In this document: positions 1 through 63,390 of the stretch, in pieces | How positions within the stretch are numbered: the first letter of the stretch is position 1 | How the letters are laid out: every line of letters starts with the position of its first letter | DNA from: an uncultured Bacteroidales bacterium | GTDB taxonomy: Bacteria > Bacteroidota > Bacteroidia > Bacteroidales > UBA932 | Length of the DNA: 63,390 nt | Reading direction: 5' to 3' | NCBI GenBank assembly: GCA_944322585.1 | Contig: CALUPB010000015.1 | Location: forward strand, 1-63,390 | Notes under the pieces: model-generated | What the model was told of the DNA's origin: nothing | Database searches by the model: none | The model's input: the letters and a program-made list of their open reading frames with translations, nothing else | Made by a program: the position numbers and the translations under genes

Positions 1-54
1 CCCTATCAGGGGGATTTCGCGACTGCCCGTCGCGGTCCCTGCGGGACGTTTTAT

Positions 55-85
55 TTGCATTGCTCTCGGCTTCTGCGTATATTTG
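55..85 (+). promoter_or_regulatory. Bacteroidota-type promoter, dispersed module copy
   Basis: TTG at 55-57 and TATATTTG at 78-85 are separated by 20 bp and lie about 29 bp before the ATG at 114. The sequence from about 52 to 86 is nearly the same as two copies upstream of the HAD gene at 25170. Confidence 0.6.
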
Positions 86-113
86 CCTGTCATTAGTGCA
101 GATAATATAAGAT

Positions 114-3100
114 ATGCGTAGATTTTTAATCGGTGCCCTGTTCCTCCTGTGTGCCGGGATGGCAGTGGCGAAAACACAGGCGGATACGGTGAGGATCCTG
201 GCGATCGGCAACAGTTTTTCCCAGGATGCGATAGAACAGAATCTCTATGAACTGGCTCGGGAGGCCGGTATTCCGGTAATCATAGGCAATGCCTATATCG
301 GCGGTTGCTCCATTGAGAGACATGTGATGAATTCGCGTACTGACAAAGCCGAGTATGCCTACAGGAAAATAGGCAAGGGCGGCAGCGGGATAAAGAAAGA
401 ATATCGCGACAGGACGCTTGCGCAGATTATTGCCGACGAGCAGTGGGACTATGTGAGCCTCCAGCAGGCAAGTCCGTTTTCCGGGATGTATGAGACTTAT
501 GAGAAATGGCTTCCGGAACTTTATTCATATGTGAAGGCGCGTGTACCTTCCGATGCGAAGTTCATGCTTCACCAGACATGGGCCTATGCTGCTGGGGCAT
601 CCCATACCGGCTTCCGGAACTATGACAATGACCAGATGAATATGTACAGGGCCATAGTCGAAGCCAATGAACGGGCGGCCAAACTCATAGGGGTAAAGAT
701 CATTGTCCCTTCCGGAACTGCAATACAGAATGCACGGACGTCATTCATCGGTGACAATATGAACAGGGACGGATATCATCTTGACCTGCTTTGGGGCAGG
801 TATACGGCTGCGTGCACATGGTTCGAGAAACTGTTCGGGCACGTGTACGGCAATGCGTGGGCACCGCAGGGCCTGACTCCGGACTATGTGGAAGTGGCCC
901 AGTTCGCGGCGAAAGAGGCGGTCCGTCACCCGGATACTGTTACGGAAATAGACGTGGAGGAGCTGCCGGTAGTCTACAGGGATGCTTCGGCTCCGATAGA
1001 TGAGCGTGTGGAGGATCTGCTTTCCCGTATGACTTTGGCGGAAAAGGTATATCAGTTGAACCAGTATGTGCTGGGGCAGAACGACAATGTGAACAATATA
1101 GGCGAGACAGTAAGTAAATATCCCGGCGAGATCGGATCTCTCATATATTTCGGTGAGAACGCATCGTTAAGAAACGCAATGCAAAAGGAGGCCATGGAGA
1201 ATACACGTCTCGGGATACCGATACTGTTCGGGTTTGATGTGATACACGGTTTCCGGACCGTATATCCGATTCCTCTTGCACAGGCTGCTTCCTGGAATCC
1301 TGTCCTTGCAGGCAAGGCTGCCAGGGTGGCGGCCACCGAGGCGTATTCTGCCGGAATAGACTGGACATTCTCTCCTATGGTGGACATTGCCCGCGACCCC
1401 CGGTGGGGACGTATGGCCGAAGGGTACGGTGAGGATCCTTTCCTCTGTTCCGAATTTTCTTCAGCCACGGTGAAGGCATATCAGGGAGACGACCTTTCGG
1501 CAGAAAACAATATTGCAGCATGTCTGAAGCATTATGTTGGATACGGAGCATCGGAAGCCGGACGGGATTATGTCCCTACAGAGATTTCCCGACAGACCCT
1601 GTGGGATACCTATCTGCCGTCTTTCAAGGCCGGAGTCGAGGCTGGGGCCGTTACCCTTATGAGTTCTTTCAACAATATCAGCGGTACTCCCGGCTCTGCA
1701 AACCATTATACCATGACTGAAGTACTTAAGGAGAAGTGGTCTCATGACGGATTTGTGGTAGCGGACTGGAATGCCGTAGATCAACTTATCAATCAGGGAC
1801 TTGCTTCTGACAGGAAAGAGGCGGCGATGTATGCTTTCAACGCCGGGCTGGATATGGACATGGTGGATGACTGCTATCAGCAGCATCTTGCGGAACTTGT
1901 GTCCGAAGGCAAGGTGACAATGGACAGGGTGGACGATGCTGTCAGACGTGTCCTGAAAGTAAAGTTCATGCTCGGGCTGTTCGACAGACCGTACACTGAA
2001 GAAAAGCCTGAAAGCGAATGGAGCCTTCTTCCTGAAAGTCTTGAGACAGTGGAGCAGCTTGCCCAGGAGACCATGGTGCTCCTGAAGAATGACAGCGGTG
2101 TCCTTCCTCTGAAGCCGGATGTTTCCAGGATTGCCCTGATAGGTCCCATGGCCAAGACTCAGGAGCATCTTCTCGGCTCATGGTCCGGTAAAGGCCGGGC
2201 AGAGGATGTGACAAGCATATATGCCGGACTTGCCGGGATCCTGCCGCAGACACAACTGATATATGCACAAGGATGCGGTTTCGACGGAGACGACATGTCA
2301 GGCTTTGCTGAAGCGGTTGCAGCGGCGGACTCTGCCGACATCGTGATTCTCTGTCTCGGGGAAAAACGCAACTGGAGCGGGGAGAATGCGTCGAGGTCTA
2401 CGGTAGCCTTGCCGTTGATTCAGGAGAAACTTCTTGAAGCAGTAAAGACTGTCGGCAAGCCTGTTGTCGTGCTTCTTTCCAACGGACGGGCACTCGACCT
2501 TACCAGGATTGCTCCGGTGGCGGATGCTGTCCTTGAAATCTGGCAGCCGGGAGTAAGGGCCGGGCAGGCTGTAGCAGGCATCCTTACCGGGAAATACAAT
2601 CCTTCAGGCAAGCTGCCTGTCACTTTCCCTTACACTACGGGACAGATACCGATATATTACAATCACCGCAACAGCGGGCGTCGCGGTACTCAGGGGCTGT
2701 ACCAGGATATCCAGAGCACTCCGATGTATGAATTCGGCTACGGCCTCAGCTATACGGACTTCGAGTACGGTCCTCTGACAGTAAGTGTTATGGAAGCAGA
2801 TGATGCCGGAGCTGGCGTGTCTTCTTCGGCTTCCCCGGAAGCAGCGTCTTCCAGTACTTCTTTGTCTGGGACGGTTTCTTCAGAGTCTTCTTCATCCGGG
2901 GCGGCTTCATTTGTGACTTCTTCCGACGGTACCGGAGAGGACAATGTGCTGCATTTCACTCGCGAGCAGAAGCTGACAGCTACCGTGACAGTCACGAATA
3001 CCGGTGACAGGGATGGCAAGGAAGTCGTGCAGTGGTATATCTGCGACCCTTACAGCTACATTACCAGGCCTGTGAAAGAGCTGAAACATTTCGAGAAACA

Positions 3101-3254
3101 GCTTATAAAGGCGGGCGAGAGTCGTACATTCACTTTCGAGATTGATCCGGTGCGCGACCTCGGTTTTGTGGACAGCGAGGGCAATCCTTTCCTTGAAGCG
3201 GGTGACTATTACATTATTGTGAACAATCAGAAAGTCCGGCTGCACCTCGACTGA
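114..3254 (+). CDS. DUF4886 (SGNH-like) / glycoside hydrolase family 3 fusion protein
   Basis: Secreted bifunctional carbohydrate-active enzyme of 1046 residues. A signal peptide covers residues 1-19. An SGNH-type DUF4886 domain follows, with the Ser motif GNSFS at 32-36 and the His motif DGYHLD around residue 222. A complete GH3 beta-glycosidase starts near residue 288. It shows the GEDPF motif, KHYVGYG, the nucleophile Asp551 in VADWNA and a likely acid/base Glu757 in SGENASR. A fibronectin-III-like domain ends the protein. A Ser-rich stretch at about residues 899-942 interrupts the GH3/FnIII boundary and looks like a flexible linker. GH3 enzymes remove terminal beta-linked sugars. The SGNH part may be an esterase that de-esterifies the same glycan, which is inference. 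The gene stands alone upstream of a long repeat array. Confidence 0.85.
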   Translation: MRRFLIGALFLLCAGMAVAKTQADTVRILAIGNSFSQDAIEQNLYELAREAGIPVIIGNAYIGGCSIERHVMNSRTDKAEYAYRKIGKGGSGIKKEYRDRTLAQIIADEQWDYVSLQQASPFSGMYETYEKWLPELYSYVKARVPSDAKFMLHQTWAYAAGASHTGFRNYDNDQMNMYRAIVEANERAAKLIGVKIIVPSGTAIQNARTSFIGDNMNRDGYHLDLLWGRYTAACTWFEKLFGHVYGNAWAPQGLTPDYVEVAQFAAKEAVRHPDTVTEIDVEELPVVYRDASAPIDERVEDLLSRMTLAEKVYQLNQYVLGQNDNVNNIGETVSKYPGEIGSLIYFGENASLRNAMQKEAMENTRLGIPILFGFDVIHGFRTVYPIPLAQAASWNPVLAGKAARVAATEAYSAGIDWTFSPMVDIARDPRWGRMAEGYGEDPFLCSEFSSATVKAYQGDDLSAENNIAACLKHYVGYGASEAGRDYVPTEISRQTLWDTYLPSFKAGVEAGAVTLMSSFNNISGTPGSANHYTMTEVLKEKWSHDGFVVADWNAVDQLINQGLASDRKEAAMYAFNAGLDMDMVDDCYQQHLAELVSEGKVTMDRVDDAVRRVLKVKFMLGLFDRPYTEEKPESEWSLLPESLETVEQLAQETMVLLKNDSGVLPLKPDVSRIALIGPMAKTQEHLLGSWSGKGRAEDVTSIYAGLAGILPQTQLIYAQGCGFDGDDMSGFAEAVAAADSADIVILCLGEKRNWSGENASRSTVALPLIQEKLLEAVKTVGKPVVVLLSNGRALDLTRIAPVADAVLEIWQPGVRAGQAVAGILTGKYNPSGKLPVTFPYTTGQIPIYYNHRNSGRRGTQGLYQDIQSTPMYEFGYGLSYTDFEYGPLTVSVMEADDAGAGVSSSASPEAASSSTSLSGTVSSESSSSGAASFVTSSDGTGEDNVLHFTREQKLTATVTVTNTGDRDGKEVVQWYICDPYSYITRPVKELKHFEKQLIKAGESRTFTFEIDPVRDLGFVDSEGNPFLEAGDYYIIVNNQKVRLHLD

Positions 3255-3399
3255 GAAACTGTTTTAATTTATCGAGCCCGGAGTTCGGAATGAGTGATTT
3301 CGACAAATATATCCGGCAAGTCTTCCCGGACCGTCAAGCGAATGACCCCTTCTCTGATAGAGCGTGGCTTGCTGGAACGGGAAAAGGAACGGGAAATGG

Positions 3400-4490
3400 G
3401 TTGTCAAAAATATAGATTCGGATCGCTGAATTCCCATTTATGAGACAAGGTTCCGCGGACATCCGGTGCACCAGGACATGAAGCTTTTGTCGACTTGGCT
3501 GTTCGACAGTTGATTGTACCTGAATTTCAGGTGTAATGCAGTTATGCACATTTGGGAATGAAGTTTTTGCTGAATTGGCTGTACTACAGTTGATTATGTC
3601 TGAGTGCGAATCCCAAGTTAAATGAGATTGTAAAGTGCGAAGATGTAAGGGATGAGTGCTGCCACCTGATTGCGTTTGAGTGTGAATTCCCGGGTAACGC
3701 AATTAAGCACACCTGGAAATGACCATTCGTTTTAGTTGGCTGACGTATAATTGGTTATGTTAAAATGTGCATTCCAGGTGTAACACAATTGCGCACACCT
3801 GGAATGCTCGGAGTGCACCGCACGGCTCCCTGACCCGGATTCCTCCTTCCTGGTGTGCCATGAACTGTGACACCTGGAACTGACCAATCTTTGTAATCCG
3901 CAACAATTCACGCAATTATGTCTATTGCTTAATTCCAGGTGTGCATCAATCTGTGAGCAACTTCCAGAAGAGGAACACTACCATACTATAGCAGTATAAT
4001 GGGATGGGTGTGCCAGGTCTGTCAAAATCATGCAGACCTGGAACGGTGACCTGCCTTGGAGTGGCCTCTGACGGGGATGGATGTTCCCGGTCTGTCAAAG
4101 TCGTGCAGACCTGGAACGGTGATCGGCCTTGGAGCTGCCTCCAGCATGGGTAGGTGTGCCAGGTCTGTCAAAATCATGCAGACCTGGAACGGTGACCTGC
4201 CTTGGAGTGGCCTCTGACGGGGATGGATGTTCCCGGTCTGTCAAAGTCGCGCAGACCTGGAACGGTGGTATGCCTTGGAGTGGCTTCTAACAGGTACGGG
4301 TGTGCCAGGTCTGTCAGAACCGTGCAGACCTGGAACGGTGGTATGCCTTGGAGTGGCTTCTAACAGGTACGGGTGTGCCAGGTTTGTCGGAAACGCGTAG
4401 ACCTGGAACGGTGGTATGCCTTGGAGTGGTCTCTGACGGGGATGGGTGTGCCAAGTCTGTCGAAATCATACAGACCTGGAACGCTGGGAT
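3400..4490. repeat. Two-phase tandem array of hairpin-forming repeats
   Basis: From about 4003 to 4490 there are seven units with an exact 73-bp period (the GGT of CCAGGTCTG falls at 4016, 4089, 4162, 4235, 4308 and 4381; its diverged AGT at 4454). Each holds an inverted repeat CCAGGTCTG / CAGACCTGG with an 11-nt loop. Units 1-2 and 3-4 form a near-identical 146-bp dimer. Upstream, from about 3400 to 3970, older units of roughly 75-87 bp keep a related hairpin. The best is at 3773-3807, with arms ATTCCAGGTGT / ACACCTGGAAT. The period is not a multiple of three and no credible gene lies here. Confidence 0.9.
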
Positions 4491-4611
4491 GAAGGATACT
4501 GTCCTTTAATAGGGATAAGAGACTGCGGGGATTGCGCAGTGAAGATGCCGCTTGATAAAGGGAAAACCGGATACGGAATCATGCATGTCCGTGCATGAAT
4601 GCAACCATGTC

Positions 4612-4640
4612 TTGGGAACCGGGAAGTTTTGCTATCTTTG
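4612..4640 (+). promoter_or_regulatory. Promoter for the GH88 gene
   Basis: TTG at 4612-4614 and TATCTTTG at 4633-4640, 18 bp apart, end 21 bp before the ATG at 4662. This matches the -33/-7 pattern of Bacteroidota sigma factor. It lies just downstream of the repeat array. Confidence 0.65.
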
Positions 4641-4661
4641 CAGAAACAAAATTGATTTGAA

Positions 4662-5867
4662 ATGAAAAGATTATCTTTATTGCTCCTGCCTTTGTGCGCG
4701 TCTCTGTGCTCGTGCACGAAAGAAGAGGCCATGGAGACCCTTACAGACAGGGTTTTCGACCGGGCGGCAGAACAGCTTGTACTTCTGGACAAAAATCTTG
4801 AAGAAGGAGAATGTCCGCGTTATGCGGATGCGGACGGGAAACTTGTGACTTCCGACATCTGGTGGTGGTGTTCCGGATTCTATCCAGGCTCCCTGTGGCT
4901 TGTATATGAGTATACCGGAAATGAGGACATCAGGGCCCTTGCGGAGAAACATACCGTGATATTGGATACATTGCAGTTCAGGACGAATGACCATGATGTC
5001 GGTTTTCAGTTGAACTGCAGCTACGGCAATGCATTGAGGCTGACCGGGAATCAGAACTATGTCGGGGTGCTGTGCAACGGTGCCCGGTCACTTGCAACGC
5101 GTTTCAATCCGGCGGTGGGATGTACCCGCAGCTGGGATCCTGCTCCGGACCATATCGCAGCATGGAAATTCCCCGTCATTATCGACAATATGATGAATCT
5201 GGAACTTCTTCTCAAAGGCGCGGAACTTTCGGAAGAAGATTCTTTGAGACAGGTCGCCGAAAGCCATGCGATGACGACGATGAAGAACCATTACAGGTCG
5301 GATGGAAGCTGTTTCCATCTTGTGGATTACGACCCGGAGACCGGAGCCGTGCTGAGACAGCAGACCGTCCAGGGTTTTGCCGACTGGTCAGCATGGGCCC
5401 GCGGGCAGGCCTGGGGGCTGTACGGCTATACAATGATGTACCAATACACAGGCAAGGATGTGTATCTTGCACAGGCGGAGAAGATTGCTGACTACCTCAT
5501 CCCGCGTCTGCCTGAGGACGGAGTGCCTTACTGGGACTTCGATTCGGATCTCGTCCCGGATGACCTGCGGGATGTATCGGCAGGGGCCATTATGGCAAGT
5601 GCACTCGTACGGCTCAGTGCATATGCTCCGGAGGAGAAGGCGGCAGGATATCTCGGAACAGCGGAAAGGATTATCCGGACTCTCGCTTCGGATGAGTATC
5701 TTGCGCAGCCAGGGGAGCAGTGCGGTTTCCTGTTGAAACACAGTGTGGGCAACAAGCCGGGCAATGTCGAGGTGGATGTGCCTCTGACTTATGCGGACTA
5801 TTATTTTTTAGAGGCATTGTTGAGGTACAGGGAAATACCTCATAAAATTTATAATGACAAAAATTAA
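4662..5867 (+). CDS. Glycoside hydrolase family 88, unsaturated glucuronyl hydrolase (lipoprotein)
   Basis: A 401-residue (alpha/alpha)6-barrel hydrolase that removes the unsaturated uronic acid left by polysaccharide lyases. The N-terminus is a lipoprotein signal ending in SLCSC, so the enzyme is probably anchored in the periplasm or outer membrane. The two catalytic-type Asp residues are visible: Asp112 in NDHDVGFQ and Asp175 in IIDNMMNLE. The conserved ARGQAWGLYGY segment follows. The length is normal for the family. The next gene, a GH3, starts 12 bp downstream, so the two are likely co-transcribed. The presence of GH88 suggests that the target glycan contains uronic acid; no lyase is seen in this window. 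Confidence 0.88.
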   Translation: MKRLSLLLLPLCASLCSCTKEEAMETLTDRVFDRAAEQLVLLDKNLEEGECPRYADADGKLVTSDIWWWCSGFYPGSLWLVYEYTGNEDIRALAEKHTVILDTLQFRTNDHDVGFQLNCSYGNALRLTGNQNYVGVLCNGARSLATRFNPAVGCTRSWDPAPDHIAAWKFPVIIDNMMNLELLLKGAELSEEDSLRQVAESHAMTTMKNHYRSDGSCFHLVDYDPETGAVLRQQTVQGFADWSAWARGQAWGLYGYTMMYQYTGKDVYLAQAEKIADYLIPRLPEDGVPYWDFDSDLVPDDLRDVSAGAIMASALVRLSAYAPEEKAAGYLGTAERIIRTLASDEYLAQPGEQCGFLLKHSVGNKPGNVEVDVPLTYADYYFLEALLRYREIPHKIYNDKN

Positions 5868-5879
5868 AGCAGCTTCTAA

Positions 5880-8786
5880 ATGAGAAGTATGATGTTTATG
5901 GCGGTCTTTACCGCTGCGTGTTATATGTCTGCGGTGTCTCTGTCCGGTGCCGTGGCGGGAGATTACCGGCTCTGTGCCGGATCCGGAGAGCGGATTTCAG
6001 GTGAGCCTGCCTGTTTCGGGGATGGATCGGGGACGGAGACAGGCAATGCCTGGGAATCGACTTTCGGAGCGGCTGCCAATGGCGATAACCTGACTCCCGA
6101 GGTGGTTGCCGGGACCGAGGAATGGATTTCAGGTATGCCTGCCCGTACCGTGGATGGATCGTTAACGGAGACAGCTGATGCCGGGAAAACGGAGACCGGA
6201 GCGGCTGTTGATGCCGGGAAAACGGAGACCGGAGCGGCTGTTGATGCCGGGAAAACGGACTCCGGGATGTCTGTCAATGCCGGGGAAACAATTACGGTGA
6301 CGGACGGCAGTACAGAAGCATCCACCGCAGTCAGTGCTGAAGACGTTCCGGACAAAGTCGTCATAACGGGTGCGGACAGTCTCAGGGCGGCAGAACTCGT
6401 CTCGAAGATGACTCTTGAGGAGAAGATAGATTATATCGCAGGGGTGAAATCATTCATCCTGCGTCCGGTAGAGCGTCTCGGAATTCCTGAAATCCGGCTT
6501 GCCGACGGTCCTCAGGGCATAAGGAACAATACGAAAAGCACCCTCTATCCTTGCGGGATACTTGCCGCCGCGACATGGAACAGGACTCTTGCAGAAAGGT
6601 TCGGCCACGGACTCGGACAGGATGCCCGGGCCAGGGGAGTACACATTCTGCTCGGGCCGGGGGTGAACATCTACCGCGCTCCGATGTGCGGAAGGAATTA
6701 CGAGTACATGGGTGAAGACCCGTACCTGACTTCCGAGACGGCAAAGCATTACATCCTCGGTGTCCAGGAGGAAGGCGTGATGGCAGTAGTGAAGCATTTC
6801 GCTGCGAACAACCAACTGGAATACATGCGTCACAGCGCCAGTTCGGATGTGGACGAACGTACGCTGAATGAAATCTATTTCCCGGCATTCCGCAAGGCCG
6901 TGCAGGAAGCAGGAGCCGGTTCCGTGATGGACGCATACAATCTTCTGTGGGGACAGCACTGCACGGAGAATCCGTATCTGAATATAGAGGTGCTCCGCAA
7001 CAGGTGGGGATTCAAGGGGATAGTCATGTCCGACTGGACTTCCGTATATTCGTCTTCCGGGGCGGCCAATGCCGGACTCGATCTCGAATGCCCTGTGGGC
7101 GTGTATTTTACAAGGGACAGACTCTTGCCTCTTATAGAGAACGGCGTAGTAAGCGAAAGGACGATAGACGAGAAGGTGCAGCATCTGCTCCAGACTTTCA
7201 GCGCATTCGGTTTTCTCGACAGAACGCAGAAGGATACGACGATTGCTCTCGACAATGCGGCATCACGGCAGACGGCCCTTGACATAGCCCGAGAAGGCAT
7301 AGTCCTTCTGAAGAATGAGGATGGCAACCTGCCGGTCGGGAAACGGGACAGGATACTGGTGATGGGACCCAACGCCGATGTGATAACCACCGGTGGCGGC
7401 AGCGGTTTCGTTACCCCGTATTCCACCGTGTCGGTCTATCGGGGGCTCTCGGCCGTGCATGGCGGTTCTAAGGTGTCTCTGCTTTCTGACGGGGAGCTTT
7501 ATCGGGACATTCTCGAAGAGGTTTTCACAGACAGGACATATTCCAGCGGAGGCTTCAGGGCGGACTATTACTGCAATGTCAGACCGGAAGGAGATGTTTT
7601 CAGGACAGTGACTGAGACGGATCCTTCGCATTCATGGGGGTATTCCGGCCCGTTCGAAGGCATGCCGGAGGACAAGTTCTCGGTGCGCTGGAGCGGAGTC
7701 TACAGGGCTGACAGGGACGGCATCGTCAGGGTGCAGATGGCCGGTGATGACGGTTACAGACTGTTTGTGAACGGAAAGAATACAGGCGGGGACTGGGGGA
7801 ACCATTCCCTCAGTAACAGGGCGGTATTCTTCGATGTGAAGGCCGGGATGGAATATGAACTCGTTTTCGAGTTCTTCGACAATGCAGGTGAGGCCAAGGT
7901 AGTGTTCGATATGGGTATAATGGATGAAACGGTGTTGGAGAAGGCCCTGTCAGAGGCGTCGGAAGTCGTATTCTGCGCGGGATTCAACAGCAGTACGGAA
8001 GGAGAAGGCTGGGAGCGGACATTTGCCTTGCCGAAAGACCAGACAGACCTTATTTCAAGGGTGACTTCCCTGCATGACCGTGTCACTGTGGTCCTGAATG
8101 CCGGAGGAGGAGTTGATTTCAGCGGCTGGTCGGACGAAGTGGAGTCCGTGCTTATGGCCTGGTATCCAGGTCAGGAGGGCGGAACTGCCGTTGCCGAGAT
8201 ACTTACCGGAAGGATCTCTCCGAGCGGCAGGCTTCCGATATCCATCGAAAAGACATGGGAAGACAATCCCGTACATGACAGCTATTACGCAAACAAGGCC
8301 AAAAGGGTGACTTATACGGAAGGGGTGTTCGTCGGTTACAGAGGCTATGACCGGAGACTCGATGCGGAAGAAGTGTGGAGGACAGGGAAATCTCTCGACA
8401 AGGGACTTGCATATCCGTTCGGTTACGGACTTTCCTACACTACGTTCGAATATGGCGGACTTTCCGTTAGGAAACTCGGAGAGAACATGGTCGAGGTAAG
8501 TTTCGATGTGACCAATACCGGCAGGATGGAGGCTTCCGAGACAGCCCAGATTTATGTGGGCGATGTGGAGGCTTCCGTCCCGAGACCGCTGAAAGAACTG
8601 AAAGGGTATGAAAAAATCCGGCTCGAACCGGGACAGACCGGACATGTCACTGTAGTCCTGGACGGGGAGGCATTCTCGTTTTTCGATGTGAATTCCGGAA
8701 AATTCATCGTCGAACCCGGACTCTTCAGGATATATGTCGGCCCTTCATCGGCTGATCTTCCTCTCAGGACTGAAATAATGCTGTGA
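5880..8786 (+). CDS. Glycoside hydrolase family 3 with PA14 insert
   Basis: A 968-residue secreted GH3 beta-glycosidase. The start follows the GH88 stop by 12 bp and gives a signal-like N-terminus. Residues 27-155 are unusual low-complexity sequence rich in Gly, Thr, Glu and Ala, including three 11-residue repeats of the type DAGKTETGAAV at 100-132. The catalytic domain begins near residue 165, with RLADGPQGIRN, GPGVNIYRAP, YMGEDPY, KHFAANNQ and the nucleophile Asp385 in MSDWTS. A PA14 domain (about 555-695) is inserted in the second GH3 domain, as in PA14-containing beta-glucosidases. Candidate acid/base Glu residues lie at 707-712. A fibronectin-III-like domain ends the protein. Confidence 0.85.
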   Translation: MRSMMFMAVFTAACYMSAVSLSGAVAGDYRLCAGSGERISGEPACFGDGSGTETGNAWESTFGAAANGDNLTPEVVAGTEEWISGMPARTVDGSLTETADAGKTETGAAVDAGKTETGAAVDAGKTDSGMSVNAGETITVTDGSTEASTAVSAEDVPDKVVITGADSLRAAELVSKMTLEEKIDYIAGVKSFILRPVERLGIPEIRLADGPQGIRNNTKSTLYPCGILAAATWNRTLAERFGHGLGQDARARGVHILLGPGVNIYRAPMCGRNYEYMGEDPYLTSETAKHYILGVQEEGVMAVVKHFAANNQLEYMRHSASSDVDERTLNEIYFPAFRKAVQEAGAGSVMDAYNLLWGQHCTENPYLNIEVLRNRWGFKGIVMSDWTSVYSSSGAANAGLDLECPVGVYFTRDRLLPLIENGVVSERTIDEKVQHLLQTFSAFGFLDRTQKDTTIALDNAASRQTALDIAREGIVLLKNEDGNLPVGKRDRILVMGPNADVITTGGGSGFVTPYSTVSVYRGLSAVHGGSKVSLLSDGELYRDILEEVFTDRTYSSGGFRADYYCNVRPEGDVFRTVTETDPSHSWGYSGPFEGMPEDKFSVRWSGVYRADRDGIVRVQMAGDDGYRLFVNGKNTGGDWGNHSLSNRAVFFDVKAGMEYELVFEFFDNAGEAKVVFDMGIMDETVLEKALSEASEVVFCAGFNSSTEGEGWERTFALPKDQTDLISRVTSLHDRVTVVLNAGGGVDFSGWSDEVESVLMAWYPGQEGGTAVAEILTGRISPSGRLPISIEKTWEDNPVHDSYYANKAKRVTYTEGVFVGYRGYDRRLDAEEVWRTGKSLDKGLAYPFGYGLSYTTFEYGGLSVRKLGENMVEVSFDVTNTGRMEASETAQIYVGDVEASVPRPLKELKGYEKIRLEPGQTGHVTVVLDGEAFSFFDVNSGKFIVEPGLFRIYVGPSSADLPLRTEIML
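6177..6275 (+). repeat. Three 33-bp tandem repeats inside the GH3 gene
   Basis: Units at 6177-6209, 6210-6242 and 6243-6275. The first two are identical in protein (DAGKTETGAAV); the third is DAGKTDSGMSV and is followed by a weaker fourth. The unit length keeps the reading frame. Confidence 0.8.
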
Positions 8787-8889
8787 AAAAACTGCCTGTC
8801 CATGCAAGATTTTTCCATAACCGGATTTTATTATCCGGACAGTGGAAATTATATTTGACGGTTCGGGCCGGACCTATGCAAGAGTAATT

Positions 8890-10641
8890 ATGGACAGGTT
8901 AGTCAGTAGTTGTAGTGGATGGAAGGTGCTGCGTCCGTTGGCGGGTGCAGTGCCTTTCATTGTTATGTTGTTGTCATTCAGTTCATGTGACAGGCACGAT
9001 TATACGGAGGAGTCCCCGTACAGCGCGGAGGATCTGGATTTCGATGCCTCGATTCAGAATTATCTGAAATCTTCTTTTTCATCGGAGATAACGGATGTCA
9101 CGGTGACTGATGACAAAGTGCGGATTACAGGCTGTCATGACGGGGAGGAAGACTTTTTCCTTGCAGAGATACCTCCGTACATGGATCTGCTCCGGCTTGA
9201 CACGCCGTTGACATCGGTCCCTGCCCGGGAACTTTTTGGCGGGCAGGCGTCCGGAGGCTCTTTTTCCGGGGATTTTACTGTGGAATTGGACAGGCATGTT
9301 TCCGTCAGCGGCGGTCTGCAATATGACAGGCTGCTTTCGAAATGGGCGCTGTTTGAGGAAACCGGAGACGGCAGCCGTCTGGTATCGGCTGCACATTATG
9401 CGGATGAGGTTGCGCTGGAGCGCGATCCGGAGCCTGTCCCTTTGAAGAACAAAAAAGGAATAGGCGGCATATCTGCCAACAGGTTCGTGTCGGATTTCGA
9501 TGACCTCGGGATCGGAAGCGCGACTCTGAACATGTATGTGACTTCATTTACATTCCTTTCTCCCGTGGCGGGCACTGTGGCGCACGAATATGGAGGCAGG
9601 ACATATTATTTCGACGAGAATTACCTGAAATCGGTTCTGGATGCCTCCCTTCTCGAGGCCGGGAAACGCAATATGGCTGTGGCCGCAATCCTGCTTGTCC
9701 AGCCGGCTTCGGCAGCTGTCGACCGGCAGCTCGGCAACCTTCTGATGAATGACGGCTGCAACGGGGGTACCCTGACTCTTCCGGACATGACATCGGCGGA
9801 GGCGGTCAACTGTTTCGCCGCCATTGTGGACTTCCTGGCGGAGAGGTACACGAGGGAGGACAGCCAGTACGGCAGGATAGCGCAGTGGATCGTGATGAAC
9901 GAGGTGGATATAGCTTCAATTTGGGCGAATATCGGTACAAGACCGGAGCTGGTGTTTACGGATTATTATATCAAGATATTGAGGATGGTCAACAATATCG
10001 TAAGACAATACGACCGGAATGCCGAGACTTTTGTCTCGATGAGCCATTCATGGACAGGCCTTGCGGGGAACTATCCGGTGAAGTCCATGCTTGGGACCAT
10101 AAACACGATGGGAAAGATGGAGGGAGACTACCGCTGGGCCCTGGCGTATCACAGCTATGCGGGAGATCTTCTGAACCCGAGATGCTGGGAGTGCCCGTGG
10201 TCCACATTTTCGATGGATACCCATTTCGTTACCTTCAAGAATCTCGAAGTGATGAACGAGTGGATATATATGCCGGAAAACATGTATCAGGGTACACAGA
10301 AACGTTCGGTATGGCTTTCTGAAGCAGGTCTGAACTCCAGATCGTATTCGGAAGAGGATCTTCAGGAACAGGCTGCGGGATGGGCATACGCATGGAAGAA
10401 GATAAAGGCACTGCCGGGCATAGACGGTATCCAGTGGCACAACTGGTTCGACAATGAAGGTGACGGAAGCGGAGCCCTGCTCGGTCTCCGGAAATACAAT
10501 GATGATGTCTATGGCGGTGAGGCCAAGCCTGTATGGGAACTGTACAGGGTATCCGGCACGTCAGAAGAGGACGTGGCCTTCAGCCCGTATCTCGATATAA
10601 TCGGAATTGAGGACTGGGACATTATCCAGCCGGTCCTTTGA
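8890..10641 (+). CDS. DUF5722 lipoprotein, candidate clan GH-A glycosidase
   Basis: A 583-residue lipoprotein. I chose the ATG at 8890 because it puts a signal with lipobox ending SFSSC (Cys33) at the N-terminus; an upstream in-frame start at 8842 would add a hydrophilic leader. The body matches what I know of DUF5722: the NEVD segment with Glu338 on one strand, and Glu478 in LSEAG followed by QAAGWAYAWKK and a QWHNWFD segment. Paired Glu residues in an NE...SEAG layout suggest a TIM-barrel retaining glycosidase, but activity is inferred. It lies 103 bp downstream of the GH3 gene and is 40% or more alike, by eye, to the next gene. Confidence 0.75.
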   Translation: MDRLVSSCSGWKVLRPLAGAVPFIVMLLSFSSCDRHDYTEESPYSAEDLDFDASIQNYLKSSFSSEITDVTVTDDKVRITGCHDGEEDFFLAEIPPYMDLLRLDTPLTSVPARELFGGQASGGSFSGDFTVELDRHVSVSGGLQYDRLLSKWALFEETGDGSRLVSAAHYADEVALERDPEPVPLKNKKGIGGISANRFVSDFDDLGIGSATLNMYVTSFTFLSPVAGTVAHEYGGRTYYFDENYLKSVLDASLLEAGKRNMAVAAILLVQPASAAVDRQLGNLLMNDGCNGGTLTLPDMTSAEAVNCFAAIVDFLAERYTREDSQYGRIAQWIVMNEVDIASIWANIGTRPELVFTDYYIKILRMVNNIVRQYDRNAETFVSMSHSWTGLAGNYPVKSMLGTINTMGKMEGDYRWALAYHSYAGDLLNPRCWECPWSTFSMDTHFVTFKNLEVMNEWIYMPENMYQGTQKRSVWLSEAGLNSRSYSEEDLQEQAAGWAYAWKKIKALPGIDGIQWHNWFDNEGDGSGALLGLRKYNDDVYGGEAKPVWELYRVSGTSEEDVAFSPYLDIIGIEDWDIIQPVL

Positions 10642-10729
10642 CAATTGCTGCACGTGCGGTCCGGGAAAATCCGGATTGGGGACAAGACTTATGCAGTCGT
10701 ATGGCAGTGACAGAATATATAATAAAAAT

Positions 10730-12931
10730 ATGAAAACTATGTTTGATTTTGTGAAAATGGCGGGATGCGCTGCTGCATTTCTGATGGTTGTGGGATGCGA
10801 GGAAACGGAAATTCCCGGCAAGGCTCCGGAATTGCCTGTCGGGGAGTACAATCCGGTCAGCCTTGGTATAGATGTTTCCCAGGACGGGCATGTCGGGGGA
10901 ATAACACAGGAGGATGACGGGAGCTATACCATTGTGCTCCCGGACAACGGGGATCCGTATATCTATCTCCTGCCGCTTGAGGAGGATATTGAGGCTGACA
11001 ATAATGTCCTTGCCTTCGAGTACATGGCAGAAGATCCGATAGACAAGATGGAGGTGTTTTTCTGGAATGACGGGAGCAAATACGATGCAGCCTACTCTGC
11101 CTTTATTGCAGGCGCTGAAGCAGCATCGGAGTGGACTCCGTATTCTGCAAGGCTGAAGAACGAGATAGAGAAATTCTACTGGGGAATGGCTGGAGACTAT
11201 CTCAGGCTCGATCTCGGGGAAACCAACCGTAACGGCAGCAAGATATGCATCAGGAATATTGTCCTGAGGCCCATGAATGATGAGGAACTTGCCGACCAGG
11301 CAGAAGATGATGCTTTGGTTGAGGACAAGAACCGCTATGCGCAGTCAGTCGAAGATTATCTGGATGCAGAATATCCTTGTGCCGTTACAAGTGTAGAGGT
11401 GACCGGGGACAAGGTTATCGTCTCCGGGTCATATTCCGGTGCTGAAGGGACATACTTCCTTGCCGACGTGCCTCCTTTCGAGGATATTTTCAGCAACGGG
11501 AAGGTGGATGCGGAATACAGGACAGAACTCGATTCCCCGTCATTTACTCTTCAGCTTGACAGATATGTGACTTACGGTGAGGTCAAGTATGACAGGCTGT
11601 TCTCGAAATGGGCCCTGTACAGGGAGGGCTCCGGGGAAGATGAACTCGTTTCGCATGCACAATATGCATCCCCTGACAAGATTGCGGGCAAGACAACTCC
11701 GTTGGAGAGGATAAATCCTGCCAACAAGAAAGGCTTGGGAGGAATAGTCTCGCGGGGAGGAATGCTTGCTGATGAAATCCGGGATCTCGGCCTGACCAGC
11801 GGTACGATAAACATATTGCCGACAATTTTCATGAGCACGTCACAGACAGGGAATTTTACCCTCCCTTACACATATCTTGACAAGACTTATTACATAAATG
11901 AATCTTATCTGCAGGAAAATATCGACGCTCCTCTTGAGACTGCAAGCCTGTACGGGATGTCTGTGGCGGGAATTATCCTCATCCAGAAGGCTTCGGAGAG
12001 CGCGGATAACGGGTTCGGCTCGCTTGTCCAGCATCCTGAGTTCACGGATGGAGTCTATACGATGCCGAATATGACCACGCCTGAATCATTCAATGCATAT
12101 GCGGCAGCCGTCAGCTTCCTGTGCGAGCGTTACAGCAGTAAGGAAAGGCGCATATCGCATTGGATAATCCACAACGAGATAGACGGGGGCGTGCACTGGA
12201 CAAACATGGGGGCGGATGTTCCGGCGGCAACGTATATGGACACGTATATGAAATCCATGAGGACCGTATATAATATGATGTGCCAGTATGACCCGAATGC
12301 CGAGGCTTTCGTGTCGCTTGCCCATGGCTGGACCAAATCCGCTGGAGGAGGCTGGTATTCAGTCGTTGATGTCCTTGATTTCATGAACAGGTACAGTTCC
12401 GCCGAAGGCGATTTCTTCTGGGCTCCGGCTTATCACAGCTATTCCAGCAATATGGGCAAGCCGCGCGTATGGGAGGATGACAATGTGTCTTTCTCCATGA
12501 ATACCAATTATGTTTCAATGAAGAACCTTGAAGTCCTGGACAAGTGGGTGAAGACAGATGCCAACAAGTACAGGGGACAGATCATGCGCAAGGTATGGCT
12601 GTCCGAGGCCGGCGTAGGTTCCGGAACGACGACGGAATACAATGATTCAGACCTTTCCGACCAGGCTGCCGGTACGGCATACAGCTGGCGAAAGATAAAT
12701 GCACTCGAGGGTATAGAGGGCATCCAGTGGCACAACTGGTTTGACAGCAAGGATGAGGGGGCGCAGCTGGGTCTCAGGAAATATGACGATGCCACTTATA
12801 ACGGAGAGGCGAAACCGGCATGGTACACTTATCAGGCAGCCGGCACTGACAACGAGGACACATACTTTGAAGAGCAGGGGTATGCTGCCACTGTCGGTGA
12901 AGAATGGGACAATATCCATACGGTAGACTGA
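10730..12931 (+). CDS. DUF5722 lipoprotein paralogue with extra N-terminal domain
   Basis: A 733-residue paralogue of the preceding protein. The ATG at 10730 gives a lipoprotein signal with lipobox MVVGC (Cys23). Residues of about 25-215 form an additional domain absent from the neighbour, possibly a beta-sandwich carbohydrate-binding module (inference). The DUF5722 part repeats the key features: Glu483 in HNEIDGG, Glu626 in LSEAG, and the QWHNWFD segment near the C-terminus. The two genes are 88 bp apart and clearly arose by tandem duplication. The likely role is cleavage of a glycan handled by the upstream GH3 and GH88 enzymes. Confidence 0.75.
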   Translation: MKTMFDFVKMAGCAAAFLMVVGCEETEIPGKAPELPVGEYNPVSLGIDVSQDGHVGGITQEDDGSYTIVLPDNGDPYIYLLPLEEDIEADNNVLAFEYMAEDPIDKMEVFFWNDGSKYDAAYSAFIAGAEAASEWTPYSARLKNEIEKFYWGMAGDYLRLDLGETNRNGSKICIRNIVLRPMNDEELADQAEDDALVEDKNRYAQSVEDYLDAEYPCAVTSVEVTGDKVIVSGSYSGAEGTYFLADVPPFEDIFSNGKVDAEYRTELDSPSFTLQLDRYVTYGEVKYDRLFSKWALYREGSGEDELVSHAQYASPDKIAGKTTPLERINPANKKGLGGIVSRGGMLADEIRDLGLTSGTINILPTIFMSTSQTGNFTLPYTYLDKTYYINESYLQENIDAPLETASLYGMSVAGIILIQKASESADNGFGSLVQHPEFTDGVYTMPNMTTPESFNAYAAAVSFLCERYSSKERRISHWIIHNEIDGGVHWTNMGADVPAATYMDTYMKSMRTVYNMMCQYDPNAEAFVSLAHGWTKSAGGGWYSVVDVLDFMNRYSSAEGDFFWAPAYHSYSSNMGKPRVWEDDNVSFSMNTNYVSMKNLEVLDKWVKTDANKYRGQIMRKVWLSEAGVGSGTTTEYNDSDLSDQAAGTAYSWRKINALEGIEGIQWHNWFDSKDEGAQLGLRKYDDATYNGEAKPAWYTYQAAGTDNEDTYFEEQGYAATVGEEWDNIHTVD

Positions 12932-12951
12932 CAACATACATTTTCTGTGAC

Positions 12952-12985
12952 GGGAGGGACTGTGCCTTTTGGCACGGCCCCTCCC
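12952..12985 (+). terminator. GC-rich hairpin after the glycosidase block
   Basis: GGGAGGGACTGTGCC / GGCACGGCCCCTCCC with a TTTT loop, 20 bp after the stop of the second DUF5722 gene. There is no real T-tract, so it may be a weak or factor-assisted terminator. Confidence 0.5.
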
Positions 12986-13083
12986 TGCGTTTCAGAACCT
13001 GTTCGCGGTTCTGCCGCTCCGGGGCCATAGCCCGGGCCGGCTTGCCCCGGACATCCGGTCATGAACGGAATTGCTGTTGTCCT

Positions 13084-13113
13084 TTGTTCATGTCCGGAAA
13101 ATGAGTATCTTTA
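13084..13113 (+). promoter_or_regulatory. Promoter for ndk
   Basis: TTG at 13084-13086 and TATCTTTA at 13106-13113, 19 bp apart, only 7 bp before the ATG at 13121. This implies a very short leader or leaderless transcript. Confidence 0.5.
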
Positions 13114-13120
13114 CAAGATT

Positions 13121-13582
13121 ATGGAAAGGACACTTGTTATATTGAAGCCGGGCACCCTGCAGAGGGGGCTGGTGGGCGAGGTCATCTCGCGTTTTGAGAA
13201 AAAGGGATTGAAGCTTGTGGCAATGAAGATGAAACAGCTTACCCCGGAAATCCTTGACGAACATTATGCCCATCTCAGGGAAAGGCCGTTCTTCCAGTGG
13301 CTCAAGGACGGGATGATGGCCGCTCCAGTGATTCTCTGCTGCTGGGAAGGCTTTGAGGCAGTGAAGACAGTAAGGGAAATGGCCGGTGTGACCAATGCCC
13401 GCAGGGCTGCGCCCGGAACGATCCGGGGCGACTATGGAATGAGTTCACAGGAGAATATAGTGCATACTTCCGATTCTCCGGAAAATGCCAGGATCGAGCT
13501 TGACCGCTTCTTTTCCCCTGAAGATTATTGCGAATATCCGTCCCCGCTTCAGCAATACCTCTATGCGCCGGACGAGAATTGA
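13121..13582 (+). CDS. ndk: Nucleoside diphosphate kinase
   Basis: A cytosolic enzyme of 153 residues that transfers the gamma-phosphate between nucleoside tri- and diphosphates through a phospho-histidine. The active-site His115 sits in NIVHTSDS, and the N-terminal ERTLVILKPG strand is typical. I placed the start at 13121, because the longer in-frame version would include the promoter. The family usually has His-Gly-Ser-Asp; here the Gly is Thr, a conservative change next to the catalytic His. The gene is single and convergent with the SMR gene. Confidence 0.93.
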   Translation: MERTLVILKPGTLQRGLVGEVISRFEKKGLKLVAMKMKQLTPEILDEHYAHLRERPFFQWLKDGMMAAPVILCCWEGFEAVKTVREMAGVTNARRAAPGTIRGDYGMSSQENIVHTSDSPENARIELDRFFSPEDYCEYPSPLQQYLYAPDEN

Positions 13583-13611
13583 AATAATGGCATGGTCCCG
13601 TCATTCCGGGT

Positions 13612-13935
13612 TCAGGAGACGATCTTGAGCCCGATTATGGAGGCGATGAGTGTCGTTATGAAGAACAGGCGGAGGAAAGATACCGGCTCATGGAAGAAAA
13701 TTATCCCGAGCACCACTGTTCCCACGGCCCCTATTCCCGTCCACACGGGATAGGCGGTGCCTATCGGCAAGGTCTGGACGGCCTTGGCAAGCAGCAGCAT
13801 GCTCAAAGTCAGACAAATCAGGAACCCGGCACCCCATAGCCAGTATGCGGTGCCGGAAACTTCTTTCATCTTGCCGAGACAGAATGCGAATCCGGATTCA
13901 AAGCACCCGGCAATAATCAGAATAATCCAGTTCAT
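13612..13935 (-). CDS. SMR family exporter, Gdx/SugE-like
   Basis: A 107-residue inner-membrane protein with four predicted helices, the standard size for small multidrug resistance transporters, which act as dual-topology dimers coupled to protons. The central Glu is in the first helix (CFESGFAF). The second-half motif AYPVWTGIGAVGTVVLG resembles the guanidinium-exporting Gdx subfamily more than EmrE-like drug pumps. I saw no guanidine riboswitch upstream. A promoter element on the same strand lies at 13962-13969. Confidence 0.8.
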   Translation of the reverse strand: MNWIILIIAGCFESGFAFCLGKMKEVSGTAYWLWGAGFLICLTLSMLLLAKAVQTLPIGTAYPVWTGIGAVGTVVLGIIFFHEPVSFLRLFFITTLIASIIGLKIVS

Positions 13936-13961
13936 AATAGTATGAATTGCACAATCGACTG

Positions 13962-13969
13962 CAAATTTA
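13962..13969 (-). promoter_or_regulatory. -7 element for the SMR gene
   Basis: Minus-strand TAAATTTG, 27 bp upstream of the start at 13935. Confidence 0.4.
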
Positions 13970-14029
13970 TATCAAATATTTCTGCTGTCAAAGCCTGCTC
14001 TGTTACGGAAACCCCGGTACCGGTAGAGA

Positions 14030-14050
14030 GTCCTGACTTAGTCAGGACTA
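14030..14050 (-). terminator. Perfect hairpin after the MBL remnant
   Basis: AGTCCTGAC / GTCAGGACT with a 3-bp loop, directly after the stop of the gene remnant at 14054. It could terminate transcription or mark a deletion edge. There is no T-tract. Confidence 0.4.
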
Positions 14051-14053
14051 AAG

Positions 14054-14344
14054 TTAAATCATGCCCGCCATTGTGAGTCCGTTTTCGCGTGCATAGTCTA
14101 AAATCATGATCCGGGATGCTGTGGCGACGGGCTTGTCCATATCGAAATTCGCATTCTGTCCTTCCGGCATTGCCATCCAGCCGTCATATTCTGCTTTTGA
14201 TACATAGACGAACAGCAGGAGTTTCCTGTCTTTCCTTACGGGAAAGGCGCTCATTGATGCCGGTACACCGCCTTCGAGTCCGATAACGCTGCAACCCCAG
14301 GTCCTTCCCGGCTGAAATCCGTATCGTACTGCTGTTTTGTCGTA
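14054..14344 (-). pseudogene. C-terminal remnant of an MBL-fold metallohydrolase
   Basis: The open frame runs from a stop at 14345-14347 to 14054 on the minus strand. The upstream residues read PGRTWGCSVIGLEGG, like a decayed PGHTPGH strand. The C-terminal part has FDMDKPVATASRIMILD and ends LTMAGMI, like the end of lactonase-type MBL proteins. An ATG at 14254 would give a 66-residue protein, but the metal-binding N-terminal half is missing. I consider it a broken gene. Confidence 0.4.
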
Positions 14345-14379
14345 TCAACAAATTTTTTTTGCCGATACGACAATTTTTT
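14337..14379 (+). terminator. Hairpin followed by T-tract, possible deletion scar
   Basis: TTGTCGTATC / GATACGACAA arms at 14337-14346 and 14364-14373 are followed by TTTTTT on the plus strand. It lies at the upstream limit of the MBL remnant, so it may be the terminator of a lost plus-strand gene or of the antisense direction. Confidence 0.45.
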
Positions 14380-14419
14380 GTTCCGGCTGCAAAACTTTTT
14401 GTCCGATCCGCAAGGCGGA

Positions 14420-14450
14420 TTGAAAAGGCCGGTCCCCCTGATTAAATTTG
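14420..14450 (+). promoter_or_regulatory. Promoter of the DUF3575 / MACPF operon
   Basis: TTG at 14420-14422 and TAAATTTG at 14443-14450, 20 bp apart, 25 bp upstream of the first ATG at 14476. Confidence 0.6.
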
Positions 14451-14475
14451 TTAATGGCACAACCTGTAAAATTCA

Positions 14476-15033
14476 ATGTTTATGAAAAGTAAAATCTGGA
14501 AATTCTGTGGCGTCATGCTTCTTGTGTTCATGATGCCGGACAATGCAGATGCCCAGACCGTAGGTGTGACGACAAATGCTTTGGGCTGGGCTGCTCTTTC
14601 ACCCAATGTAGGGGTGGAAGTCGGTTTTGCCAGACAATGGTCTGTCAGCGTTGACGGTCTGGTCAATCCTTGGACATGGTCAAACGGGCGTAAAAGCAAT
14701 CTGTGGCTTGTCCAGCCCGAGGTCCGTTTCTGGCCAAGGCACAATTTCGCAGGACATGTCTTTGGAATCCACGGACAGTATGGGCAATATGACTGGTCCA
14801 TGAGCAAAATGGGATATGTCGGGGATTTCAAGGGGGCCGGCGTTTCCTATGGCTATGCCTTCATGTTCCATGAACGCTGGAATGTGGAAGGGACAATCGG
14901 TTTCGGCTGGAACCGGCTTGATTTCGCCAACCGTTATGACCCTTTCGACAGGCAGTCCTGCTTCGGCCCGGCATCAAGGGATTACTGGGGCATTACAAGA
15001 ATAGGCATAAAATTCACTTACTTCATTAAATGA
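14476..15033 (+). CDS. DUF3575 outer-membrane beta-barrel protein
   Basis: A 185-residue protein with a signal peptide ending near NADAQ. The pattern TNALGWAALSPNVGVE, then QPEVRFW, GHVFGIHG, GAGVSYGYAF and a final GIKFTYFIK, is the DUF3575 signature. The alternating hydrophobic strands suggest a small outer-membrane beta-barrel. DUF3575 proteins are usually the first gene of Bacteroidales surface-structure (fimbria-like) clusters, followed by a DUF3868/TPR-type lipoprotein, as here. A second ATG two codons in (14482) is equally possible. The next gene begins 7 bp downstream. Confidence 0.8.
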   Translation: MFMKSKIWKFCGVMLLVFMMPDNADAQTVGVTTNALGWAALSPNVGVEVGFARQWSVSVDGLVNPWTWSNGRKSNLWLVQPEVRFWPRHNFAGHVFGIHGQYGQYDWSMSKMGYVGDFKGAGVSYGYAFMFHERWNVEGTIGFGWNRLDFANRYDPFDRQSCFGPASRDYWGITRIGIKFTYFIK

Positions 15034-15040
15034 TACGGAA

Positions 15041-16552
15041 ATGGATGCGATAAGAACAATCATGACACTGACGGCTGCATTTATGGCCATATCCTGTTCC
15101 GGACTCAGGAAAGCTGCCGGTTCCGAAGAAAAAGTTTCCGTAGACTGTGTTGCAGAAATAGACTATTCGGGCGCAGGGACTGCAGATATAGACATTACGG
15201 CGGAAGTGCCGGAAAGATTCAGGAATCCGAATACCGGAATCATGTTGGTCCCGACACTTGTCTCAAAGGACGGAACGAAAAGGATTCCGCTTCTTTCATG
15301 TATTGTGGAAGGTTCTCTGCACAATACTTTCAACGGCAGAAATGACATATATGAACCGGACCTCTCAGACAGCATATCCGTAAGAAAAAGATACAGCCGG
15401 CACGGTGCTACGGGATTGGAAAGCCGTAATGCCGTCAGCTTCGAGGAATGGATGAGGGAAAGTTCTGTCCATGTGGACATTTATGCCGATGCTTATGGCC
15501 GCAGGGTGCTTCTTTCTTCCGAGGTATTCCCGGTTTCTGCAGCGGACCCGAATACTTTTGCGGATCAGGAATTTATAGAAAAATATTTCCATGTGTGGCC
15601 GACGGAAATGCCGGAGACAGCGGACTTTTCTCCTTTTGCAGACGGGTTCCTTTTCATGGTGGATTCCGACTCCATTGATGATGGGAGTATCCGCTCAGAA
15701 ATGACGGAGTATGTCCGCAGCGTGCTTTCCAGGAGCGATGTCAAGGATTATTCGGTGTCTGTGGAAGTGTCCAATTCCCCGGACGGCAGTGTGGAGTATA
15801 ACAGGAATCTCGGCAACAACAGGATTCAGGCCGTGAAAAACCTGCTTTCTGAAGCCGGAGTCGATATGGACAGATGCGGATTTTCTGTAATTGAAGAGAA
15901 TTGGGACGGTGTCAGGCAGGCTGTGGCTGAAGGATTTTCTGAACATAAGGATGAAATCCTTGCTGTCGTGGATTCCGTTGCAGACCCTGACTTGAGGGAG
16001 AATATCATCCGCGACAGGTTTTACAGAGAATGGCAGGACCTGAGGCGTGATGTATATCCGGGTCTCAGATATTGCAGCCTTGAAATCACGTGCAGCGTCC
16101 GTCCGGATTCATTCAGTGTGTCAGGGAATCAGGTTCATGTGCAGGAAAGTGAAGCCGATGCGGCCGTACTGAATGAATCGATGATAGAGGAAGTGATGTC
16201 CGGGGATTACAAGGGCGCCGAATCTGTGGCCGACCGCATTCCGAATTCGGGTATTGCCGAAAAGATACTGTACAACAAGGCTTTGGTGTATCTGAAAAAC
16301 GGACGCAAGGACGAGGCGGGAGCCTTGTTGAGGAGATGCTCCGGAATCAGTGAAGCCAGATATAATCTTGCTGTGCTTTATATTATGTCCCGGGACTATG
16401 CGGCAGCTGAGCCGTTGCTTGAGGACTGCGACTGCATCAACAGGGCTGTAGTGAAAACCGCCCTCGGGAAAGAGGCCGAGGCCAAAGACATCCTTATTCT
16501 TCTTCCTGATTCCGATGCCAAGGCCGGACTTGTAGAAATGCTTGAAAAATAA
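15041..16552 (+). CDS. TPR-containing lipoprotein of a DUF3575-linked cluster
   Basis: A 503-residue lipoprotein with lipobox MAISC (Cys19). The middle region (about 185-350) contains an RNLGNNRIQAVKNLL segment, as seen in OmpA-like or DUF3868-associated proteins of fimbrial clusters. The C-terminal 120 residues form TPR-like helices (LYNKALVYLKNGRKDEA, ARYNLAVLYIMSRDYAAAE). The role may be assembly or periplasmic scaffolding for the neighbouring DUF3575 barrel; this is inference from context. I could not assign the N-terminal domain firmly. Confidence 0.65.
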   Translation: MDAIRTIMTLTAAFMAISCSGLRKAAGSEEKVSVDCVAEIDYSGAGTADIDITAEVPERFRNPNTGIMLVPTLVSKDGTKRIPLLSCIVEGSLHNTFNGRNDIYEPDLSDSISVRKRYSRHGATGLESRNAVSFEEWMRESSVHVDIYADAYGRRVLLSSEVFPVSAADPNTFADQEFIEKYFHVWPTEMPETADFSPFADGFLFMVDSDSIDDGSIRSEMTEYVRSVLSRSDVKDYSVSVEVSNSPDGSVEYNRNLGNNRIQAVKNLLSEAGVDMDRCGFSVIEENWDGVRQAVAEGFSEHKDEILAVVDSVADPDLRENIIRDRFYREWQDLRRDVYPGLRYCSLEITCSVRPDSFSVSGNQVHVQESEADAAVLNESMIEEVMSGDYKGAESVADRIPNSGIAEKILYNKALVYLKNGRKDEAGALLRRCSGISEARYNLAVLYIMSRDYAAAEPLLEDCDCINRAVVKTALGKEAEAKDILILLPDSDAKAGLVEMLEK

Positions 16553-16573
16553 GAACCATAAAATATTTGAATT

Positions 16574-19369
16574 ATGAGAAAGAATGTTATTCCGTGGATT
16601 GCCAGTCATCTGGCAGCCATTATATCCATTCTGTTCCTAGCGGCGGGCCTGTTCCTGCCGGCAGGCTGCCTGAAGGAGGAAGTTCCGTATCTCACTCTCA
16701 GTGTGGAAGGGGAGATTGAGATGGACTATGACGGAGGTACCGTTTCCGTGGAGGTCAAGACAAATCAGGACTGGACGGCAGTGTCAGATGCCGCATGGTG
16801 TGTCGTTTCCGGCGGGGAAGGTTCATACAAGGGAGAATTTGTGATAACTGTAGAACCGAATGAGGGGACTGCGGACCGGAAGGCTGAAATAACCGTGTCC
16901 GGAGGTCTGTGCAGTGCCGTGATTACAATAGTACAGACTCCTCAGGAAGCGGATTTTTCTGTCTCGGCAAGTGAGATAACCTTTGTCAACAGCGCCGATA
17001 CATACAGGCTTGTCGTGACATCCAATTATCCTTGGAAAGCGGTATCATCTTCATCATGGTGTACGCTTTCCGCGGATGAGGGCGAGGGTAATGCAGTCGT
17101 AGAGATAGCTGCTGAGGCAAACGACAGCGGAGAAGACAGGGAAGCCTTGCTCACGTTCACGGTCGGGACGGGAGGAAAGCCCATTGTCAGGACAGTGAGT
17201 GTAAGACAAAGCGCCGATTCTTACTTTCTGGAATTGCCGGTAACGGAATTTTCGACGGGCAAGGCCGGAGGAAGCCTTGAAGTCGCTTATTTAGTCGGAG
17301 GAGCCGGCGTTGAAGTGGAATGCTCCTGCGGAGCGGAATGGATAGCCCCGGCATCTGTTTCCGACGGTAAGGCAATATTGGAAATATCGGAAAACCTTAC
17401 TGGCGAAGACCGTACTGCTGAGGTTGCGTTCAATACGACGGGACAGCCTGGTGCGCCTGTCGTGTGCAGGATTTCCGTGACACAGTCGGGAGAGGCATCT
17501 GCGCTTGATCTGCTCGTATCTGAAATCACCCTTGTTTCCAAAGGAGAAGAAATGCGGATACCGTTTGTCGCTACCGGACAAGTCGAGGTGAGAAGTTCGT
17601 CCGACTGGTGCAAGGCAAGCCTTCAGGGCGATGATATAGTCATTTCCGCCGATATGAATGTCGAAGAGGACAGGGAGGCGTATGTCACAGTGTCCCTTAC
17701 GGAAGAAGACGGGCAGACATTGTCCAAGGCTGTTAAGGTGATCCAGCCTGTGACGGAACTTTTCTTTGAATTTGACAATCCGTCCATATCCCTCAGTTAC
17801 GATGCATCCGTCGGCTATGTCCAGCTGAATTCCACCGGAGACTGGAAACTCAACAATACCGAGGGAACGGATATACCGCGGTGGCTGACCGTATCTCCTT
17901 CATCCGGTACGGGAGACGCCCTGATATCCCTTTCGGTGCAGAAAAACCAGTTCAACAGGGAAAGGAAGACCCAGCTGTCGTTTACCAATACCCTGCTGAA
18001 CAAGTCGGTTTCCCTTCAGATAATCCAGGAAGCCAATCCGAACGGAATCGAGGATTACAAGCATCTCGGCAAGGGATACGATGCTTCAGGTGAATATGCG
18101 GCTGACGCGTATGTCCGGAACTCCATTTTGGACATCGACAAACTCATGGAAAACGGATACATAGCGGACGTACTCAACCTTAATTCTACGGAAGAACGGT
18201 ATATCTACGCCAAGACCATGGAGGAATATCAGAGCCAGTTGTCTACAAAGGCAGGCATTTCAGCCAATTACCTCGGTTTCTCCGCCTCCGTTTCGACTTC
18301 GTTCTCCGAGGCAGCCTTGTCATCGGCGGAAAACGAATATTCTTCGTTCCGTCACATTACCAAGAAACAGTCCTACAAGATTCTGCCGAATCTGACGGCT
18401 GAAGATCTCAAGTCAAGCGTGATGCCTGAGGCCCAGACCGACATAGACAATATGTCGGCCACCGACCTGTTCCTGAAATACGGTACGCATGTAATCACAG
18501 GGTTTGTCCTCGGAGGTTCGCTCGACTATTCCATGAGTGCGGATGTCAGCGTGATGGAAGAAGCGGTTGACTGGGGTATCGCCACTTCGGGAGGATTCGA
18601 ACTCCTGTCGATGGGTGGGTCTGCCTCTGTAGAGTTCTCGTCTTACGAAAAAATGAGGAATGAGGCGGCCAATTTCGAGTCTTCACTCAAGGCCCGAGGC
18701 GGGGAATCGCAGTATGCCTCGCAGAATCCGAATGTATCGGAATCGACGTATAATGAATGGCTTGCAAGCCTTGAAGACCAGAGCAAATGGGTGATGATCG
18801 ACTACGACGGCTCGCAACTGATTCCTATCTGGGAATTTGCTTCCTCATCGTCCAGAAAATCGGAACTTGAGGCTGCGGCGAAGTCTTATCTGGCCAAACC
18901 TCCTGTCGTCCAGCAGACGACTCACCGCACTCTGACGGTTACTCTTCTGAAGATAGGTTATCTTTCCGATGATGCGGGTGACACGGCGGAACTCACGAAT
19001 GAATTCTGGTATACCGTTGACGGCAAGCAGGAACAGCATCTCGGAAAATTCTACCAGGAAGTTCCTGACGAATCCAAAGACAATCCGGATGACTGGAAGG
19101 ATGCTGCCAGCCAGCTGACCATGTCCGTTTCAAAGATGTCCATATATAAGGATCATTCGTTGGAGCTGCGCGGACATTTCATAGAGGATGACACTACCGG
19201 AGATGATATCGATGACGGAAACATAACCATGAAGTATTCCGCTACCGACAATACCTGGCGGTTAGATGCGGCTACAGAAACTGTCGTAGGCAATGGTGAC
19301 ACACTGATATTGACTGCCGGCTCGCCGGGTAGCGGAGTCAGAGCACAGTTCAGATTTGAGTGGAAATAG
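16574..19369 (+). CDS. BACON-repeat MACPF lipoprotein
   Basis: A 931-residue surface lipoprotein (lipobox ending PAGC, Cys32). I count five tandem BACON-like beta-sandwich domains at roughly 38-118, 128-213, 216-304, 310-392 and 396-488. The core pattern is W-x-x-x-x-x-x-W-C, followed by a conserved D-R-x-A strand. A MACPF (perforin-type) domain follows at about 490-790, with the signature KYGTHVITGFVLGG at 635-648. A C-terminal domain of about 130 residues remains unassigned. MACPF proteins form membrane pores; in Bacteroidales some are secreted antibacterial toxins (BSAP type). The gene is third in the DUF3575 operon. Confidence 0.88.
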   Translation: MRKNVIPWIASHLAAIISILFLAAGLFLPAGCLKEEVPYLTLSVEGEIEMDYDGGTVSVEVKTNQDWTAVSDAAWCVVSGGEGSYKGEFVITVEPNEGTADRKAEITVSGGLCSAVITIVQTPQEADFSVSASEITFVNSADTYRLVVTSNYPWKAVSSSSWCTLSADEGEGNAVVEIAAEANDSGEDREALLTFTVGTGGKPIVRTVSVRQSADSYFLELPVTEFSTGKAGGSLEVAYLVGGAGVEVECSCGAEWIAPASVSDGKAILEISENLTGEDRTAEVAFNTTGQPGAPVVCRISVTQSGEASALDLLVSEITLVSKGEEMRIPFVATGQVEVRSSSDWCKASLQGDDIVISADMNVEEDREAYVTVSLTEEDGQTLSKAVKVIQPVTELFFEFDNPSISLSYDASVGYVQLNSTGDWKLNNTEGTDIPRWLTVSPSSGTGDALISLSVQKNQFNRERKTQLSFTNTLLNKSVSLQIIQEANPNGIEDYKHLGKGYDASGEYAADAYVRNSILDIDKLMENGYIADVLNLNSTEERYIYAKTMEEYQSQLSTKAGISANYLGFSASVSTSFSEAALSSAENEYSSFRHITKKQSYKILPNLTAEDLKSSVMPEAQTDIDNMSATDLFLKYGTHVITGFVLGGSLDYSMSADVSVMEEAVDWGIATSGGFELLSMGGSASVEFSSYEKMRNEAANFESSLKARGGESQYASQNPNVSESTYNEWLASLEDQSKWVMIDYDGSQLIPIWEFASSSSRKSELEAAAKSYLAKPPVVQQTTHRTLTVTLLKIGYLSDDAGDTAELTNEFWYTVDGKQEQHLGKFYQEVPDESKDNPDDWKDAASQLTMSVSKMSIYKDHSLELRGHFIEDDTTGDDIDDGNITMKYSATDNTWRLDAATETVVGNGDTLILTAGSPGSGVRAQFRFEWK

Positions 19370-19388
19370 CGGTCTGTTCCTGAACGGT

Positions 19389-20480
19389 TTACCATATTTT
19401 GGAGCGTTTCCATTTTGCCGGAGACGCTCCTTCTTTTTCCGAGAATATTCTTGTAAAGTAGCTCAATGAAAGGAATCCGGAGGCTTCGGCGATTGCACCG
19501 ACTGTCATGTCAGGATGCTCTGAGAGCAGTCGCTTTGCGTATTCTATTCTGAGCGCTGCAATCCATTCCCGAAATGTGACATGATAGACTGACTTGATGT
19601 AGTCTGCAAGATATGTGCGGTTGGTGCCGAGAGTCCCGGCAAGTTCTCCGATGGTCAGTCCCGGACGCGTATATCCGTCTTTCCCTGTCCACTCTGTGAG
19701 CCGCTTTTCTATTTCGGCAAAGTAGGCGGGCTGATTCTGTCGGGTGGTTTCCGGCATTTCCTCCGTCTCCAATGCCGTTTCGACCCTCTCGTACGAAAGC
19801 ATGTAGTTCATGTAGGAACAGAACAGATAGATGTAGAACGGAATGGACGAAAGTATCCAGATGAAGACGTATTTTTCCGGTATGAATGTGAAAAGTCCGC
19901 AGCCGATTCCGTATATGACTGCCCACCATGTAAAGACCGACAGCCAGTCAATGTATGAGCCTATGTCGTCGGACTGCGTCTCGTCGAACAGCCTGACAGC
20001 TTTCCTGTATTCCCGTATCAGCCTGCTGGCAAGGCTGAAAGCATATATGAGAAACCATAATGTAAGGGCAATTATGCCTACGGTGTTCGATTTTCCGGAC
20101 GGGAACAGTATCATGACGGCTCCTGCTGTGGCGGTGAAGCACAGCCAGCTGATGATATGCAAAGTGAATTTCCTGCGGGTAAGGTAATGGTTGTCAAGCA
20201 GTGAGGTCAGCGCCGAGCTGAACAGCCATGCGGAAATGTAGTATGAGGAGAGATTCATCAGTATGGCTGCGTCCGGAGCCGTGAAGCGTGGCCGCAGCAG
20301 CAGATGCACCATATAGTTGGCGGAAAGCACGAGCAATGCCGCCCCCATGATCCTTCTCGAACGGATATAATTCCGGAAAACCGGCTTGTCCGGTTCTCCG
20401 GAGAAAATAAAGTATGCCCCGAAGAAAATCATCAGGGTCAATGCTGCGCACAACGAGTAGCCGTATATGTCCTGCTCCAT
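19389..20480 (-). CDS. Membrane-anchored AraC family regulator
   Basis: A 363-residue protein. About seven hydrophobic helices occupy residues 5-235. The C-terminal AraC-type double helix-turn-helix spans about 260-360 (LTIGELAGTLGTNRTYLADYIK ends the first helix pair in essence; SYFTRIFSEKEG is the second signature). Such 7TM-AraC proteins are common in Bacteroidota and probably sense a membrane signal. I start at the ATG at 20480; a GTG at 20483 is also in frame. The gene is convergent with the MACPF operon and may regulate it, which is inference from position only. Confidence 0.85.
   Translation of the reverse strand: MEQDIYGYSLCAALTLMIFFGAYFIFSGEPDKPVFRNYIRSRRIMGAALLVLSANYMVHLLLRPRFTAPDAAILMNLSSYYISAWLFSSALTSLLDNHYLTRRKFTLHIISWLCFTATAGAVMILFPSGKSNTVGIIALTLWFLIYAFSLASRLIREYRKAVRLFDETQSDDIGSYIDWLSVFTWWAVIYGIGCGLFTFIPEKYVFIWILSSIPFYIYLFCSYMNYMLSYERVETALETEEMPETTRQNQPAYFAEIEKRLTEWTGKDGYTRPGLTIGELAGTLGTNRTYLADYIKSVYHVTFREWIAALRIEYAKRLLSEHPDMTVGAIAEASGFLSLSYFTRIFSEKEGASPAKWKRSKIW
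19401..19438 (+). terminator. Terminator of the MACPF operon, inside the araC-like gene
   Basis: GGAGCGTTTCC / GGAGACGCTCC arms at 19401-19411 and 19420-19430, followed by TTCTTTTT. The hairpin lies within the last codons of the convergent regulator gene. Confidence 0.7.
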
Positions 20481-20482
20481 CA

Positions 20483-20502
20483 CATCCTGAATTTTCAGGA
20501 TG
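20483..20502. promoter_or_regulatory. Palindrome at the start of the AraC-family gene
   Basis: CATCCTGAA / TTCAGGATG, perfect 9-bp arms with a 2-bp centre, directly upstream of the ATG at 20480. It abuts a minus-strand TAAATTTA (-7-like) at 20503-20510, so it could be an operator overlapping the transcription start. Confidence 0.45.
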
Positions 20503-20509
20503 TAAATTT

Positions 20510-20550
20510 AGAAGCTATTTTGAGTTTTTCAAAAATTCAAAACAGCTTCT
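20510..20550. repeat. Dispersed inverted repeat of the AAGCTGTTTTGA type
   Basis: AGAAGCTATTTTGA at 20510-20523 pairs with TCAAAACAGCTTCT at 20537-20550 with one mismatch. Related sequences occur in several other intergenic regions of the window. Confidence 0.6.
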
Positions 20551-20570
20551 TAAATGATTTTTTGTCCAAT

Positions 20571-20645
20571 GTCATCCCGACCGGCATTGCTGTCATCCCG
20601 GTCAGCATCATTGTCATCCCGACCGGGCGCAGCGAGTGGGGGGAT
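20571..20645 (+). repeat. Three 21-bp GTCATCCCG repeats
   Basis: GTCATCCCG begins at 20571, 20592 and 20613, exactly 21 bp apart. The last copy runs into GCGCAGCGAGTGGGGGGATC, an interspersed motif I associate with Bacteroidota intergenic regions. It sits at the broken 5' end of the FISUMP remnant. Confidence 0.65.
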
Positions 20646-20693
20646 CTGTCTATTGAATAGCCGGTGTCAGGTCCACATAGTTATTCACCGTGA

Positions 20694-21332
20694 GTCCCCA
20701 TCCTGTCGGCAGGGGAGACTGTCATCTTCGCAATAACGGAGGACGGAGGCAAGACTGCGAGGTGCGATGTTTCAGTACTGGAGGCTTTATCTGGTCACGG
20801 GTATGTTGACCTCGGCCTAAGCGTCAGATGGGCTGCCTGCAATGTCGGGGCTGATAGCCCGGAGGAATACGGCGATTATTTTGCGTGGGGCGAGATTACC
20901 CCGAAGGATGAGTACACGGAAGAGAATGCCATCGGAATAGATAATGATATAATCTCCATCATGGGCTCGGAGGAATATGATGCGGCCCGTGCGATCTGGG
21001 GCGCTCCATGGCAGCTTCCGACAAAAGTTCAGGTGGAAGAACTGTTGGAAAAGGGTGAATGGGAATGGACTGAGATGAACGGATGCAGAGGCTATAAAGT
21101 CACCGGGCCGAACGGAAATTCCATATTCCTCCCTGCAGCAGGATGGATTCAGGGATCATCTCTCCTTGAAGAAGGTTCGTGTGGCTCTTATTGGACCGAC
21201 GAACGATGGTCACACATGCTTGATTACGGAGAACATCTATATTTTAACGGTGACGCCAATTACTTCGATAATATTGGGATGCCTCGGTTCGATGGCGCCT
21301 CCGTCAGACCCGTCGTCGGACCTGCCGAGTGA
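20694..21332 (+). pseudogene. 5'-truncated Ig-like / FISUMP-domain protein
   Basis: The open frame starts after a TGA at 20691-20693, without its own start until the ATG at 20961. Its first residues (AITEDGGKTARCDVSV) are the end of a bacterial Ig-like (BIG_2) domain. GYVDLGLSVRWAACNVGA, the hallmark of the Fibrobacter succinogenes major paralogous domain, follows, and the frame ends normally with GASVRPV. The signal peptide and earlier Ig-like domains are missing and replaced by dispersed repeats. It is therefore probably a remnant of a surface protein. Confidence 0.7.
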
Positions 21333-21489
21333 TTTTGAGACTGTCGGCCAGGCTATACTGGATTTGCCGACTGTCGAAATAACGGGAATTTGATGAAATG
21401 AATAGAATGATTTCTGCAAGAATTTAATTATTTTAGCTCCGTAATTGGCACGGCTGTTCCTGTAACCGCTGCGCCCAAAACGGGATATC

Positions 21490-21846
21490 ATGCGTTTTTA
21501 CGACAGGTTGAATCTTGTGATTTGCGGATCCATTTATTCGAAAATGAAACAGATATTCGAAGACAAGGATGAACCTCTGTACGGAAGAGCGACAGCGAAG
21601 TTCAAAATACGTCCGTTCACGACTGCCACCCTCAAGGCAATCCTTAAAGACTTCAATCCAGCATATACAAATGACGATCTGCTTTGCCTGTATATGATTA
21701 CCGGAGGTGTAGCCAAATATGTCGAGCAACTTATGATGTGTAATGCCGTCTCCAAAGACGAAATGATACGTTCGACACTTGGCCTCGGGTCTTATTTCAT
21801 CGATGAAACGAGGGAAATGCTCATAGATGAATTCGTGAAAGTTTAA
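21490..21846 (+). pseudogene. Internal fragment of a DUF234-type AAA ATPase
   Basis: The 118 residues match the middle of the archaeal-type ATPase family found in Bacteroidales: LNLVICGSIYSKMKQIFE, PLYGRATAKFKIRPF and YMITGGVAKYVEQL. The Walker A domain is missing upstream, and the C-terminal half (normally about 150 more residues) is missing downstream of LIDEFVKV. The fragment starts with ATG by chance and ends close to the next gene. Confidence 0.65.
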
Positions 21847-21874
21847 GCATCCTGTGGGGAACCATGGAATTTTG

Positions 21875-21882
21875 TATTTTTG
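21875..21882 (+). promoter_or_regulatory. -7 element for the lipoprotein deformylase
   Basis: TATTTTTG, 19 bp before the ATG at 21902. Confidence 0.4.
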
Positions 21883-21901
21883 TCTGGAAATTGTACTGAA
21901 A

Positions 21902-22510
21902 ATGAAGGCAGGAATCAGGGATTTTATTTTGGCCGGAGGGGTTGTGATGGCTGTTCTGGCGGCAGTGTGCGGCTGTTCTGCGGACAATGCACCCCGTCTG
22001 ACCGGAGCTGAAAAGGATATCATCGATGCAGCGGGAATTATGCGTGTGTTGACGGTGGACGACAGGAAGGATTCATTGGTCCTCCGCTCCGAATGCATTG
22101 ATTTTCCTATGAAAGCATTGCGTTCGGAGCGGTTCGGACGGCTTGCAGACAGGATGATAGCCACGGTCACCGATTCCACGCAGGACGGAGTCGGTATCGC
22201 TGGCCCGCAGGTGGGTCTGAAAAGACGGGTGGTCGCCGTCCAGAGATTCGACAAGGCCGGAGAGCCGTTCGAGGTCTATCCCAATATCCGTGTGGAGTAC
22301 CTGTCCGACGAGAAACAGACCGGACCTGAAGGCTGCCTGTCCATACCGGAAATATACGGCGAAGTGGAACGTTCGCAGACTGTCGTCATCAGTTATGTGG
22401 ACATCCGCACTTTGGATACTGTGCGTGACACAGTCAGCGGCTTCACTGCCGTCATCTTCCAGCACGAGACCGACCACCTCGACGGCATCCTATTCACCGA
22501 CAGGATGTGA
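21902..22510 (+). CDS. Peptide deformylase-like lipoprotein
   Basis: A 202-residue protein with a clear lipoprotein signal (lipobox AVCGC, Cys25), fused to a complete peptide deformylase fold. All three catalytic motifs are present: GVGIAGPQVG (normally GxGxAAPQ), EGCLSIP with the metal-binding Cys, and QHETDHLDG with the HExxH metal site. Classical deformylases are cytosolic and remove the formyl group of nascent chains. The signal here predicts export, so the substrate must differ or be periplasmic peptides, which is inference. The start at 21902 puts the signal first; the longer frame from 21854 would disrupt it. Confidence 0.85.
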   Translation: MKAGIRDFILAGGVVMAVLAAVCGCSADNAPRLTGAEKDIIDAAGIMRVLTVDDRKDSLVLRSECIDFPMKALRSERFGRLADRMIATVTDSTQDGVGIAGPQVGLKRRVVAVQRFDKAGEPFEVYPNIRVEYLSDEKQTGPEGCLSIPEIYGEVERSQTVVISYVDIRTLDTVRDTVSGFTAVIFQHETDHLDGILFTDRM

Positions 22511-22512
22511 TG

Positions 22513-23424
22513 TCAGAGTATCTGCGTAATGAGGGGGATACTGAGTATCGAGAGGAGAGTGGAGATGAGGATTCCCTGGACCATGACGGTCTCGTCCTTG
22601 CCGTACTGGAGGCAGAACATCGCTCCGTATGTGCCGACCGGCATTGCTGCGAGGACGGTGTTGATGCCGAGGATGTCGCCGCTGAAGCCGATGAGCCGTG
22701 TGAAATAATAGATGACTATTGGCAGGACCAGCAGGCGGAGAATAGATATGCCCCATACTAATTTCCCGGAGAAAATCCTCCGCAGATCCATCTGTGCCAT
22801 GGACGTACCGATTATCAGCAGGGCAGCGGGGACCGTGATGTTCCCGAGCAGGGTTATCGGAGTGGTTACTATATTCGGCAGGCCCTTAATGTCGAACACT
22901 ACTATCAACGTGGACAGGTAGCAGGCTATCATGGCGGGACTTACAAGTATTTTCCAGTCCAGTTTCAGCCCTCCGGAGCCTCCCTGTATCATCTTTTTCC
23001 CGAGAGAAAAGGCTAAGAGGGTGAACGGAATATTCAGCAGGCTCGCATAAAAGATGGCGTATTTGCCGAAAATCGAGGCGACTATCGGGTAGCCGATGAA
23101 GCCGACGTTGCCGAAGGTCAGCATGAATCCGTAGATGCCCTGCATGTCCTTGTTTTTCGTTATGATGCGGGAGAGGAGCATGGCCACCGCCACGAAGAAT
23201 GCGTATGTCACGCAGCCTATAGCCAATACAGGCAGGATCAGGTCTTTGTCCGGTGAAATGTCGCCCATTACGGAAGAAACTATCAGGCAGGGACTGCTGA
23301 TATTGATCACGAATACCGACAGTTGCTGCGAGAAGCGTCCGTCTATTATCTTGAGTTTCGCCGCACCGTATCCCACTATAATCAGGATGAACAGTGCCGC
23401 CATCTGGGAAATTATTGTCAACAT
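22513..23424 (-). CDS. AEC family transporter (auxin efflux carrier-like permease)
   Basis: A 303-residue inner-membrane protein with about ten hydrophobic segments, including IIVGYGAAKLKIID near the N-terminus and a central NIPFTLLAFSLG helix. This layout fits the AEC (bile/arsenite/riboflavin transporter superfamily) permeases of bacteria, which often carry malate or related acids. The substrate cannot be read from sequence. It is convergent with the deformylase gene, the stops being 2 bp apart. A minus-strand TATTTTTG at 23588-23595 could start its transcript. Confidence 0.8.
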   Translation of the reverse strand: MLTIISQMAALFILIIVGYGAAKLKIIDGRFSQQLSVFVINISSPCLIVSSVMGDISPDKDLILPVLAIGCVTYAFFVAVAMLLSRIITKNKDMQGIYGFMLTFGNVGFIGYPIVASIFGKYAIFYASLLNIPFTLLAFSLGKKMIQGGSGGLKLDWKILVSPAMIACYLSTLIVVFDIKGLPNIVTTPITLLGNITVPAALLIIGTSMAQMDLRRIFSGKLVWGISILRLLVLPIVIYYFTRLIGFSGDILGINTVLAAMPVGTYGAMFCLQYGKDETVMVQGILISTLLSILSIPLITQIL

Positions 23425-23600
23425 GTGTCCTTCAAATTAAAGTCTGTAGCGAGAGTGACTCAAAATGGTATCTTCCTCGTTATACTTGATGCAAACATGC
23501 TCGTGTACGACAGTACACTGCGGTTTTCTTATCATCGCAAGCCGTGAAATCCTTCCTTTCGAATGACTCTCTTTAAAATCCGGAGCGCAAAAATAATAAA

Positions 23601-24971
23601 TTATTCCGGCAGTATCTCTTTCGCAGTCAGGTCCGGTGCTTTGTCTTTGCATGACAGGCTCATTGCTCCCAGACCGATAAATGCGGCGATGGCAGATGTT
23701 ATCAGAATGCTGATTTTCCCGGTGTCTATGAGAACCGGGTTTTCAAAGGCGAGGTTATTTATGAAAATAGACATGGTGAACCCGATTCCTCCAAGAACTC
23801 CTATGGATGCCATCTGTTTCCAGGTTACGCCTATCGGTCTGGCGGCCAGTTTCAGTTTTATGCTGAGAAAACTGAAAAGGAAGATACCGACCGGCTTTCC
23901 GACCAGAAGACCGAAGAAGATGCCGGCAGTGACAGTGGAAATCCCTCCTGAAACAATGGAATGGAAATCCAGTGCGACTCCTGCATTCGCGAGAGCGAAT
24001 ACAGGCATGATAACGAATGTGACTATCGGATGCAGTCTGCTTTCAAACCTGTGCAGCAGTGGGTCGACATCCTTTATTACGTTGTTCATGCTATGGATTA
24101 TATGCTGTTGTTCCGGACTTGTCAGAACATTGAACTGCCTTGTGCTTGAGAATTTGAATTTCTCCAGCAGTATGGAAATCCGGCTCTGGAACCGGACTTC
24201 ATTTATGCTGCCTCTGGCGGGTATCACCATGGCAAGGAATACTCCGGCTATCGTAGCATGTATGCCGGACCTGTATGTGAAGTACCACATGACTATGCCG
24301 GGTATTATGTACAGATATTTCTGTTTGATGTGCATGGCGTTGAACAGGACCAGTACGGACATTATCATACCGACATATGCCAGATATTCGGGATGGATGG
24401 CGTGTGTAGGATAGAATATCGCCAGAACGATTATCGCTCCGAGGTCGTCTACGATTGCCAATGCCGTCAGGAATACTTTCAGGCTGGCAGGAACACGTTT
24501 GCCAAGGAGGGACAGTATACCGATGGCGAATGCGATATCGGTAGCCATGGGAATGCCCCATCCGCGGATACTGTCGGGAGACCCTGCGTTGAACATCCAG
24601 AATATGCCTGCAGGAACCAGCATCCCTCCTAAGGCAGCCACGACGGGAAGTATCGATCTCTTGAAAGAAGAAAGTTGTCCTACAAGCATTTCCCGCTTTA
24701 TTTCCAGACCTGCGACAAAGAAAAACACTGCCATCATTGCATCGTTTACCCAGTGTCTCAGGGACATGTTCATTGAAAATCCGCCAATGTCGAAACCTGC
24801 CTGTGTATTCCACATCCTGTCGAACCATTCTCCTCCCGGAATTGTGGCGAGGGTTACTGCAATGACGGTGCATATGAGAAGCAGTATTCCTCCGGTGGAT
24901 TCATTGCTGAAGAATTTGTTGAAAGTATGGAGGATCTCCCTGTTGCGGTGTTCGGATAGTTTCAGTTCCAT
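23601..24971 (-). CDS. nhaA: Na+/H+ antiporter NhaA
   Basis: A 456-residue inner-membrane protein exchanging external protons for internal sodium. Diagnostic segments are SLRHWVNDAMMAVFFFVAG, LEIKREMLVGQL, GWGIPMATDIAFAIGIL and LTALAIVDDLGAIIVLA. The last holds the two Asp residues of the ion-binding site (E. coli Asp163/Asp164). The family is usually about 390 residues; the extra 60 residues are mostly in the central loop, as in other Bacteroidales versions. The start at 24971 is 19 bp after a minus-strand TATCTTTG element (24991-24998). Confidence 0.93.
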   Translation of the reverse strand: MELKLSEHRNREILHTFNKFFSNESTGGILLLICTVIAVTLATIPGGEWFDRMWNTQAGFDIGGFSMNMSLRHWVNDAMMAVFFFVAGLEIKREMLVGQLSSFKRSILPVVAALGGMLVPAGIFWMFNAGSPDSIRGWGIPMATDIAFAIGILSLLGKRVPASLKVFLTALAIVDDLGAIIVLAIFYPTHAIHPEYLAYVGMIMSVLVLFNAMHIKQKYLYIIPGIVMWYFTYRSGIHATIAGVFLAMVIPARGSINEVRFQSRISILLEKFKFSSTRQFNVLTSPEQQHIIHSMNNVIKDVDPLLHRFESRLHPIVTFVIMPVFALANAGVALDFHSIVSGGISTVTAGIFFGLLVGKPVGIFLFSFLSIKLKLAARPIGVTWKQMASIGVLGGIGFTMSIFINNLAFENPVLIDTGKISILITSAIAAFIGLGAMSLSCKDKAPDLTAKEILPE

Positions 24972-24990
24972 AGAAAGTCAAATCTGCCTG

Positions 24991-24998
24991 CAAAGATA
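24991..24998 (-). promoter_or_regulatory. -7 element for nhaA
   Basis: Minus-strand TATCTTTG, 19 bp upstream of the nhaA start. No clear -33 TTG at normal spacing. Confidence 0.4.
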
Positions 24999-25010
24999 GT
25001 CGGAATTTTC

Positions 25011-25157
25011 ATATATACTGTATTACCTCGGCAATTGCAAGTAAACTTGCATTGCACTCGGCTTCTGCGATATTTGTCCTGTCGGACATATATACTGTTT
25101 ACGCCTCGGCAATCACAATTAAACTTGCATTGCACTCGGCTTCTGCGTATATTTGCG
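25011..25157 (+). repeat. Tandem duplicate of a promoter module
   Basis: Two direct copies of about 70 bp start at ATATATACTG (25011 and 25088) and share CCTCGGCAAT, AACTTGCATTGCACTCGG and CTTCTGCG. The second ends in a perfect TATATTTG; the first has lost one base there (GATATTTG). A third partial copy is at 52-86. Confidence 0.85.
25125..25155 (+). promoter_or_regulatory. Promoter of the HAD hydrolase gene
   Basis: TTG at 25125-25127 and TATATTTG at 25148-25155, 20 bp apart, ending 14 bp before the ATG at 25170. Confidence 0.6.
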
Positions 25158-25169
25158 CATTCTGTTTTT

Positions 25170-25877
25170 ATGGAGACAAATATTATAAAGGGCAATATAA
25201 AAGTCATCGCTTTCGATGCTGACGATACTTTGTGGGAGAACCAGCCGTATTTCGATGAAGCAGAAGAGAGATTCCTCTCCTTGCTTGCAGGTTACGGTAG
25301 GCCTCAGTGCATCAGGGAGGAACTTTTCAAGACGGAAATGCAGAATATGGAAGAGCTGGGGTATGGGGCCATGGCATTTACCCTGTCTATGATAGAGACT
25401 GCGTTGCGCCTTAGCGGAGGAACGGTTTCTGCAGAAAAAATCAATGAAATATACAGTCTTGGCCGTTCTCTGCTCAGGATTCCCGCTACACCTATGGACG
25501 GAGTCGTTCCTACTCTGGAAAAGATAAACAGTTTACACAACTACAGACTTGTTGTTATCACTAAAGGCAATATGCTGGATCAGGAGCATAAACTTGAACG
25601 GTCCGGACTGGGAAAGTATTTCGATCATGTAGAAATCGTATCTGACAAGAATGAAAATACTTATTCTGGACTGCTCGCTTTTTTTGGCATCAGAGCTTCT
25701 GAACTCCTGATGGTCGGGAATTCGTTCAAGTCGGATATTTCTCCCGTTCTGCAAATCGGCGGATATGGGGCCTATATTCCGTTCCGTACCACGTGGCAGC
25801 ATGAGCAGACGGAAGAATATGCCCACCCGAGACTGATCAGATTGGAACGGATTGAAGGGTTGTGCGATATTTTGTGA
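25170..25877 (+). CDS. HAD superfamily phosphatase
   Basis: A cytosolic haloacid-dehalogenase-type hydrolase of 235 residues. Motif I DADDTLW has the catalytic Asp16 and Asp18, motif II is VITKG, and motif IV is VGNSFKSDI. A helical cap lies between residues 30 and 105. The closest subgroup is the phosphoglycolate phosphatase / YjjG-like HADs; the natural substrate is unknown. I used the ATG at 25170, because an upstream in-frame extension would translate through the duplicated promoter module. Confidence 0.82.
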   Translation: METNIIKGNIKVIAFDADDTLWENQPYFDEAEERFLSLLAGYGRPQCIREELFKTEMQNMEELGYGAMAFTLSMIETALRLSGGTVSAEKINEIYSLGRSLLRIPATPMDGVVPTLEKINSLHNYRLVVITKGNMLDQEHKLERSGLGKYFDHVEIVSDKNENTYSGLLAFFGIRASELLMVGNSFKSDISPVLQIGGYGAYIPFRTTWQHEQTEEYAHPRLIRLERIEGLCDIL

Positions 25878-25954
25878 AAGACACCGGCACGCAAGCGGCC
25901 TCCAGTCATTGATATAGATGGCGATGAAGTCCCCAAAGGTATGCCTGAATAAAA

Positions 25955-25985
25955 TTGCTCGTCGAAAAATCTTTCCCTATATTTG
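25955..25985 (+). promoter_or_regulatory. Promoter reading into the hairpin and Nmad2-like gene
   Basis: TTG at 25955-25957 and TATATTTG at 25978-25985, 20 bp apart. Transcription would start near 25991 and include the hairpin at 26042-26130 in a leader of about 220 nt. Confidence 0.55.
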
Positions 25986-26041
25986 TCGTGCCTTTAGGGG
26001 CAATGACATATTGAAAAGAAAAGTGTCTCAAATCCGTTAAA

Positions 26042-26130
26042 ATCGCCAATTCTATCGAATGTATATACGGGACACAGTGGACAACCTATATGGGTTGCCT
26101 GTCTGTGCGTATATACAGGTGTTTGGCGAT
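26042..26130. repeat. Long interrupted hairpin (89 bp)
   Basis: Nested inverted repeats around a 6-nt loop (26087-26092): CAACC/GGTTG, CACAG/CTGTG, TGTATATACG (26060-26069) / CGTATATACA (26108-26117) and ATCGCCAA (26042-26049) / TTGGCGAT (26123-26130). The nesting is symmetric, so it can form a single long stem in RNA or a cruciform in DNA. Confidence 0.8.
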
Positions 26131-26212
26131 ACCTAACGAAACACAGAGGGGCAGCCCACTTTCTTTGTGTAGTAACCATTCCTGTCGGCTGCAAGGAATA
26201 AACTGATAGCCA

Positions 26213-26800
26213 ATGGAACTACTTTACAGTTACAAAATGTCCCATGATGACGGCTTCGCACCCAATCCGTATTTCGGTGTCCTTACTCTCGCTACCTGTA
26301 TGAGCAGGATGCGTCAGAACACCAAGGTAGGGAACTGGATAGCAGGGTGGACATCCCGCAAGACTGCCACATCCACACCTCCGGGCGAGGAACGGCTCAT
26401 CTATCTTGCCAGGGTCACAGACAAAATCCCTGTTGCGGAGTATTGGGACAGGTTCCCGATGAAACGCCCGTCAAACGCAGACGAAAAATCGACTCACGGG
26501 GACAACATCTATTGTCCAGACAGTTCATCCCCTAACGGACTGCGTCTCGTGGAAAGCGTTTACCGCAGACCGACAGACACGAAGAAAATCGGTAAAGACC
26601 TCAACGGTGGTTTTGTCCTAATTTGCGAGGAATACTGGTTCTTCGGTGCTGACTCTCCGTTGGAGGTGCCGCAGAAAGTCCGTCCGAATGTCCCTAAATA
26701 TCAGAGCAGTTACGGTGTCATAACCGAAGACCCTGCCTCTTTCATAGCCTTTGTCAAGGCGAATGCTTCATTATGTAAAGAAACAACTGTAAGTCAATAA
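26213..26800 (+). CDS. Nmad2-like protein (nucleotide modification associated domain)
   Basis: A 195-residue soluble protein. The N-terminus LLYSYKMSHDDGFAPNPYFG, followed by VLTLATC, KVGNWIAGWTS, RLIYLARVTDKI and a late YWFFGADS, resembles the Nmad2 family described bioinformatically with phage and mobile DNA-modification genes. No enzyme activity has been shown for that family as far as I know, and I cannot confirm the match without a profile search. It is preceded by a long structured leader. The next gene, an unknown lipoprotein, starts 2 bp downstream, so the two are co-transcribed. Confidence 0.5.
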   Translation: MELLYSYKMSHDDGFAPNPYFGVLTLATCMSRMRQNTKVGNWIAGWTSRKTATSTPPGEERLIYLARVTDKIPVAEYWDRFPMKRPSNADEKSTHGDNIYCPDSSSPNGLRLVESVYRRPTDTKKIGKDLNGGFVLICEEYWFFGADSPLEVPQKVRPNVPKYQSSYGVITEDPASFIAFVKANASLCKETTVSQ

Positions 26801-26802
26801 AT

Positions 26803-27759
26803 ATGATGAAAAGATTATTTTTATTTTGTTTTGTATGCACCACTTTTATAGGATGCAACAAACCTTTTACTGAAGAAAAAGTATCAGATTTGGCAATTAA
26901 GACATTTAGTGCATTTGAAGCCGAAGTGAAAAATCCTGACAATGATTTGATTGCGATAGTGGGAAAGTTATGCGAAGAAGCTGGGATGGAAATTGATAGA
27001 AACACAATGGCAATGGTTGACGGTGCGGAAAATATCGTGATATATAAAGCCTTGATGGAAGAAGGTCCGACCTTTGAAATTGTTGTAGAAGACTGTGATC
27101 AATCTACAAGTGTAGCCATAGGTTTTATGTATCCAAATGATATGACACAAGGCAACGGAATTCCTAAAAAATTGTGCAATAATCTGATTTCCTCTTTGGC
27201 CTCAAACGGAATGGGATATTATACCGGCCATTCTGAGCCTAAACATATCAATCCGATTACTTCGATATATTCTTCATATACGGAATTTGATTCTGGAGTA
27301 GTGCTTGATGCCGGTACTATAGATAAAATAAACGCCAATAAGCCTGAAGACAATTTTTTCTTGACTACTATAAATGCATTGAACTGTCTAAATAAATATC
27401 ATAGCAGTTATGACGCTTTTGAAACTTTATTTAAGCAGATTTGCGAAAACGGAGGATTGAGTTATGATGCTTCGTCAAAGATAGAAATGAGCGGCATAAG
27501 TAATTCTGTAGCATACACAACTAAAATTGATGATATAAAAGCAGATATGTATTGTGCGGAATCCACAACGGCAAATTATTTTGGAGAGAAATATAAAGTG
27601 GTGATAATAACATTGATGCAATCGCAAAATGATTTAGGAGGCTCTACTTTGTATGCTTTTGGCGACAGGTTGAAAAAACTTATTTCCAATCAAAAGTATA
27701 ATTTTCAAGACCAAGGGAAGTCAAGTGATAATTCAATTATTATGCTATTTATGCGGTGA
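26803..27759 (+). CDS. Unknown lipoprotein
   Basis: A 318-residue protein with a lipoprotein signal (FIGC, Cys18). I do not recognise the family. The two halves look similar in layout. Each has a helix with a short Phe/Glu/Leu core (about 30-60 and 195-225), then a VAxx strand near ENIVIYK or SNSVAYTTK and a final IxLM-type strand, so an internal duplication is possible. Base composition is clearly more AT-rich than the surrounding housekeeping genes, and codon choice (many AAA, GAT, ATA) differs, which suggests recent transfer. It is probably translationally coupled to the Nmad2-like gene. Confidence 0.6.
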   Translation: MMKRLFLFCFVCTTFIGCNKPFTEEKVSDLAIKTFSAFEAEVKNPDNDLIAIVGKLCEEAGMEIDRNTMAMVDGAENIVIYKALMEEGPTFEIVVEDCDQSTSVAIGFMYPNDMTQGNGIPKKLCNNLISSLASNGMGYYTGHSEPKHINPITSIYSSYTEFDSGVVLDAGTIDKINANKPEDNFFLTTINALNCLNKYHSSYDAFETLFKQICENGGLSYDASSKIEMSGISNSVAYTTKIDDIKADMYCAESTTANYFGEKYKVVIITLMQSQNDLGGSTLYAFGDRLKKLISNQKYNFQDQGKSSDNSIIMLFMR

Positions 27760-27865
27760 TGAAATCAGAGCGAGTGCATATAAAGAAGAAGATGATAGGT
27801 ATGTGACATATATTCTCCTCCTATAGTAAATTGAACTGACTCCAGGATATTCGCAAAGCGTTTTA

Positions 27866-27943
27866 TACCTTTGTGTTATCCGTAAGGCGATCTTATAACT
27901 TTTATTTGGTTGAGGGGCTGGCTTGTGACGGGTCAGCCCTTTT
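27866..27943 (+). ncRNA. Candidate short transcript with own terminator
   Basis: A TACCTTTG -7 element at 27866-27873 is followed 41 bp later by a terminator hairpin GGGCTG / CAGCCC (27915-27939) and TTTT, with no open frame between. This predicts an RNA of about 60-65 nt. Alternatively the hairpin only terminates the upstream lipoprotein operon. Confidence 0.3.
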
Positions 27944-27983
27944 GTGTTTCCCGATTGTACTGCGTTTTGGTACAGGCAAGAGT

Positions 27984-27991
27984 TATTTTTG
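27984..27991 (+). promoter_or_regulatory. -7 element for the 28015 gene
   Basis: TATTTTTG, 23 bp before the ATG at 28015. A TTG lies at 27967-27969, closer than the usual spacing. Confidence 0.35.
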
Positions 27992-28014
27992 TTCAGTGTT
28001 AATTAGAACCGTGT

Positions 28015-28350
28015 ATGAATATTGTTAAGCAAAAAACTGTATCAGCAACCCTCTATGAGGACAACAACCCCAATGCGGCAAGAAGCATCAGAGTTGAAAT
28101 AAAGGACGGGCTTGTCACATTCGAGCAGCAGGACATCGGTCCGCTGTGTGATGAAATGTTCGGGGACTCCGACTATGAACGGGTAATATCCGACCTGCCT
28201 GTCGGGCAGTTGAGGTCTGTTATGGGTGTCAAGACCGACAAGGAACTCATAGCGGTGCTGAAACGGGACTACAGCACATCTGATGCGTTCGACAGGTTTT
28301 CGAACTTCATTTACGATAATCATCTGAAATATAGTATCTATTGCGGCTAA
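28015..28350 (+). CDS. Hypothetical small protein
   Basis: A 111-residue soluble protein without signal peptide. I do not recognise it. It is acidic in the middle (DIGPLCDEMFGDSDYERV) and ends with aromatic residues (KYSIYCG). It has its own promoter-like element and precedes another unknown gene by 26 bp. Its location in the AT-richer island suggests cargo of a mobile element. Confidence 0.5.
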   Translation: MNIVKQKTVSATLYEDNNPNAARSIRVEIKDGLVTFEQQDIGPLCDEMFGDSDYERVISDLPVGQLRSVMGVKTDKELIAVLKRDYSTSDAFDRFSNFIYDNHLKYSIYCG

Positions 28351-28376
28351 TGTTGTATGTGGGTCAGAACAGTATT

Positions 28377-28823
28377 ATGAAAGTCAAGGATATTTTCAAG
28401 TCTAAAAAGAATAATAGTACCTCTGAATATGTAGGCGTGTTTGTCGGAAAGGACGGGTCGTTTACCTTTGATGCGATTTCAGAGAAAAAGTACAAAGGAA
28501 TATTGACGGGCAGCAAAATAGTTGCAGGTTTTGTGGTGTCGCAGAAACCTTTTGACGATTGTGAAGCCGTAAACGATAATAATGCAGATAGGCTATATGT
28601 TGAGGGTGTCATAATCAGTCCCCGTATTTCAGATGTCATATATGATGTCCTTCACGATTTTATCGTGATTAACTGTATGGAAAGAGGTGCCAAATGCTTG
28701 AGTCTGAAACTTGATAAAAATTCCGAATTTGCACATTATCTTGCTTCGGAGGATGCCTATAATTTGACAGGGACAACGGCAGAGCATCTGTATTTTGATG
28801 TCGATGTCGCTAATTTTGAATAA
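28377..28823 (+). CDS. Hypothetical protein
   Basis: A 148-residue soluble protein, AT-rich like the lipoprotein gene. I used the ATG at 28377 (MKVKDIFKSKK). It contains a beta-rich N-terminal half (VGVFVGKDGSFTFDAI) and a conserved-looking MERGAKCLSLKLDKNSE stretch. No known domain is recognisable. It could form a pair with the preceding 111-residue protein. Confidence 0.5.
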   Translation: MKVKDIFKSKKNNSTSEYVGVFVGKDGSFTFDAISEKKYKGILTGSKIVAGFVVSQKPFDDCEAVNDNNADRLYVEGVIISPRISDVIYDVLHDFIVINCMERGAKCLSLKLDKNSEFAHYLASEDAYNLTGTTAEHLYFDVDVANFE

Positions 28824-29240
28824 TCAATACAGTAAACACCCTAAACACCCGTTTGGGTCGAGTCAAAGCGAGGTGGACATTAAACCGGAGTAATTTACCG
28901 ATGTTAACTCGGTCGTGAAATTATATCCGCAGGCAGTTGAAATCCCGCTGCGCTCCTAAAAACCGACAAAAAGCCGAGAGGCCTTGATCATTGCAATGGC
29001 AGAGCGTTGAGTCATAGCAGACAGGCAGTGAGGTGTCGATATGAAGATGTAGACAATGTAGCAAATGTAGATTTTTTGCCAAACCTGTTCGATTGCTCAT
29101 TGGCGAGGGGCAGGTACGGGTAAATTTGCCCTGTCATTTTTGCGTTCGCAAGCTCTGTAACCCCACACAAAACTTTGCCGGATTTTTGACTTTCCTTTGC
29201 GATTTTTCGCGGAATAGTACTCCTTTAGTACACCCTGCTA
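28824..29240. other. Gene-free AT-rich stretch beside tRNA-Leu
   Basis: About 420 bp with no credible open frame. A weak hairpin at about 28907-28923 (ACCGA / TCGGT) and several short AT-rich tracts are all I see. Its place between unknown cargo genes and a tRNA 3' end fits the end of an integrated or decayed element, but I could not find a matching direct repeat of the tRNA. Confidence 0.4.
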
Positions 29241-29277
29241 AAAATAAAAAGCCTCATAATCAAACGATTACGAGGCT
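29241..29277 (-). terminator. tRNA-Leu terminator
   Basis: Minus strand: AGCCTCGTAATC / GATTATGAGGCT with a 4-nt loop and a T-rich tail, beginning 8 bp after the tRNA 3' end. Confidence 0.85.
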
Positions 29278-29284
29278 ATCTTTG

Positions 29285-29368
29285 TACCCGGAGCCGGGGT
29301 CGAACCGGCACATCCTTTCGGACATTGGTGTTTGAGACCAACGCGTCTACCGATTCCGCCATCCGGGC
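29285..29368 (-). tRNA. tRNA-Leu (CAA)
   Basis: An 84-nt class II tRNA. The acceptor arm is GCCCGGA / TCCGGGT, the anticodon stem-loop is TTGGT-CTCAAAC-ACCAA with anticodon CAA, and the T-arm has GTTCGACCC. There is a long variable arm. The 3' CCA is not encoded. A minus-strand TACCTTTG at 29483-29490 may be its promoter, giving a leader of about 110 nt. The tRNA abuts an AT-rich accessory island. Confidence 0.93.
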
Positions 29369-29572
29369 GAATTTGTCTGTCGGCTTGCTGGACCTCCTGA
29401 ATCGGGACGGGATGCATGCGGCATCCGGCGCCTTGTCTGGCAGCAGCCTGTACAGCGGCAGGCCTGAAACAGATTTGAGTCGCAAAGGTATTGCAAATTA
29501 TGCTAAAAAACAACTGCCATATGGTAAAATTCATACAGCATCCCGAACAGCGTCTTATTGGACAAATTTTAT

Positions 29573-29580
29573 TACATTTG
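29573..29580 (+). promoter_or_regulatory. -7 element for aroB
   Basis: TACATTTG, about 80 bp before the aroB ATG at 29660. Confidence 0.35.
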
Positions 29581-29659
29581 TATTCTGTCCTGCCGGTTGA
29601 TGTTCTGCCTGCGTTATGGACATTGTAACTGGATATAAATTGATGGTTTTTGATTTCAT

Positions 29660-30835
29660 ATGGCTGGTTTGATCGAGATCAGGAGAAATGGAAGAACGGT
29701 AAGCAGGGTCATGTTCAGCCCTGATGTATCCGGGTTCAATGATATCATCAGCGGATACGGACATGTGTATATGGTATATGACAGTGCGGTGGAGTATTAT
29801 GCGGAACGGCTGGAACATGATTGCGGCAATGTCCGTGCGGCTTATGCCATCGGGAATGTCGGTGAGGATATAAAGACAGTGGAGACTGTCGGGAACATAT
29901 GCCGCTGGCTGTTGGAAACCGGTGCCGACAGGGATGCGGCAGTGCTTTCCGTAGGAGGTGGAATCGTTTCTGACATTGCCGGATTTGCAGCTTCGGTCTA
30001 TAAGCGTGGTATCAGCGCGATATATCTTCCTACAACTCTTCTTGCGCAGGTAGATGCTGCTATCGGAGGGAAGGCCGGGGTTAATCTGGATGCGTACAAG
30101 AACATTATAGGGACATTTCATCAGCCGGAATATACGCTGATAAGTCCGGAAGTACTGAAGACTCTCCCGGAAAGGGTCTTCACTGACGGGCTTGCCGAGA
30201 TGTTCAAGACATTCATCATAGACAATGGTCCGTCAGGGGACAGGGTTGAAAGAATGCTGTCGGAGGTCGGAAGGATCAGGAAGTGTTCATATGGAGGGGC
30301 TGTGACAGGATCGGAGACAGATGCATACGGGGAGGACGCTATGACAGTAAGATCGGGCTGTGGATCAGGGGAAAGATTGAATCCCGGTTCCGGGTTCGGG
30401 GAGCTTGTGGCGGAAGCGGCTTCGGTCAAGGCAGGGATTGTGTCAAGGGATGAACTCGAGTCGGGGGAACGCAGAAAGTTGAATTTGGGCCATACGTTTG
30501 CCCATGCTATAGAATATTGTTCCAATTCCGGGTTACAGGGGGATCATGCATGCATCTCGCATGGAGAGGCTGTCTCGATGGGACTGTCTTTGGCAGCGAG
30601 ACTGTCCGAAGCTGCCGGAGTCGCCCGAAAAGGCTTGTCGGAAAGGATTGACAGGTGTCTGGATATATGCGGACTTCCGAAAAGATGTCCATATCCGATG
30701 GAAATGCTGGAGGAAGCCATGACCAAAGACAAGAAGGCGGAAGCAGGGAAAGTGCATTTTATCCTGATAGAGGATGTGGGGAACGTGGTGGAGAAGAAGA
30801 TGTATGTCCATGATGCAGTCGGAATGCTAAAGTAA
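29660..30835 (+). CDS. aroB: 3-dehydroquinate synthase
   Basis: The second enzyme of the shikimate pathway (DAHP to 3-dehydroquinate, NAD and metal dependent), 391 residues. Diagnostic segments are AVLSVGGGIVSDIAGFAAS, YLPTTLLAQVDAAIGGK, GVNLDAYKNIIGTFHQP, GLAEMFKTFII and the metal-binding NLGHTFAHAIE. A low-complexity insert (about 215-248, rich in Gly, Ser and Asp) separates the two domains and is unusual for the family. aroB is followed 43 bp later by the AroD-AroA fusion, suggesting one operon with aroC. Confidence 0.95.
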   Translation: MAGLIEIRRNGRTVSRVMFSPDVSGFNDIISGYGHVYMVYDSAVEYYAERLEHDCGNVRAAYAIGNVGEDIKTVETVGNICRWLLETGADRDAAVLSVGGGIVSDIAGFAASVYKRGISAIYLPTTLLAQVDAAIGGKAGVNLDAYKNIIGTFHQPEYTLISPEVLKTLPERVFTDGLAEMFKTFIIDNGPSGDRVERMLSEVGRIRKCSYGGAVTGSETDAYGEDAMTVRSGCGSGERLNPGSGFGELVAEAASVKAGIVSRDELESGERRKLNLGHTFAHAIEYCSNSGLQGDHACISHGEAVSMGLSLAARLSEAAGVARKGLSERIDRCLDICGLPKRCPYPMEMLEEAMTKDKKAEAGKVHFILIEDVGNVVEKKMYVHDAVGMLK

Positions 30836-30878
30836 ATGGAAAGGAATGTGATTGCGCTGGAAATTTAGATGTAAAACA

Positions 30879-33065
30879 ATGATTTGTACGGTAATACAGA
30901 ATAAGGGCCTTGACGGGATTCTTGAAGCTCTGGAGCATTGCGAGATGGCGGAGATAAGGCTGGACCGTTGTCGCCTTTCAGACGAAGACATTATGGAATG
31001 TTTTTCTTCCGATGTCCCTCTTGTGGCCACATGCAGGCTGTCTGATGTGATGGCGGCGAATCCGGGCATGTCCGATGCGGAAGCTGTGAAAATATGCGAG
31101 AAACGTCTCATGGCTGCCATAGATGCAGGGGCCGGATATGTTGATATCGAGATGGAGGCTCCCAAGGAAATGTCCAAAAGGGTACGTTCAAGGGCACATT
31201 CCAGAGGGACGGTATTCATAAAGTCATATCATGATTTCAATACGACGGATTCCTTGGTGGGATTGAAGTCTATTGTGGAAAAATGCCGCTATTATGGCGG
31301 TGATATCGTGAAGGTTGTGACAACCGCGCATTCGGAGGAAGATGCGGACAGGGTATTGAGCCTGTATGATATTTACACTCCGGCTTCACTGATAGCTTTC
31401 TGCATGGGAGATAAGGGGAAACGTTCCCGCGTCGGATGTCTTGCGAAAGGAGCTCCGTATACTTATGCCGCCATGTCGGAAGAAGATATTGCCGCTCCGG
31501 GTCAGTGGGCCGCTTCCGCGATGGCGGAGGCTGTTTACGGTGGCAGGAAATTCATCGGCTATGACGCTGACTTCATGAAATATACGGCTTCAGATATTGA
31601 TGATGAAACCGGAAGCGGAGGGCAAATCCGCACCGGGGAAAAAGACAGGACATATGAAAATTCAAGAGGAGCAGGGACGGGTAAAAGATTGCCGGTAAGG
31701 ATGCCTGCATCCAAAAGTTTTGCGCAAAGGGCAATACTGGCGGCTGCACTTGCGGAAGGCGAGTCCAGACTTGACGGCTATTCTCCATGTTCGGACAGTG
31801 AGGCTGCGATATCTGTGGCGCGTGCAATAGGCGCTGAAGTGACAAAAGTGCACGCCCGAGTACCGGAAACTGAGGAGAGCGCGGATGCGGACGGGAATGC
31901 CGGACAGACAATCGGTGGACGGTCGGAAGTTCTGATAATCAAAGGGATCGGAGCTGCTCCCGGATGTGTGGATATAGACCGTATAGATGTGGGGGAATCC
32001 GGTCTGTTGACAAGACTGATGATACCTTTGTCGGCGATACTGTCATCGTCGGACGTGACTGTCGAAGGGAGGAAGACTCTGCTCGGCAGGCCTATGAAGG
32101 GGGCTGATGAAATGCTTGCGGCATTCGGAGTGCATCTTTCTTCGGATCATGTTCCGCTGACTGTGCGAGGATGTCTTGAGGGTGGGAATGCTTCCGTGTC
32201 GGGCAGGAACGGTTCCCAACTGATTTCCGGACTGCTTATGGCGTTGCCTATGGCTGAAGGCAGGAGTACTGTTACGGTCACGTCTCCCAAGAGTATACCG
32301 TATATGTTCATTACTTTGGACGTGATGAAGCATTTCGGTGTGAAAGTATCGAACGAGATGAGCGGCGGACGGGCTTTCCTTGAATCCGGAGGAGACTGGA
32401 CCCTGTGTACCGAGATGACCTTTAATATAAAGGGAGGACAGAAATACCGTGCTTCCGGATTCTCTCTTGAGGGCGACTGGAGCGCGGCTGCGAATTTTCT
32501 GGTGGCAGGGGCGGTATTCGGCCGGACGGAGATTGCCGGCCTGGATATGACATCGCTTCAGGCTGATCTGTCAATAATGGATATACTTGTCGATGCAGGG
32601 GCAAGCCTGTCGCAGACAGATGGCGATCAGGGGATTATCTGTGTCCAGAGAGCACCGCTTACGGCGTTCGTCACGGATGTGTCCCACTGTCCTGATCTTT
32701 TCCCCATAGTGTCTGTCCTGGCTGCTTTCTGTCAGGGCCGAAGCAGGATTGCAGGAGTGGACAGACTGGCCCATAAGGAAAGCGACAGGGGGCAGGCTAT
32801 CCTTCAGATGCTGTCCCAGATGGGCGTGGAAGCATCGGTAGAAGGCAATGCCATGATTATAGAAGGATATCCTCTGGCTCAGAGATGTCTTACGGGAAGG
32901 CTGTTAAAAGGAGGGAAATATACTTCCTGGCATGACCACAGGATGGTCATGGCATTGAAAGTTGCCGGACTCGGGGCTGACAGCAGGATAGAAATAGATG
33001 ACGAGGAGTGTGTCGGGAAATCTTTCCCGGACTTTATGGAACGTTTTTCCATGATAGTGCAGTGA
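30879..33065 (+). CDS. Fused type I 3-dehydroquinate dehydratase / EPSP synthase
   Basis: A 728-residue bifunctional shikimate-pathway protein. Residues 1-225 are a type I dehydroquinase (AroD): Glu25 in AEIRLDR, His118 in SYHDF and the Schiff-base Lys145 in DIVKVVTT. A linker of about 40 residues follows. Residues from about 270 to 728 are EPSP synthase (AroA): MPASKSFAQRAILAA, DVGESGLLTRL, CPDLFPIVSVLAAF, HKESDR and SWHDHRMVMAL. All expected catalytic residues appear intact in both halves. I start at the ATG at 30879, since the preceding nine codons are not typical. It lies between aroB and aroC. Confidence 0.92.
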   Translation: MICTVIQNKGLDGILEALEHCEMAEIRLDRCRLSDEDIMECFSSDVPLVATCRLSDVMAANPGMSDAEAVKICEKRLMAAIDAGAGYVDIEMEAPKEMSKRVRSRAHSRGTVFIKSYHDFNTTDSLVGLKSIVEKCRYYGGDIVKVVTTAHSEEDADRVLSLYDIYTPASLIAFCMGDKGKRSRVGCLAKGAPYTYAAMSEEDIAAPGQWAASAMAEAVYGGRKFIGYDADFMKYTASDIDDETGSGGQIRTGEKDRTYENSRGAGTGKRLPVRMPASKSFAQRAILAAALAEGESRLDGYSPCSDSEAAISVARAIGAEVTKVHARVPETEESADADGNAGQTIGGRSEVLIIKGIGAAPGCVDIDRIDVGESGLLTRLMIPLSAILSSSDVTVEGRKTLLGRPMKGADEMLAAFGVHLSSDHVPLTVRGCLEGGNASVSGRNGSQLISGLLMALPMAEGRSTVTVTSPKSIPYMFITLDVMKHFGVKVSNEMSGGRAFLESGGDWTLCTEMTFNIKGGQKYRASGFSLEGDWSAAANFLVAGAVFGRTEIAGLDMTSLQADLSIMDILVDAGASLSQTDGDQGIICVQRAPLTAFVTDVSHCPDLFPIVSVLAAFCQGRSRIAGVDRLAHKESDRGQAILQMLSQMGVEASVEGNAMIIEGYPLAQRCLTGRLLKGGKYTSWHDHRMVMALKVAGLGADSRIEIDDEECVGKSFPDFMERFSMIVQ

Positions 33066-33085
33066 TCCCGCTATCCGGAAGGAGC

Positions 33086-33162
33086 TGTGCGGCGGGAAAA
33101 GTTCCGCAAACCGCACAGCCCCACGAATATCAGAACAATTATGAACTTGCGGAACTTGAGTT
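33086..33162 (+). promoter_or_regulatory. Structured leader element, copy A (aroC)
   Basis: This 77-bp element ends 4 bp before the aroC ATG. It has two overlapping stems: TGTGCGG / CCGCACA and AAGTTCCGCAA / TTGCGGAACTT. A second copy with pairing-conserving changes precedes the gene at 44085. Confidence 0.7.
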
Positions 33163-33166
33163 TGTT

Positions 33167-34282
33167 ATGGATACTTTTGGCAGAAAATTCAGAGTGTCGG
33201 TATTCGGAGAATCCCACGGGCCGGCCGTAGGGGCGGTACTTGACGGTGTTCCCGCCGGGATATCCCTTTCCGAAGAAGATTTCATGGAAGATATAGACAG
33301 AAGGCGTAGCGGGGCAAGAGGGACGACTCCTCGTCGTGAAGCCGATCTTCCGGAGATTCTCAGCGGAGTATTCGACGGGCATACTACGGGGGCTCCGCTT
33401 GCAATAATATTCCGGAACACGAATACCAGGTCGCAGGATTATTCCAGGTTCATGGATGTCCCGCGTCCGGGACATGCGGATTTCGTGGCGATGAAGAAAT
33501 GGTCAGGCGCCAATGATCCGCGCGGAGGAGGACACTTTTCCGGCAGGCTGACACTCCCTCTTGTCGCAGCCGGAGTGGTGGCGAAAAAGATTGTAGGGAC
33601 AGCGATTGACATCAATGCCCGTCTGATAGAGATAGGGGGCGTTACGGAGATGGCGGCAATTGCCCGGCGCTATAATAATGAAGGAGCATCCGGTGCCTTT
33701 CCTCCGGACGGCATGCACGGTCTTGATGGAGGCGGAAAAGACCCTGTACCGGATACTGTAAACAGTGCAGTGGGAAACAGGGGTATGGATCCGTCCGAAT
33801 TATGGAGACCTGAACTCGATCAGGCCATTGCAGAAGGAGATTCTCTTGGAGGGGTTGTGGAATGTGTCATCACCGGGCTTCCGGCCGGACTCGGTGAACC
33901 GTTTTTTGATTCTGTGGAATCTTTGGTCGCACATGCCGTATTCTCTGTTCCCGGTGTGCGGGGCATCGAATTCGGTCACGGATTTCCGGCAGCCAGGATG
34001 AAAGGTTCGCAGCATAACGATCCGTTCATTTTGTCTGACGGGAAGTGTTCGTCCAATGGCGCGGGAGGAATCAACGGAGGAATTACGAACGGTAATCCTA
34101 TGGTATTCAGAGTTGCGTTCAAGCCGACTTCCAGTATAGGAAAACCGCAGAGTACCCTGGATTTTTCTACAGGGAAGATGACGGAACTGGTGATACCCGG
34201 AAGACATGATGTGTGTTTTGCCATCAGGACTCCCGTTGTCGTAGAGGCTGCGGCTGCGATTGTCCTGGCGGATCTGGTCTGA
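33167..34282 (+). CDS. aroC: Chorismate synthase
   Basis: The last enzyme of the shikimate pathway (EPSP to chorismate, reduced FMN dependent), 371 residues. Signatures are FGESHGPAVGAVLDG, RRSGARGTTPRREAD, FRNTNTRSQDY, RPGHADF and GGGHFSGRLTLPL. The start at 33167 gives the canonical N-terminus MDTFGRKFRVSVFGESHG; the longer in-frame version would translate the conserved leader. Together with aroB and the AroD-AroA fusion it covers four of the seven pathway steps. aroE and aroK are not in the window. Confidence 0.95.
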   Translation: MDTFGRKFRVSVFGESHGPAVGAVLDGVPAGISLSEEDFMEDIDRRRSGARGTTPRREADLPEILSGVFDGHTTGAPLAIIFRNTNTRSQDYSRFMDVPRPGHADFVAMKKWSGANDPRGGGHFSGRLTLPLVAAGVVAKKIVGTAIDINARLIEIGGVTEMAAIARRYNNEGASGAFPPDGMHGLDGGGKDPVPDTVNSAVGNRGMDPSELWRPELDQAIAEGDSLGGVVECVITGLPAGLGEPFFDSVESLVAHAVFSVPGVRGIEFGHGFPAARMKGSQHNDPFILSDGKCSSNGAGGINGGITNGNPMVFRVAFKPTSSIGKPQSTLDFSTGKMTELVIPGRHDVCFAIRTPVVVEAAAAIVLADLV

Positions 34283-34342
34283 CGCCGGTGTGACTCAATG
34301 ATCTGACGACAGTATAATACGAATTAACTCTGTTAAGGTGCA

Positions 34343-36421
34343 ATGACGGTTTTGGACATAGATTTTCATTTCCCGGTCACTGATCCGACCTGGGTATTCC
34401 TTATAGTGCTTGTCATCATCCTTTTTGCCCCTCTGCTTCTGAACAAGTTGAGGATTCCGCATATCATAGGGATGATACTGGCCGGTGTGCTGATCGGTGA
34501 ACACGGGCTGAATATTCTTGAACGCGACAGCAGTTTCGAACTGTTCGGGCAGGTGGGTCTGTACTATATCATGTTCCTTGCAGGTCTGGAGATGGACATG
34601 GAGGATTTCCGTAAGAACAAGGTCAAGGGTCTTGTATTCGGCCTGCTTACATTCTTCATACCGATGGCACTCGGTGTATGGACCAGCATGGACATGCTCG
34701 GCTTCAGTTTTGTCTCGTCGGTGCTGCTTGCCAGCATGTATGCCTCGCATACGCTGATTGCTTATCCGATTGTAAGCCGTTACGGACTGTCGAGGCAGAG
34801 GAGTGTCACCATATCCATAGGCGGTACGGCGGTTACCGTCACCCTTGCGCTGGTCGTTCTCGCCCTGATCAGCGGAATGTATAACGGTTCGGCGAACACC
34901 ATGTACTGGATTATGCTGGTGCTGAAGGTTACTCTCATCGGTCTTGTGATAGTGTTCGTATTCCCGAGGCTCGGAAGGATATTTTTCAGGAAATATGACG
35001 ATGCGGTCATGCAGTTCGTCTTCGTGCTGGTGCTTGTTTTCCTCGGAGGCGGACTGATTTCCCTGGCCGGGATGGAGGGGATTCTCGGGGCATTCCTTGT
35101 GGGGCTCGTGCTCAATCCTCTTGTCCCCAAGGTGTCTCCTCTTATGAACAGGCTCGAGTTTGTCGGGAATGCTCTTTTTATCCCGTATTTCCTGATAGGT
35201 GTGGGGATGATCATCGATGTCAGGACTTTCGTTGCGGGAGGGGAGGCTCTGAAAGTAGCCGTCGTCATGACCGTTGTGGCGACATTGAGCAAATGGCTGG
35301 CCGCTTTCGCGACGCAGAAGATATACAGGATGTCGTCCAATGAACGGAAGATGATATTCGGACTCAGCAATGCCCAGGCGGCGGCGACTCTGGCAGCTGT
35401 CCTTGTGGGACATGAAATAATAATGGAGAACGGTGAACGGCTGCTCAATGACGACGTCCTTAACGGAACTGTAGTCATGATATTGGTTACCTGTATCATA
35501 AGTACCATAGAGACGGAGCGTGCGTCCCGCAGGTTCGCAATGGACGAGAAATCCGCCTCTTCGGAGGATATTCCGCAGGACACTGAAAAAGAGAAAATCC
35601 TCATACCTGTCGCCAATCCGGATACGATCGACAATCTGGTCAATCTTGCCTTGCTTATAAGGGATGACAGACAGAAAGCCGGTATTGTCGCATTGAATGT
35701 TATAAATGATTCCGGTGCCGGCAATTCTGAAGAAACGGGGAGAAGGTATCTTGAAAAGGCTGCCATGATAGGCTCGGCTGCCGATGTCAGGGTAGATATG
35801 GTGTGCAGGTATGATCTTAACATTGCCTCTGGAATAGTCCATACGATAAAGGAATACGGTATAACAGGAGTCGTGATAGGGCTCCATCGGAAAGCAGGTA
35901 TTCTGGATTCGTTCTTCGGAAGTCTTACCGGCAGCCTGCTCAAAGGGACATACAGGGAGGTGATTGTGGCCAGGCTGATGATGCCAGCCAATACTATCAA
36001 GGGAATAACGGTGATAGTGCCTGCCAAGGCCGGGTATGAGACGGGTTTTACAAGGTGGGTGACGCATCTGTGCAGGATGGCCGGTCAGATCGGATGTCAT
36101 CTCAGGTTCAGGACGGATGTGCAGACGGCGTTGAGTATAGCTGATGCGGTATCCGGTATTTCACCGGGGACGGCATTTACGACGGAGAAGGTAGGTGAAG
36201 ATACGGCTTTTCAGGATCTGATGTTGGTGAAAATAAAGTCCGAACATCTTCTTGTCGTGATAAAGTCGCGGCCGGGTTCGGTTTCGTATGATCCGGCCTT
36301 TGACCGGCTACCGGCATTGCTCAACAGGGATTTCGCGGACAGCAACCTTATGGTGATCTATCCGGAGCAGGCCCAGCGTCCTGATGTCATGACTTTCTCC
36401 GACCCTCGTGCCAACTCCTGA
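34343..36421 (+). CDS. CPA2-type cation:proton antiporter with Usp-like tail
   Basis: A 692-residue membrane protein. About 12 helices occupy residues 10-400, with LNKLRIPHIIGMILAGVLIG and the conserved GLEMDMEDFRK and GILGAFLVGLVL segments of the monovalent cation:proton antiporter-2 family. The C-terminal 280 residues carry a universal-stress-protein-like domain (ILIPVANPDTIDNLVNLAL, then TGVVIGLHRK), which may sense a nucleotide. The ion is not clear; Na+ or K+ are the usual substrates. It is separated from aroC by 60 bp. Confidence 0.85.
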   Translation: MTVLDIDFHFPVTDPTWVFLIVLVIILFAPLLLNKLRIPHIIGMILAGVLIGEHGLNILERDSSFELFGQVGLYYIMFLAGLEMDMEDFRKNKVKGLVFGLLTFFIPMALGVWTSMDMLGFSFVSSVLLASMYASHTLIAYPIVSRYGLSRQRSVTISIGGTAVTVTLALVVLALISGMYNGSANTMYWIMLVLKVTLIGLVIVFVFPRLGRIFFRKYDDAVMQFVFVLVLVFLGGGLISLAGMEGILGAFLVGLVLNPLVPKVSPLMNRLEFVGNALFIPYFLIGVGMIIDVRTFVAGGEALKVAVVMTVVATLSKWLAAFATQKIYRMSSNERKMIFGLSNAQAAATLAAVLVGHEIIMENGERLLNDDVLNGTVVMILVTCIISTIETERASRRFAMDEKSASSEDIPQDTEKEKILIPVANPDTIDNLVNLALLIRDDRQKAGIVALNVINDSGAGNSEETGRRYLEKAAMIGSAADVRVDMVCRYDLNIASGIVHTIKEYGITGVVIGLHRKAGILDSFFGSLTGSLLKGTYREVIVARLMMPANTIKGITVIVPAKAGYETGFTRWVTHLCRMAGQIGCHLRFRTDVQTALSIADAVSGISPGTAFTTEKVGEDTAFQDLMLVKIKSEHLLVVIKSRPGSVSYDPAFDRLPALLNRDFADSNLMVIYPEQAQRPDVMTFSDPRANS

Positions 36422-36500
36422 GACGGTTCCTGGATCAACATGGATTTCCCGTTGATGCGTATACCGTCCTTGACGGACTGGCGTCCTGGCATACAAAAAA

Positions 36501-36524
36501 ACACCACAGATGATTCTGTGATGT
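36501..36524 (-). terminator. Orphan copy of the tRNA terminator
   Basis: Minus strand hairpin ACATCACAGA / TCTGTGGTGT followed by seven T. It is a duplicate of the tRNA-Met terminator. Confidence 0.65.
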
Positions 36525-36766
36525 CGCTTTCTTGTAGTGGGTCGCAGGATGTTTCAGTCGCCACTCCGTGTCTCCTTCTAATCCTGACTTGCTCCGCAGG
36601 CGCTTGTTACCCAAGAAAACGCCATGGCTTGAATCTCTTGTGGAATCAGATTTGTTGCCTGCCATGCCTGGCGGCATTTACCGTATCTGTCTGTATCCCA
36701 TTGAGAGCCAGCTCTCATGGTCTCCAGCCTTATACGGACGGACTTCGTCCTTGCAGGCAACAAAAA

Positions 36767-36790
36767 ACACCGCAGATTTCTCTGCAGTGT
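36767..36790 (-). terminator. Terminator of the tRNA-Gln/tRNA-Met transcript
   Basis: Minus strand hairpin ACACTGCAGA / TCTGCGGTGT with a 4-nt loop and a T-tract, 10 bp after the tRNA-Met 3' end. Confidence 0.8.
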
Positions 36791-36800
36791 CGTTTTCTTG

Positions 36801-36874
36801 TAGCGGGTCGCAGGATTGAACTGCGGACCTCATGATTATGAATCATGCGCTCTAACCAGCTGAGCTAACCCGCC
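36801..36874 (-). tRNA. tRNA-Met (CAT)
   Basis: A 74-nt tRNA. The acceptor is GGCGGGT / ACCCGCT, and the D-arm is AGCTCAGCTGGTTAGAGC. The anticodon stem-loop CATGA-TTCATAA-TCATG has anticodon CAT, and the T-arm is CGCAG-TTCAATC-CTGCG. CCA is not encoded. It looks like elongator Met; tRNA-Ile2 (lysidine type) cannot be fully excluded by eye. It is co-transcribed with tRNA-Gln upstream. Confidence 0.92.
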
Positions 36875-36925
36875 ATCGAGTTGTCGTTAGACTTCCCGCC
36901 GATATGACGGTGCTGTCTGGATTTG

Positions 36926-36996
36926 TTGAGATAGAAGGACTCGAACCCTCACTGACAGAGCCAGAATCTGTAGTGCTACCATTACACCATATCTCA
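36926..36996 (-). tRNA. tRNA-Gln (CTG)
   Basis: A 71-nt tRNA. The acceptor is TGAGATA / TATCTCA, and the anticodon stem-loop is ACAGA-TTCTGGC-TCTGT with anticodon CTG. The T-arm contains GGTTCGAGTCC. It is 51 bp upstream of tRNA-Met on the same strand, and a minus-strand promoter lies at 37027-37056. Confidence 0.92.
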
Positions 36997-37026
36997 ATAT
37001 TCCAACCGCCCTGATTTTAGGGACTG

Positions 37027-37056
37027 CAAAGGTAAGAATGTTTTGACAAAATGCAA
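37027..37056 (-). promoter_or_regulatory. Promoter of the tRNA-Gln/tRNA-Met transcript
   Basis: Minus-strand TTG at 37054-37056 and TACCTTTG at 37027-37034, 19 bp apart, about 30 bp before tRNA-Gln. Confidence 0.6.
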
Positions 37057-37191
37057 AATTTTTGCGAAAATTTCGTCGAAATTTCTTGGAAACAGCTTCT
37101 TAAATTCCAGAGCAGTTTCTTTATTCCGCCGGACGGTTGTCCGTATCGGGAAGAAAGTCAACCTGGAAATTACTGTATCGGCTGGCGGTCA

Positions 37192-37668
37192 TCAGTACAG
37201 CAGTACAGTCGCGTAAACCTCGCATCCTTCTCCGCGTCCTACGAAGCCGAGATGTTCCGTTGTTGTGGCTTTTACTGAGACGCATGATATATCCGTGCCC
37301 ATCAGCGATGCGAGAACCTCTCTCATTTCCATGATGTAGGGGGCAAGTTTCGGCTTCTGCAGTGCGATTGTAATGTCCGCGTTGCCGACAGCGTATCCGC
37401 GCTCCCTTATCATTGCCATGGTCCTTTCTAAAAGTATCCGGCTGTCTATTCCCCTGAATTCTTCCGAACTGTCAGGGAAATGTTTTCCGATGTCGCCAAG
37501 GGCAAGGGCTCCGAGAAGTGCGTCGCAGAGGGCGTGGATGGCGACATCGCCGTCGGAATGCGCTACACATCCCACGGGACTTACGATCCGGACTCCTCCG
37601 AGCACGAGAGGAAGCCCTGCTGCAAGGGCATGTACATCGTAGCCGTTTCCTATCCTGAATCTTTCCAT
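37192..37668 (-). CDS. ispF: 2-C-methyl-D-erythritol 2,4-cyclodiphosphate synthase
   Basis: An enzyme of the MEP isoprenoid pathway that cyclises CDP-methylerythritol 2-phosphate, releasing CMP. It has 158 residues, the normal length. The metal-binding GYDVHAL (Asp10, His12) and SDGDVAIHALCDALLGA segments are intact, followed by KHFPD and a typical GFVGRGEG tail. It acts as a cytosolic trimer. The downstream region contains an AAGCTGTTTTGAA-type repeat. No other MEP gene is adjacent. Confidence 0.95.
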   Translation of the reverse strand: MERFRIGNGYDVHALAAGLPLVLGGVRIVSPVGCVAHSDGDVAIHALCDALLGALALGDIGKHFPDSSEEFRGIDSRILLERTMAMIRERGYAVGNADITIALQKPKLAPYIMEMREVLASLMGTDISCVSVKATTTEHLGFVGRGEGCEVYATVLLY

Positions 37669-37682
37669 ATATTGTTCCGGTT

Positions 37683-37729
37683 TGGGAAACTGTTTTGAAA
37701 TTTATGCCATCAAATCCCAAAACGGTTCC
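37683..37729. repeat. Inverted repeat of the AACTGTTTTG type
   Basis: GGAAACTGTTTTG pairs with CAAAACGGTTCC across about 21 bp, imperfectly. It lies between the divergent ispF and the mutL operon promoters and is a member of the dispersed family. Confidence 0.5.
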
Positions 37730-37840
37730 AGGAATGATAATTTCATGAAGTTGTCTGAATGCCAGACAGCTTCCTTTGTAACTGACTGTAAAAATAATCA
37801 ACTTCCGGCATTCTTTTGCAGAAGCCGGGTAAAAATTTAG

Positions 37841-37848
37841 TAAATTTG
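37841..37848 (+). promoter_or_regulatory. -7 element for the mutL operon
   Basis: TAAATTTG, with a TTG at 37816-37818 (22-bp spacing), about 60 bp before the small gene at 37910. Confidence 0.5.
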
Positions 37849-37909
37849 CAGGTTGACAATATGAATCCGGGCGGCTCGGATTGTCCGGTTCATGAAAACA
37901 GGAGAGACA

Positions 37910-38200
37910 ATGGGTTTTAATTTCGGTTTTTTCGGTACTCCCGAGCACAGGGTTTTCCATTACAGACCGCGTTATTATGACGAGGAGAAGGAAGCCTTGA
38001 AGGAGAAGTTCGGACATGTTGACGGTTCGAAAAAGGATGAACCGTATGTTCCGGGGAGTTATATAAAGGGAAGTCTGCGCAACGGCCGCTATCAGCGTAC
38101 AAGGGTGGCCGGCAAAGGCCAGAAACTGATAGGGATAGTCGGGCTTATCCTGTTCTTCGTAGTCCTTATCATGATTGCGAAATATTTTTCCCTGCTTTGA
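37910..38200 (+). CDS. Small conserved membrane protein upstream of mutL
   Basis: A 96-residue protein (MGFNFGFFGTPEHRVFHYRP at the N-terminus), with one hydrophobic helix near the C-terminus (LIGIVGLILFFVVLIMIAKY). I recall similar small proteins next to mutL in Bacteroidales, often carrying a wrong riboflavin synthase label. It has no riboflavin synthase features. The start could also be 37892. It ends 13 bp before mutL and is likely co-transcribed. Confidence 0.7.
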   Translation: MGFNFGFFGTPEHRVFHYRPRYYDEEKEALKEKFGHVDGSKKDEPYVPGSYIKGSLRNGRYQRTRVAGKGQKLIGIVGLILFFVVLIMIAKYFSLL

Positions 38201-38213
38201 TAGAGGTTGACGG

Positions 38214-40085
38214 ATGGAAATAAGGATTTTACCTTCAAACATAGCCAATGTCATAGCGGCAGGGGAAGTCGTGGAGAGACCGGCTTCCGTGGTCAAGGAA
38301 CTGATGGAGAATGCGGTGGACGCAGGGGCCGACAATATTGCCGTAGTCATTTCCGACGGTGGAAGGACTCTCATACAGGTAATTGACAACGGATGCGGGA
38401 TGTCTCCGGACGAGGCTGTCCTGTGTTTCGAGAGACATGCTACATCGAAGATCTCGACTGCCGAAGATCTCATGGATATACATACGTTCGGCTTCCGTGG
38501 CGAGGCGCTCGCATCAATAGCGGCAGTGTCTGAAGTCACCCTGAAGACCCGCAGGTCAGAGGATGAGGTGGGCTGTGAAGTCCGTTTTTCCGATTCCGTA
38601 CACCGTTCTACGGAGGCGGTTGCAGCACCGAAGGGTTCCAATTTTGCAGTGAGGAACATATTCTATAATGTTCCGGCGAGAAGGAAATTCCTGAAGTCGG
38701 ACAATGTGGAGCTGAAACATGTCATCTCGGAATTTACCCGTGTGGCTCTGACAAGGCCTGACATAGGTTTCTCGCTGACTTCCAACGGTAAGGATATCTA
38801 TGTCCTGAAGCCGGCCATGTCCTTGAAATTCAGGATACAGGATCTGCTCGGGACAGGTGTGGCGGATCAGGTGCTTGACATAGAGGCCGAGACATCCGTG
38901 ATGAAGCTCTACGGTTATATCGGCCGGCCGGATCTTGCAAGGAAAAGTCTCGGCAACCAGTATCTTTTCGTGAACGGAAGGTATTTCAGGAGCCCGTATC
39001 TCCATAAGGCGGTGATGAAAGGATATGAGAACCTTATCCCGGAAGGGGTTACTCCTTCCTATTTCATATATCTGGAGCTGGATCCGCATTCCGTGGACGT
39101 GAATGTCAGTCCGAGAAAGACAGAGGTGAAATTCGAGGATGACAGTGTCGTTTTCCAGATTGTCTATGCCTGTATAAGGGAGGCTCTCGGGAAAAATTCA
39201 TTCGGCGCGAGTATTGATTTCGAGAGGGAAGGAGTGCCGGATATACCGGTGATAGGCAGGCATTATGAAGAGTTCAGACCTGCGGCGGAACCTGATGTCC
39301 CGGCGGATCCGGGATATAACCCGTTCGATGCCGACGGCCTGTCTTCTGGTATTCCGCGGTTCGATGTCCCCGTCGGGAGCGGGGAAACGGCCCGGGGCGG
39401 TTCCGGGGTGAAGACGTCTCATGATGCCGGCGCGGCGGAGCATGCGGGTGCCGGAGCGTATCCGAGGATTGTCGACAGACATGACAATTACGGGAAGCTG
39501 TTCGAGGATAGTGTATTGCCTTCAAAATCAGTGATCGTCCTCCAGGGGAAATACATATTGACAGCCGTAAGGTCGGGGCTTATGGCAGTAAATGTCAGAA
39601 GGGCAATGGAAAGGATTCTGTACGAACGTTTCCTGAAGTCAATAAAGGCCAACGCACATACTACCCAGACTGCGCTTTTCCCTGTGTCTGTCCATGTGGG
39701 GGCGGAGAATATGCCTCTGTTCGAGGAATATTCGCAGCTGCTTTCCTCCATCGGGTTCGACATAAGCCCGTTCGGGAAGGATACCGTGGTGGTGAACGGC
39801 GTGCCGGAAGGCTATTCCGTGGAAGAGGGCAAGGTCAGGACGGTAGTTTCGGACATTATCCTCGCGCTTTCGGACGGACATCCGGATCTGCCTGAGATGA
39901 TGGCTTCGGCGATGGCGGAGAAATTCGCGAAGATAGGTGCGGCGGAAGCGGACCACCTGACATCTTCGGCCGAGGCACAAAGATTGATAGACAACCTCTT
40001 CTCCTGCGGAAACGCCGAATTCACGAGTTCGGGTCACAGGACCGTGGCAATATTGCCCGTAGAGGATATTGACAGGAAATTTTAA
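38214..40085 (+). CDS. mutL: DNA mismatch repair protein MutL
   Basis: The GHKL ATPase that links MutS recognition to downstream repair, 623 residues. The N-terminal ATPase is intact: IAAGEVVERPASVVKELMEN, DNGCGM, RHATSKI and GFRGEALASIA. A linker of about 90 residues (350-440), rich in Pro, Gly and Ala, connects to the dimerisation domain. The endonuclease motif DQHA(X)2E of Bacteroidota-type MutL appears changed to NVRRAME near residue 460, while the following Glu residues remain. The C-terminal metal-binding segments also look weak (CGNAEFTSSGHR). Confidence 0.93.
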   Translation: MEIRILPSNIANVIAAGEVVERPASVVKELMENAVDAGADNIAVVISDGGRTLIQVIDNGCGMSPDEAVLCFERHATSKISTAEDLMDIHTFGFRGEALASIAAVSEVTLKTRRSEDEVGCEVRFSDSVHRSTEAVAAPKGSNFAVRNIFYNVPARRKFLKSDNVELKHVISEFTRVALTRPDIGFSLTSNGKDIYVLKPAMSLKFRIQDLLGTGVADQVLDIEAETSVMKLYGYIGRPDLARKSLGNQYLFVNGRYFRSPYLHKAVMKGYENLIPEGVTPSYFIYLELDPHSVDVNVSPRKTEVKFEDDSVVFQIVYACIREALGKNSFGASIDFEREGVPDIPVIGRHYEEFRPAAEPDVPADPGYNPFDADGLSSGIPRFDVPVGSGETARGGSGVKTSHDAGAAEHAGAGAYPRIVDRHDNYGKLFEDSVLPSKSVIVLQGKYILTAVRSGLMAVNVRRAMERILYERFLKSIKANAHTTQTALFPVSVHVGAENMPLFEEYSQLLSSIGFDISPFGKDTVVVNGVPEGYSVEEGKVRTVVSDIILALSDGHPDLPEMMASAMAEKFAKIGAAEADHLTSSAEAQRLIDNLFSCGNAEFTSSGHRTVAILPVEDIDRKF

Positions 40086-40100
40086 CTGATACAGACAAGA

Positions 40101-40805
40101 ATGGGTTATTATAACTACAGCTACAACAGGGGAGGCGGTTTCCTGAGTTCATGGCCTCCGGCAACGAAGAGTATTATCATCATAAATGTCCTGGTATTCA
40201 TCATGACACTTGTAGACCGGGATTTCATGATCAGGAACTTTGCGCTGTTCTATCCGGCATCTCCGCTGTTCAAGCCGTGGCAGGTTGTCTCCCATATGTT
40301 CATGCATGGAGGGTTCTGGCATATATTCTTCAATATGTACACCCTGTTCATATTCGGAAGCGTACTCGAAAGGGTCTGGGGCACAAAGAAATATCTGCTT
40401 TTCTATTTCGTGACCGGGCTTGGTGCCGCCGCTTTGCATACGGGAGTGCAGTGGATTGAGGTGCAGCACTATATGTCGCAGATTGCCGCAGGCGACCCTG
40501 CTGCCGCACAGAATATAGGAGACCTGATGAGAATACCGACTGTCGGTGCGTCAGGAGCCATATACGGTCTTCTGCTCGGATACGGCATGCTGTATCCTGA
40601 TGCTGTCCTGGCTCTGATTTTCCCTCCGATAGCATTGAAAGCCAAATGGTTCGTGATAATATTCGCCGTCATTGAACTGCTTACCGGACTTACAGGCACA
40701 GGAGGCGGAGTGGCCCATTTCGCGCATCTTGGAGGCATGCTGTTCGGGTGGCTTCTCATATTGTACTGGAAGAGGCGGAACAGGCTGTACCAGAGATACG
40801 ACTGA
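40101..40805 (+). CDS. Rhomboid family intramembrane serine protease
   Basis: A 234-residue inner-membrane protease with six helices. The catalytic Ser151 is in VGASGAIYG, and the His209 partner is in VAHFAHLGG. The HMFMHGGFWHIFFNMYTLF segment is the usual loop-1/helix-2 signature. It starts 15 bp after mutL and is followed immediately by an EEP hydrolase gene (TGAcATG), so the three form an operon-like group. Substrates are unknown. Confidence 0.9.
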   Translation: MGYYNYSYNRGGGFLSSWPPATKSIIIINVLVFIMTLVDRDFMIRNFALFYPASPLFKPWQVVSHMFMHGGFWHIFFNMYTLFIFGSVLERVWGTKKYLLFYFVTGLGAAALHTGVQWIEVQHYMSQIAAGDPAAAQNIGDLMRIPTVGASGAIYGLLLGYGMLYPDAVLALIFPPIALKAKWFVIIFAVIELLTGLTGTGGGVAHFAHLGGMLFGWLLILYWKRRNRLYQRYD

Positions 40806-40806
40806 C

Positions 40807-42096
40807 ATGCGGACCGGGACAGACAGAATCAGTGACCGGAGACGTGCCGGCGGGCAGGGGACGGACAACGGCGGGGATAAGGATCGCCGGCATATGGGCG
40901 GAAGGACTGCCGGAAGCAGACGTCTGTCCGGGCGGGAATCAGGCAGAAGGGGCAAAAGACGCGGGAATTTCCGCCTGAATACCCGGTGGAAAAGGCAGTT
41001 GTCATTCACCGGAGTCTCGGCAAGGATACTGATGTCGGTTCTGGCCGGACTTCTTGTCATGTCTTTCCTTTCCGTAGTGATAAATCCCGGCAAAGTATGG
41101 ATATTCGCCGTTTTCGGCCTGCTTTTCCTGCCGCTGTTCATTGTCAATCTGGTGTTGTTCCTGTGGGCTCTCAAGAGACGGTCAAGGTCGTTTGTCATTC
41201 CTTTGGCGGCACTCCTGCCGTCTGTTTTCTTTATCGGAGGATATTTTCAGTTGCCTTCCTCCGAAAGGCCCGGGACACCTGCCGAAGGGGAGGAAACGGT
41301 ACGGTTGGTGTCCTACAATGTCGGAAGGTTTCTCCAGTCCCATGGCAGGAACATGCCTGAAGGACGCAGGGCGTGTTCGGATTCCATCAGACATTTCCTG
41401 ACGGAACAGAACGCCGATATCATATGTCTGCAGGAGTTCTACACGACGGATATCGGGAGGGTGAGACAGTATCTTTCCGGATGGCTGAAAGGATACAGGG
41501 CGGAATATTATTTCTACCGCAGCCGTTACGGTTATTACGGTAATGTGACGTTCAGCAGAATGAGGGCAAGGGACAAGGGGGTAATCCATTTCGACAACAG
41601 CGCCAATCTGGCCATATATACGGACTATACGTATAAAGGAAAGTCTTTCCGGGTATACAACTGTCATTTCGAGAGCTACAATATTTCTACGACGGGTCTG
41701 CTGCGGTCTGTGCACAGGCGTGACAGGGAAATGCTCCGGGAGACGGAAACAAAAGTGAGAAGAGGGCTTGCGCAGAGGCCCAGACAGGTCAGCCGGGTCT
41801 TGAAGCACATAGCGGGAAGTCCCGTAGAGTCCTTTGTATGCGGTGATTTCAATGATACCCCCATGTCATATACCTATTACAGGCTTTCAAAAGGCAGGGA
41901 TGACAGTTTCAGAAAGGCAGGGGAATGGTTCGGTGCGACATTCTCGTTCCTGTGGCCTCTGCTGAGAATCGACTATGTGCTGTATCCGGAAGAATTCAGG
42001 GCGATTTCGCACAGGACACCGCACAGACCGTATTCGGACCATTATCCCGTGGTGACGGAGATATCCCTGACAGCACCGGACGGCAGCGGCGGATGA
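40807..42096 (+). CDS. Membrane-anchored endonuclease/exonuclease/phosphatase family protein
   Basis: A 429-residue protein. A basic N-terminus of about 65 residues is followed by two or three hydrophobic helices (about 70-150), then an EEP-fold hydrolase. The latter shows VSYNVGRF (Asn), DIICLQEF (catalytic Glu), VCGDFNDTP (Asp, Asn) and the final SDHYPVV (Asp-His). Members hydrolyse phosphodiesters in nucleic acids or lipids; the substrate is not evident. I start at the ATG at 40807, directly after the rhomboid stop. Confidence 0.8.
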   Translation: MRTGTDRISDRRRAGGQGTDNGGDKDRRHMGGRTAGSRRLSGRESGRRGKRRGNFRLNTRWKRQLSFTGVSARILMSVLAGLLVMSFLSVVINPGKVWIFAVFGLLFLPLFIVNLVLFLWALKRRSRSFVIPLAALLPSVFFIGGYFQLPSSERPGTPAEGEETVRLVSYNVGRFLQSHGRNMPEGRRACSDSIRHFLTEQNADIICLQEFYTTDIGRVRQYLSGWLKGYRAEYYFYRSRYGYYGNVTFSRMRARDKGVIHFDNSANLAIYTDYTYKGKSFRVYNCHFESYNISTTGLLRSVHRRDREMLRETETKVRRGLAQRPRQVSRVLKHIAGSPVESFVCGDFNDTPMSYTYYRLSKGRDDSFRKAGEWFGATFSFLWPLLRIDYVLYPEEFRAISHRTPHRPYSDHYPVVTEISLTAPDGSGG

Positions 42097-42223
42097 TCCG
42101 GTTATCGTTGCTCCGGTTCCGCAATGTGAAAGGCCTGATATAGGGGGGATACGGCGACAGGAAAAGTGTTTCCGGGACATGCGGAACCTGATTGTCGGAC
42201 AAAGCAGATTATTGATAATAAAA

Positions 42224-42826
42224 ATGAAAGATAAAATGACAAAAGACGGGAATATTTATTCGGATGCCGTCGCGACACTCCGCAATGGAGGTGTGATCCT
42301 TTATCCTACAGATACGGTATGGGGGCTCGGGTGCGATGCTACCAATGAGGAGGCTGTACGGAAAATATATGATATAAAGAAACGTCCCGACAGCAAGTCA
42401 TTGGTTCTGCTGGCAAGCGATCTCGATATGGTCGCGAGATACATCAGGGAAATACCGGAAATGGCCATACAGCTTGTGGAGGTTAATGACAGACCGATGA
42501 CCATTATCTATCCTGATGCCATAACCGGTGCGGAATACCGTGGCCTTGCCGCCAACACAGTAGCCGGGGACGGCAGTGTGGGGATAAGGATTCCGACGGT
42601 GGATTTCTGCAGGGATCTGGTGCATCGTTTCGGCAGACCGATAGTGTCCACTTCGGCGAACATTTCGGGTGAGCCGACACCGAGGAAATTCTCCGATATT
42701 CCCCAGTCGGTAAAAGATGCTGTCGATTATATCCTCGATCCGTCCCTGGAGCGCCGGTCCACCGGCTCGGCTTCATCCATAATCAAGGTAGGCCTTGACG
42801 GCACGATAGATATTATCCGGAAATAA
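42224..42826 (+). CDS. tsaC: L-threonylcarbamoyladenylate synthase
   Basis: An enzyme of about 200 residues that makes threonylcarbamoyl-AMP for t6A37 tRNA modification. The YrdC-fold signatures are VILYPTDTVWGLGCDA, KKRPDSKSLVLL, RPMTIIYP, SVGIRIP and IVSTSANISGEPTP. The start may be 42224 or 42236; the upstream extension to 42179 is unlikely. The gene stands alone between the EEP gene and rsmE. Confidence 0.9.
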   Translation: MKDKMTKDGNIYSDAVATLRNGGVILYPTDTVWGLGCDATNEEAVRKIYDIKKRPDSKSLVLLASDLDMVARYIREIPEMAIQLVEVNDRPMTIIYPDAITGAEYRGLAANTVAGDGSVGIRIPTVDFCRDLVHRFGRPIVSTSANISGEPTPRKFSDIPQSVKDAVDYILDPSLERRSTGSASSIIKVGLDGTIDIIRK

Positions 42827-42909
42827 CGTGAAAAGCTGACCTGCAGGATAACCTGGATGAATGTCCGACCGTGTCTGTTTTTTGTCAGGAGATTCTGCAG
42901 AGAGGGCCT

Positions 42910-43863
42910 TTATTCCATATAGTGGAAGTAAACGGCTTCGGCTGCCGTGACGGCTGCTGTCTCGGTACGCAGACGCGAAGCTCCGAGATGGACGGGGATG
43001 AAGCCGTATGAGATTGCGAGCGCTGCTTCTTCACGGGAGAAGTCGCCTTCCGGTCCTATCATTATGCAGATGTCTCGGAGTATTTTCCCGGAGGAGGTCC
43101 CTGGCTTGTCCGGAATGGGGGTGCCGGCCTGAGGCGCGGGAAAGCAAGCCGTATCCGGATTGCCGGGCTTGCTGTTGCAGGACAGTGCTTCCAGAGCTTT
43201 CTTTATGGAAATCCGGGGTCGGGAACCGTCCTCGAAACAGTATGCTATCAACCTCAGTGCCCCGTTTCCTTCAAACGGCCGTATCATGTTTGACGTACCG
43301 GTATGTCCGGATTCATCCGGTTTGACCGGCCGACAGATGTTTCCTGAATGTGTTTCCCCTGTATCGCCCGATATCTTTCCCGTATTGTCCGGAATGTCTC
43401 CGTATTCCATAATGAAATCCCGGACGGTCATCGGCCCGAGGACAGCAGGGACGCCCCCTTTCAAAGACTGTTTGGCGGCCGAGACCAGTATTTTCTCTAT
43501 TCTGGCTGTCTTGAATACCTTTCTTTCGGAGTGTTCCCCGATTATCGGGATTATGGTGTCGGCTCCGATTTCGCAGGCCTTTTCCGCGAACCATTCGTAA
43601 CGGTCATTGTTTTTGGTGGGACATACGGCCAGATGCAGGCGGTAAGGATGTCCGCCCCAGTCCGGCAACGTCTCCATGATTTCCGCCTCGGCTCCCTTGG
43701 GAGAATCGGAAACAATACGGCATTTCATCAGGTTGCCCCTGCCGTCTATGACCGATATGGCGTCGCCGCACCGGTGTCTCAGTACCCGTATGCAGTGCGC
43801 GGACTCGTCCGCATCGAGTCTGCATACATTCCCTTCAATATTTTCAGTATAGAATATTTCCAT
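42910..43863 (-). CDS. rsmE: 16S rRNA (uracil-1498-N3)-methyltransferase
   Basis: The SPOUT-class methyltransferase that modifies U1498 of 16S rRNA with SAM. Conserved parts are HCIRVLRHRCGDAISVIDG near the N-terminus, EWFAEKACEIGADTIIPI in the middle and IGPEGDFSREEAALA with SRLRTETAA at the C-terminus. The family is normally about 240 residues; this one has 317. The excess lies in two Gly/Ser/Thr/Pro-rich insertions (about 160-205 and 235-270). It has a minus-strand promoter element at 43880-43887. Confidence 0.9.
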   Translation of the reverse strand: MEIFYTENIEGNVCRLDADESAHCIRVLRHRCGDAISVIDGRGNLMKCRIVSDSPKGAEAEIMETLPDWGGHPYRLHLAVCPTKNNDRYEWFAEKACEIGADTIIPIIGEHSERKVFKTARIEKILVSAAKQSLKGGVPAVLGPMTVRDFIMEYGDIPDNTGKISGDTGETHSGNICRPVKPDESGHTGTSNMIRPFEGNGALRLIAYCFEDGSRPRISIKKALEALSCNSKPGNPDTACFPAPQAGTPIPDKPGTSSGKILRDICIMIGPEGDFSREEAALAISYGFIPVHLGASRLRTETAAVTAAEAVYFHYME

Positions 43864-43879
43864 GATTCTGTCTCCCGCG

Positions 43880-43887
43880 CAAAAATA
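43880..43887 (-). promoter_or_regulatory. -7 element for rsmE
   Basis: Minus-strand TATTTTTG, 16 bp upstream of the rsmE start. Confidence 0.4.
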
Positions 43888-43947
43888 ATCATGAAATTCA
43901 CATAATGCAAATCTTACAGTATTGTGCGAATGCGCCGTTTTTATGAT

Positions 43948-43955
43948 TACCTTTG
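43948..43955 (+). promoter_or_regulatory. -7 element for the phosphoesterase/radA operon
   Basis: TACCTTTG with TTG at 43922-43924. The predicted start near 43961 gives a leader of about 124 nt that contains the structured element at 44007-44084. Confidence 0.45.
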
Positions 43956-44006
43956 TGTTCAGTTGGCTTTTGCAGACCGCGCAAGCCGACGGATTGACGT
44001 GGCAGT

Positions 44007-44084
44007 TGTGCGGCGGGAAAAGTTTCGCAGACCGTGCAAAACTACGGATATCAGGGACAATTATTAACTTGCGGAACTTGAGTT
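44007..44084 (+). promoter_or_regulatory. Structured leader element, copy B (phosphoesterase)
   Basis: A 78-bp copy of the aroC leader, abutting the ATG at 44085. The outer stem TTGTGCGG / CCGTGCAA still pairs as RNA through two G-U pairs despite base changes relative to copy A. TTGCGGAACTTGAGTT is identical in both. A degraded partial third unit (TGCAGACCGCGCAAGCC) lies just upstream at about 43972. Confidence 0.7.
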
Positions 44085-44588
44085 ATGTATATAGGACTCA
44101 TATCGGACACTCACGGGACTTTTGATGCCCCGCTGATGAAGTTCCTGCAGCCGGTGGACGAGATATGGCATGCGGGGGATTTCGGTAGTCTGGAGACGGC
44201 ACAGAAGATATCCGCGTTCAAGCCTCTTATAGGTGTCTACGGCAACTGCGACGGCCAGGATATCAGGTTCGGTTATCCTCTGTATCAGGTGTTTGACTGT
44301 GAGGGATTGAAAGTGCTGATGACCCATATCGGCGGTTATCCGGGACATTATGACCGCAGGGCTCTGGCTCTGATAGATGAATACCGGCCGGACATCTTCG
44401 TCTGCGGACATTCGCACATACTCAGGGTCATGAATGACGGCAAGAGAGGGTTCATGATGATAAACCCGGGAGCTGCCGGACAGTACGGGTTCCATACGGT
44501 GAGGACTGCATTGCGGTTCCATATCGATGAAGGGAAAATGCATGACATGGAGGTCTGCAAGCTCGAAAAGAAACTGGCGCCCCTGTAA
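44085..44588 (+). CDS. YfcE-like metallophosphodiesterase
   Basis: A cytosolic calcineurin-fold phosphodiesterase of 167 residues. Metal-ligand motifs are in order: ISDTHG (Asp8, His10), WHAGDFG, GNCDGQD, THIGGYPG and CGHSH. This is the YfcE/MJ0936 type, which hydrolyses phosphodiesters in vitro; the physiological substrate is unknown. The stop overlaps the radA start (TAATG), so the two are translationally coupled. Confidence 0.88.
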   Translation: MYIGLISDTHGTFDAPLMKFLQPVDEIWHAGDFGSLETAQKISAFKPLIGVYGNCDGQDIRFGYPLYQVFDCEGLKVLMTHIGGYPGHYDRRALALIDEYRPDIFVCGHSHILRVMNDGKRGFMMINPGAAGQYGFHTVRTALRFHIDEGKMHDMEVCKLEKKLAPL

Positions 44589-45976
44589 TGAAAAAGACGA
44601 TTATGGCAAGCAAGGTGAAATCAGTATGGTTCTGCACTTCGTGCGGTAACGAGAGTCCCAAATGGATGGGCAGGTGTCCTGCCTGCGGGGAATGGAATAC
44701 GATGGTGGAGGAGACCGTGGTGACAGGGAAAAAATCCGTGTCAGATGATGCCGTGTCCGTTCCTGGACAAGGCAGCAGGCCCATGCCTCTGTCGTCCATA
44801 GATTCCTCGGTGGAGAACCGCCGTTCCCTGCACAATGCCGAGCTGGACAGGGTGCTCGGGGGAGGTATAGTCGAAGGTTCGTTAGTGCTGATCGGAGGGG
44901 AGCCCGGGATCGGGAAATCGACACTTTCCCTTCAGATACCGTTGGCGTGTCCTGAAATGAAGACTCTTTACGTTACCGGTGAAGAGAGTGCAAGGCAGGT
45001 GAAACTGCGGGCTTCGAGGATAGGCGGAAATGACAGCAATTGTCTGATATACAGTGAGACTCTGATGGAGAACATCATTGCGGAAGCTCGGAACATAATG
45101 CCGGATCTGATGGTGGTGGACTCCGTGCAGACTATGTATTCCCGGAATGTGGAGTCTTCCCCGGGGTCGGTGTCCCAGATAAAGGAGACTGCAGCCAGGC
45201 TGCTCAGGTTTGCAAAGGAGACGGGGGTGCCCGTAATTCTCATCGGGCACATCACCAAGGAAGGGAGCATAGCCGGGCCGAAGATACTGGAGCATATTGT
45301 GGATGTAGTGCTGCAGTTCGAAGGGGACAACAGGGGGGCATACCGTCTGTTGAGGAGCATAAAGAACAGGTTCGGCTCCACTTCGGAACTGGCTGTATTC
45401 GAGATGACCGGGCGCGGGCTGAGGGAGGTGAGCAATCCTTCGGAAATGCTTATCCCGATGCACGGGGAGAATCTGAGCGGAGTGGCTGTCGGGGCGATGC
45501 TGGACGGGACAAGACCTTTCCTTATCGAAGTCCAGTCCCTTGTGAGCACTGCCGCCTATGGTACTCCGCAGCGGTCGGCTACCGGTTTCGATGTCAGGAG
45601 GCTCAACATGCTTTTGGCTGTCCTTGAGAAAAGGGCAGGTTTCAAGCTCGGAGTCAAGGATGTGTTCCTGAACATGGCCGGAGGTCTCAGGGTGAATGAT
45701 CCGGCATGCGATCTGGCAGTGATATGCGCGGTGCTTTCTTCGAATTTCGATTTCGCGGTGCCGTCGGACATATGCTTCGCCGCGGAGGTGGGGTTGAGCG
45801 GAGAGATAAGGCCCGTGTCCCAGACCGACAGGAGGGCCTTGGAGGCTCAGAGGCTCGGGTTCCGGCAGATATATGTCTCCTCGTTCGGAAGTCCCGACAA
45901 TATGCCTGAGGGCATCGATGTCATACGTGTCGCGGATGTCCCGTCCCTGTGCAGGTCGCTGTTCCGGAATGTCTGA
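44588..45976 (+). CDS. radA: DNA repair protein RadA
   Basis: The RecA-like branch-migration protein, 462 residues. A C4 zinc finger (CTSCGNESPKWMGRCPACG) starts at about residue 16, Walker A is GEPGIGKSTL, the KNRFG motif is present, and a Lon-like C-terminal domain follows. The length is typical. It acts in recombinational repair. The start overlaps the stop of the phosphoesterase gene. Confidence 0.95.
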   Translation: MKKTIMASKVKSVWFCTSCGNESPKWMGRCPACGEWNTMVEETVVTGKKSVSDDAVSVPGQGSRPMPLSSIDSSVENRRSLHNAELDRVLGGGIVEGSLVLIGGEPGIGKSTLSLQIPLACPEMKTLYVTGEESARQVKLRASRIGGNDSNCLIYSETLMENIIAEARNIMPDLMVVDSVQTMYSRNVESSPGSVSQIKETAARLLRFAKETGVPVILIGHITKEGSIAGPKILEHIVDVVLQFEGDNRGAYRLLRSIKNRFGSTSELAVFEMTGRGLREVSNPSEMLIPMHGENLSGVAVGAMLDGTRPFLIEVQSLVSTAAYGTPQRSATGFDVRRLNMLLAVLEKRAGFKLGVKDVFLNMAGGLRVNDPACDLAVICAVLSSNFDFAVPSDICFAAEVGLSGEIRPVSQTDRRALEAQRLGFRQIYVSSFGSPDNMPEGIDVIRVADVPSLCRSLFRNV

Positions 45977-46014
45977 CCGTCTTTGTCAATAAGTGTGACC
46001 TGAAAGGCGGAATT

Positions 46015-47706
46015 TCATGGCTTGTGAATTTCAGTTGTCTCCCATCCGGTCAATGACAATATTATATTGTCAATGCCTTTCTGTATACGGGATAACGGAA
46101 CCGTATACCCGTTCACGAGTATGGAGAAGATGACAGTCTCATCCTTGGTGCCGGTCTCAGGGACTATGTATCCGGAAAAGCATCTTACCCCGCCCATCGA
46201 ACCGCTTTTCATCCGTATTCTCGTCCTGATGGCTTCAGGTACGGACCTCATGTTGAATTCGAGTGTCCCACTGCCTCCTGGAAAGGGCAGCGAATCGAAG
46301 AATTCCCCGAAAGAAGGTGATGACATCATTTTTTCCAGAAAGCCGCAAAGGAATTCCGCACTGAGGAGGTTTTCTCGCGACAGCCCGCTTCCGTCCTTTA
46401 TCAGAATTCTTCGGCTGCCGGCACCGATTTCATCGAGGAGCCCCGATATGGCTACATATGCAGAGTCATAGCATCCTGAACCGCAATATTCCTTGCCGAG
46501 AGTTTTCATCAGGGTTTCCGCATACAGGTTGTTGCTTTCTTTGCAGGTGACTTCCGCTATTCGTGTCAGGGCAGGGGACAGGGTGCTTCCTATGACAGTC
46601 AGACTGTCGTCCGGAACTCCATGAAGATGGATGATCGCATCCCCGGCCGTGTCTCCGGTGTATCCCCGTCTTTCGACGTCATTCGGGAACCCTCCGCCGA
46701 TTTCCGGCTTGCCGGTTCCGCCGTTGCCGGGCCGGCAGCCGTTGTCCGGCCGTGTAGCGGATCCGTATGCGCCTGCAAGTACTGGATTGATGTCTGCCGG
46801 ACCTTTGCCTGATTCTATCCCCCGTTCTGACAGATACCTGCAGAAATACCAGGCCAGTGTGTATTCGGGAAACTTGTTCGCTACGGATTCTGTCCCCGGT
46901 CTTCTGTCCATAGCATATGTTCCCCTCATTTCGCCTGCCGGAGAGAAATCGTCCGGGTAGAAATACATTGTATTCCCTGTTCCCGGCTTTCCTGTCCTGC
47001 ATGAATATATGAATGTCATCCATGGGGTCTCCGGATATTCCTGACGGATATTTACGGGAGCACCGGGATGCTCTCCCGCAGATACAGTCATGTCTATGGT
47101 ATTTTCATGGAATGAAAGCCCGCTTGCTCCGGTCCCGTAATATGTCCCGGCATCGCAGAGTTCCCATGTGGGGTGTTCGTCCATTCCGGAAAAGAATCTG
47201 CCGTCCCCTACGACATGTCCCTGTATTCTCCGTATTCCTGCCTGGTGGACAATAGCCTCCCATTCCCTGAAGAGTGTATCCAGCGGTATGGCTATGCCGT
47301 TGTCCGATCCGAGTGTCGGGTCTCCTCCTCCTATGATATAAAGGTCGCCGAGAAGAGTCCCGTCTTCTATCCTGCCGCTGTAGCCGAGCCTTGTCTCATA
47401 TCTGTAGTCCGGTCCGAGAGAGTGGAGGGCAAGTGCCGTAGTCACGAGTTTCATGTTGGAAGCCGGGATGAGAAGCCTGTCGCAGTCCCGGCACAGGAGC
47501 GTATCCCCTGCTCCGGTCATGGCGAGGATGCTGACGCTCGTTCCCCTGAAATCATCCGACCCGAGAATCCTGTCCGTTGTTTCTTCGGGCGAGGTGTCCG
47601 GACCTGTTCCATGACAGTCTCCCGTCTGTGCCGCTGAATGATTGCAGACACAGACAAACAGACATAATGCTGCTGCGGCCGGTATGTGTATCCTGTTCAT
47701 TGCCAT
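46015..47706 (-). CDS. dacB: D-alanyl-D-alanine carboxypeptidase/endopeptidase (PBP4, S13 family)
   Basis: A periplasmic peptidoglycan hydrolase of 563 residues that removes or cleaves D-Ala in stem peptides. The signal peptide ends at HSAAQ. The three penicillin-binding motifs are ASNMKLV (SxxK), CKESNNLYAE (SxN) and KSGSMGG (KTG-like). A Gly-rich insertion (ATRPDNGCRPGNGG and beyond) sits in the middle, where most relatives have a short loop. I start at the ATG at 47706 because the upstream in-frame residues are not signal-like. The promoter element is at 47794-47801. Confidence 0.88.
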   Translation of the reverse strand: MAMNRIHIPAAAALCLFVCVCNHSAAQTGDCHGTGPDTSPEETTDRILGSDDFRGTSVSILAMTGAGDTLLCRDCDRLLIPASNMKLVTTALALHSLGPDYRYETRLGYSGRIEDGTLLGDLYIIGGGDPTLGSDNGIAIPLDTLFREWEAIVHQAGIRRIQGHVVGDGRFFSGMDEHPTWELCDAGTYYGTGASGLSFHENTIDMTVSAGEHPGAPVNIRQEYPETPWMTFIYSCRTGKPGTGNTMYFYPDDFSPAGEMRGTYAMDRRPGTESVANKFPEYTLAWYFCRYLSERGIESGKGPADINPVLAGAYGSATRPDNGCRPGNGGTGKPEIGGGFPNDVERRGYTGDTAGDAIIHLHGVPDDSLTVIGSTLSPALTRIAEVTCKESNNLYAETLMKTLGKEYCGSGCYDSAYVAISGLLDEIGAGSRRILIKDGSGLSRENLLSAEFLCGFLEKMMSSPSFGEFFDSLPFPGGSGTLEFNMRSVPEAIRTRIRMKSGSMGGVRCFSGYIVPETGTKDETVIFSILVNGYTVPLSRIQKGIDNIILSLTGWETTEIHKP

Positions 47707-47793
47707 TGGTTCCGGTTTAAGGAGGTTGGCCCCAAAGGAGGGATTGCAGGCATAACACAGGCGTATCCTTTTGGGCCGGCCTCGAATATTTCC

Positions 47794-47801
47794 CAAAAAT
47801 A
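47794..47801 (-). promoter_or_regulatory. -7 element for dacB
   Basis: Minus-strand TATTTTTG, about 88 bp upstream of the ATG at 47706. Confidence 0.4.
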
Positions 47802-47821
47802 TCTCATAAAATCCATATAAA

Positions 47822-47862
47822 AAACTGTTTTGAAAATAATCCCGTTAAATTCAAAACAGTTT
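47822..47862. repeat. Perfect inverted repeat AAACTGTTTTGAA
   Basis: AAACTGTTTTGAA (47822-47834) and TTCAAAACAGTTT (47850-47862) are perfectly complementary across 15 bp. It lies between the divergent promoters of dacB and galE and is the best copy of a dispersed family. Confidence 0.8.
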
Positions 47863-47931
47863 GTAAAAGAAATTTTGATAAAAATTTGAACAGCTTCAAA
47901 CTGCTTCTTGAATGAATTTTATAACTTTGTC

Positions 47932-47939
47932 AGGATTTG
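47932..47939 (+). promoter_or_regulatory. -7 element for galE
   Basis: TAACTTTG with TTG at 47908-47910 (21-bp spacing). It predicts a leader of about 130 nt. Confidence 0.5.
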
Positions 47940-48076
47940 GACACTGTTTTGACGGGAAGGTTCCGTTTTCCGATTGGACGGATGATGCGGGCGGATAATG
48001 CAGTCCGGCAGTTTTATGAGGGACTGCCTGTCCGATGCTGGTAGAGAATACAGATTTAATTAATTATAACACTATT

Positions 48077-49141
48077 ATGGCAAAAAGAGTTTTAGTATCG
48101 GGAGGAGCCGGATATATCGGCAGCCACGTGACCGTGGAACTGATCAATGCCGGTTATGAGGTGGTAGTTGCCGACAATATGTCCAACTGCGACCTTACAT
48201 GCTTCGAAGGCGTAAAGAAAATTACCGGGAAGGAAGATATTCCGTTCGAGAAAATGGACTGCTGCGACGATGCGGCGGTCAATGCGCTGTTTTCCAAATA
48301 CAGGATTGATGCCGTCATCCATTTCGCCGCCTTCAAGGCTGTGGGGGAATCCGTAGCCGAGCCGATAAAGTATTACAGGAATAATCTGGATTCTTTCCTG
48401 AACATACTCGAAGCGGCAAAGACCCACGGCGGGTGCAACGTGCTTTTCTCTTCTTCCGCCACAGTCTACGGCGAGACCGACAGACTGCCTGTTACGGAAC
48501 AGTCTCCGCGCCAGCCTGCGACCTCACCTTACGGCAATACCAAGCAGATCTGCGAGGATATCCTGAGGGATGTAGTGAAGGCTACGGCTTCGTGTGACGC
48601 CATGGAGCCTGGAACGGACCGCAACGGAACTGTAAAGGGTATCGCCCTCCGGTATTTCAATCCGATAGGCGCTCATCCGTCTGCCCTGATAGGGGAACTT
48701 CCCCGCGGGGTGCCGAACAATCTTGTACCTTTCATCACCCAGACCGCTATCGGCAAACGCGAATGCCTCAGCATATTCGGGAATGACTATCCTACTCCGG
48801 ACGGGACATGCCAGAGAGACTATATAGACATCGTGGATCTTGCCAAGGCTCATGTCGCTGCAGTGGGAAGAATGCTTGACGGCAAGATGAAGGAATCTTA
48901 TGAGATATTCAATGTCGGGACCGGACGTCCTGTTTCCGTGCTGGAACTCGTGAATGCCTTCGAGAAGGTCAACAATCTCAAACTCAACTATAAGTTCGCT
49001 CCGAGACGTCCTGGTGACGTGACCGCCATATGGGCGGATCCGACACTTGCCAACAGGGAGCTCGGGTGGAAGGCCGGACGTTCCATAGAGGATACCCTCG
49101 CTGCGGCCTGGGCGTGGGAAAAGCATCTTGCCGGTAAGTGA
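48077..49141 (+). CDS. galE: UDP-glucose 4-epimerase
   Basis: An SDR-family enzyme interconverting UDP-glucose and UDP-galactose with bound NAD, 354 residues. The Rossmann motif GGAGYIGSH is at the N-terminus, HFAAFKAVGES and SSSATVYG follow, and the catalytic YGNTK (Tyr-x-x-x-Lys) is intact. RYFNPIGAHPS and the GTCQRDYIDIVDLA region are typical of GalE. It starts at 48077; the codons before do not match the family. A strong terminator lies downstream. Confidence 0.95.
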   Translation: MAKRVLVSGGAGYIGSHVTVELINAGYEVVVADNMSNCDLTCFEGVKKITGKEDIPFEKMDCCDDAAVNALFSKYRIDAVIHFAAFKAVGESVAEPIKYYRNNLDSFLNILEAAKTHGGCNVLFSSSATVYGETDRLPVTEQSPRQPATSPYGNTKQICEDILRDVVKATASCDAMEPGTDRNGTVKGIALRYFNPIGAHPSALIGELPRGVPNNLVPFITQTAIGKRECLSIFGNDYPTPDGTCQRDYIDIVDLAKAHVAAVGRMLDGKMKESYEIFNVGTGRPVSVLELVNAFEKVNNLKLNYKFAPRRPGDVTAIWADPTLANRELGWKAGRSIEDTLAAAWAWEKHLAGK

Positions 49142-49290
49142 GTGCCGGCCCGGAAACAGATCGGAAACTATACCGATCCCGGATACCGGTCGGATTCGGA
49201 CAGGTCAGCAGATCAAAGACAAAAGGTTTGAAATCTCTCCGAGAATCGGATATCCGGAAGAGGTGCCGGGATTGACTTCGCGGAAAAACA

Positions 49291-49332
49291 ACAAAAGGGG
49301 ATGACTTTCATTTTTAAGTCACCCCCTTTTGT
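49291..49332 (+). terminator. Strong bidirectional terminator after galE
   Basis: Arms ACAAAAGGGGATGACTT / AAGTCACCCCCTTTTGT (one mismatch in 17) around an 8-nt loop. T- and A-rich flanks on both sides let it serve galE and the convergent gene at 49411. Confidence 0.85.
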
Positions 49333-49410
49333 TATTCAGGGAGGTCCGGTTTCCCGATTTTCAGGGAGATATTCCGTCTTTCAGGTGTCTCTCACCCTGT
49401 ATTGTTCCTG

Positions 49411-49698
49411 CTATTTTTCCTCTGCTGTCAGCTTCGTGATGGTCTCGCTGAGTTTTTCGCTGAGGGCGTCGAGCCTGTCGAACAGCTCCTTGCGGATGCC
49501 GTTGTAGTATGCCCTGCTTGAGCCTTCCGGATGGTTCACCTTGTTTTTCAGTTCATTGTAAAGGTCTACAGCCTCATCGATTATCTTGTTTATCTCTTCT
49601 TCGTTCTTTGTCGGGTTGAGGCTGATGAAAAGAGCACAATCATCCAGAAATTCTTCGATAAAGAATTCGATGTCTTTTTTAATTGTTCTAAGGTTCAT
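49411..49698 (-). CDS. Small conserved alpha-helical hypothetical protein
   Basis: A 95-residue acidic protein predicted to be all helical (DIEFFIEEFLDDCALFI, then KIIDEAVDLYNELKNKV and LFDRLDALSEKLSETITKL). I remember similar short proteins as conserved hypotheticals in Bacteroidales, without known function. The start at 49698 (MNLRTIKKD) is preferred to the longer in-frame version. It is convergent with galE across the terminator. Confidence 0.7.
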   Translation of the reverse strand: MNLRTIKKDIEFFIEEFLDDCALFISLNPTKNEEEINKIIDEAVDLYNELKNKVNHPEGSSRAYYNGIRKELFDRLDALSEKLSETITKLTAEEK

Positions 49699-49799
49699 GA
49701 TATACGTAATTATTTGTTGTCTGTATGTCAGGCATGAGCCAGGTTCCGGCCCGGATTCTCTGCCATTGCGCTGCAAAGATAACAATTTTCTGCAATTCC

Positions 49800-51059
49800 T
49801 TAATCAAGGATACGGCGGGCTCTGACAAGACGCCAGGAGTTTTCATAATAGTCGGGTTCGCCGGGAACAAGGGAATTTATCCTGACGACTTGTGATGAGT
49901 GGATCATCTTCCCGTCGCCCATGTATATTCCCACATGTGTTATCCTTTCGTTATGGACGTCCGTTCCCGGGGTGCCGAAAAACAGGAGGTCTCCCGGTCT
50001 CAAATGCGCAATCCTGCGCAACATTTCCTGTTTCAATGTCTGTATTCCGTCCCTGCCTCCGTTTCCTTCTCCGTTCCTGCTTGTGTCTTGGGACCCACAT
50101 GTCAAGGACCCGACCGCGCCAGCTCTTCCGGACGAGGAACGGACGATACCGGCAGTAAGAGCCGTGTCGATTCGCATTTCAACGGCTTTGCCGGAAGATG
50201 CCTGCTGTGAGGCGTTCCGCGGCAGCTCTATCCCGTTCATCATGAATACATGTCTTACAAGTCCGCTGCAGTCCACCCCGTTCGGCGATGCCCCGCCCCA
50301 GAGATACGGAACGCCGATGAATTTCAGGGCTTCCGAGATTATCCCGGCAGCGGATGCCTTACGGGAAGCGGTCCATTCGGCATAATCCATGATGTCTTCT
50401 TTCGGCACATATCCGGTGTTGCCGTCCGGAAGTATGACTTCGGCGAAGCCGTTTTTGATTGCCGGCTTCCCTTTGACCGGTTTTGGTCCGGATATCCTGT
50501 CCCCGGATACGGCTGCCGCCTGACGGTTCCCGCTTCCAGTCACCTTCCGTATCCCGGAGCCCTCTTCAGTCCTGCTGCCGTTCCGGATTACGCCGGCTTT
50601 CCGGTGTCCGGAGGATATGGCCTGACGCATCACGTTTCCCTCCATTATGTCGCATATCTTGCCGGCCTTTTTTGACGGAAGGGTGTAGACTGTGCTTTTC
50701 CATGCGGTGCAGATGTATTTCGGGGTGGTCATGTAGTCCTCGAATTCTTCCTGAGTCATCTCCACGAGACCGAGAGCCGTGCACCATGCCGTGTACGGTT
50801 CGGACGTGATGACCTGTCTCCAGTAGCCGTCTTCACCGATGATCTGCACTGTCGAGCCCATGAGGGCCTGCGTCCCGAGCTCCGACGTATAGTCCGGCTC
50901 TTCACGCAGGAAATTTACCGAAAGGTTGACTACGGCATGACGTGGCAGGCTGCTGTCCGGCTTTTCACGGGGGATGACTGCCGCCGCCTGATGTCCCCAC
51001 AGGGTCATAATGCCCGTGAGAATGCATCCGACAACTGTTTTTACTGACGGTAACTTCAT
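49800..51059 (-). CDS. NlpC/P60 family peptidoglycan hydrolase with SH3 domains
   Basis: A 419-residue secreted endopeptidase. The signal peptide is at the N-terminus (MKLPSVKTVVGCILTGIMTL). Bacterial SH3-like segments are at about 40-120 and 190-225. The NlpC/P60 domain has the catalytic Cys in NGVDCSGLVRH and His in ITHVGIYMGDGKMIHSS. Two low-complexity insertions, at about 140-190 and between Cys and His (330-370), exceed the usual size. It probably cleaves the D-Glu to diamino-acid bond of stem peptides. It shares a divergent promoter region with the radical SAM gene. Confidence 0.87.
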   Translation of the reverse strand: MKLPSVKTVVGCILTGIMTLWGHQAAAVIPREKPDSSLPRHAVVNLSVNFLREEPDYTSELGTQALMGSTVQIIGEDGYWRQVITSEPYTAWCTALGLVEMTQEEFEDYMTTPKYICTAWKSTVYTLPSKKAGKICDIMEGNVMRQAISSGHRKAGVIRNGSRTEEGSGIRKVTGSGNRQAAAVSGDRISGPKPVKGKPAIKNGFAEVILPDGNTGYVPKEDIMDYAEWTASRKASAAGIISEALKFIGVPYLWGGASPNGVDCSGLVRHVFMMNGIELPRNASQQASSGKAVEMRIDTALTAGIVRSSSGRAGAVGSLTCGSQDTSRNGEGNGGRDGIQTLKQEMLRRIAHLRPGDLLFFGTPGTDVHNERITHVGIYMGDGKMIHSSQVVRINSLVPGEPDYYENSWRLVRARRILD

Positions 51060-51078
51060 GTCCAAACATTTTACGGGA

Positions 51079-51086
51079 CAAATGTA
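51079..51086 (-). promoter_or_regulatory. -7 element for the NlpC/P60 gene
   Basis: Minus-strand TACATTTG, 19 bp upstream of the start at 51059, back-to-back with the plus-strand element at 51100-51107. Confidence 0.45.
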
Positions 51087-51099
51087 TGGAAATAATCCG

Positions 51100-51107
51100 T
51101 AATTTTG
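51100..51107 (+). promoter_or_regulatory. -7 element for the radical SAM gene
   Basis: TAATTTTG ends 6 bp before the ATG at 51114, which implies a leaderless or nearly leaderless mRNA. Confidence 0.45.
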
Positions 51108-51113
51108 CCGGAT

Positions 51114-52091
51114 ATGGAGAAGAGATACAACAGTTTCGCAGGATATTTCAGGGAAAAATACGGGGAACGGCTTCAGAAGGTGGTCATCGACGCCGGTTTC
51201 TCCTGTCCGAACAGGGACGGCACAGTCGGATGGGGAGGCTGTACATATTGCGACAATGCAGCGTTTCATCCTGGTTACAGCACTCCGGGGAAGTCTCTGA
51301 AACAGCAGATAGACGAAGGAATAGAGTTCCACAGGGTCAGATACCGCAATACCAAAGCATATCTGGCATATTTCCAGGCCTATTCCAACACATATGCTCC
51401 TCTTGAACGTCTGGAAAGCCTGTATGAGGAGGCCTTGGGACATCCGTCCGTGGTGGGGATAGTCATAGGCACGAGACCGGACTGCGTTGACGCCGCGAAA
51501 TTGGACTATCTTGCATCCCTGAAGGAGGGCAGGGTTATGAAAGAATGGGAGCGACATGTCGGAGGAAAGATATGGAGGGCTCCGGAAGTCATTATGGAAT
51601 ACGGTATCGAATCATGCTATGACAGCACCTTGCTCCGTATCAACAGGGGACATGATTTCGCTGCTGCACGCAAGGCAGTTGAGATGACTGCTGAAAGGGG
51701 GCTGGACGCAGGAGCGCATTTCATCCTCGGGCTGCCGGGAGAGACGAGGGAGATGATGCTCGGTGAATGCGATGCAATCAACGGACTGCCGCTGCTTTCG
51801 GTCAAGTTCCACCAGTTGCAGATAGTGCGGGGTACTGCCATGGAAAGGGAGTTCGCCGCGCATCCCGAAGAGTTCGTGACATTCCGGCTGGAGGAATATA
51901 TCGATTTTTTTATCGACATGCTGGAGCGTCTGCGTCCTGACCTTTATATAGAAAGGTTCGCGGGGGAGGTCCCGCCGCGTTTTGTGAAAAGTACCCCGTG
52001 GGGGCTCATCCGCAATGTGGAGCTTCTCCGTCTTCTGGAGCAGCGTCTTGAAGCCCGCGACACCCGTCAGGGAGCGCTCCTGTTATGTTAG
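51114..52091 (+). CDS. YhcC-like radical SAM protein (TIGR01212 type)
   Basis: A 325-residue radical SAM enzyme of unknown substrate. The cluster motif has the spaced form seen in the YhcC family: CPNRDGTVGWGGCTYC (Cys, then Cys-x-x-Cys). VIDAGFSCPNRDG, IVIGTRPDCVD, EYGIESCYDSTL and AHFILGLPGETREMM are conserved family segments. I used the ATG at 51114; a TTG three codons earlier is less likely. The C-terminus extends normally. Confidence 0.9.
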   Translation: MEKRYNSFAGYFREKYGERLQKVVIDAGFSCPNRDGTVGWGGCTYCDNAAFHPGYSTPGKSLKQQIDEGIEFHRVRYRNTKAYLAYFQAYSNTYAPLERLESLYEEALGHPSVVGIVIGTRPDCVDAAKLDYLASLKEGRVMKEWERHVGGKIWRAPEVIMEYGIESCYDSTLLRINRGHDFAAARKAVEMTAERGLDAGAHFILGLPGETREMMLGECDAINGLPLLSVKFHQLQIVRGTAMEREFAAHPEEFVTFRLEEYIDFFIDMLERLRPDLYIERFAGEVPPRFVKSTPWGLIRNVELLRLLEQRLEARDTRQGALLLC

Positions 52092-52160
52092 AAGAATAGA
52101 TGTACTGCGGATCCGAATGATTTTGTAATTATCAGTAATAGCAGAAGTTATATAAAGATG

Positions 52161-52208
52161 CACATCCTTGATGCCTTTGAAACAGACGGTACCAAGGATG
52201 TGTGTTTT
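52161..52208 (+). terminator. Terminator after the radical SAM gene
   Basis: CACATCCTTG (52161-52170) pairs with CAAGGATGTG (52193-52202), followed by TGTTTTATT. Confidence 0.65.
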
Positions 52209-52316
52209 ATTGTAATATATTGATTGCTAATTTAATATAAAAGAATTGAAATCCGCGTTGCATGCCGGGATTTGTCAGTTAAACGGGCCGGAATTATGCA
52301 GTTCGGATTTTTTGTG

Positions 52317-52324
52317 TATCTTTG
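52317..52324 (+). promoter_or_regulatory. -7 element before the small ORF upstream of nuoA
   Basis: TATCTTTG, 16 bp before the ATG at 52341. It may be the main promoter of the nuo operon, since no other is evident before nuoA. Confidence 0.5.
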
Positions 52325-52340
52325 CGCCGTTTTTCATAAT

Positions 52341-52733
52341 ATGGTGCAGGGAATGTACGGATTACGCAAGACAGGGTATGTGATGGTTGCCGCGCTGATG
52401 GTGTGTGCTGCGGCAATGTCTGTCATATATCAGCAGGATTCTGAAACTGCATCGTCCGTACCGTACAGAGCGTACGGCTGCATCGCCGTCATCAGCGCGG
52501 CTTCTCCTGCAGTAGAAGGAAGTCTGGAACTTTCGACATATTTCAATACAGTTACGATGTCCGCCGGAGCAGAGTACAGAACAGTCTCTTCCGCGCGGAC
52601 ATCTGTCATATCCGCAGGGGCTTCCGGCATTCAGTCTCCTGGGCCGGCTTCTTATTACGGACAGTTCCTTGATGCAGCTCCTGACCGGATGTCGGACTAT
52701 TTCGTCTATACCCTGGAGAGAATTCTCATATAA
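52341..52733 (+). CDS. Hypothetical membrane-anchored protein upstream of nuoA
   Basis: A 130-residue open frame with one N-terminal hydrophobic helix (TGYVMVAALMVCAAAMSVIY), then a Ser/Ala-rich region. I do not recognise it. It begins right after a good -7 element, which supports transcription. Coding status is uncertain because the composition is plain. If real, it is the first gene of the nuo transcript; otherwise the stretch would be a 500-nt leader. Confidence 0.4.
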   Translation: MVQGMYGLRKTGYVMVAALMVCAAAMSVIYQQDSETASSVPYRAYGCIAVISAASPAVEGSLELSTYFNTVTMSAGAEYRTVSSARTSVISAGASGIQSPGPASYYGQFLDAAPDRMSDYFVYTLERILI

Positions 52734-52854
52734 CCCGTATTTCCGGCATTGTCCGGACTGCCGTCTCATGGGCATGCCGTATGCAGACCCGGCGGCTTTT
52801 CCTGTCCTGCGGGATAATTGCAGGCAATTTTCATTGAACGAAAACATTTCAGAC

Positions 52855-53208
52855 ATGAACAATTTCGTATTACTGGTCGTCGTGATTCTCATTGCCATCC
52901 TGATAGTGGCCGCTGCCATAGGGATAGCCAAACTGATTGCACCGAGGTCTTACAATCCTCAGAAGGGTGAGGCTTATGAATGCGGTATCCCTACGAGAGG
53001 CAAGTCGTGGATGCAGTTCAAGGTCGGATACTATCTTTTCGCCATTCTTTTCCTCATGTTCGATGTGGAGACGGTCTTCCTGTTCGCCTGGGCTGTGGTT
53101 GTCCAGGATCTCGGGATATACGGGCTTCTGAGCGTGCTGTTTTTCCTCCTTATACTCGTGCTCGGCCTTGCCTATGCGTGGAGGAAAGGTGCCCTGGAAT
53201 GGAAATAG
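52855..53208 (+). CDS. nuoA: NADH-quinone oxidoreductase subunit A
   Basis: A small membrane subunit of complex I, 117 residues, three helices. The loop YECGIPTRGKSW and the acidic helix FDVETVFLFAWAVV are diagnostic. It begins the ten-gene operon that runs to 63026. The start at 52855 gives the canonical MNNFVLLVV N-terminus. Confidence 0.95.
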   Translation: MNNFVLLVVVILIAILIVAAAIGIAKLIAPRSYNPQKGEAYECGIPTRGKSWMQFKVGYYLFAILFLMFDVETVFLFAWAVVVQDLGIYGLLSVLFFLLILVLGLAYAWRKGALEWK

Positions 53209-53283
53209 GTTCCCGCACCGCCTGAGGGGAAGATGCCTGCCGTGCCGGGATAGAATAAGAATGATAACGTTAATGACATCAAT

Positions 53284-53934
53284 ATGAAACGTAATGTCAA
53301 CATAAAGTCGATGAAATACGAGGATTTCAACGACAATGAATATATCGAGCAGATGCTCAAGGAACTGCGCGACAACGGCACTAATGTCATTGTCGGATGC
53401 CTTGACAATGTGATAGAATGGGGACGCAGCAACAGTCTGTGGCCTCTGACTTTCGCCACGAGCTGCTGCGGAATCGAATTCATGGCCATCGGAGCTGCCA
53501 GATATGACTTTGCAAGGTTCGGCTTTGAAGTGGCGAGGGCCTCGCCGAGGCAGGCGGACTTCATAATGGTGGCCGGTACCATTACCTACAAGATGGCTCC
53601 GGTTCTCAAGCGTCTCTACGACCAGATGGCAGACCCCAAGTATGTGGTGGCTACCGGCGGATGCGCCATCAGCGGCGGCCCTTTCAAGAAGTCCTATCAC
53701 GTGGTCTGCGGTGTGGATCAGATCCTGCCTGTGGATGTATATATTCCCGGCTGTCCTCCGCGCCCCGAGGCGATGCTGTACGGCCTGATGCAGCTTCAGC
53801 GCAAGGTAAAGGCCCAGAAATTCCTCGGCGGCATCAACAAGGGAATCAGCGAGAAGGAATACGAGAGGCTTATGACTGCCGACATCAACAAGGCGAATGA
53901 AAAGGACGACTATGACGAGGCGGGTCTGGCATAG
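53284..53934 (+). CDS. nuoB: NADH-quinone oxidoreductase subunit B
   Basis: The peripheral subunit carrying the N2 [4Fe-4S] cluster, 216 residues. The cysteines are in [19 protein letters not shown] and [12 protein letters not shown]2 is the last cluster before quinone. The C-terminal 40 residues ([11 protein letters not shown] and a charged tail) are longer than in E. coli. Confidence 0.95.
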
Positions 53935-53959
53935 CCGCACGCAGTCATGACTTCATAAT

Positions 53960-55597
53960 ATGACGGATATGGAGAATAATATCAGCATAAAGGACAGGAT
54001 AATGGCCGTCGAGCCATCTGCACAGTGGTCCGAGGCAGGGGACGGGATGTTTACCGTTCCGGCCGGGGCATTCAGGAAAGTGGCCGAAACTGTCAAGGAG
54101 GAAGGGGGATTCGATTTCCTCCGGAGCCTTACCGGCATGGACTGGGGCGAGGAAGGTCTCGGATGTGTCTATCACATAGAGAATACCGCTACCGGTGAGA
54201 ATATCGTCCTCCGTACCATGGATTCCGACAGGGAGAATGCTGCCCTGCCTTCTGTCCATGACATCTGGAAGGGGGCGGATCTGAATGAGCGCGAGGCTTT
54301 CGATTATCTCGGGATAAAGTTCATCGGGCATCCTGACCTCAGGCGCCTGTACCTCAGGGATGACTGGAAGGGTTATCCGCTGCGCAAGGACTATGATCCG
54401 TCGCAGAATACCATCCCTACGGATAACGAGGAGACCAATGACGAGGCTCCGACATACGAGATTACCAAGGACGGAAGTTTTATCCGCAAGCGTCATCCGC
54501 TTTTCGAGAACGATGAATATGTGATCAATATCGGTCCGCAGCATCCTGCCACTCACGGGGTTCTCCGTTTCAGGGTGTCCCTTGAAGGAGAGATTATCAG
54601 GAAGCTCGACGTGCACTGCGGATATATCCACAGGGGTATCGAGAAGATGTGCGAATCCCTTACCTATCCGCAGACGCTCGGTCTTACGGACCGTCTCGAC
54701 TACCTCGGGGCGATGCAGAACCGCCATGCTCTCTGCATGTGCATAGAGAAGGCCCTCGGTATGGAGGTGTCGGACAGGATACAGTATATCCGGACGATAA
54801 TGGACGAGCTCCAGAGGATAGATTCCCATCTTCTGTTCGCTTCCTGTCTTGCCCAGGACATGGGCGCGTTGGAGGTTTTCTTCCTCGGCTTCAGGGACAG
54901 GGAGAAAGTGCTGGACATCCTCGAGCAGACGACGGGGGGAAGGCTTATCCAGACTTACAACGTCATCGGCGGAGTGCAGGCCGACATCCATCCTGAATTC
55001 GTTAGGAAGGTGAAGGAATTCATTCCGTACATGCGCTCCAGACTGCCGGAGTATCATGAGATCTTTACCGGCAATGTGATAGCCAGGACAAGGCTTGTCG
55101 GGACGGGCATCCTGTCAAGGGAGGATGCCATATCTTTCGGTGCCACCGGCGGTACGGGAAGGGCTTCGGGCTGGGCTTGCGACGTCCGCAAGAGACATCC
55201 TTACGGGGTCTACGACAAGGTGGATTTCAAGGAGATCGTCTTTACGGAAGGGGACTGTTTTGCACGGTATATGGTGAGGATGAAGGAGATAGAGGAGAGC
55301 CTCAGGATAATAGAGCAGCTCATTGACAATATCCCGGAAGGGGAATACCGGATGAAGGTCCGCCCTGTGATAAAGCTTCCTGTCGGAAGCTGGTATGCAG
55401 CAGTGGAAGGCAGCAGAGGAGAGTTCGGGGCATTCATCGAGAGCAGGGGAGACAAGTCTCCTTACAGGGTGAAGTTCCGCTCCACGGGACTGCCGCTGGT
55501 GTCGTGCATAGATACGATTACAAGAGGGGCGAAGATCGCCGACCTCATCGCCATCGGCGGCACACTCGACTATGTCGTTCCGGACATAGACAGATGA
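53960..55597 (+). CDS. nuoCD: NADH-quinone oxidoreductase fused subunits C and D
   Basis: A 545-residue fusion of the 30-kDa and 49-kDa peripheral subunits. The C part covers about 1-150 (FDYLGIKFIGHPDLRRLYL). The D part starts near residue 185, with the diagnostic INIGPQHPATHGVLRF, then GYIHRGIEKMCE, and ends with GGTLDYVVPDIDR. Together with nuoB it forms the quinone-binding site. Fusion is common in Bacteroidota and also in E. coli. Confidence 0.95.
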   Translation: MTDMENNISIKDRIMAVEPSAQWSEAGDGMFTVPAGAFRKVAETVKEEGGFDFLRSLTGMDWGEEGLGCVYHIENTATGENIVLRTMDSDRENAALPSVHDIWKGADLNEREAFDYLGIKFIGHPDLRRLYLRDDWKGYPLRKDYDPSQNTIPTDNEETNDEAPTYEITKDGSFIRKRHPLFENDEYVINIGPQHPATHGVLRFRVSLEGEIIRKLDVHCGYIHRGIEKMCESLTYPQTLGLTDRLDYLGAMQNRHALCMCIEKALGMEVSDRIQYIRTIMDELQRIDSHLLFASCLAQDMGALEVFFLGFRDREKVLDILEQTTGGRLIQTYNVIGGVQADIHPEFVRKVKEFIPYMRSRLPEYHEIFTGNVIARTRLVGTGILSREDAISFGATGGTGRASGWACDVRKRHPYGVYDKVDFKEIVFTEGDCFARYMVRMKEIEESLRIIEQLIDNIPEGEYRMKVRPVIKLPVGSWYAAVEGSRGEFGAFIESRGDKSPYRVKFRSTGLPLVSCIDTITRGAKIADLIAIGGTLDYVVPDIDR

Positions 55598-55636
55598 TGC
55601 CGGAGGATTGTGTAAACTAAAAATTGACGTCGATAT

Positions 55637-56713
55637 ATGTTTGATTTCGGTGTAGTAACAAACTGGATACATACGCAGTTCACGTCCGTGATGCCCGAGG
55701 GGCTTGCCGTCTTCCTCGAATGTGTCATCATCGGAGTCTGCCTCCTTCTGATGTATGTGGTGATAGCCATAATAATGATATACATGGAGCGTAAGGTCTG
55801 CGCCGCCTTCCAGTGCCGTCTCGGACCGCAGAGGGTCGGGCCATGGGGATCGGTGCAGGTGTTCTGCGACGTGTTCAAGATGCTGACGAAGGAGATTATC
55901 ATCATCAGGCACTCGGACAAGTTCCTCTACAACCTTGCCCCGTACATAGTCATACTCGCTTCGGTGATGGCATTCGCCTGTATTCCTGTCAATAAGGGAA
56001 TGGAGATACTCGACTTCAATGTCGGTGTCATCTTCTTCATGGCAGCCTCCTCGATCGGAGTCGTTGGCATACTTCTGGCCGGCTGGAGCTCCAACAACAA
56101 GTTTTCCCTCATCGGGGCCATGCGAAGCGGAGCGCAGATGATAAGTTACGAACTGTCCATAGGCATATCCATCCTGACGATAGTCGTCCTTACCGATACC
56201 ATGCAGTTCTCCGAGATAGTGATGCGGCAGGCGGACGGATGGTTCATATTCAAGGGACACATTCCGGCTGTAATAGCGTTCATAATTTACCTGATTGCCG
56301 GCAATGCAGAGGTGAACAGGGGGCCTTTCGACCTTCCGGAAGCCGAGTCGGAGCTGACTGCCGGATACCATACCGAATATTCCGGAATGCATTTCGGGCT
56401 TTTCTATGTCGCAGAATTCGTGAATCTGTTCATTGTCTCCAGCATAGCCGCCACGATATTCCTCGGCGGGTGGATGCCTCTCCATATTCCGGGGCTGGAC
56501 GGGTTCAATGCGGTGATGGATGCGATACCGGGCTTCATCTGGTTCTTTGCCAAGGCTCTTTTCGTGGTGTGGCTGCTGATGTGGATAAAGTGGACGTTCC
56601 CGAGGCTCAGGATAGACCAGATACTGACCCTCGAATGGAAGTATCTGGTGCCGATAGGACTGCTCAACCTGCTGCTCATGGTGGTTGTCGTGGTTTTCGG
56701 ACTCCATTTTTAG
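55637..56713 (+). CDS. nuoH: NADH-quinone oxidoreductase subunit H
   Basis: The membrane subunit linking the peripheral arm to the proton pumps, 358 residues, eight helices. YMERKVCAAFQCRLGPQRVG and NRGPFDLPEAESELTAGYHT are the classic NuoH segments near the quinone tunnel. The C-terminus FPRLRIDQILTLEWKYLVP is typical. Confidence 0.95.
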   Translation: MFDFGVVTNWIHTQFTSVMPEGLAVFLECVIIGVCLLLMYVVIAIIMIYMERKVCAAFQCRLGPQRVGPWGSVQVFCDVFKMLTKEIIIIRHSDKFLYNLAPYIVILASVMAFACIPVNKGMEILDFNVGVIFFMAASSIGVVGILLAGWSSNNKFSLIGAMRSGAQMISYELSIGISILTIVVLTDTMQFSEIVMRQADGWFIFKGHIPAVIAFIIYLIAGNAEVNRGPFDLPEAESELTAGYHTEYSGMHFGLFYVAEFVNLFIVSSIAATIFLGGWMPLHIPGLDGFNAVMDAIPGFIWFFAKALFVVWLLMWIKWTFPRLRIDQILTLEWKYLVPIGLLNLLLMVVVVVFGLHF

Positions 56714-56721
56714 AGGATGAT

Positions 56722-56826
56722 ATGCGGGACAACTATAATATGGACCATTATTATTACGGATACGGTCCGGATGGCCTTCCGGTGCCGGCCCTGTCCGATA
56801 ATCTGAAACAGTTATGGGTTATATAA
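56722..56826 (+). CDS. Possible 34-residue small protein between nuoH and nuoI
   Basis: ATG at 56722, eight bases after the nuoH stop, to TAA at 56824-56826, overlapping the first 13 bases of nuoI in another frame. The peptide is Tyr-rich (MDHYYYGYGPDG) and polar. It fills a 100-bp gap in an otherwise tightly packed operon. Coding status is unproven. Confidence 0.35.
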   Translation: MRDNYNMDHYYYGYGPDGLPVPALSDNLKQLWVI

Positions 56827-57251
56827 AAGGTTTTTTCAGAGGTCTCGGCTCGCTCCTGACCGGATTGAAAGTGACTTTCAGGGAATTCTTTACAAAGAAG
56901 ATTACCGAGCAGTATCCCGAGAACAGGGCTACGCTCAGGATGAACGAACGTTTCTGCGGGGAACTGGTGATGCCCCATGACGAGAACGGCAACAACAGGT
57001 GCATAGCATGCGGACTGTGTCAGATGGCATGCCCGAACGGGACTATCCGCATCACCTCGGAGACAGTGACTGATCCGGAGACGGGGAAGCCCAGGAAGCG
57101 TCTCGTGAAATACGAGTACGATCTCGGATCATGCATGTTCTGCCATCTGTGCGTCAATGCGTGTCCTCATGACGCCATAAGATTCTCGACGGATTTCGAA
57201 CACGCCGTATTCACGCGGGAAAAACTTGTCAAAACATTGAATAAACAATAG
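56814..57251 (+). CDS. nuoI: NADH-quinone oxidoreductase subunit I
   Basis: The peripheral subunit with two [4Fe-4S] clusters (N6a, N6b), 145 residues. CIACGLCQMACPNGTI and CMFCHLCVNACPHDAI are the two ferredoxin motifs. It passes electrons toward NuoB. It is slightly short compared with E. coli (180), mostly at the termini. Confidence 0.94.
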   Translation: MGYIKGFFRGLGSLLTGLKVTFREFFTKKITEQYPENRATLRMNERFCGELVMPHDENGNNRCIACGLCQMACPNGTIRITSETVTDPETGKPRKRLVKYEYDLGSCMFCHLCVNACPHDAIRFSTDFEHAVFTREKLVKTLNKQ

Positions 57252-57253
57252 TC

Positions 57254-57763
57254 ATGGATATAACTCTCGATCTCATTGTATTCATAGTGCTCGCGCTTTT
57301 CATCGTGGTGAGTGCGGTGCTTGCCGTGACTACCAGGCGTATCTTGAGAGCGGCGACATATCTGCTCTTTGTCCTGTTCGGTACGGCCGGAATATATTTC
57401 CAGCTCAATTATTCGTTTCTCGGAGCGGTCCAGCTGCTGGTGTATGCCGGAGGAATAACTGTGCTGTATGTGTTTTCCATCCTGCTGACATCCAGCGAGG
57501 GCGACCAGGCGGAGAAACTGAAGAAGAGCAAGTTCTTCGCAGGGCTCATAGCGACTGTAGCCGCAATGGGCATCTGCCTGTTCATCATGCTGAAGCATCA
57601 GTTCCTTCCTTCGCATTTCGAGCACGGGGAACTTGCGATGCGCACTATCGGACATGCGCTGATGTCCACAGGGAAAGACGGTTATGTTCTTCCGTTCGAG
57701 GTGATCAGTATCCTGCTCCTGGCCTGCATAGTCGGAGGCCTTCTGATAGCCAGGAAACGGTAA
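57254..57763 (+). CDS. nuoJ: NADH-quinone oxidoreductase subunit J
   Basis: A 169-residue membrane subunit with five helices. The GAVQLLVYAGGITVLYVFSI segment and the final GGLLIARKR are typical. It starts 2 bp after nuoI. It contributes to conformational coupling of the pump. Confidence 0.93.
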   Translation: MDITLDLIVFIVLALFIVVSAVLAVTTRRILRAATYLLFVLFGTAGIYFQLNYSFLGAVQLLVYAGGITVLYVFSILLTSSEGDQAEKLKKSKFFAGLIATVAAMGICLFIMLKHQFLPSHFEHGELAMRTIGHALMSTGKDGYVLPFEVISILLLACIVGGLLIARKR

Positions 57764-57782
57764 ACGATTAAATGATAGAGAT

Positions 57783-58091
57783 ATGATACCGATGGAATAT
57801 TACCTGATAGTCTCGACGATAATGATGTTTGTCGGGATATACGGCTTCCTGACACGCCGCAATCTGCTGGCGATGCTCATTTCCGTGGAGCTGATACTCA
57901 ACTCGGTTGACATCAACTTTGTCGTGTTCAACCGGTTCCTCTTCCCGGAGCAGCTGGAGGGCTTTTTCTTTTCCCTTTTCGCAATAGGGATAAGCGCGGC
58001 GGAGACGGCTGTGGCCATTGCCATAATCATCAACATTTATCGCAATATCCGCAACATCCAGGCGAAGAACCTGAACAAGATGAAATGGTAG
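57783..58091 (+). CDS. nuoK: NADH-quinone oxidoreductase subunit K
   Basis: A 102-residue subunit with three helices. LISVELILNSVDINFV contains the conserved Glu of the second helix, and SAAETAVAIAII contains the third-helix Glu. The start could be 57783 or the ATG at 57792. It is a Mrp-type antiporter relative. Confidence 0.94.
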   Translation: MIPMEYYLIVSTIMMFVGIYGFLTRRNLLAMLISVELILNSVDINFVVFNRFLFPEQLEGFFFSLFAIGISAAETAVAIAIIINIYRNIRNIQAKNLNKMKW

Positions 58092-58104
58092 AAAACAGGA
58101 AATT

Positions 58105-59994
58105 ATGGAATATACGATTCTGATACTATTGCTTCCGTTCCTGAGCTTCATCCTGATAGGTCTGCTCGGGACAAAGTTGCGCCCTGTCGTTGCCGGAGCC
58201 TCCGGTACTGTCGTGACCGGCATTGTGGCGCTGCTCAGCTATTGGACGGCATTCTCTTATTTTTCGGCGGGCAGGGATGCCTCCGGAGTGTATCCGGCGC
58301 AGATGCCGTGGAATTTCGAATGGCTGCCTTTCGGGGGCAGTCTCCAGATTGACCTCGGCATATTGCTCGACCCGATATCGGTGATGATGCTTGTCGTCAT
58401 TTCGACCGTGTCGTTCATGGTCCATATCTATTCTTTCGGATATATGAAAGGGGAGAGGGGATTCCAGAGGTATTACGCGTTCCTCTCGCTCTTTACCATG
58501 AGCATGCTCGGGCTTGTGGTGGCGACCAACATTTTCCAGATGTATATCTTCTGGGAGCTTGTCGGAGTCAGCTCATACCTTCTGATAGGCTTCTACTATA
58601 CGAAGCCGGAGGCCGTGGCTGCATCCAAGAAGGCGTTCATCGTCACGAGGTTCGCGGACCTGGGCTTCCTGATAGGCATTCTGATATACGGATTCTATAC
58701 GGGTACATTTTCATTCACGCCTGACGCTCCGGCTCTCGGACTTGCGAAGACCATGCTTCCTCTTGCTCTCGGACTGATGTTCATCGGAGGTGCCGGCAAG
58801 AGTGCGATGTTCCCTCTGCATATCTGGCTTCCGGATGCGATGGAAGGTCCGACTCCGGTGTCTGCCCTTATCCATGCGGCTACAATGGTGGTGGCCGGTG
58901 TCTATCTTGTGGCGAGGATGTTCCCGCTGTTCATCGGATATGCTCCGGAAGTGCTCCATATCATAGCTTATGTCGGCGCATTTACGGCACTCTATGCCGC
59001 CGTGGTGGCCTGCGTCCAGACTGACATCAAGAGGGTGCTTGCTTTCAGTACCATATCGCAGATAGGGTTCATGATGGTGGCTCTCGGGGTCTGCACTTCT
59101 TCAGACCCTCATGCCGGAGGACTCGGATATATGGCTTCCATGTTCCACCTCTTCACCCATGCGATGTTCAAGGCCCTGCTTTTCCTCGGTGCAGGCTGTA
59201 TCATACATGCAGTGCATTCGAACGAGATGTCGGCCATGGGAGGACTGAGGAAATACATGCCTGTGACCCATGTCACATTCCTGGTGGCATGCCTTGCGAT
59301 TGCCGGTATCTGGCCTTTGAGCGGATTCTTCTCCAAGGACGAGATCCTGACGGCATGTTTCCGTTTCAGTCCGGTGATGGGTACGGTGATGACATTCATT
59401 GCAGGACTGACGGCTTTCTATATGTTCCGTCTCTACTATAATATATTCTGGGGCAAGGAGAACAGGGAACTCCATGCAGAGCATACCCCGCACGAGGCTC
59501 CGAAGACCATGACGGTACCTCTGATATTCCTCGCCATAGTGACGCTGTTTGCAGGTTGGATACCGTTCGGGGAGTTTGTGAGCAGCAACGGACAGGCCTA
59601 CCATATCCATATCGACTGGAGCGTGGCTGCGGTCAGCCTCTGTGTTGCGGTTGCAGGTATCGGAATTGCCACCTGGATGTATTTCAGGGAGGACAGGAAG
59701 GTTGCCGACGGACTTGCAGCGAGGTTCAGCGGCCTTCACAGGGCGGCATACCACAGGTTCTACATTGACGAGATTTACCAGTTCGTGACCCACAGGATCA
59801 TCTTCGCATGTGTTTCCACACCTATAGCGTGGTTCGACAGGCATGTCGTGGACGGGTTCATGAATCTTCTTGCGAAAGGGACCGAAGGCACCTCCTGGGC
59901 CATCAGAGCTGTGCAGAGCGGCAATGTGCAGAAATACTGTATCTGGTTCCTCGGCGGAGTCATCGCTCTCGTCCTTGTACTGCTGCTGGTATAG
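58105..59994 (+). CDS. nuoL: NADH-quinone oxidoreductase subunit L
   Basis: A proton-pumping antiporter-like subunit, 629 residues. It shows YMKGERGFQRYYAFLSLFTM, FWELVGVSSYLLIGFYYTKP, the channel Lys segment AGKSAMFPLHIWLPDAMEGP and DIKRVLAFSTISQIGFMM. The long C-terminal amphipathic helix lies along the membrane arm, and the last helix anchors it. Confidence 0.95.
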   Translation: MEYTILILLLPFLSFILIGLLGTKLRPVVAGASGTVVTGIVALLSYWTAFSYFSAGRDASGVYPAQMPWNFEWLPFGGSLQIDLGILLDPISVMMLVVISTVSFMVHIYSFGYMKGERGFQRYYAFLSLFTMSMLGLVVATNIFQMYIFWELVGVSSYLLIGFYYTKPEAVAASKKAFIVTRFADLGFLIGILIYGFYTGTFSFTPDAPALGLAKTMLPLALGLMFIGGAGKSAMFPLHIWLPDAMEGPTPVSALIHAATMVVAGVYLVARMFPLFIGYAPEVLHIIAYVGAFTALYAAVVACVQTDIKRVLAFSTISQIGFMMVALGVCTSSDPHAGGLGYMASMFHLFTHAMFKALLFLGAGCIIHAVHSNEMSAMGGLRKYMPVTHVTFLVACLAIAGIWPLSGFFSKDEILTACFRFSPVMGTVMTFIAGLTAFYMFRLYYNIFWGKENRELHAEHTPHEAPKTMTVPLIFLAIVTLFAGWIPFGEFVSSNGQAYHIHIDWSVAAVSLCVAVAGIGIATWMYFREDRKVADGLAARFSGLHRAAYHRFYIDEIYQFVTHRIIFACVSTPIAWFDRHVVDGFMNLLAKGTEGTSWAIRAVQSGNVQKYCIWFLGGVIALVLVLLLV

Positions 59995-60009
59995 CGGCTC
60001 CATGCCCGC

Positions 60010-60026
60010 CGCGCATCGCGCGTTTT
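60010..60026 (+). terminator. Weak hairpin between nuoL and nuoM
   Basis: A short CGCG-type stem around CATCG followed by TTTT in the 101-bp nuoL-nuoM gap. It may cause partial termination or RNA processing. Weak. Confidence 0.25.
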
Positions 60027-60095
60027 AAAGGCGGCAGCCTTATTGTGTGTTGTTAAAAGTCAGTTAATCCGAAATATAAAAATTGACATTGAATT

Positions 60096-61580
60096 ATGAA
60101 CGTGTTGTCACTTTTTCCTGCCATCCCTCTTCTGATGATGCTTGGGCTCTGGATTTCCAGGAACACGAAACAGATACATGCTGTCATGGTGACAGGTTCG
60201 TCCCTCCTTCTGGCATTGTCCGTATATGTCGTCATTGCCTTTTTGGGAATGAGGGCGGCCGGAAACACCGCAGAGATGCTGTTTACCGACAGTTTCATGT
60301 GGTACGCTCCGCTGAACATACATTATTCGGTAGGGGTCGACGGCATCTCGGTAGCCATGCTGCTTCTGTCATCGATAATCGTGTTCACGGGTACATTCGC
60401 CTCATGGCAGATGAAGACGGACGTCAAGGAATTCTTCATGTGGTTCTGTCTTCTGAGTGTGGGGGTCTTCGGATTTTTCATATCCATAGATCTGTTCACG
60501 ATGTTCATGTTCTATGAGGTGGCCCTCATTCCGATGTATCTTCTGATAGGAGTGTGGGGGACAGGACGCAAGGAATATTCCGCAATGAAGCTGACGCTTA
60601 TGCTGATGGGCGGGTCGGCCCTCATTCTCATAGGTATCCTCGGGATATATTTCGGTTCCGGGGCGACGACGATGAATATTCTTGAGATTGCGCAGCTTCA
60701 CAATATCCCTGTCGGTATGCAGAGGGTGTGGTTCCCGATAGTCTTTATCGGCTTCGGAGTGCTCGGAGCCCTCTTCCCGTTCCATACATGGAGTCCCGAC
60801 GGTCATGCTTCGGCTCCAACGGCCGTGTCCATGCTCCATGCGGGAGTCCTGATGAAGCTCGGCGGTTACGGATGTTTCAGGGTGGCGATGTATCTGCTGC
60901 CTGAGGCCGCGCAGGAACTGAGCTGGATATTCATCATCCTTACCACCATATCGGTAGTGTACGGCGCCTTTTCCGCCTGTGTCCAGACGGACCTCAAGTA
61001 TATCAACGCCTATTCTTCGGTGTCACATTGCGGTCTGGTGCTTTTTGCCATCCTGATGATGAATGCTACTGCCGCTACGGGTGCCGTGCTGCAGATGCTC
61101 AGCCACGGATTGATGACGGCCCTGTTCTTCGCCCTGATAGGCATGATATACGGCAGGACGCACACGAGGGATATCAGACAGTTGGGCGGACTTATGAAGA
61201 TAATGCCGTTCCTGTCCGTATGCTATGTGATAGCGGGACTCGCCAACCTCGGCCTTCCTGGCCTGAGCGGATTCGTGGCCGAAATGACCATCTTCAACGG
61301 GGCATTCATGAACAATGACACTTTCCACAGGGTCGTTACCATCATAGCATGTACGTCCATTGTCATCACGGCAGTCTATATCCTCCGTCTTGTCGGCAAG
61401 ATACTTTACGGCACATGTACCAATCCGGAACATCTGAAGCTGACGGATGCCACATGGGACGAAAAACTGGCAGTCGTGGTGCTCATCGTTGCAATCGCCG
61501 GCCTCGGTCTTGCCCCAATGTGGGTGAGCGACATGATCGGTGACAGTGTTTTACCAATAATTTCCCACATTTTGAACTAA
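60096..61580 (+). CDS. nuoM: NADH-quinone oxidoreductase subunit M
   Basis: The second antiporter-like pump subunit, 494 residues. Key segments are FYEVALIPMYLLIGVWGTGR, PFHTWSPDGHASAPTAVSML, DLKYINAYSSVSHCGLVLF and GLPGLSGFVAE. The Lys and Glu residues needed for proton translocation are in place. It follows nuoL after a 101-bp gap containing a weak hairpin. Confidence 0.95.
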   Translation: MNVLSLFPAIPLLMMLGLWISRNTKQIHAVMVTGSSLLLALSVYVVIAFLGMRAAGNTAEMLFTDSFMWYAPLNIHYSVGVDGISVAMLLLSSIIVFTGTFASWQMKTDVKEFFMWFCLLSVGVFGFFISIDLFTMFMFYEVALIPMYLLIGVWGTGRKEYSAMKLTLMLMGGSALILIGILGIYFGSGATTMNILEIAQLHNIPVGMQRVWFPIVFIGFGVLGALFPFHTWSPDGHASAPTAVSMLHAGVLMKLGGYGCFRVAMYLLPEAAQELSWIFIILTTISVVYGAFSACVQTDLKYINAYSSVSHCGLVLFAILMMNATAATGAVLQMLSHGLMTALFFALIGMIYGRTHTRDIRQLGGLMKIMPFLSVCYVIAGLANLGLPGLSGFVAEMTIFNGAFMNNDTFHRVVTIIACTSIVITAVYILRLVGKILYGTCTNPEHLKLTDATWDEKLAVVVLIVAIAGLGLAPMWVSDMIGDSVLPIISHILN

Positions 61581-61586
61581 ACGGAT

Positions 61587-63026
61587 ATGGAAATCGATTT
61601 TTCTGGAGTATTCACATACATGCACACAGAAATCTCTCTGATTGCGGTGCTAGTCATAGCCTTTCTGTATGACCTGATTGCAGGAAAGAAGGGACAGGCT
61701 GTTTTCCATCCTGTGATGTGCATCCTGATGCTGCTTTTCATCGCTGTCAATATAGTCCCGTTCCCGCGCGGAGAAGGAGAGGCATTCGGGGGGATGTATC
61801 TCTACACTCCTGTCTACAGCATAGTCAAGAGTATCCTGGCCATAGGTACGCTCATAGTTTTCCTCCAAGCCGACACATGGCTCCGCAGGGAGGATACCTC
61901 TTTCAAAAGAGGGGAATTCTATGTGCTGACGCTGTCGACCCTGCTGGGAATGTATTTCATGATAAGTGCGGGACATTTCCTGATGTTCTTTATCGGTATG
62001 GAGCTTGCATCAGTTCCCATGGCCTGCCTTGTGGCATTCGACAAATACAGACATAATTCCGCAGAGGCGGGAGCCAAGTTCATCCTGAGCGCCCTTTTCG
62101 CGAGCGGCCTGATGCTGTATGGAGTGTCTTTTTTCTATGGTACGGCAGGAACCCTGTATTTCAATGATATGGCATCCCGTATCGACGGAAGTGCATTGCA
62201 GATAATGGCGATGGTGTTCTTCTTCTCAGGTCTCGGGTTCAAGATATCGCTCGTGCCGTTCCATCTGTGGACAGCCGATACATATCAGGGAGCTCCTACG
62301 GCAGTGACTTCGTATCTGTCCGTGATATCCAAAGGGGCTGCGGCGTTTACCCTTATGGTAGTGCTTGTCAAGGTGTTCGGAAATATAGTGCAGCAGTGGC
62401 AGCTTCTGTTGTATATTGTCATCGTGCTGAGTATCACCGTTGCCAACCTGTTTGCCATCAGGCAGAAGGACCTCAAGAGGTTCCTTGCGTTCTCGTCCAT
62501 ATCCCAGGCCGGGTATATAATGCTGGCAGTCATCAGCGGGACGCCTTACGGCATGACATCCCTGATTTTCTATGTGCTCATCTATATGGTGGCCAATCTG
62601 GCTGCTTTCGGAGTTATTTCGGCCGTGGAGCAGCACAGCGGCGGGAAAGTCGGCATGGATGACTACAACGGACTCTACAGGACCAATCCGAAACTCGCGA
62701 TAACAATGACCCTGGCCCTGTTCTCGCTTGCTGGAATTCCGCCTTTCGCGGGATTTTTCTCGAAGTTCTTCATCTTCGCGTCCGCATTCGAGGAAGGCTT
62801 CCATGTACTGGTGTTCATAGCATTGATAAATACGGTCATATCACTGTACTATTATCTGCTTGTGGTCAAGGCGATGTTCATTGTTCCGAACGACAGTCCG
62901 ATAGCCTCTTTCCGCAGCGACAGCAGCACACGTATCAGTCTTGTGCTCTGCCTGGCCGGAGTAATCGTTCTCGGCCTTGTCAGCACGGTCTTCGACGGGA
63001 TCAACCTCTACGCTTTCGGGCTGTAG
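61587..63026 (+). CDS. nuoN: NADH-quinone oxidoreductase subunit N
   Basis: The third antiporter-like pump subunit, 479 residues. Segments include [58 protein letters not shown] and [18 protein letters not shown]. It starts 6 bp after nuoM and ends the operon. No nuoE, nuoF or nuoG is found, so electrons must come from a donor other than the canonical NADH module, or those genes are elsewhere. Confidence 0.95.
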
Positions 63027-63119
63027 TCCGGTATAATTCCGCTGCCGATCCCCTCTGCTTGCCGGTTTCCGGGACCTGATGGCCGAAGTTCGCCCTTATG
63101 TGGCGAACATTTCTGCTTG

Positions 63120-63230
63120 TCGATCAGGGCTTCCGAGGTATGGTCTGATGGGATTCTGTTTATCTTGTCCTGATTTCGGTGCACAGTTTTGATTGCCGAT
63201 TCGAAGACTTCGAGGTGTGGCCTGATGGGG
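63120..63230. repeat. Degenerate direct repeats after nuoN
   Basis: CGAGGT-TGG-CTGATGGG cores occur at 63134-63152 and 63211-63229, 77 bp apart. The period resembles the older units of the array at 3400-4000. No gene is visible between nuoN and the end of the window. Confidence 0.5.
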
Positions 63231-63321
63231 CGGTTCCTTTCTGTCCGATTCTGCCGATTTCGGGGACTTCTTGGGCCGTAATTCAGATGACTTCACTCAT
63301 CACAGCCCTGTTCTGTTGCCG

Positions 63322-63364
63322 TTCCAGGTCTGCGGAGTTTCAGCAGACTTGGCACACATTCCCC
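63322..63364 (-). repeat. Inverse-orientation copy of the 73-bp array unit
   Basis: On the minus strand it reads TGTGTGCCAAGTCTGCTGAA and then ends GCAGACCTGGAAC, matching the unit at 4447-4481, including the hairpin arms. It may be the start of a second array beyond the window. Confidence 0.75.
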
Positions 63365-63390
63365 TGCGGAGCATTCTCTGCGGCCTCTCC

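Follow-up and report, generated by a model that had tools for sequence, protein, structure and literature searches.

What is a tandem array of hairpins with an exact 73-bp pitch doing between two genes of an uncultured Bacteroidales bacterium, and what might have built it? The array lies in a stretch of 63,390 nt that was analysed as a whole (the window), where it and a set of upstream hairpins occupy the gap 3255–4661 between two plus-strand genes, which we take to be GH3-like (upstream) and GH88-like (downstream). The observation of this array in an initial annotation of the DNA is confirmed, and the interpretation offered there is partly supported.

Two hairpin families in one intergenic gap

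Tandem Repeats Finder calls a repeat at 4001–4483 with a period of 73, 6.6 copies, 82% matches, and 0% indels, which bears out the seven units of exact 73-bp period, with hairpins at 4010+73n, that had been described. These units, designated family A, all point one way without alternation. The exact arms CCAGGTCTG/CAGACCTGG are present in units 1, 3, and 5, and the arms of units 2, 4, 6, and 7 differ from them by one or two changes. The pattern CCAGGT-N(4-30)-ACCTGG occurs five times in the window, as compared with a mean of 0.08 and a maximum of 1 in 100 shuffled versions. The proposal that units 1-2 and 3-4 are near-identical dimers holds for the first members, wherein units 1 and 3 show complete identity over 73 bp, but fails for units 2 and 4, which are only 81% identical. 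Because the entire unit repeats, inter-hairpin sequence included, instead of being interrupted by unique spacers, CRISPR is rejected, as the initial annotation had correctly held. The integron attC candidate was dropped on inspection alone. Tandem Repeats Finder also reports a 33-bp repeat at 6176–6259 (2.5 perfect copies), within an ORF that is presumably a second GH3-like one, and a 78-bp repeat at 25010–25155 (1.9 copies, 90% matches).

The upstream hairpins had been viewed as decayed units of the same kind. They are indeed related, with a spacing of 75 to 87 bp, but they constitute a separate dispersed family, called family B. Its two hairpins are mutually inverted copies, and in the window a half-hairpin lies 86 to 87 bp to either side of the hairpin pair. 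Three family B copies elsewhere in the genome (C2:82659, C2:248489, and C3:64252) are 87 to 89% identical over 268 bp, and more diverged copies are located at C3:69073, at C3:70504, and in the window.

Table 1. Array, hairpin, and gene features of the window with the evidence defining each
Feature	Position	Strand	Evidence
Family A tandem array, seven hairpin units, 73-bp pitch	4001..4490	+	Tandem Repeats Finder, unit alignment, own-genome BLAST
Family A hairpin, unit 1	4010..4044	+	Single-strand DNA fold −10.1 kcal/mol, z −4.99
Family A hairpins, units 2–7	Starts 4083, 4156, 4229, 4302, 4375, 4448	+	
Family B left half-hairpin (ACACCTGGAAA)	3709..3719	+	Aligned to five other family B copies
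Family B hairpin 1, 13-bp perfect arms	3769..3807	+	Inverted repeat I6; fold of 3770–3806, z −5.15
Family B hairpin 2, 75 bp from hairpin 1 (starts 3772, 3847)	3847..3880	+	Alignment of family B copies
Family B right half-hairpin (AATTCCAGGTGT)	3930..3942	+	Alignment of family B copies
Truncated family A unit near contig end	63319..63371	-	BLAST, E 5e-5
Upstream gene, 1046 aa	114..3254	+	ORF list
Downstream gene, 401 aa	4662..5867	+	ORF list; matches in 18/41 genomes, own included

One explanation for hairpins in such a gap is that they are transcribed, either as an array of RNA hairpins or as an mRNA stabiliser between the two genes. Although the bordering genes share a strand and single-strand folding of the hairpin is predicted (DNA parameters only), the stems themselves argue against this. 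Among 58 collected family A hairpins, 41 are distinct; the covariation set comprises hairpins near the consensus, and its 492 pair cells include 438 Watson–Crick, 4 G-T, and 50 mismatched states with no double (compensatory) change. At pair 3 the commonest state is a G.A mismatch, with 26 of the 41 mismatched at this position. RNA covariation within family A was not found, and the idea that kept pairing reflects selection on structure is unsupported for this family. The replacement of inner by outer pairs pointed out for units 2 and 4 is literally present (G.A becomes T-A at pair 3, and pair 6 is lost) but is not compensatory covariation. Moreover, Rfam matches in the window are limited to three tRNAs, with none to the array, and the genes that border other family A copies vary in their relative orientation. 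No evidence for the transcribed RNA array suggested initially was found in these searches, and we consider this explanation very improbable.

Dispersed copies and transposase genes in the same genome

The genome from which the window derives (2.87 Mb, 33 contigs) was searched by BLAST with the window array, yielding 21 family A places that merge to 18. Half of these are no more than 50 bp from the end of a contig (C2, C10, C12, C15, C16, C18, C23, C26, and C33), and the window too ends in such a copy. Because nine places sit at contig ends, the copy numbers are probably lower bounds, and for the same reason such arrays may break other assemblies. Ten of the 18 are outside any ORF of 100 amino acids, and seven are found only within ORFs lacking a Pfam match, which are probably chance ORFs. 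One place, C18:46-81, is a small piece that overlaps the last residues of a FecCD-domain ORF (L054:2-1231), and this ORF runs off the contig.

No match to the family A array was found by BLAST in 60 relatives. The copies looked for in related genomes are therefore lacking for the 73-bp DNA itself, but many exist in its own genome, and throughout the genus related genes have hairpin arrays of different sequence in their flanks. Viral contigs contained no instance of the hairpin pattern and one RAYT relative, at 28% identity. No insertion or excision of the repeats was seen; the relatives are too distant to provide an empty site, and the best match of the downstream gene in another genome is 56% identical.

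Could the array be a neutral minisatellite, that is, a hairpin-prone unit expanded by local slippage, with the transposase neighbourhood described below being incidental? Local growth is evident, not only in the identity of units 1 and 3 but also in the fact that family A units are more alike within a locus (78.7% identity) than between loci (70.6%), with the nearest unit belonging to the same locus for 37 of 52 units. Neutral expansion would also be consistent with the lack of compensatory changes and with the occurrence of other tandem repeats (33 and 78 bp) in the window. The dispersal of family A over 18 places nevertheless argues against it, as does the abundance of the hairpin-class pattern in the genome (44 forward and 35 reverse, versus 0 and 0 in the reversed control).

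Three Y1 HUH genes, encoding proteins of 291 to 339 amino acids, are present in this genome: TnpA-1 (C2), TnpA-2 (C1), and TnpA-3 (C3). The 3′ end of TnpA-1 is separated from family A by 51 bp, and a second stretch of this family is located 1.3 kb beyond the start of the gene, past one other gene. TnpA-3 is bracketed by two family B hairpin pairs, at distances of 205 and 244 bp. The flanks of TnpA-2 (locus L060) contain neither family A nor family B and exhibit no left-right match. For all three proteins, the best NCBIfam match is the REP-associated tyrosine transposase NF047646, at 31 to 34 bits and thus under the cut-off of 80. Among 32 aligned proteins, NF047646 (REP_Tyr_transpos) matches all 32 (E up to 0.1) and Y1_Tnp matches 28 (E up to 0.5); HTH_23 matches two, the likeness to an HTH being weak. 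Of seven PDB matches, the first six are to transposases, including TnpA_REP (4er8), but at E values of 0.26 to 1.1.

Related genes and array pitch across the genus

A profile built from the three proteins finds a relative in 128 of 151 genomes of the genus, own genome included. Across 295 genomes of the order, 22 yield a match at E 1e-15; full-length matches occur only in the own genome and in one other of the same genus, and the other 20 cover the N-terminal core alone. With 100 further loci and those from genomes G175, G176, and G177 added, the collection totals 143 loci, in 142 of which the gene was located. The HUH pattern is found in 132 of the 142 proteins, and Y...N[PCSG] in 126. Many of the genus proteins have NC or NS where the known class 2 Y motif has NP, with YVQMNC present in 15 of the 126. 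Beyond the Y motif the match extends for 170 to 201 residues. The W[QE] motif occurs in 2 of 126 proteins, and any W at the corresponding stretch in 35. A GT[AG]G foot accompanies one of the seven window units and, in the 52-bp class, 5 of 66 arrays, as compared with 9.0 expected.

The left and right flanks of these genes match one another at 22 of 30 loci, versus 13 of 150 mismatched pairs, a result that again speaks against a minisatellite whose genetic neighbours are incidental; eight of the 30 loci had no flank match. Many flank matches are hairpin repeats, some of them tandem, and some are longer direct repeats. A stricter finder detects at least two alike hairpins in 13 of the 30 loci (17 without) and in 58 of 102 loci, and self-BLAST reports a significant short-range repeat in 30 of 102 gene loci versus 2 of 15 array-free window pieces. 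In G029, the gene closest to TnpA-3 (59% identity) adjoins a hairpin that shares the inner sequence of family B and has a different outer stem.

Several individual loci and genomes merit description. Long tandem arrays stand on both sides of the gene at L086, L120, L228, and other RAYT loci, and at L120 a 73-bp array spans ~850 bp in one flank and ~800 bp in the opposite one. In G077, contigs C15, C16, C18, C21, and C47 have CAGGTGG hairpins at 52-bp spacing, and these arrays do not match the repeats next to the single RAYT-like gene detected in that genome. Hairpins with CCAGGTCTG are present in G175, yet they do not border any of the five RAYT loci fetched from it, two of which are one gene. 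The CAGGT pattern is not in excess in G176 (27 versus 36 in the control).

Within 600 bp of the gene, 124 arrays from 77 loci were found, and 83 of them, from 55 loci, repeat at 50 to 54 bp with hairpins that differ. Adding two arrays of the own genome (126 in all) gives 6 at 73, 7 at 84 to 85, and 30 scattered between 40 and 124; a hairpin pair occurs at the lag in 54 of the 126. A pitch of 50 to 54 bp common to arrays of differing sequence is a further point against the neutral minisatellite, an explanation that we regard as unlikely.

Pitch classes also cluster on the tree of the transposases. In a FastTree phylogeny of 144 proteins, 70 of them labelled, the division between 52-bp and longer pitch takes six changes, whereas shuffled labels take 14.6 on average and 10 at the lowest (none of 1000 shuffles reaching six). 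A careful tree of 36 hand-chosen rows of the 144 places TnpA-1 in a 100/98 clade of eight, comprising five rows at 73 bp (TnpA-1 among them), one at 84 bp, which is the sister of TnpA-1, and two unlabelled rows. On this tree the 52 class takes three changes (0 of 500 shuffles as low) and the 84 class also three (8 of 500). The 73 class by itself is not significantly clustered, because 41 of 500 shuffles are as low as its five changes (shuffled mean 6.5). Shared descent of the locus could explain part of the link between pitch and tree.

In sum, repeats lie beside the genes, most relatives have the HUH and Y motifs, copies are dispersed, and pitch classes cluster on the gene tree. Because the dispersed repeats adjoin genes and pitch clusters on their tree, we read the locus as a REP/BIME-like array belonging to an unusual RAYT-like clade. 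Specifically, the window array is probably (at roughly 0.7) a copy of a dispersed REP/BIME-like family whose cognate enzyme is most likely TnpA-1, a RAYT-like HUH Y1 protein, with family B belonging to TnpA-3. Counting against this reading are the scores of the own proteins under the NF047646 cut-off, the flanks of TnpA-2, the loci lacking a flank match or a pair of alike hairpins, and the hairpin families of G077 and G175 for which no matching transposase was found among the loci retrieved.

Pitches of 52, 73, and 84 bp are close to 5, 7, and 8 helical turns, and the step from 73 to 84 is about one turn. Two sister pairs differ by 11 bp (TnpA-1/L092 and L083/L127), with the 73-bp array of L083 located 487 bp from its gene and having no hairpin pair at that lag. 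For 11 hairpin-backed arrays outside 50 to 54 bp, which are not all independent and include two of the own genome, R(10.45) is 0.68 (Monte Carlo p 0.004 versus uniform lags); the best-fitting period, however, is 11.5, and pitches of 70, 75, and 76 fall outside the series. Among the lags that no pair of hairpins matches in spacing are 58, 61, 66, 67, 77, 78, and 81. Whole-helical-turn spacing of the arrays is thus suggestive.

A shared pitch is also what one might see if the arrays were a platform used by the host to bind gyrase, a nucleoid protein, or a regulator, with the RAYT-like protein domesticated for platform use rather than repeat spreading. BIMEs have been reported to bind IHF and gyrase (PMC2817692), and linkers of the 52-bp class contain paired A-tracts in 34 of 80 arrays versus 4.0 expected, with starts 10 to 11 bp apart in 22 of the 34. 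This excess is rough, because the search pattern limits the distance between tracts, the arrays are non-independent repeats, often the two sides of one locus, and the null is a plain shuffle of two-base steps. The family A units of the window, judged by eye, have no such A-tract pair, and host use of the arrays is putative; we give such a platform little weight. The linkers of the 52-bp class often read A-tract, four G/C bases, A-tract, an arrangement that could bend DNA.

If TnpA-1 and its relatives are indeed the cognate enzymes, the HUH core may recognise the hairpin as a single strand or in extruded form, and the enzyme would move or seed hairpin copies. Arrays could then be lengthened by local unequal exchange or slippage, and their pitch might be held by the geometry of the enzyme on double-stranded DNA, perhaps via its extended C-terminal part. 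An extension of this reading, which we put forward tentatively and consider somewhat doubtful, is that a RAYT-like clade, apparently genus-restricted and having an extended C-terminus, builds or maintains arrays in which a whole-turn pitch, rather than a sequence, is conserved; sister genes would step by one turn, and the protein would bind same-face double-stranded arrays in addition to single-stranded hairpins. It is weighted lower because of the L083 array and the unclustered 73-bp class.

Comparison with known REP, REPIN, and RAYT systems

A conserved array pitch beside such genes appeared in no title or abstract of our literature search, which left most subscription journals outside its reach. 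In the portions of three reports on REP/BIME and RAYT systems (REPtrons) used here, short hairpins are dispersed in extragenic DNA and a Y1 HUH gene is flanked by its own repeat family (PMC2817692, PMC6006769, and PMC8266576). The initial suggestion of a BIME-like element pointed in the right direction, in that a dispersed REP-like family adjoins a RAYT-like gene. Family A resembles REP/BIME elements in being made of short, dispersed hairpins, 17 of 18 in gaps or Pfam-less ORFs, but it is a one-way tandem rather than an alternating array, and its GT[AG]G foot is unenriched. Likewise, the proteins resemble RAYTs in their HUH and Y motifs, and own repeats flank 22 of 30 loci as well as TnpA-1 and TnpA-3, but not TnpA-2. 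They differ in that the match continues for 170 to 201 residues beyond the Y motif and, for the own proteins, in scoring under the NF047646 cut-off. Such a clade bears on the questions of how REP families are spread and what keeps RAYTs in genomes.

A parallel in layout is provided by the REPINs of Pseudomonas fluorescens SBW25, which are described as hairpin doublets with fixed spacings of 71 and 110 bp that cluster beside RAYT genes (PMC3116915). Family B is comparable as an inverted hairpin pair 75 bp apart with three copies 87 to 89% identical over 268 bp, a likeness of layout. In contrast to SBW25, the pitch here is shared across species and the sequence differs. A clade wherein spacing appears to outlive sequence offers a direct experimental handle on pitch.

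Among the TnpA_Y1 subclasses, as delineated in the sections of the classification drawn on here, subclass 2.1 (TIRYT) comprises long proteins with a C-terminal HTH-like addition (PMC6006769 and PMC3733652), and no adjoining REP-like sequence was found for its genes (PMC6006769). The proteins studied here are also long with a C-terminal addition, but repeats flank 22 of 30 of their genes and HTH_23 matches only 2 of 32. Subclass 2.6 (RAYT group 5) is mostly from Bacteroidetes, and the same sections ascribe to it atypical flanking structures without GT[AG]G that are copied elsewhere in the genome and, in tabulated form, a length of 179 amino acids and the motif YIH[QN]NP (PMC6006769). The host group and the dispersed flanking hairpins, whose GT[AG]G foot is unenriched, agree with this subclass, whereas the own proteins have 291 to 339 amino acids and their kin mostly YV[LQ][RM]N[PCS], a comparison made by description. 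Finally, the W[QE] motif, which these sections tie to GTAG recognition in subclasses 2.2, 2.4, 2.5, and 2.7 (PMC6006769), is nearly absent here (2 of 126). These comparisons suggest that RAYT-repeat coupling extends to long Y1 proteins without the known guide motif.
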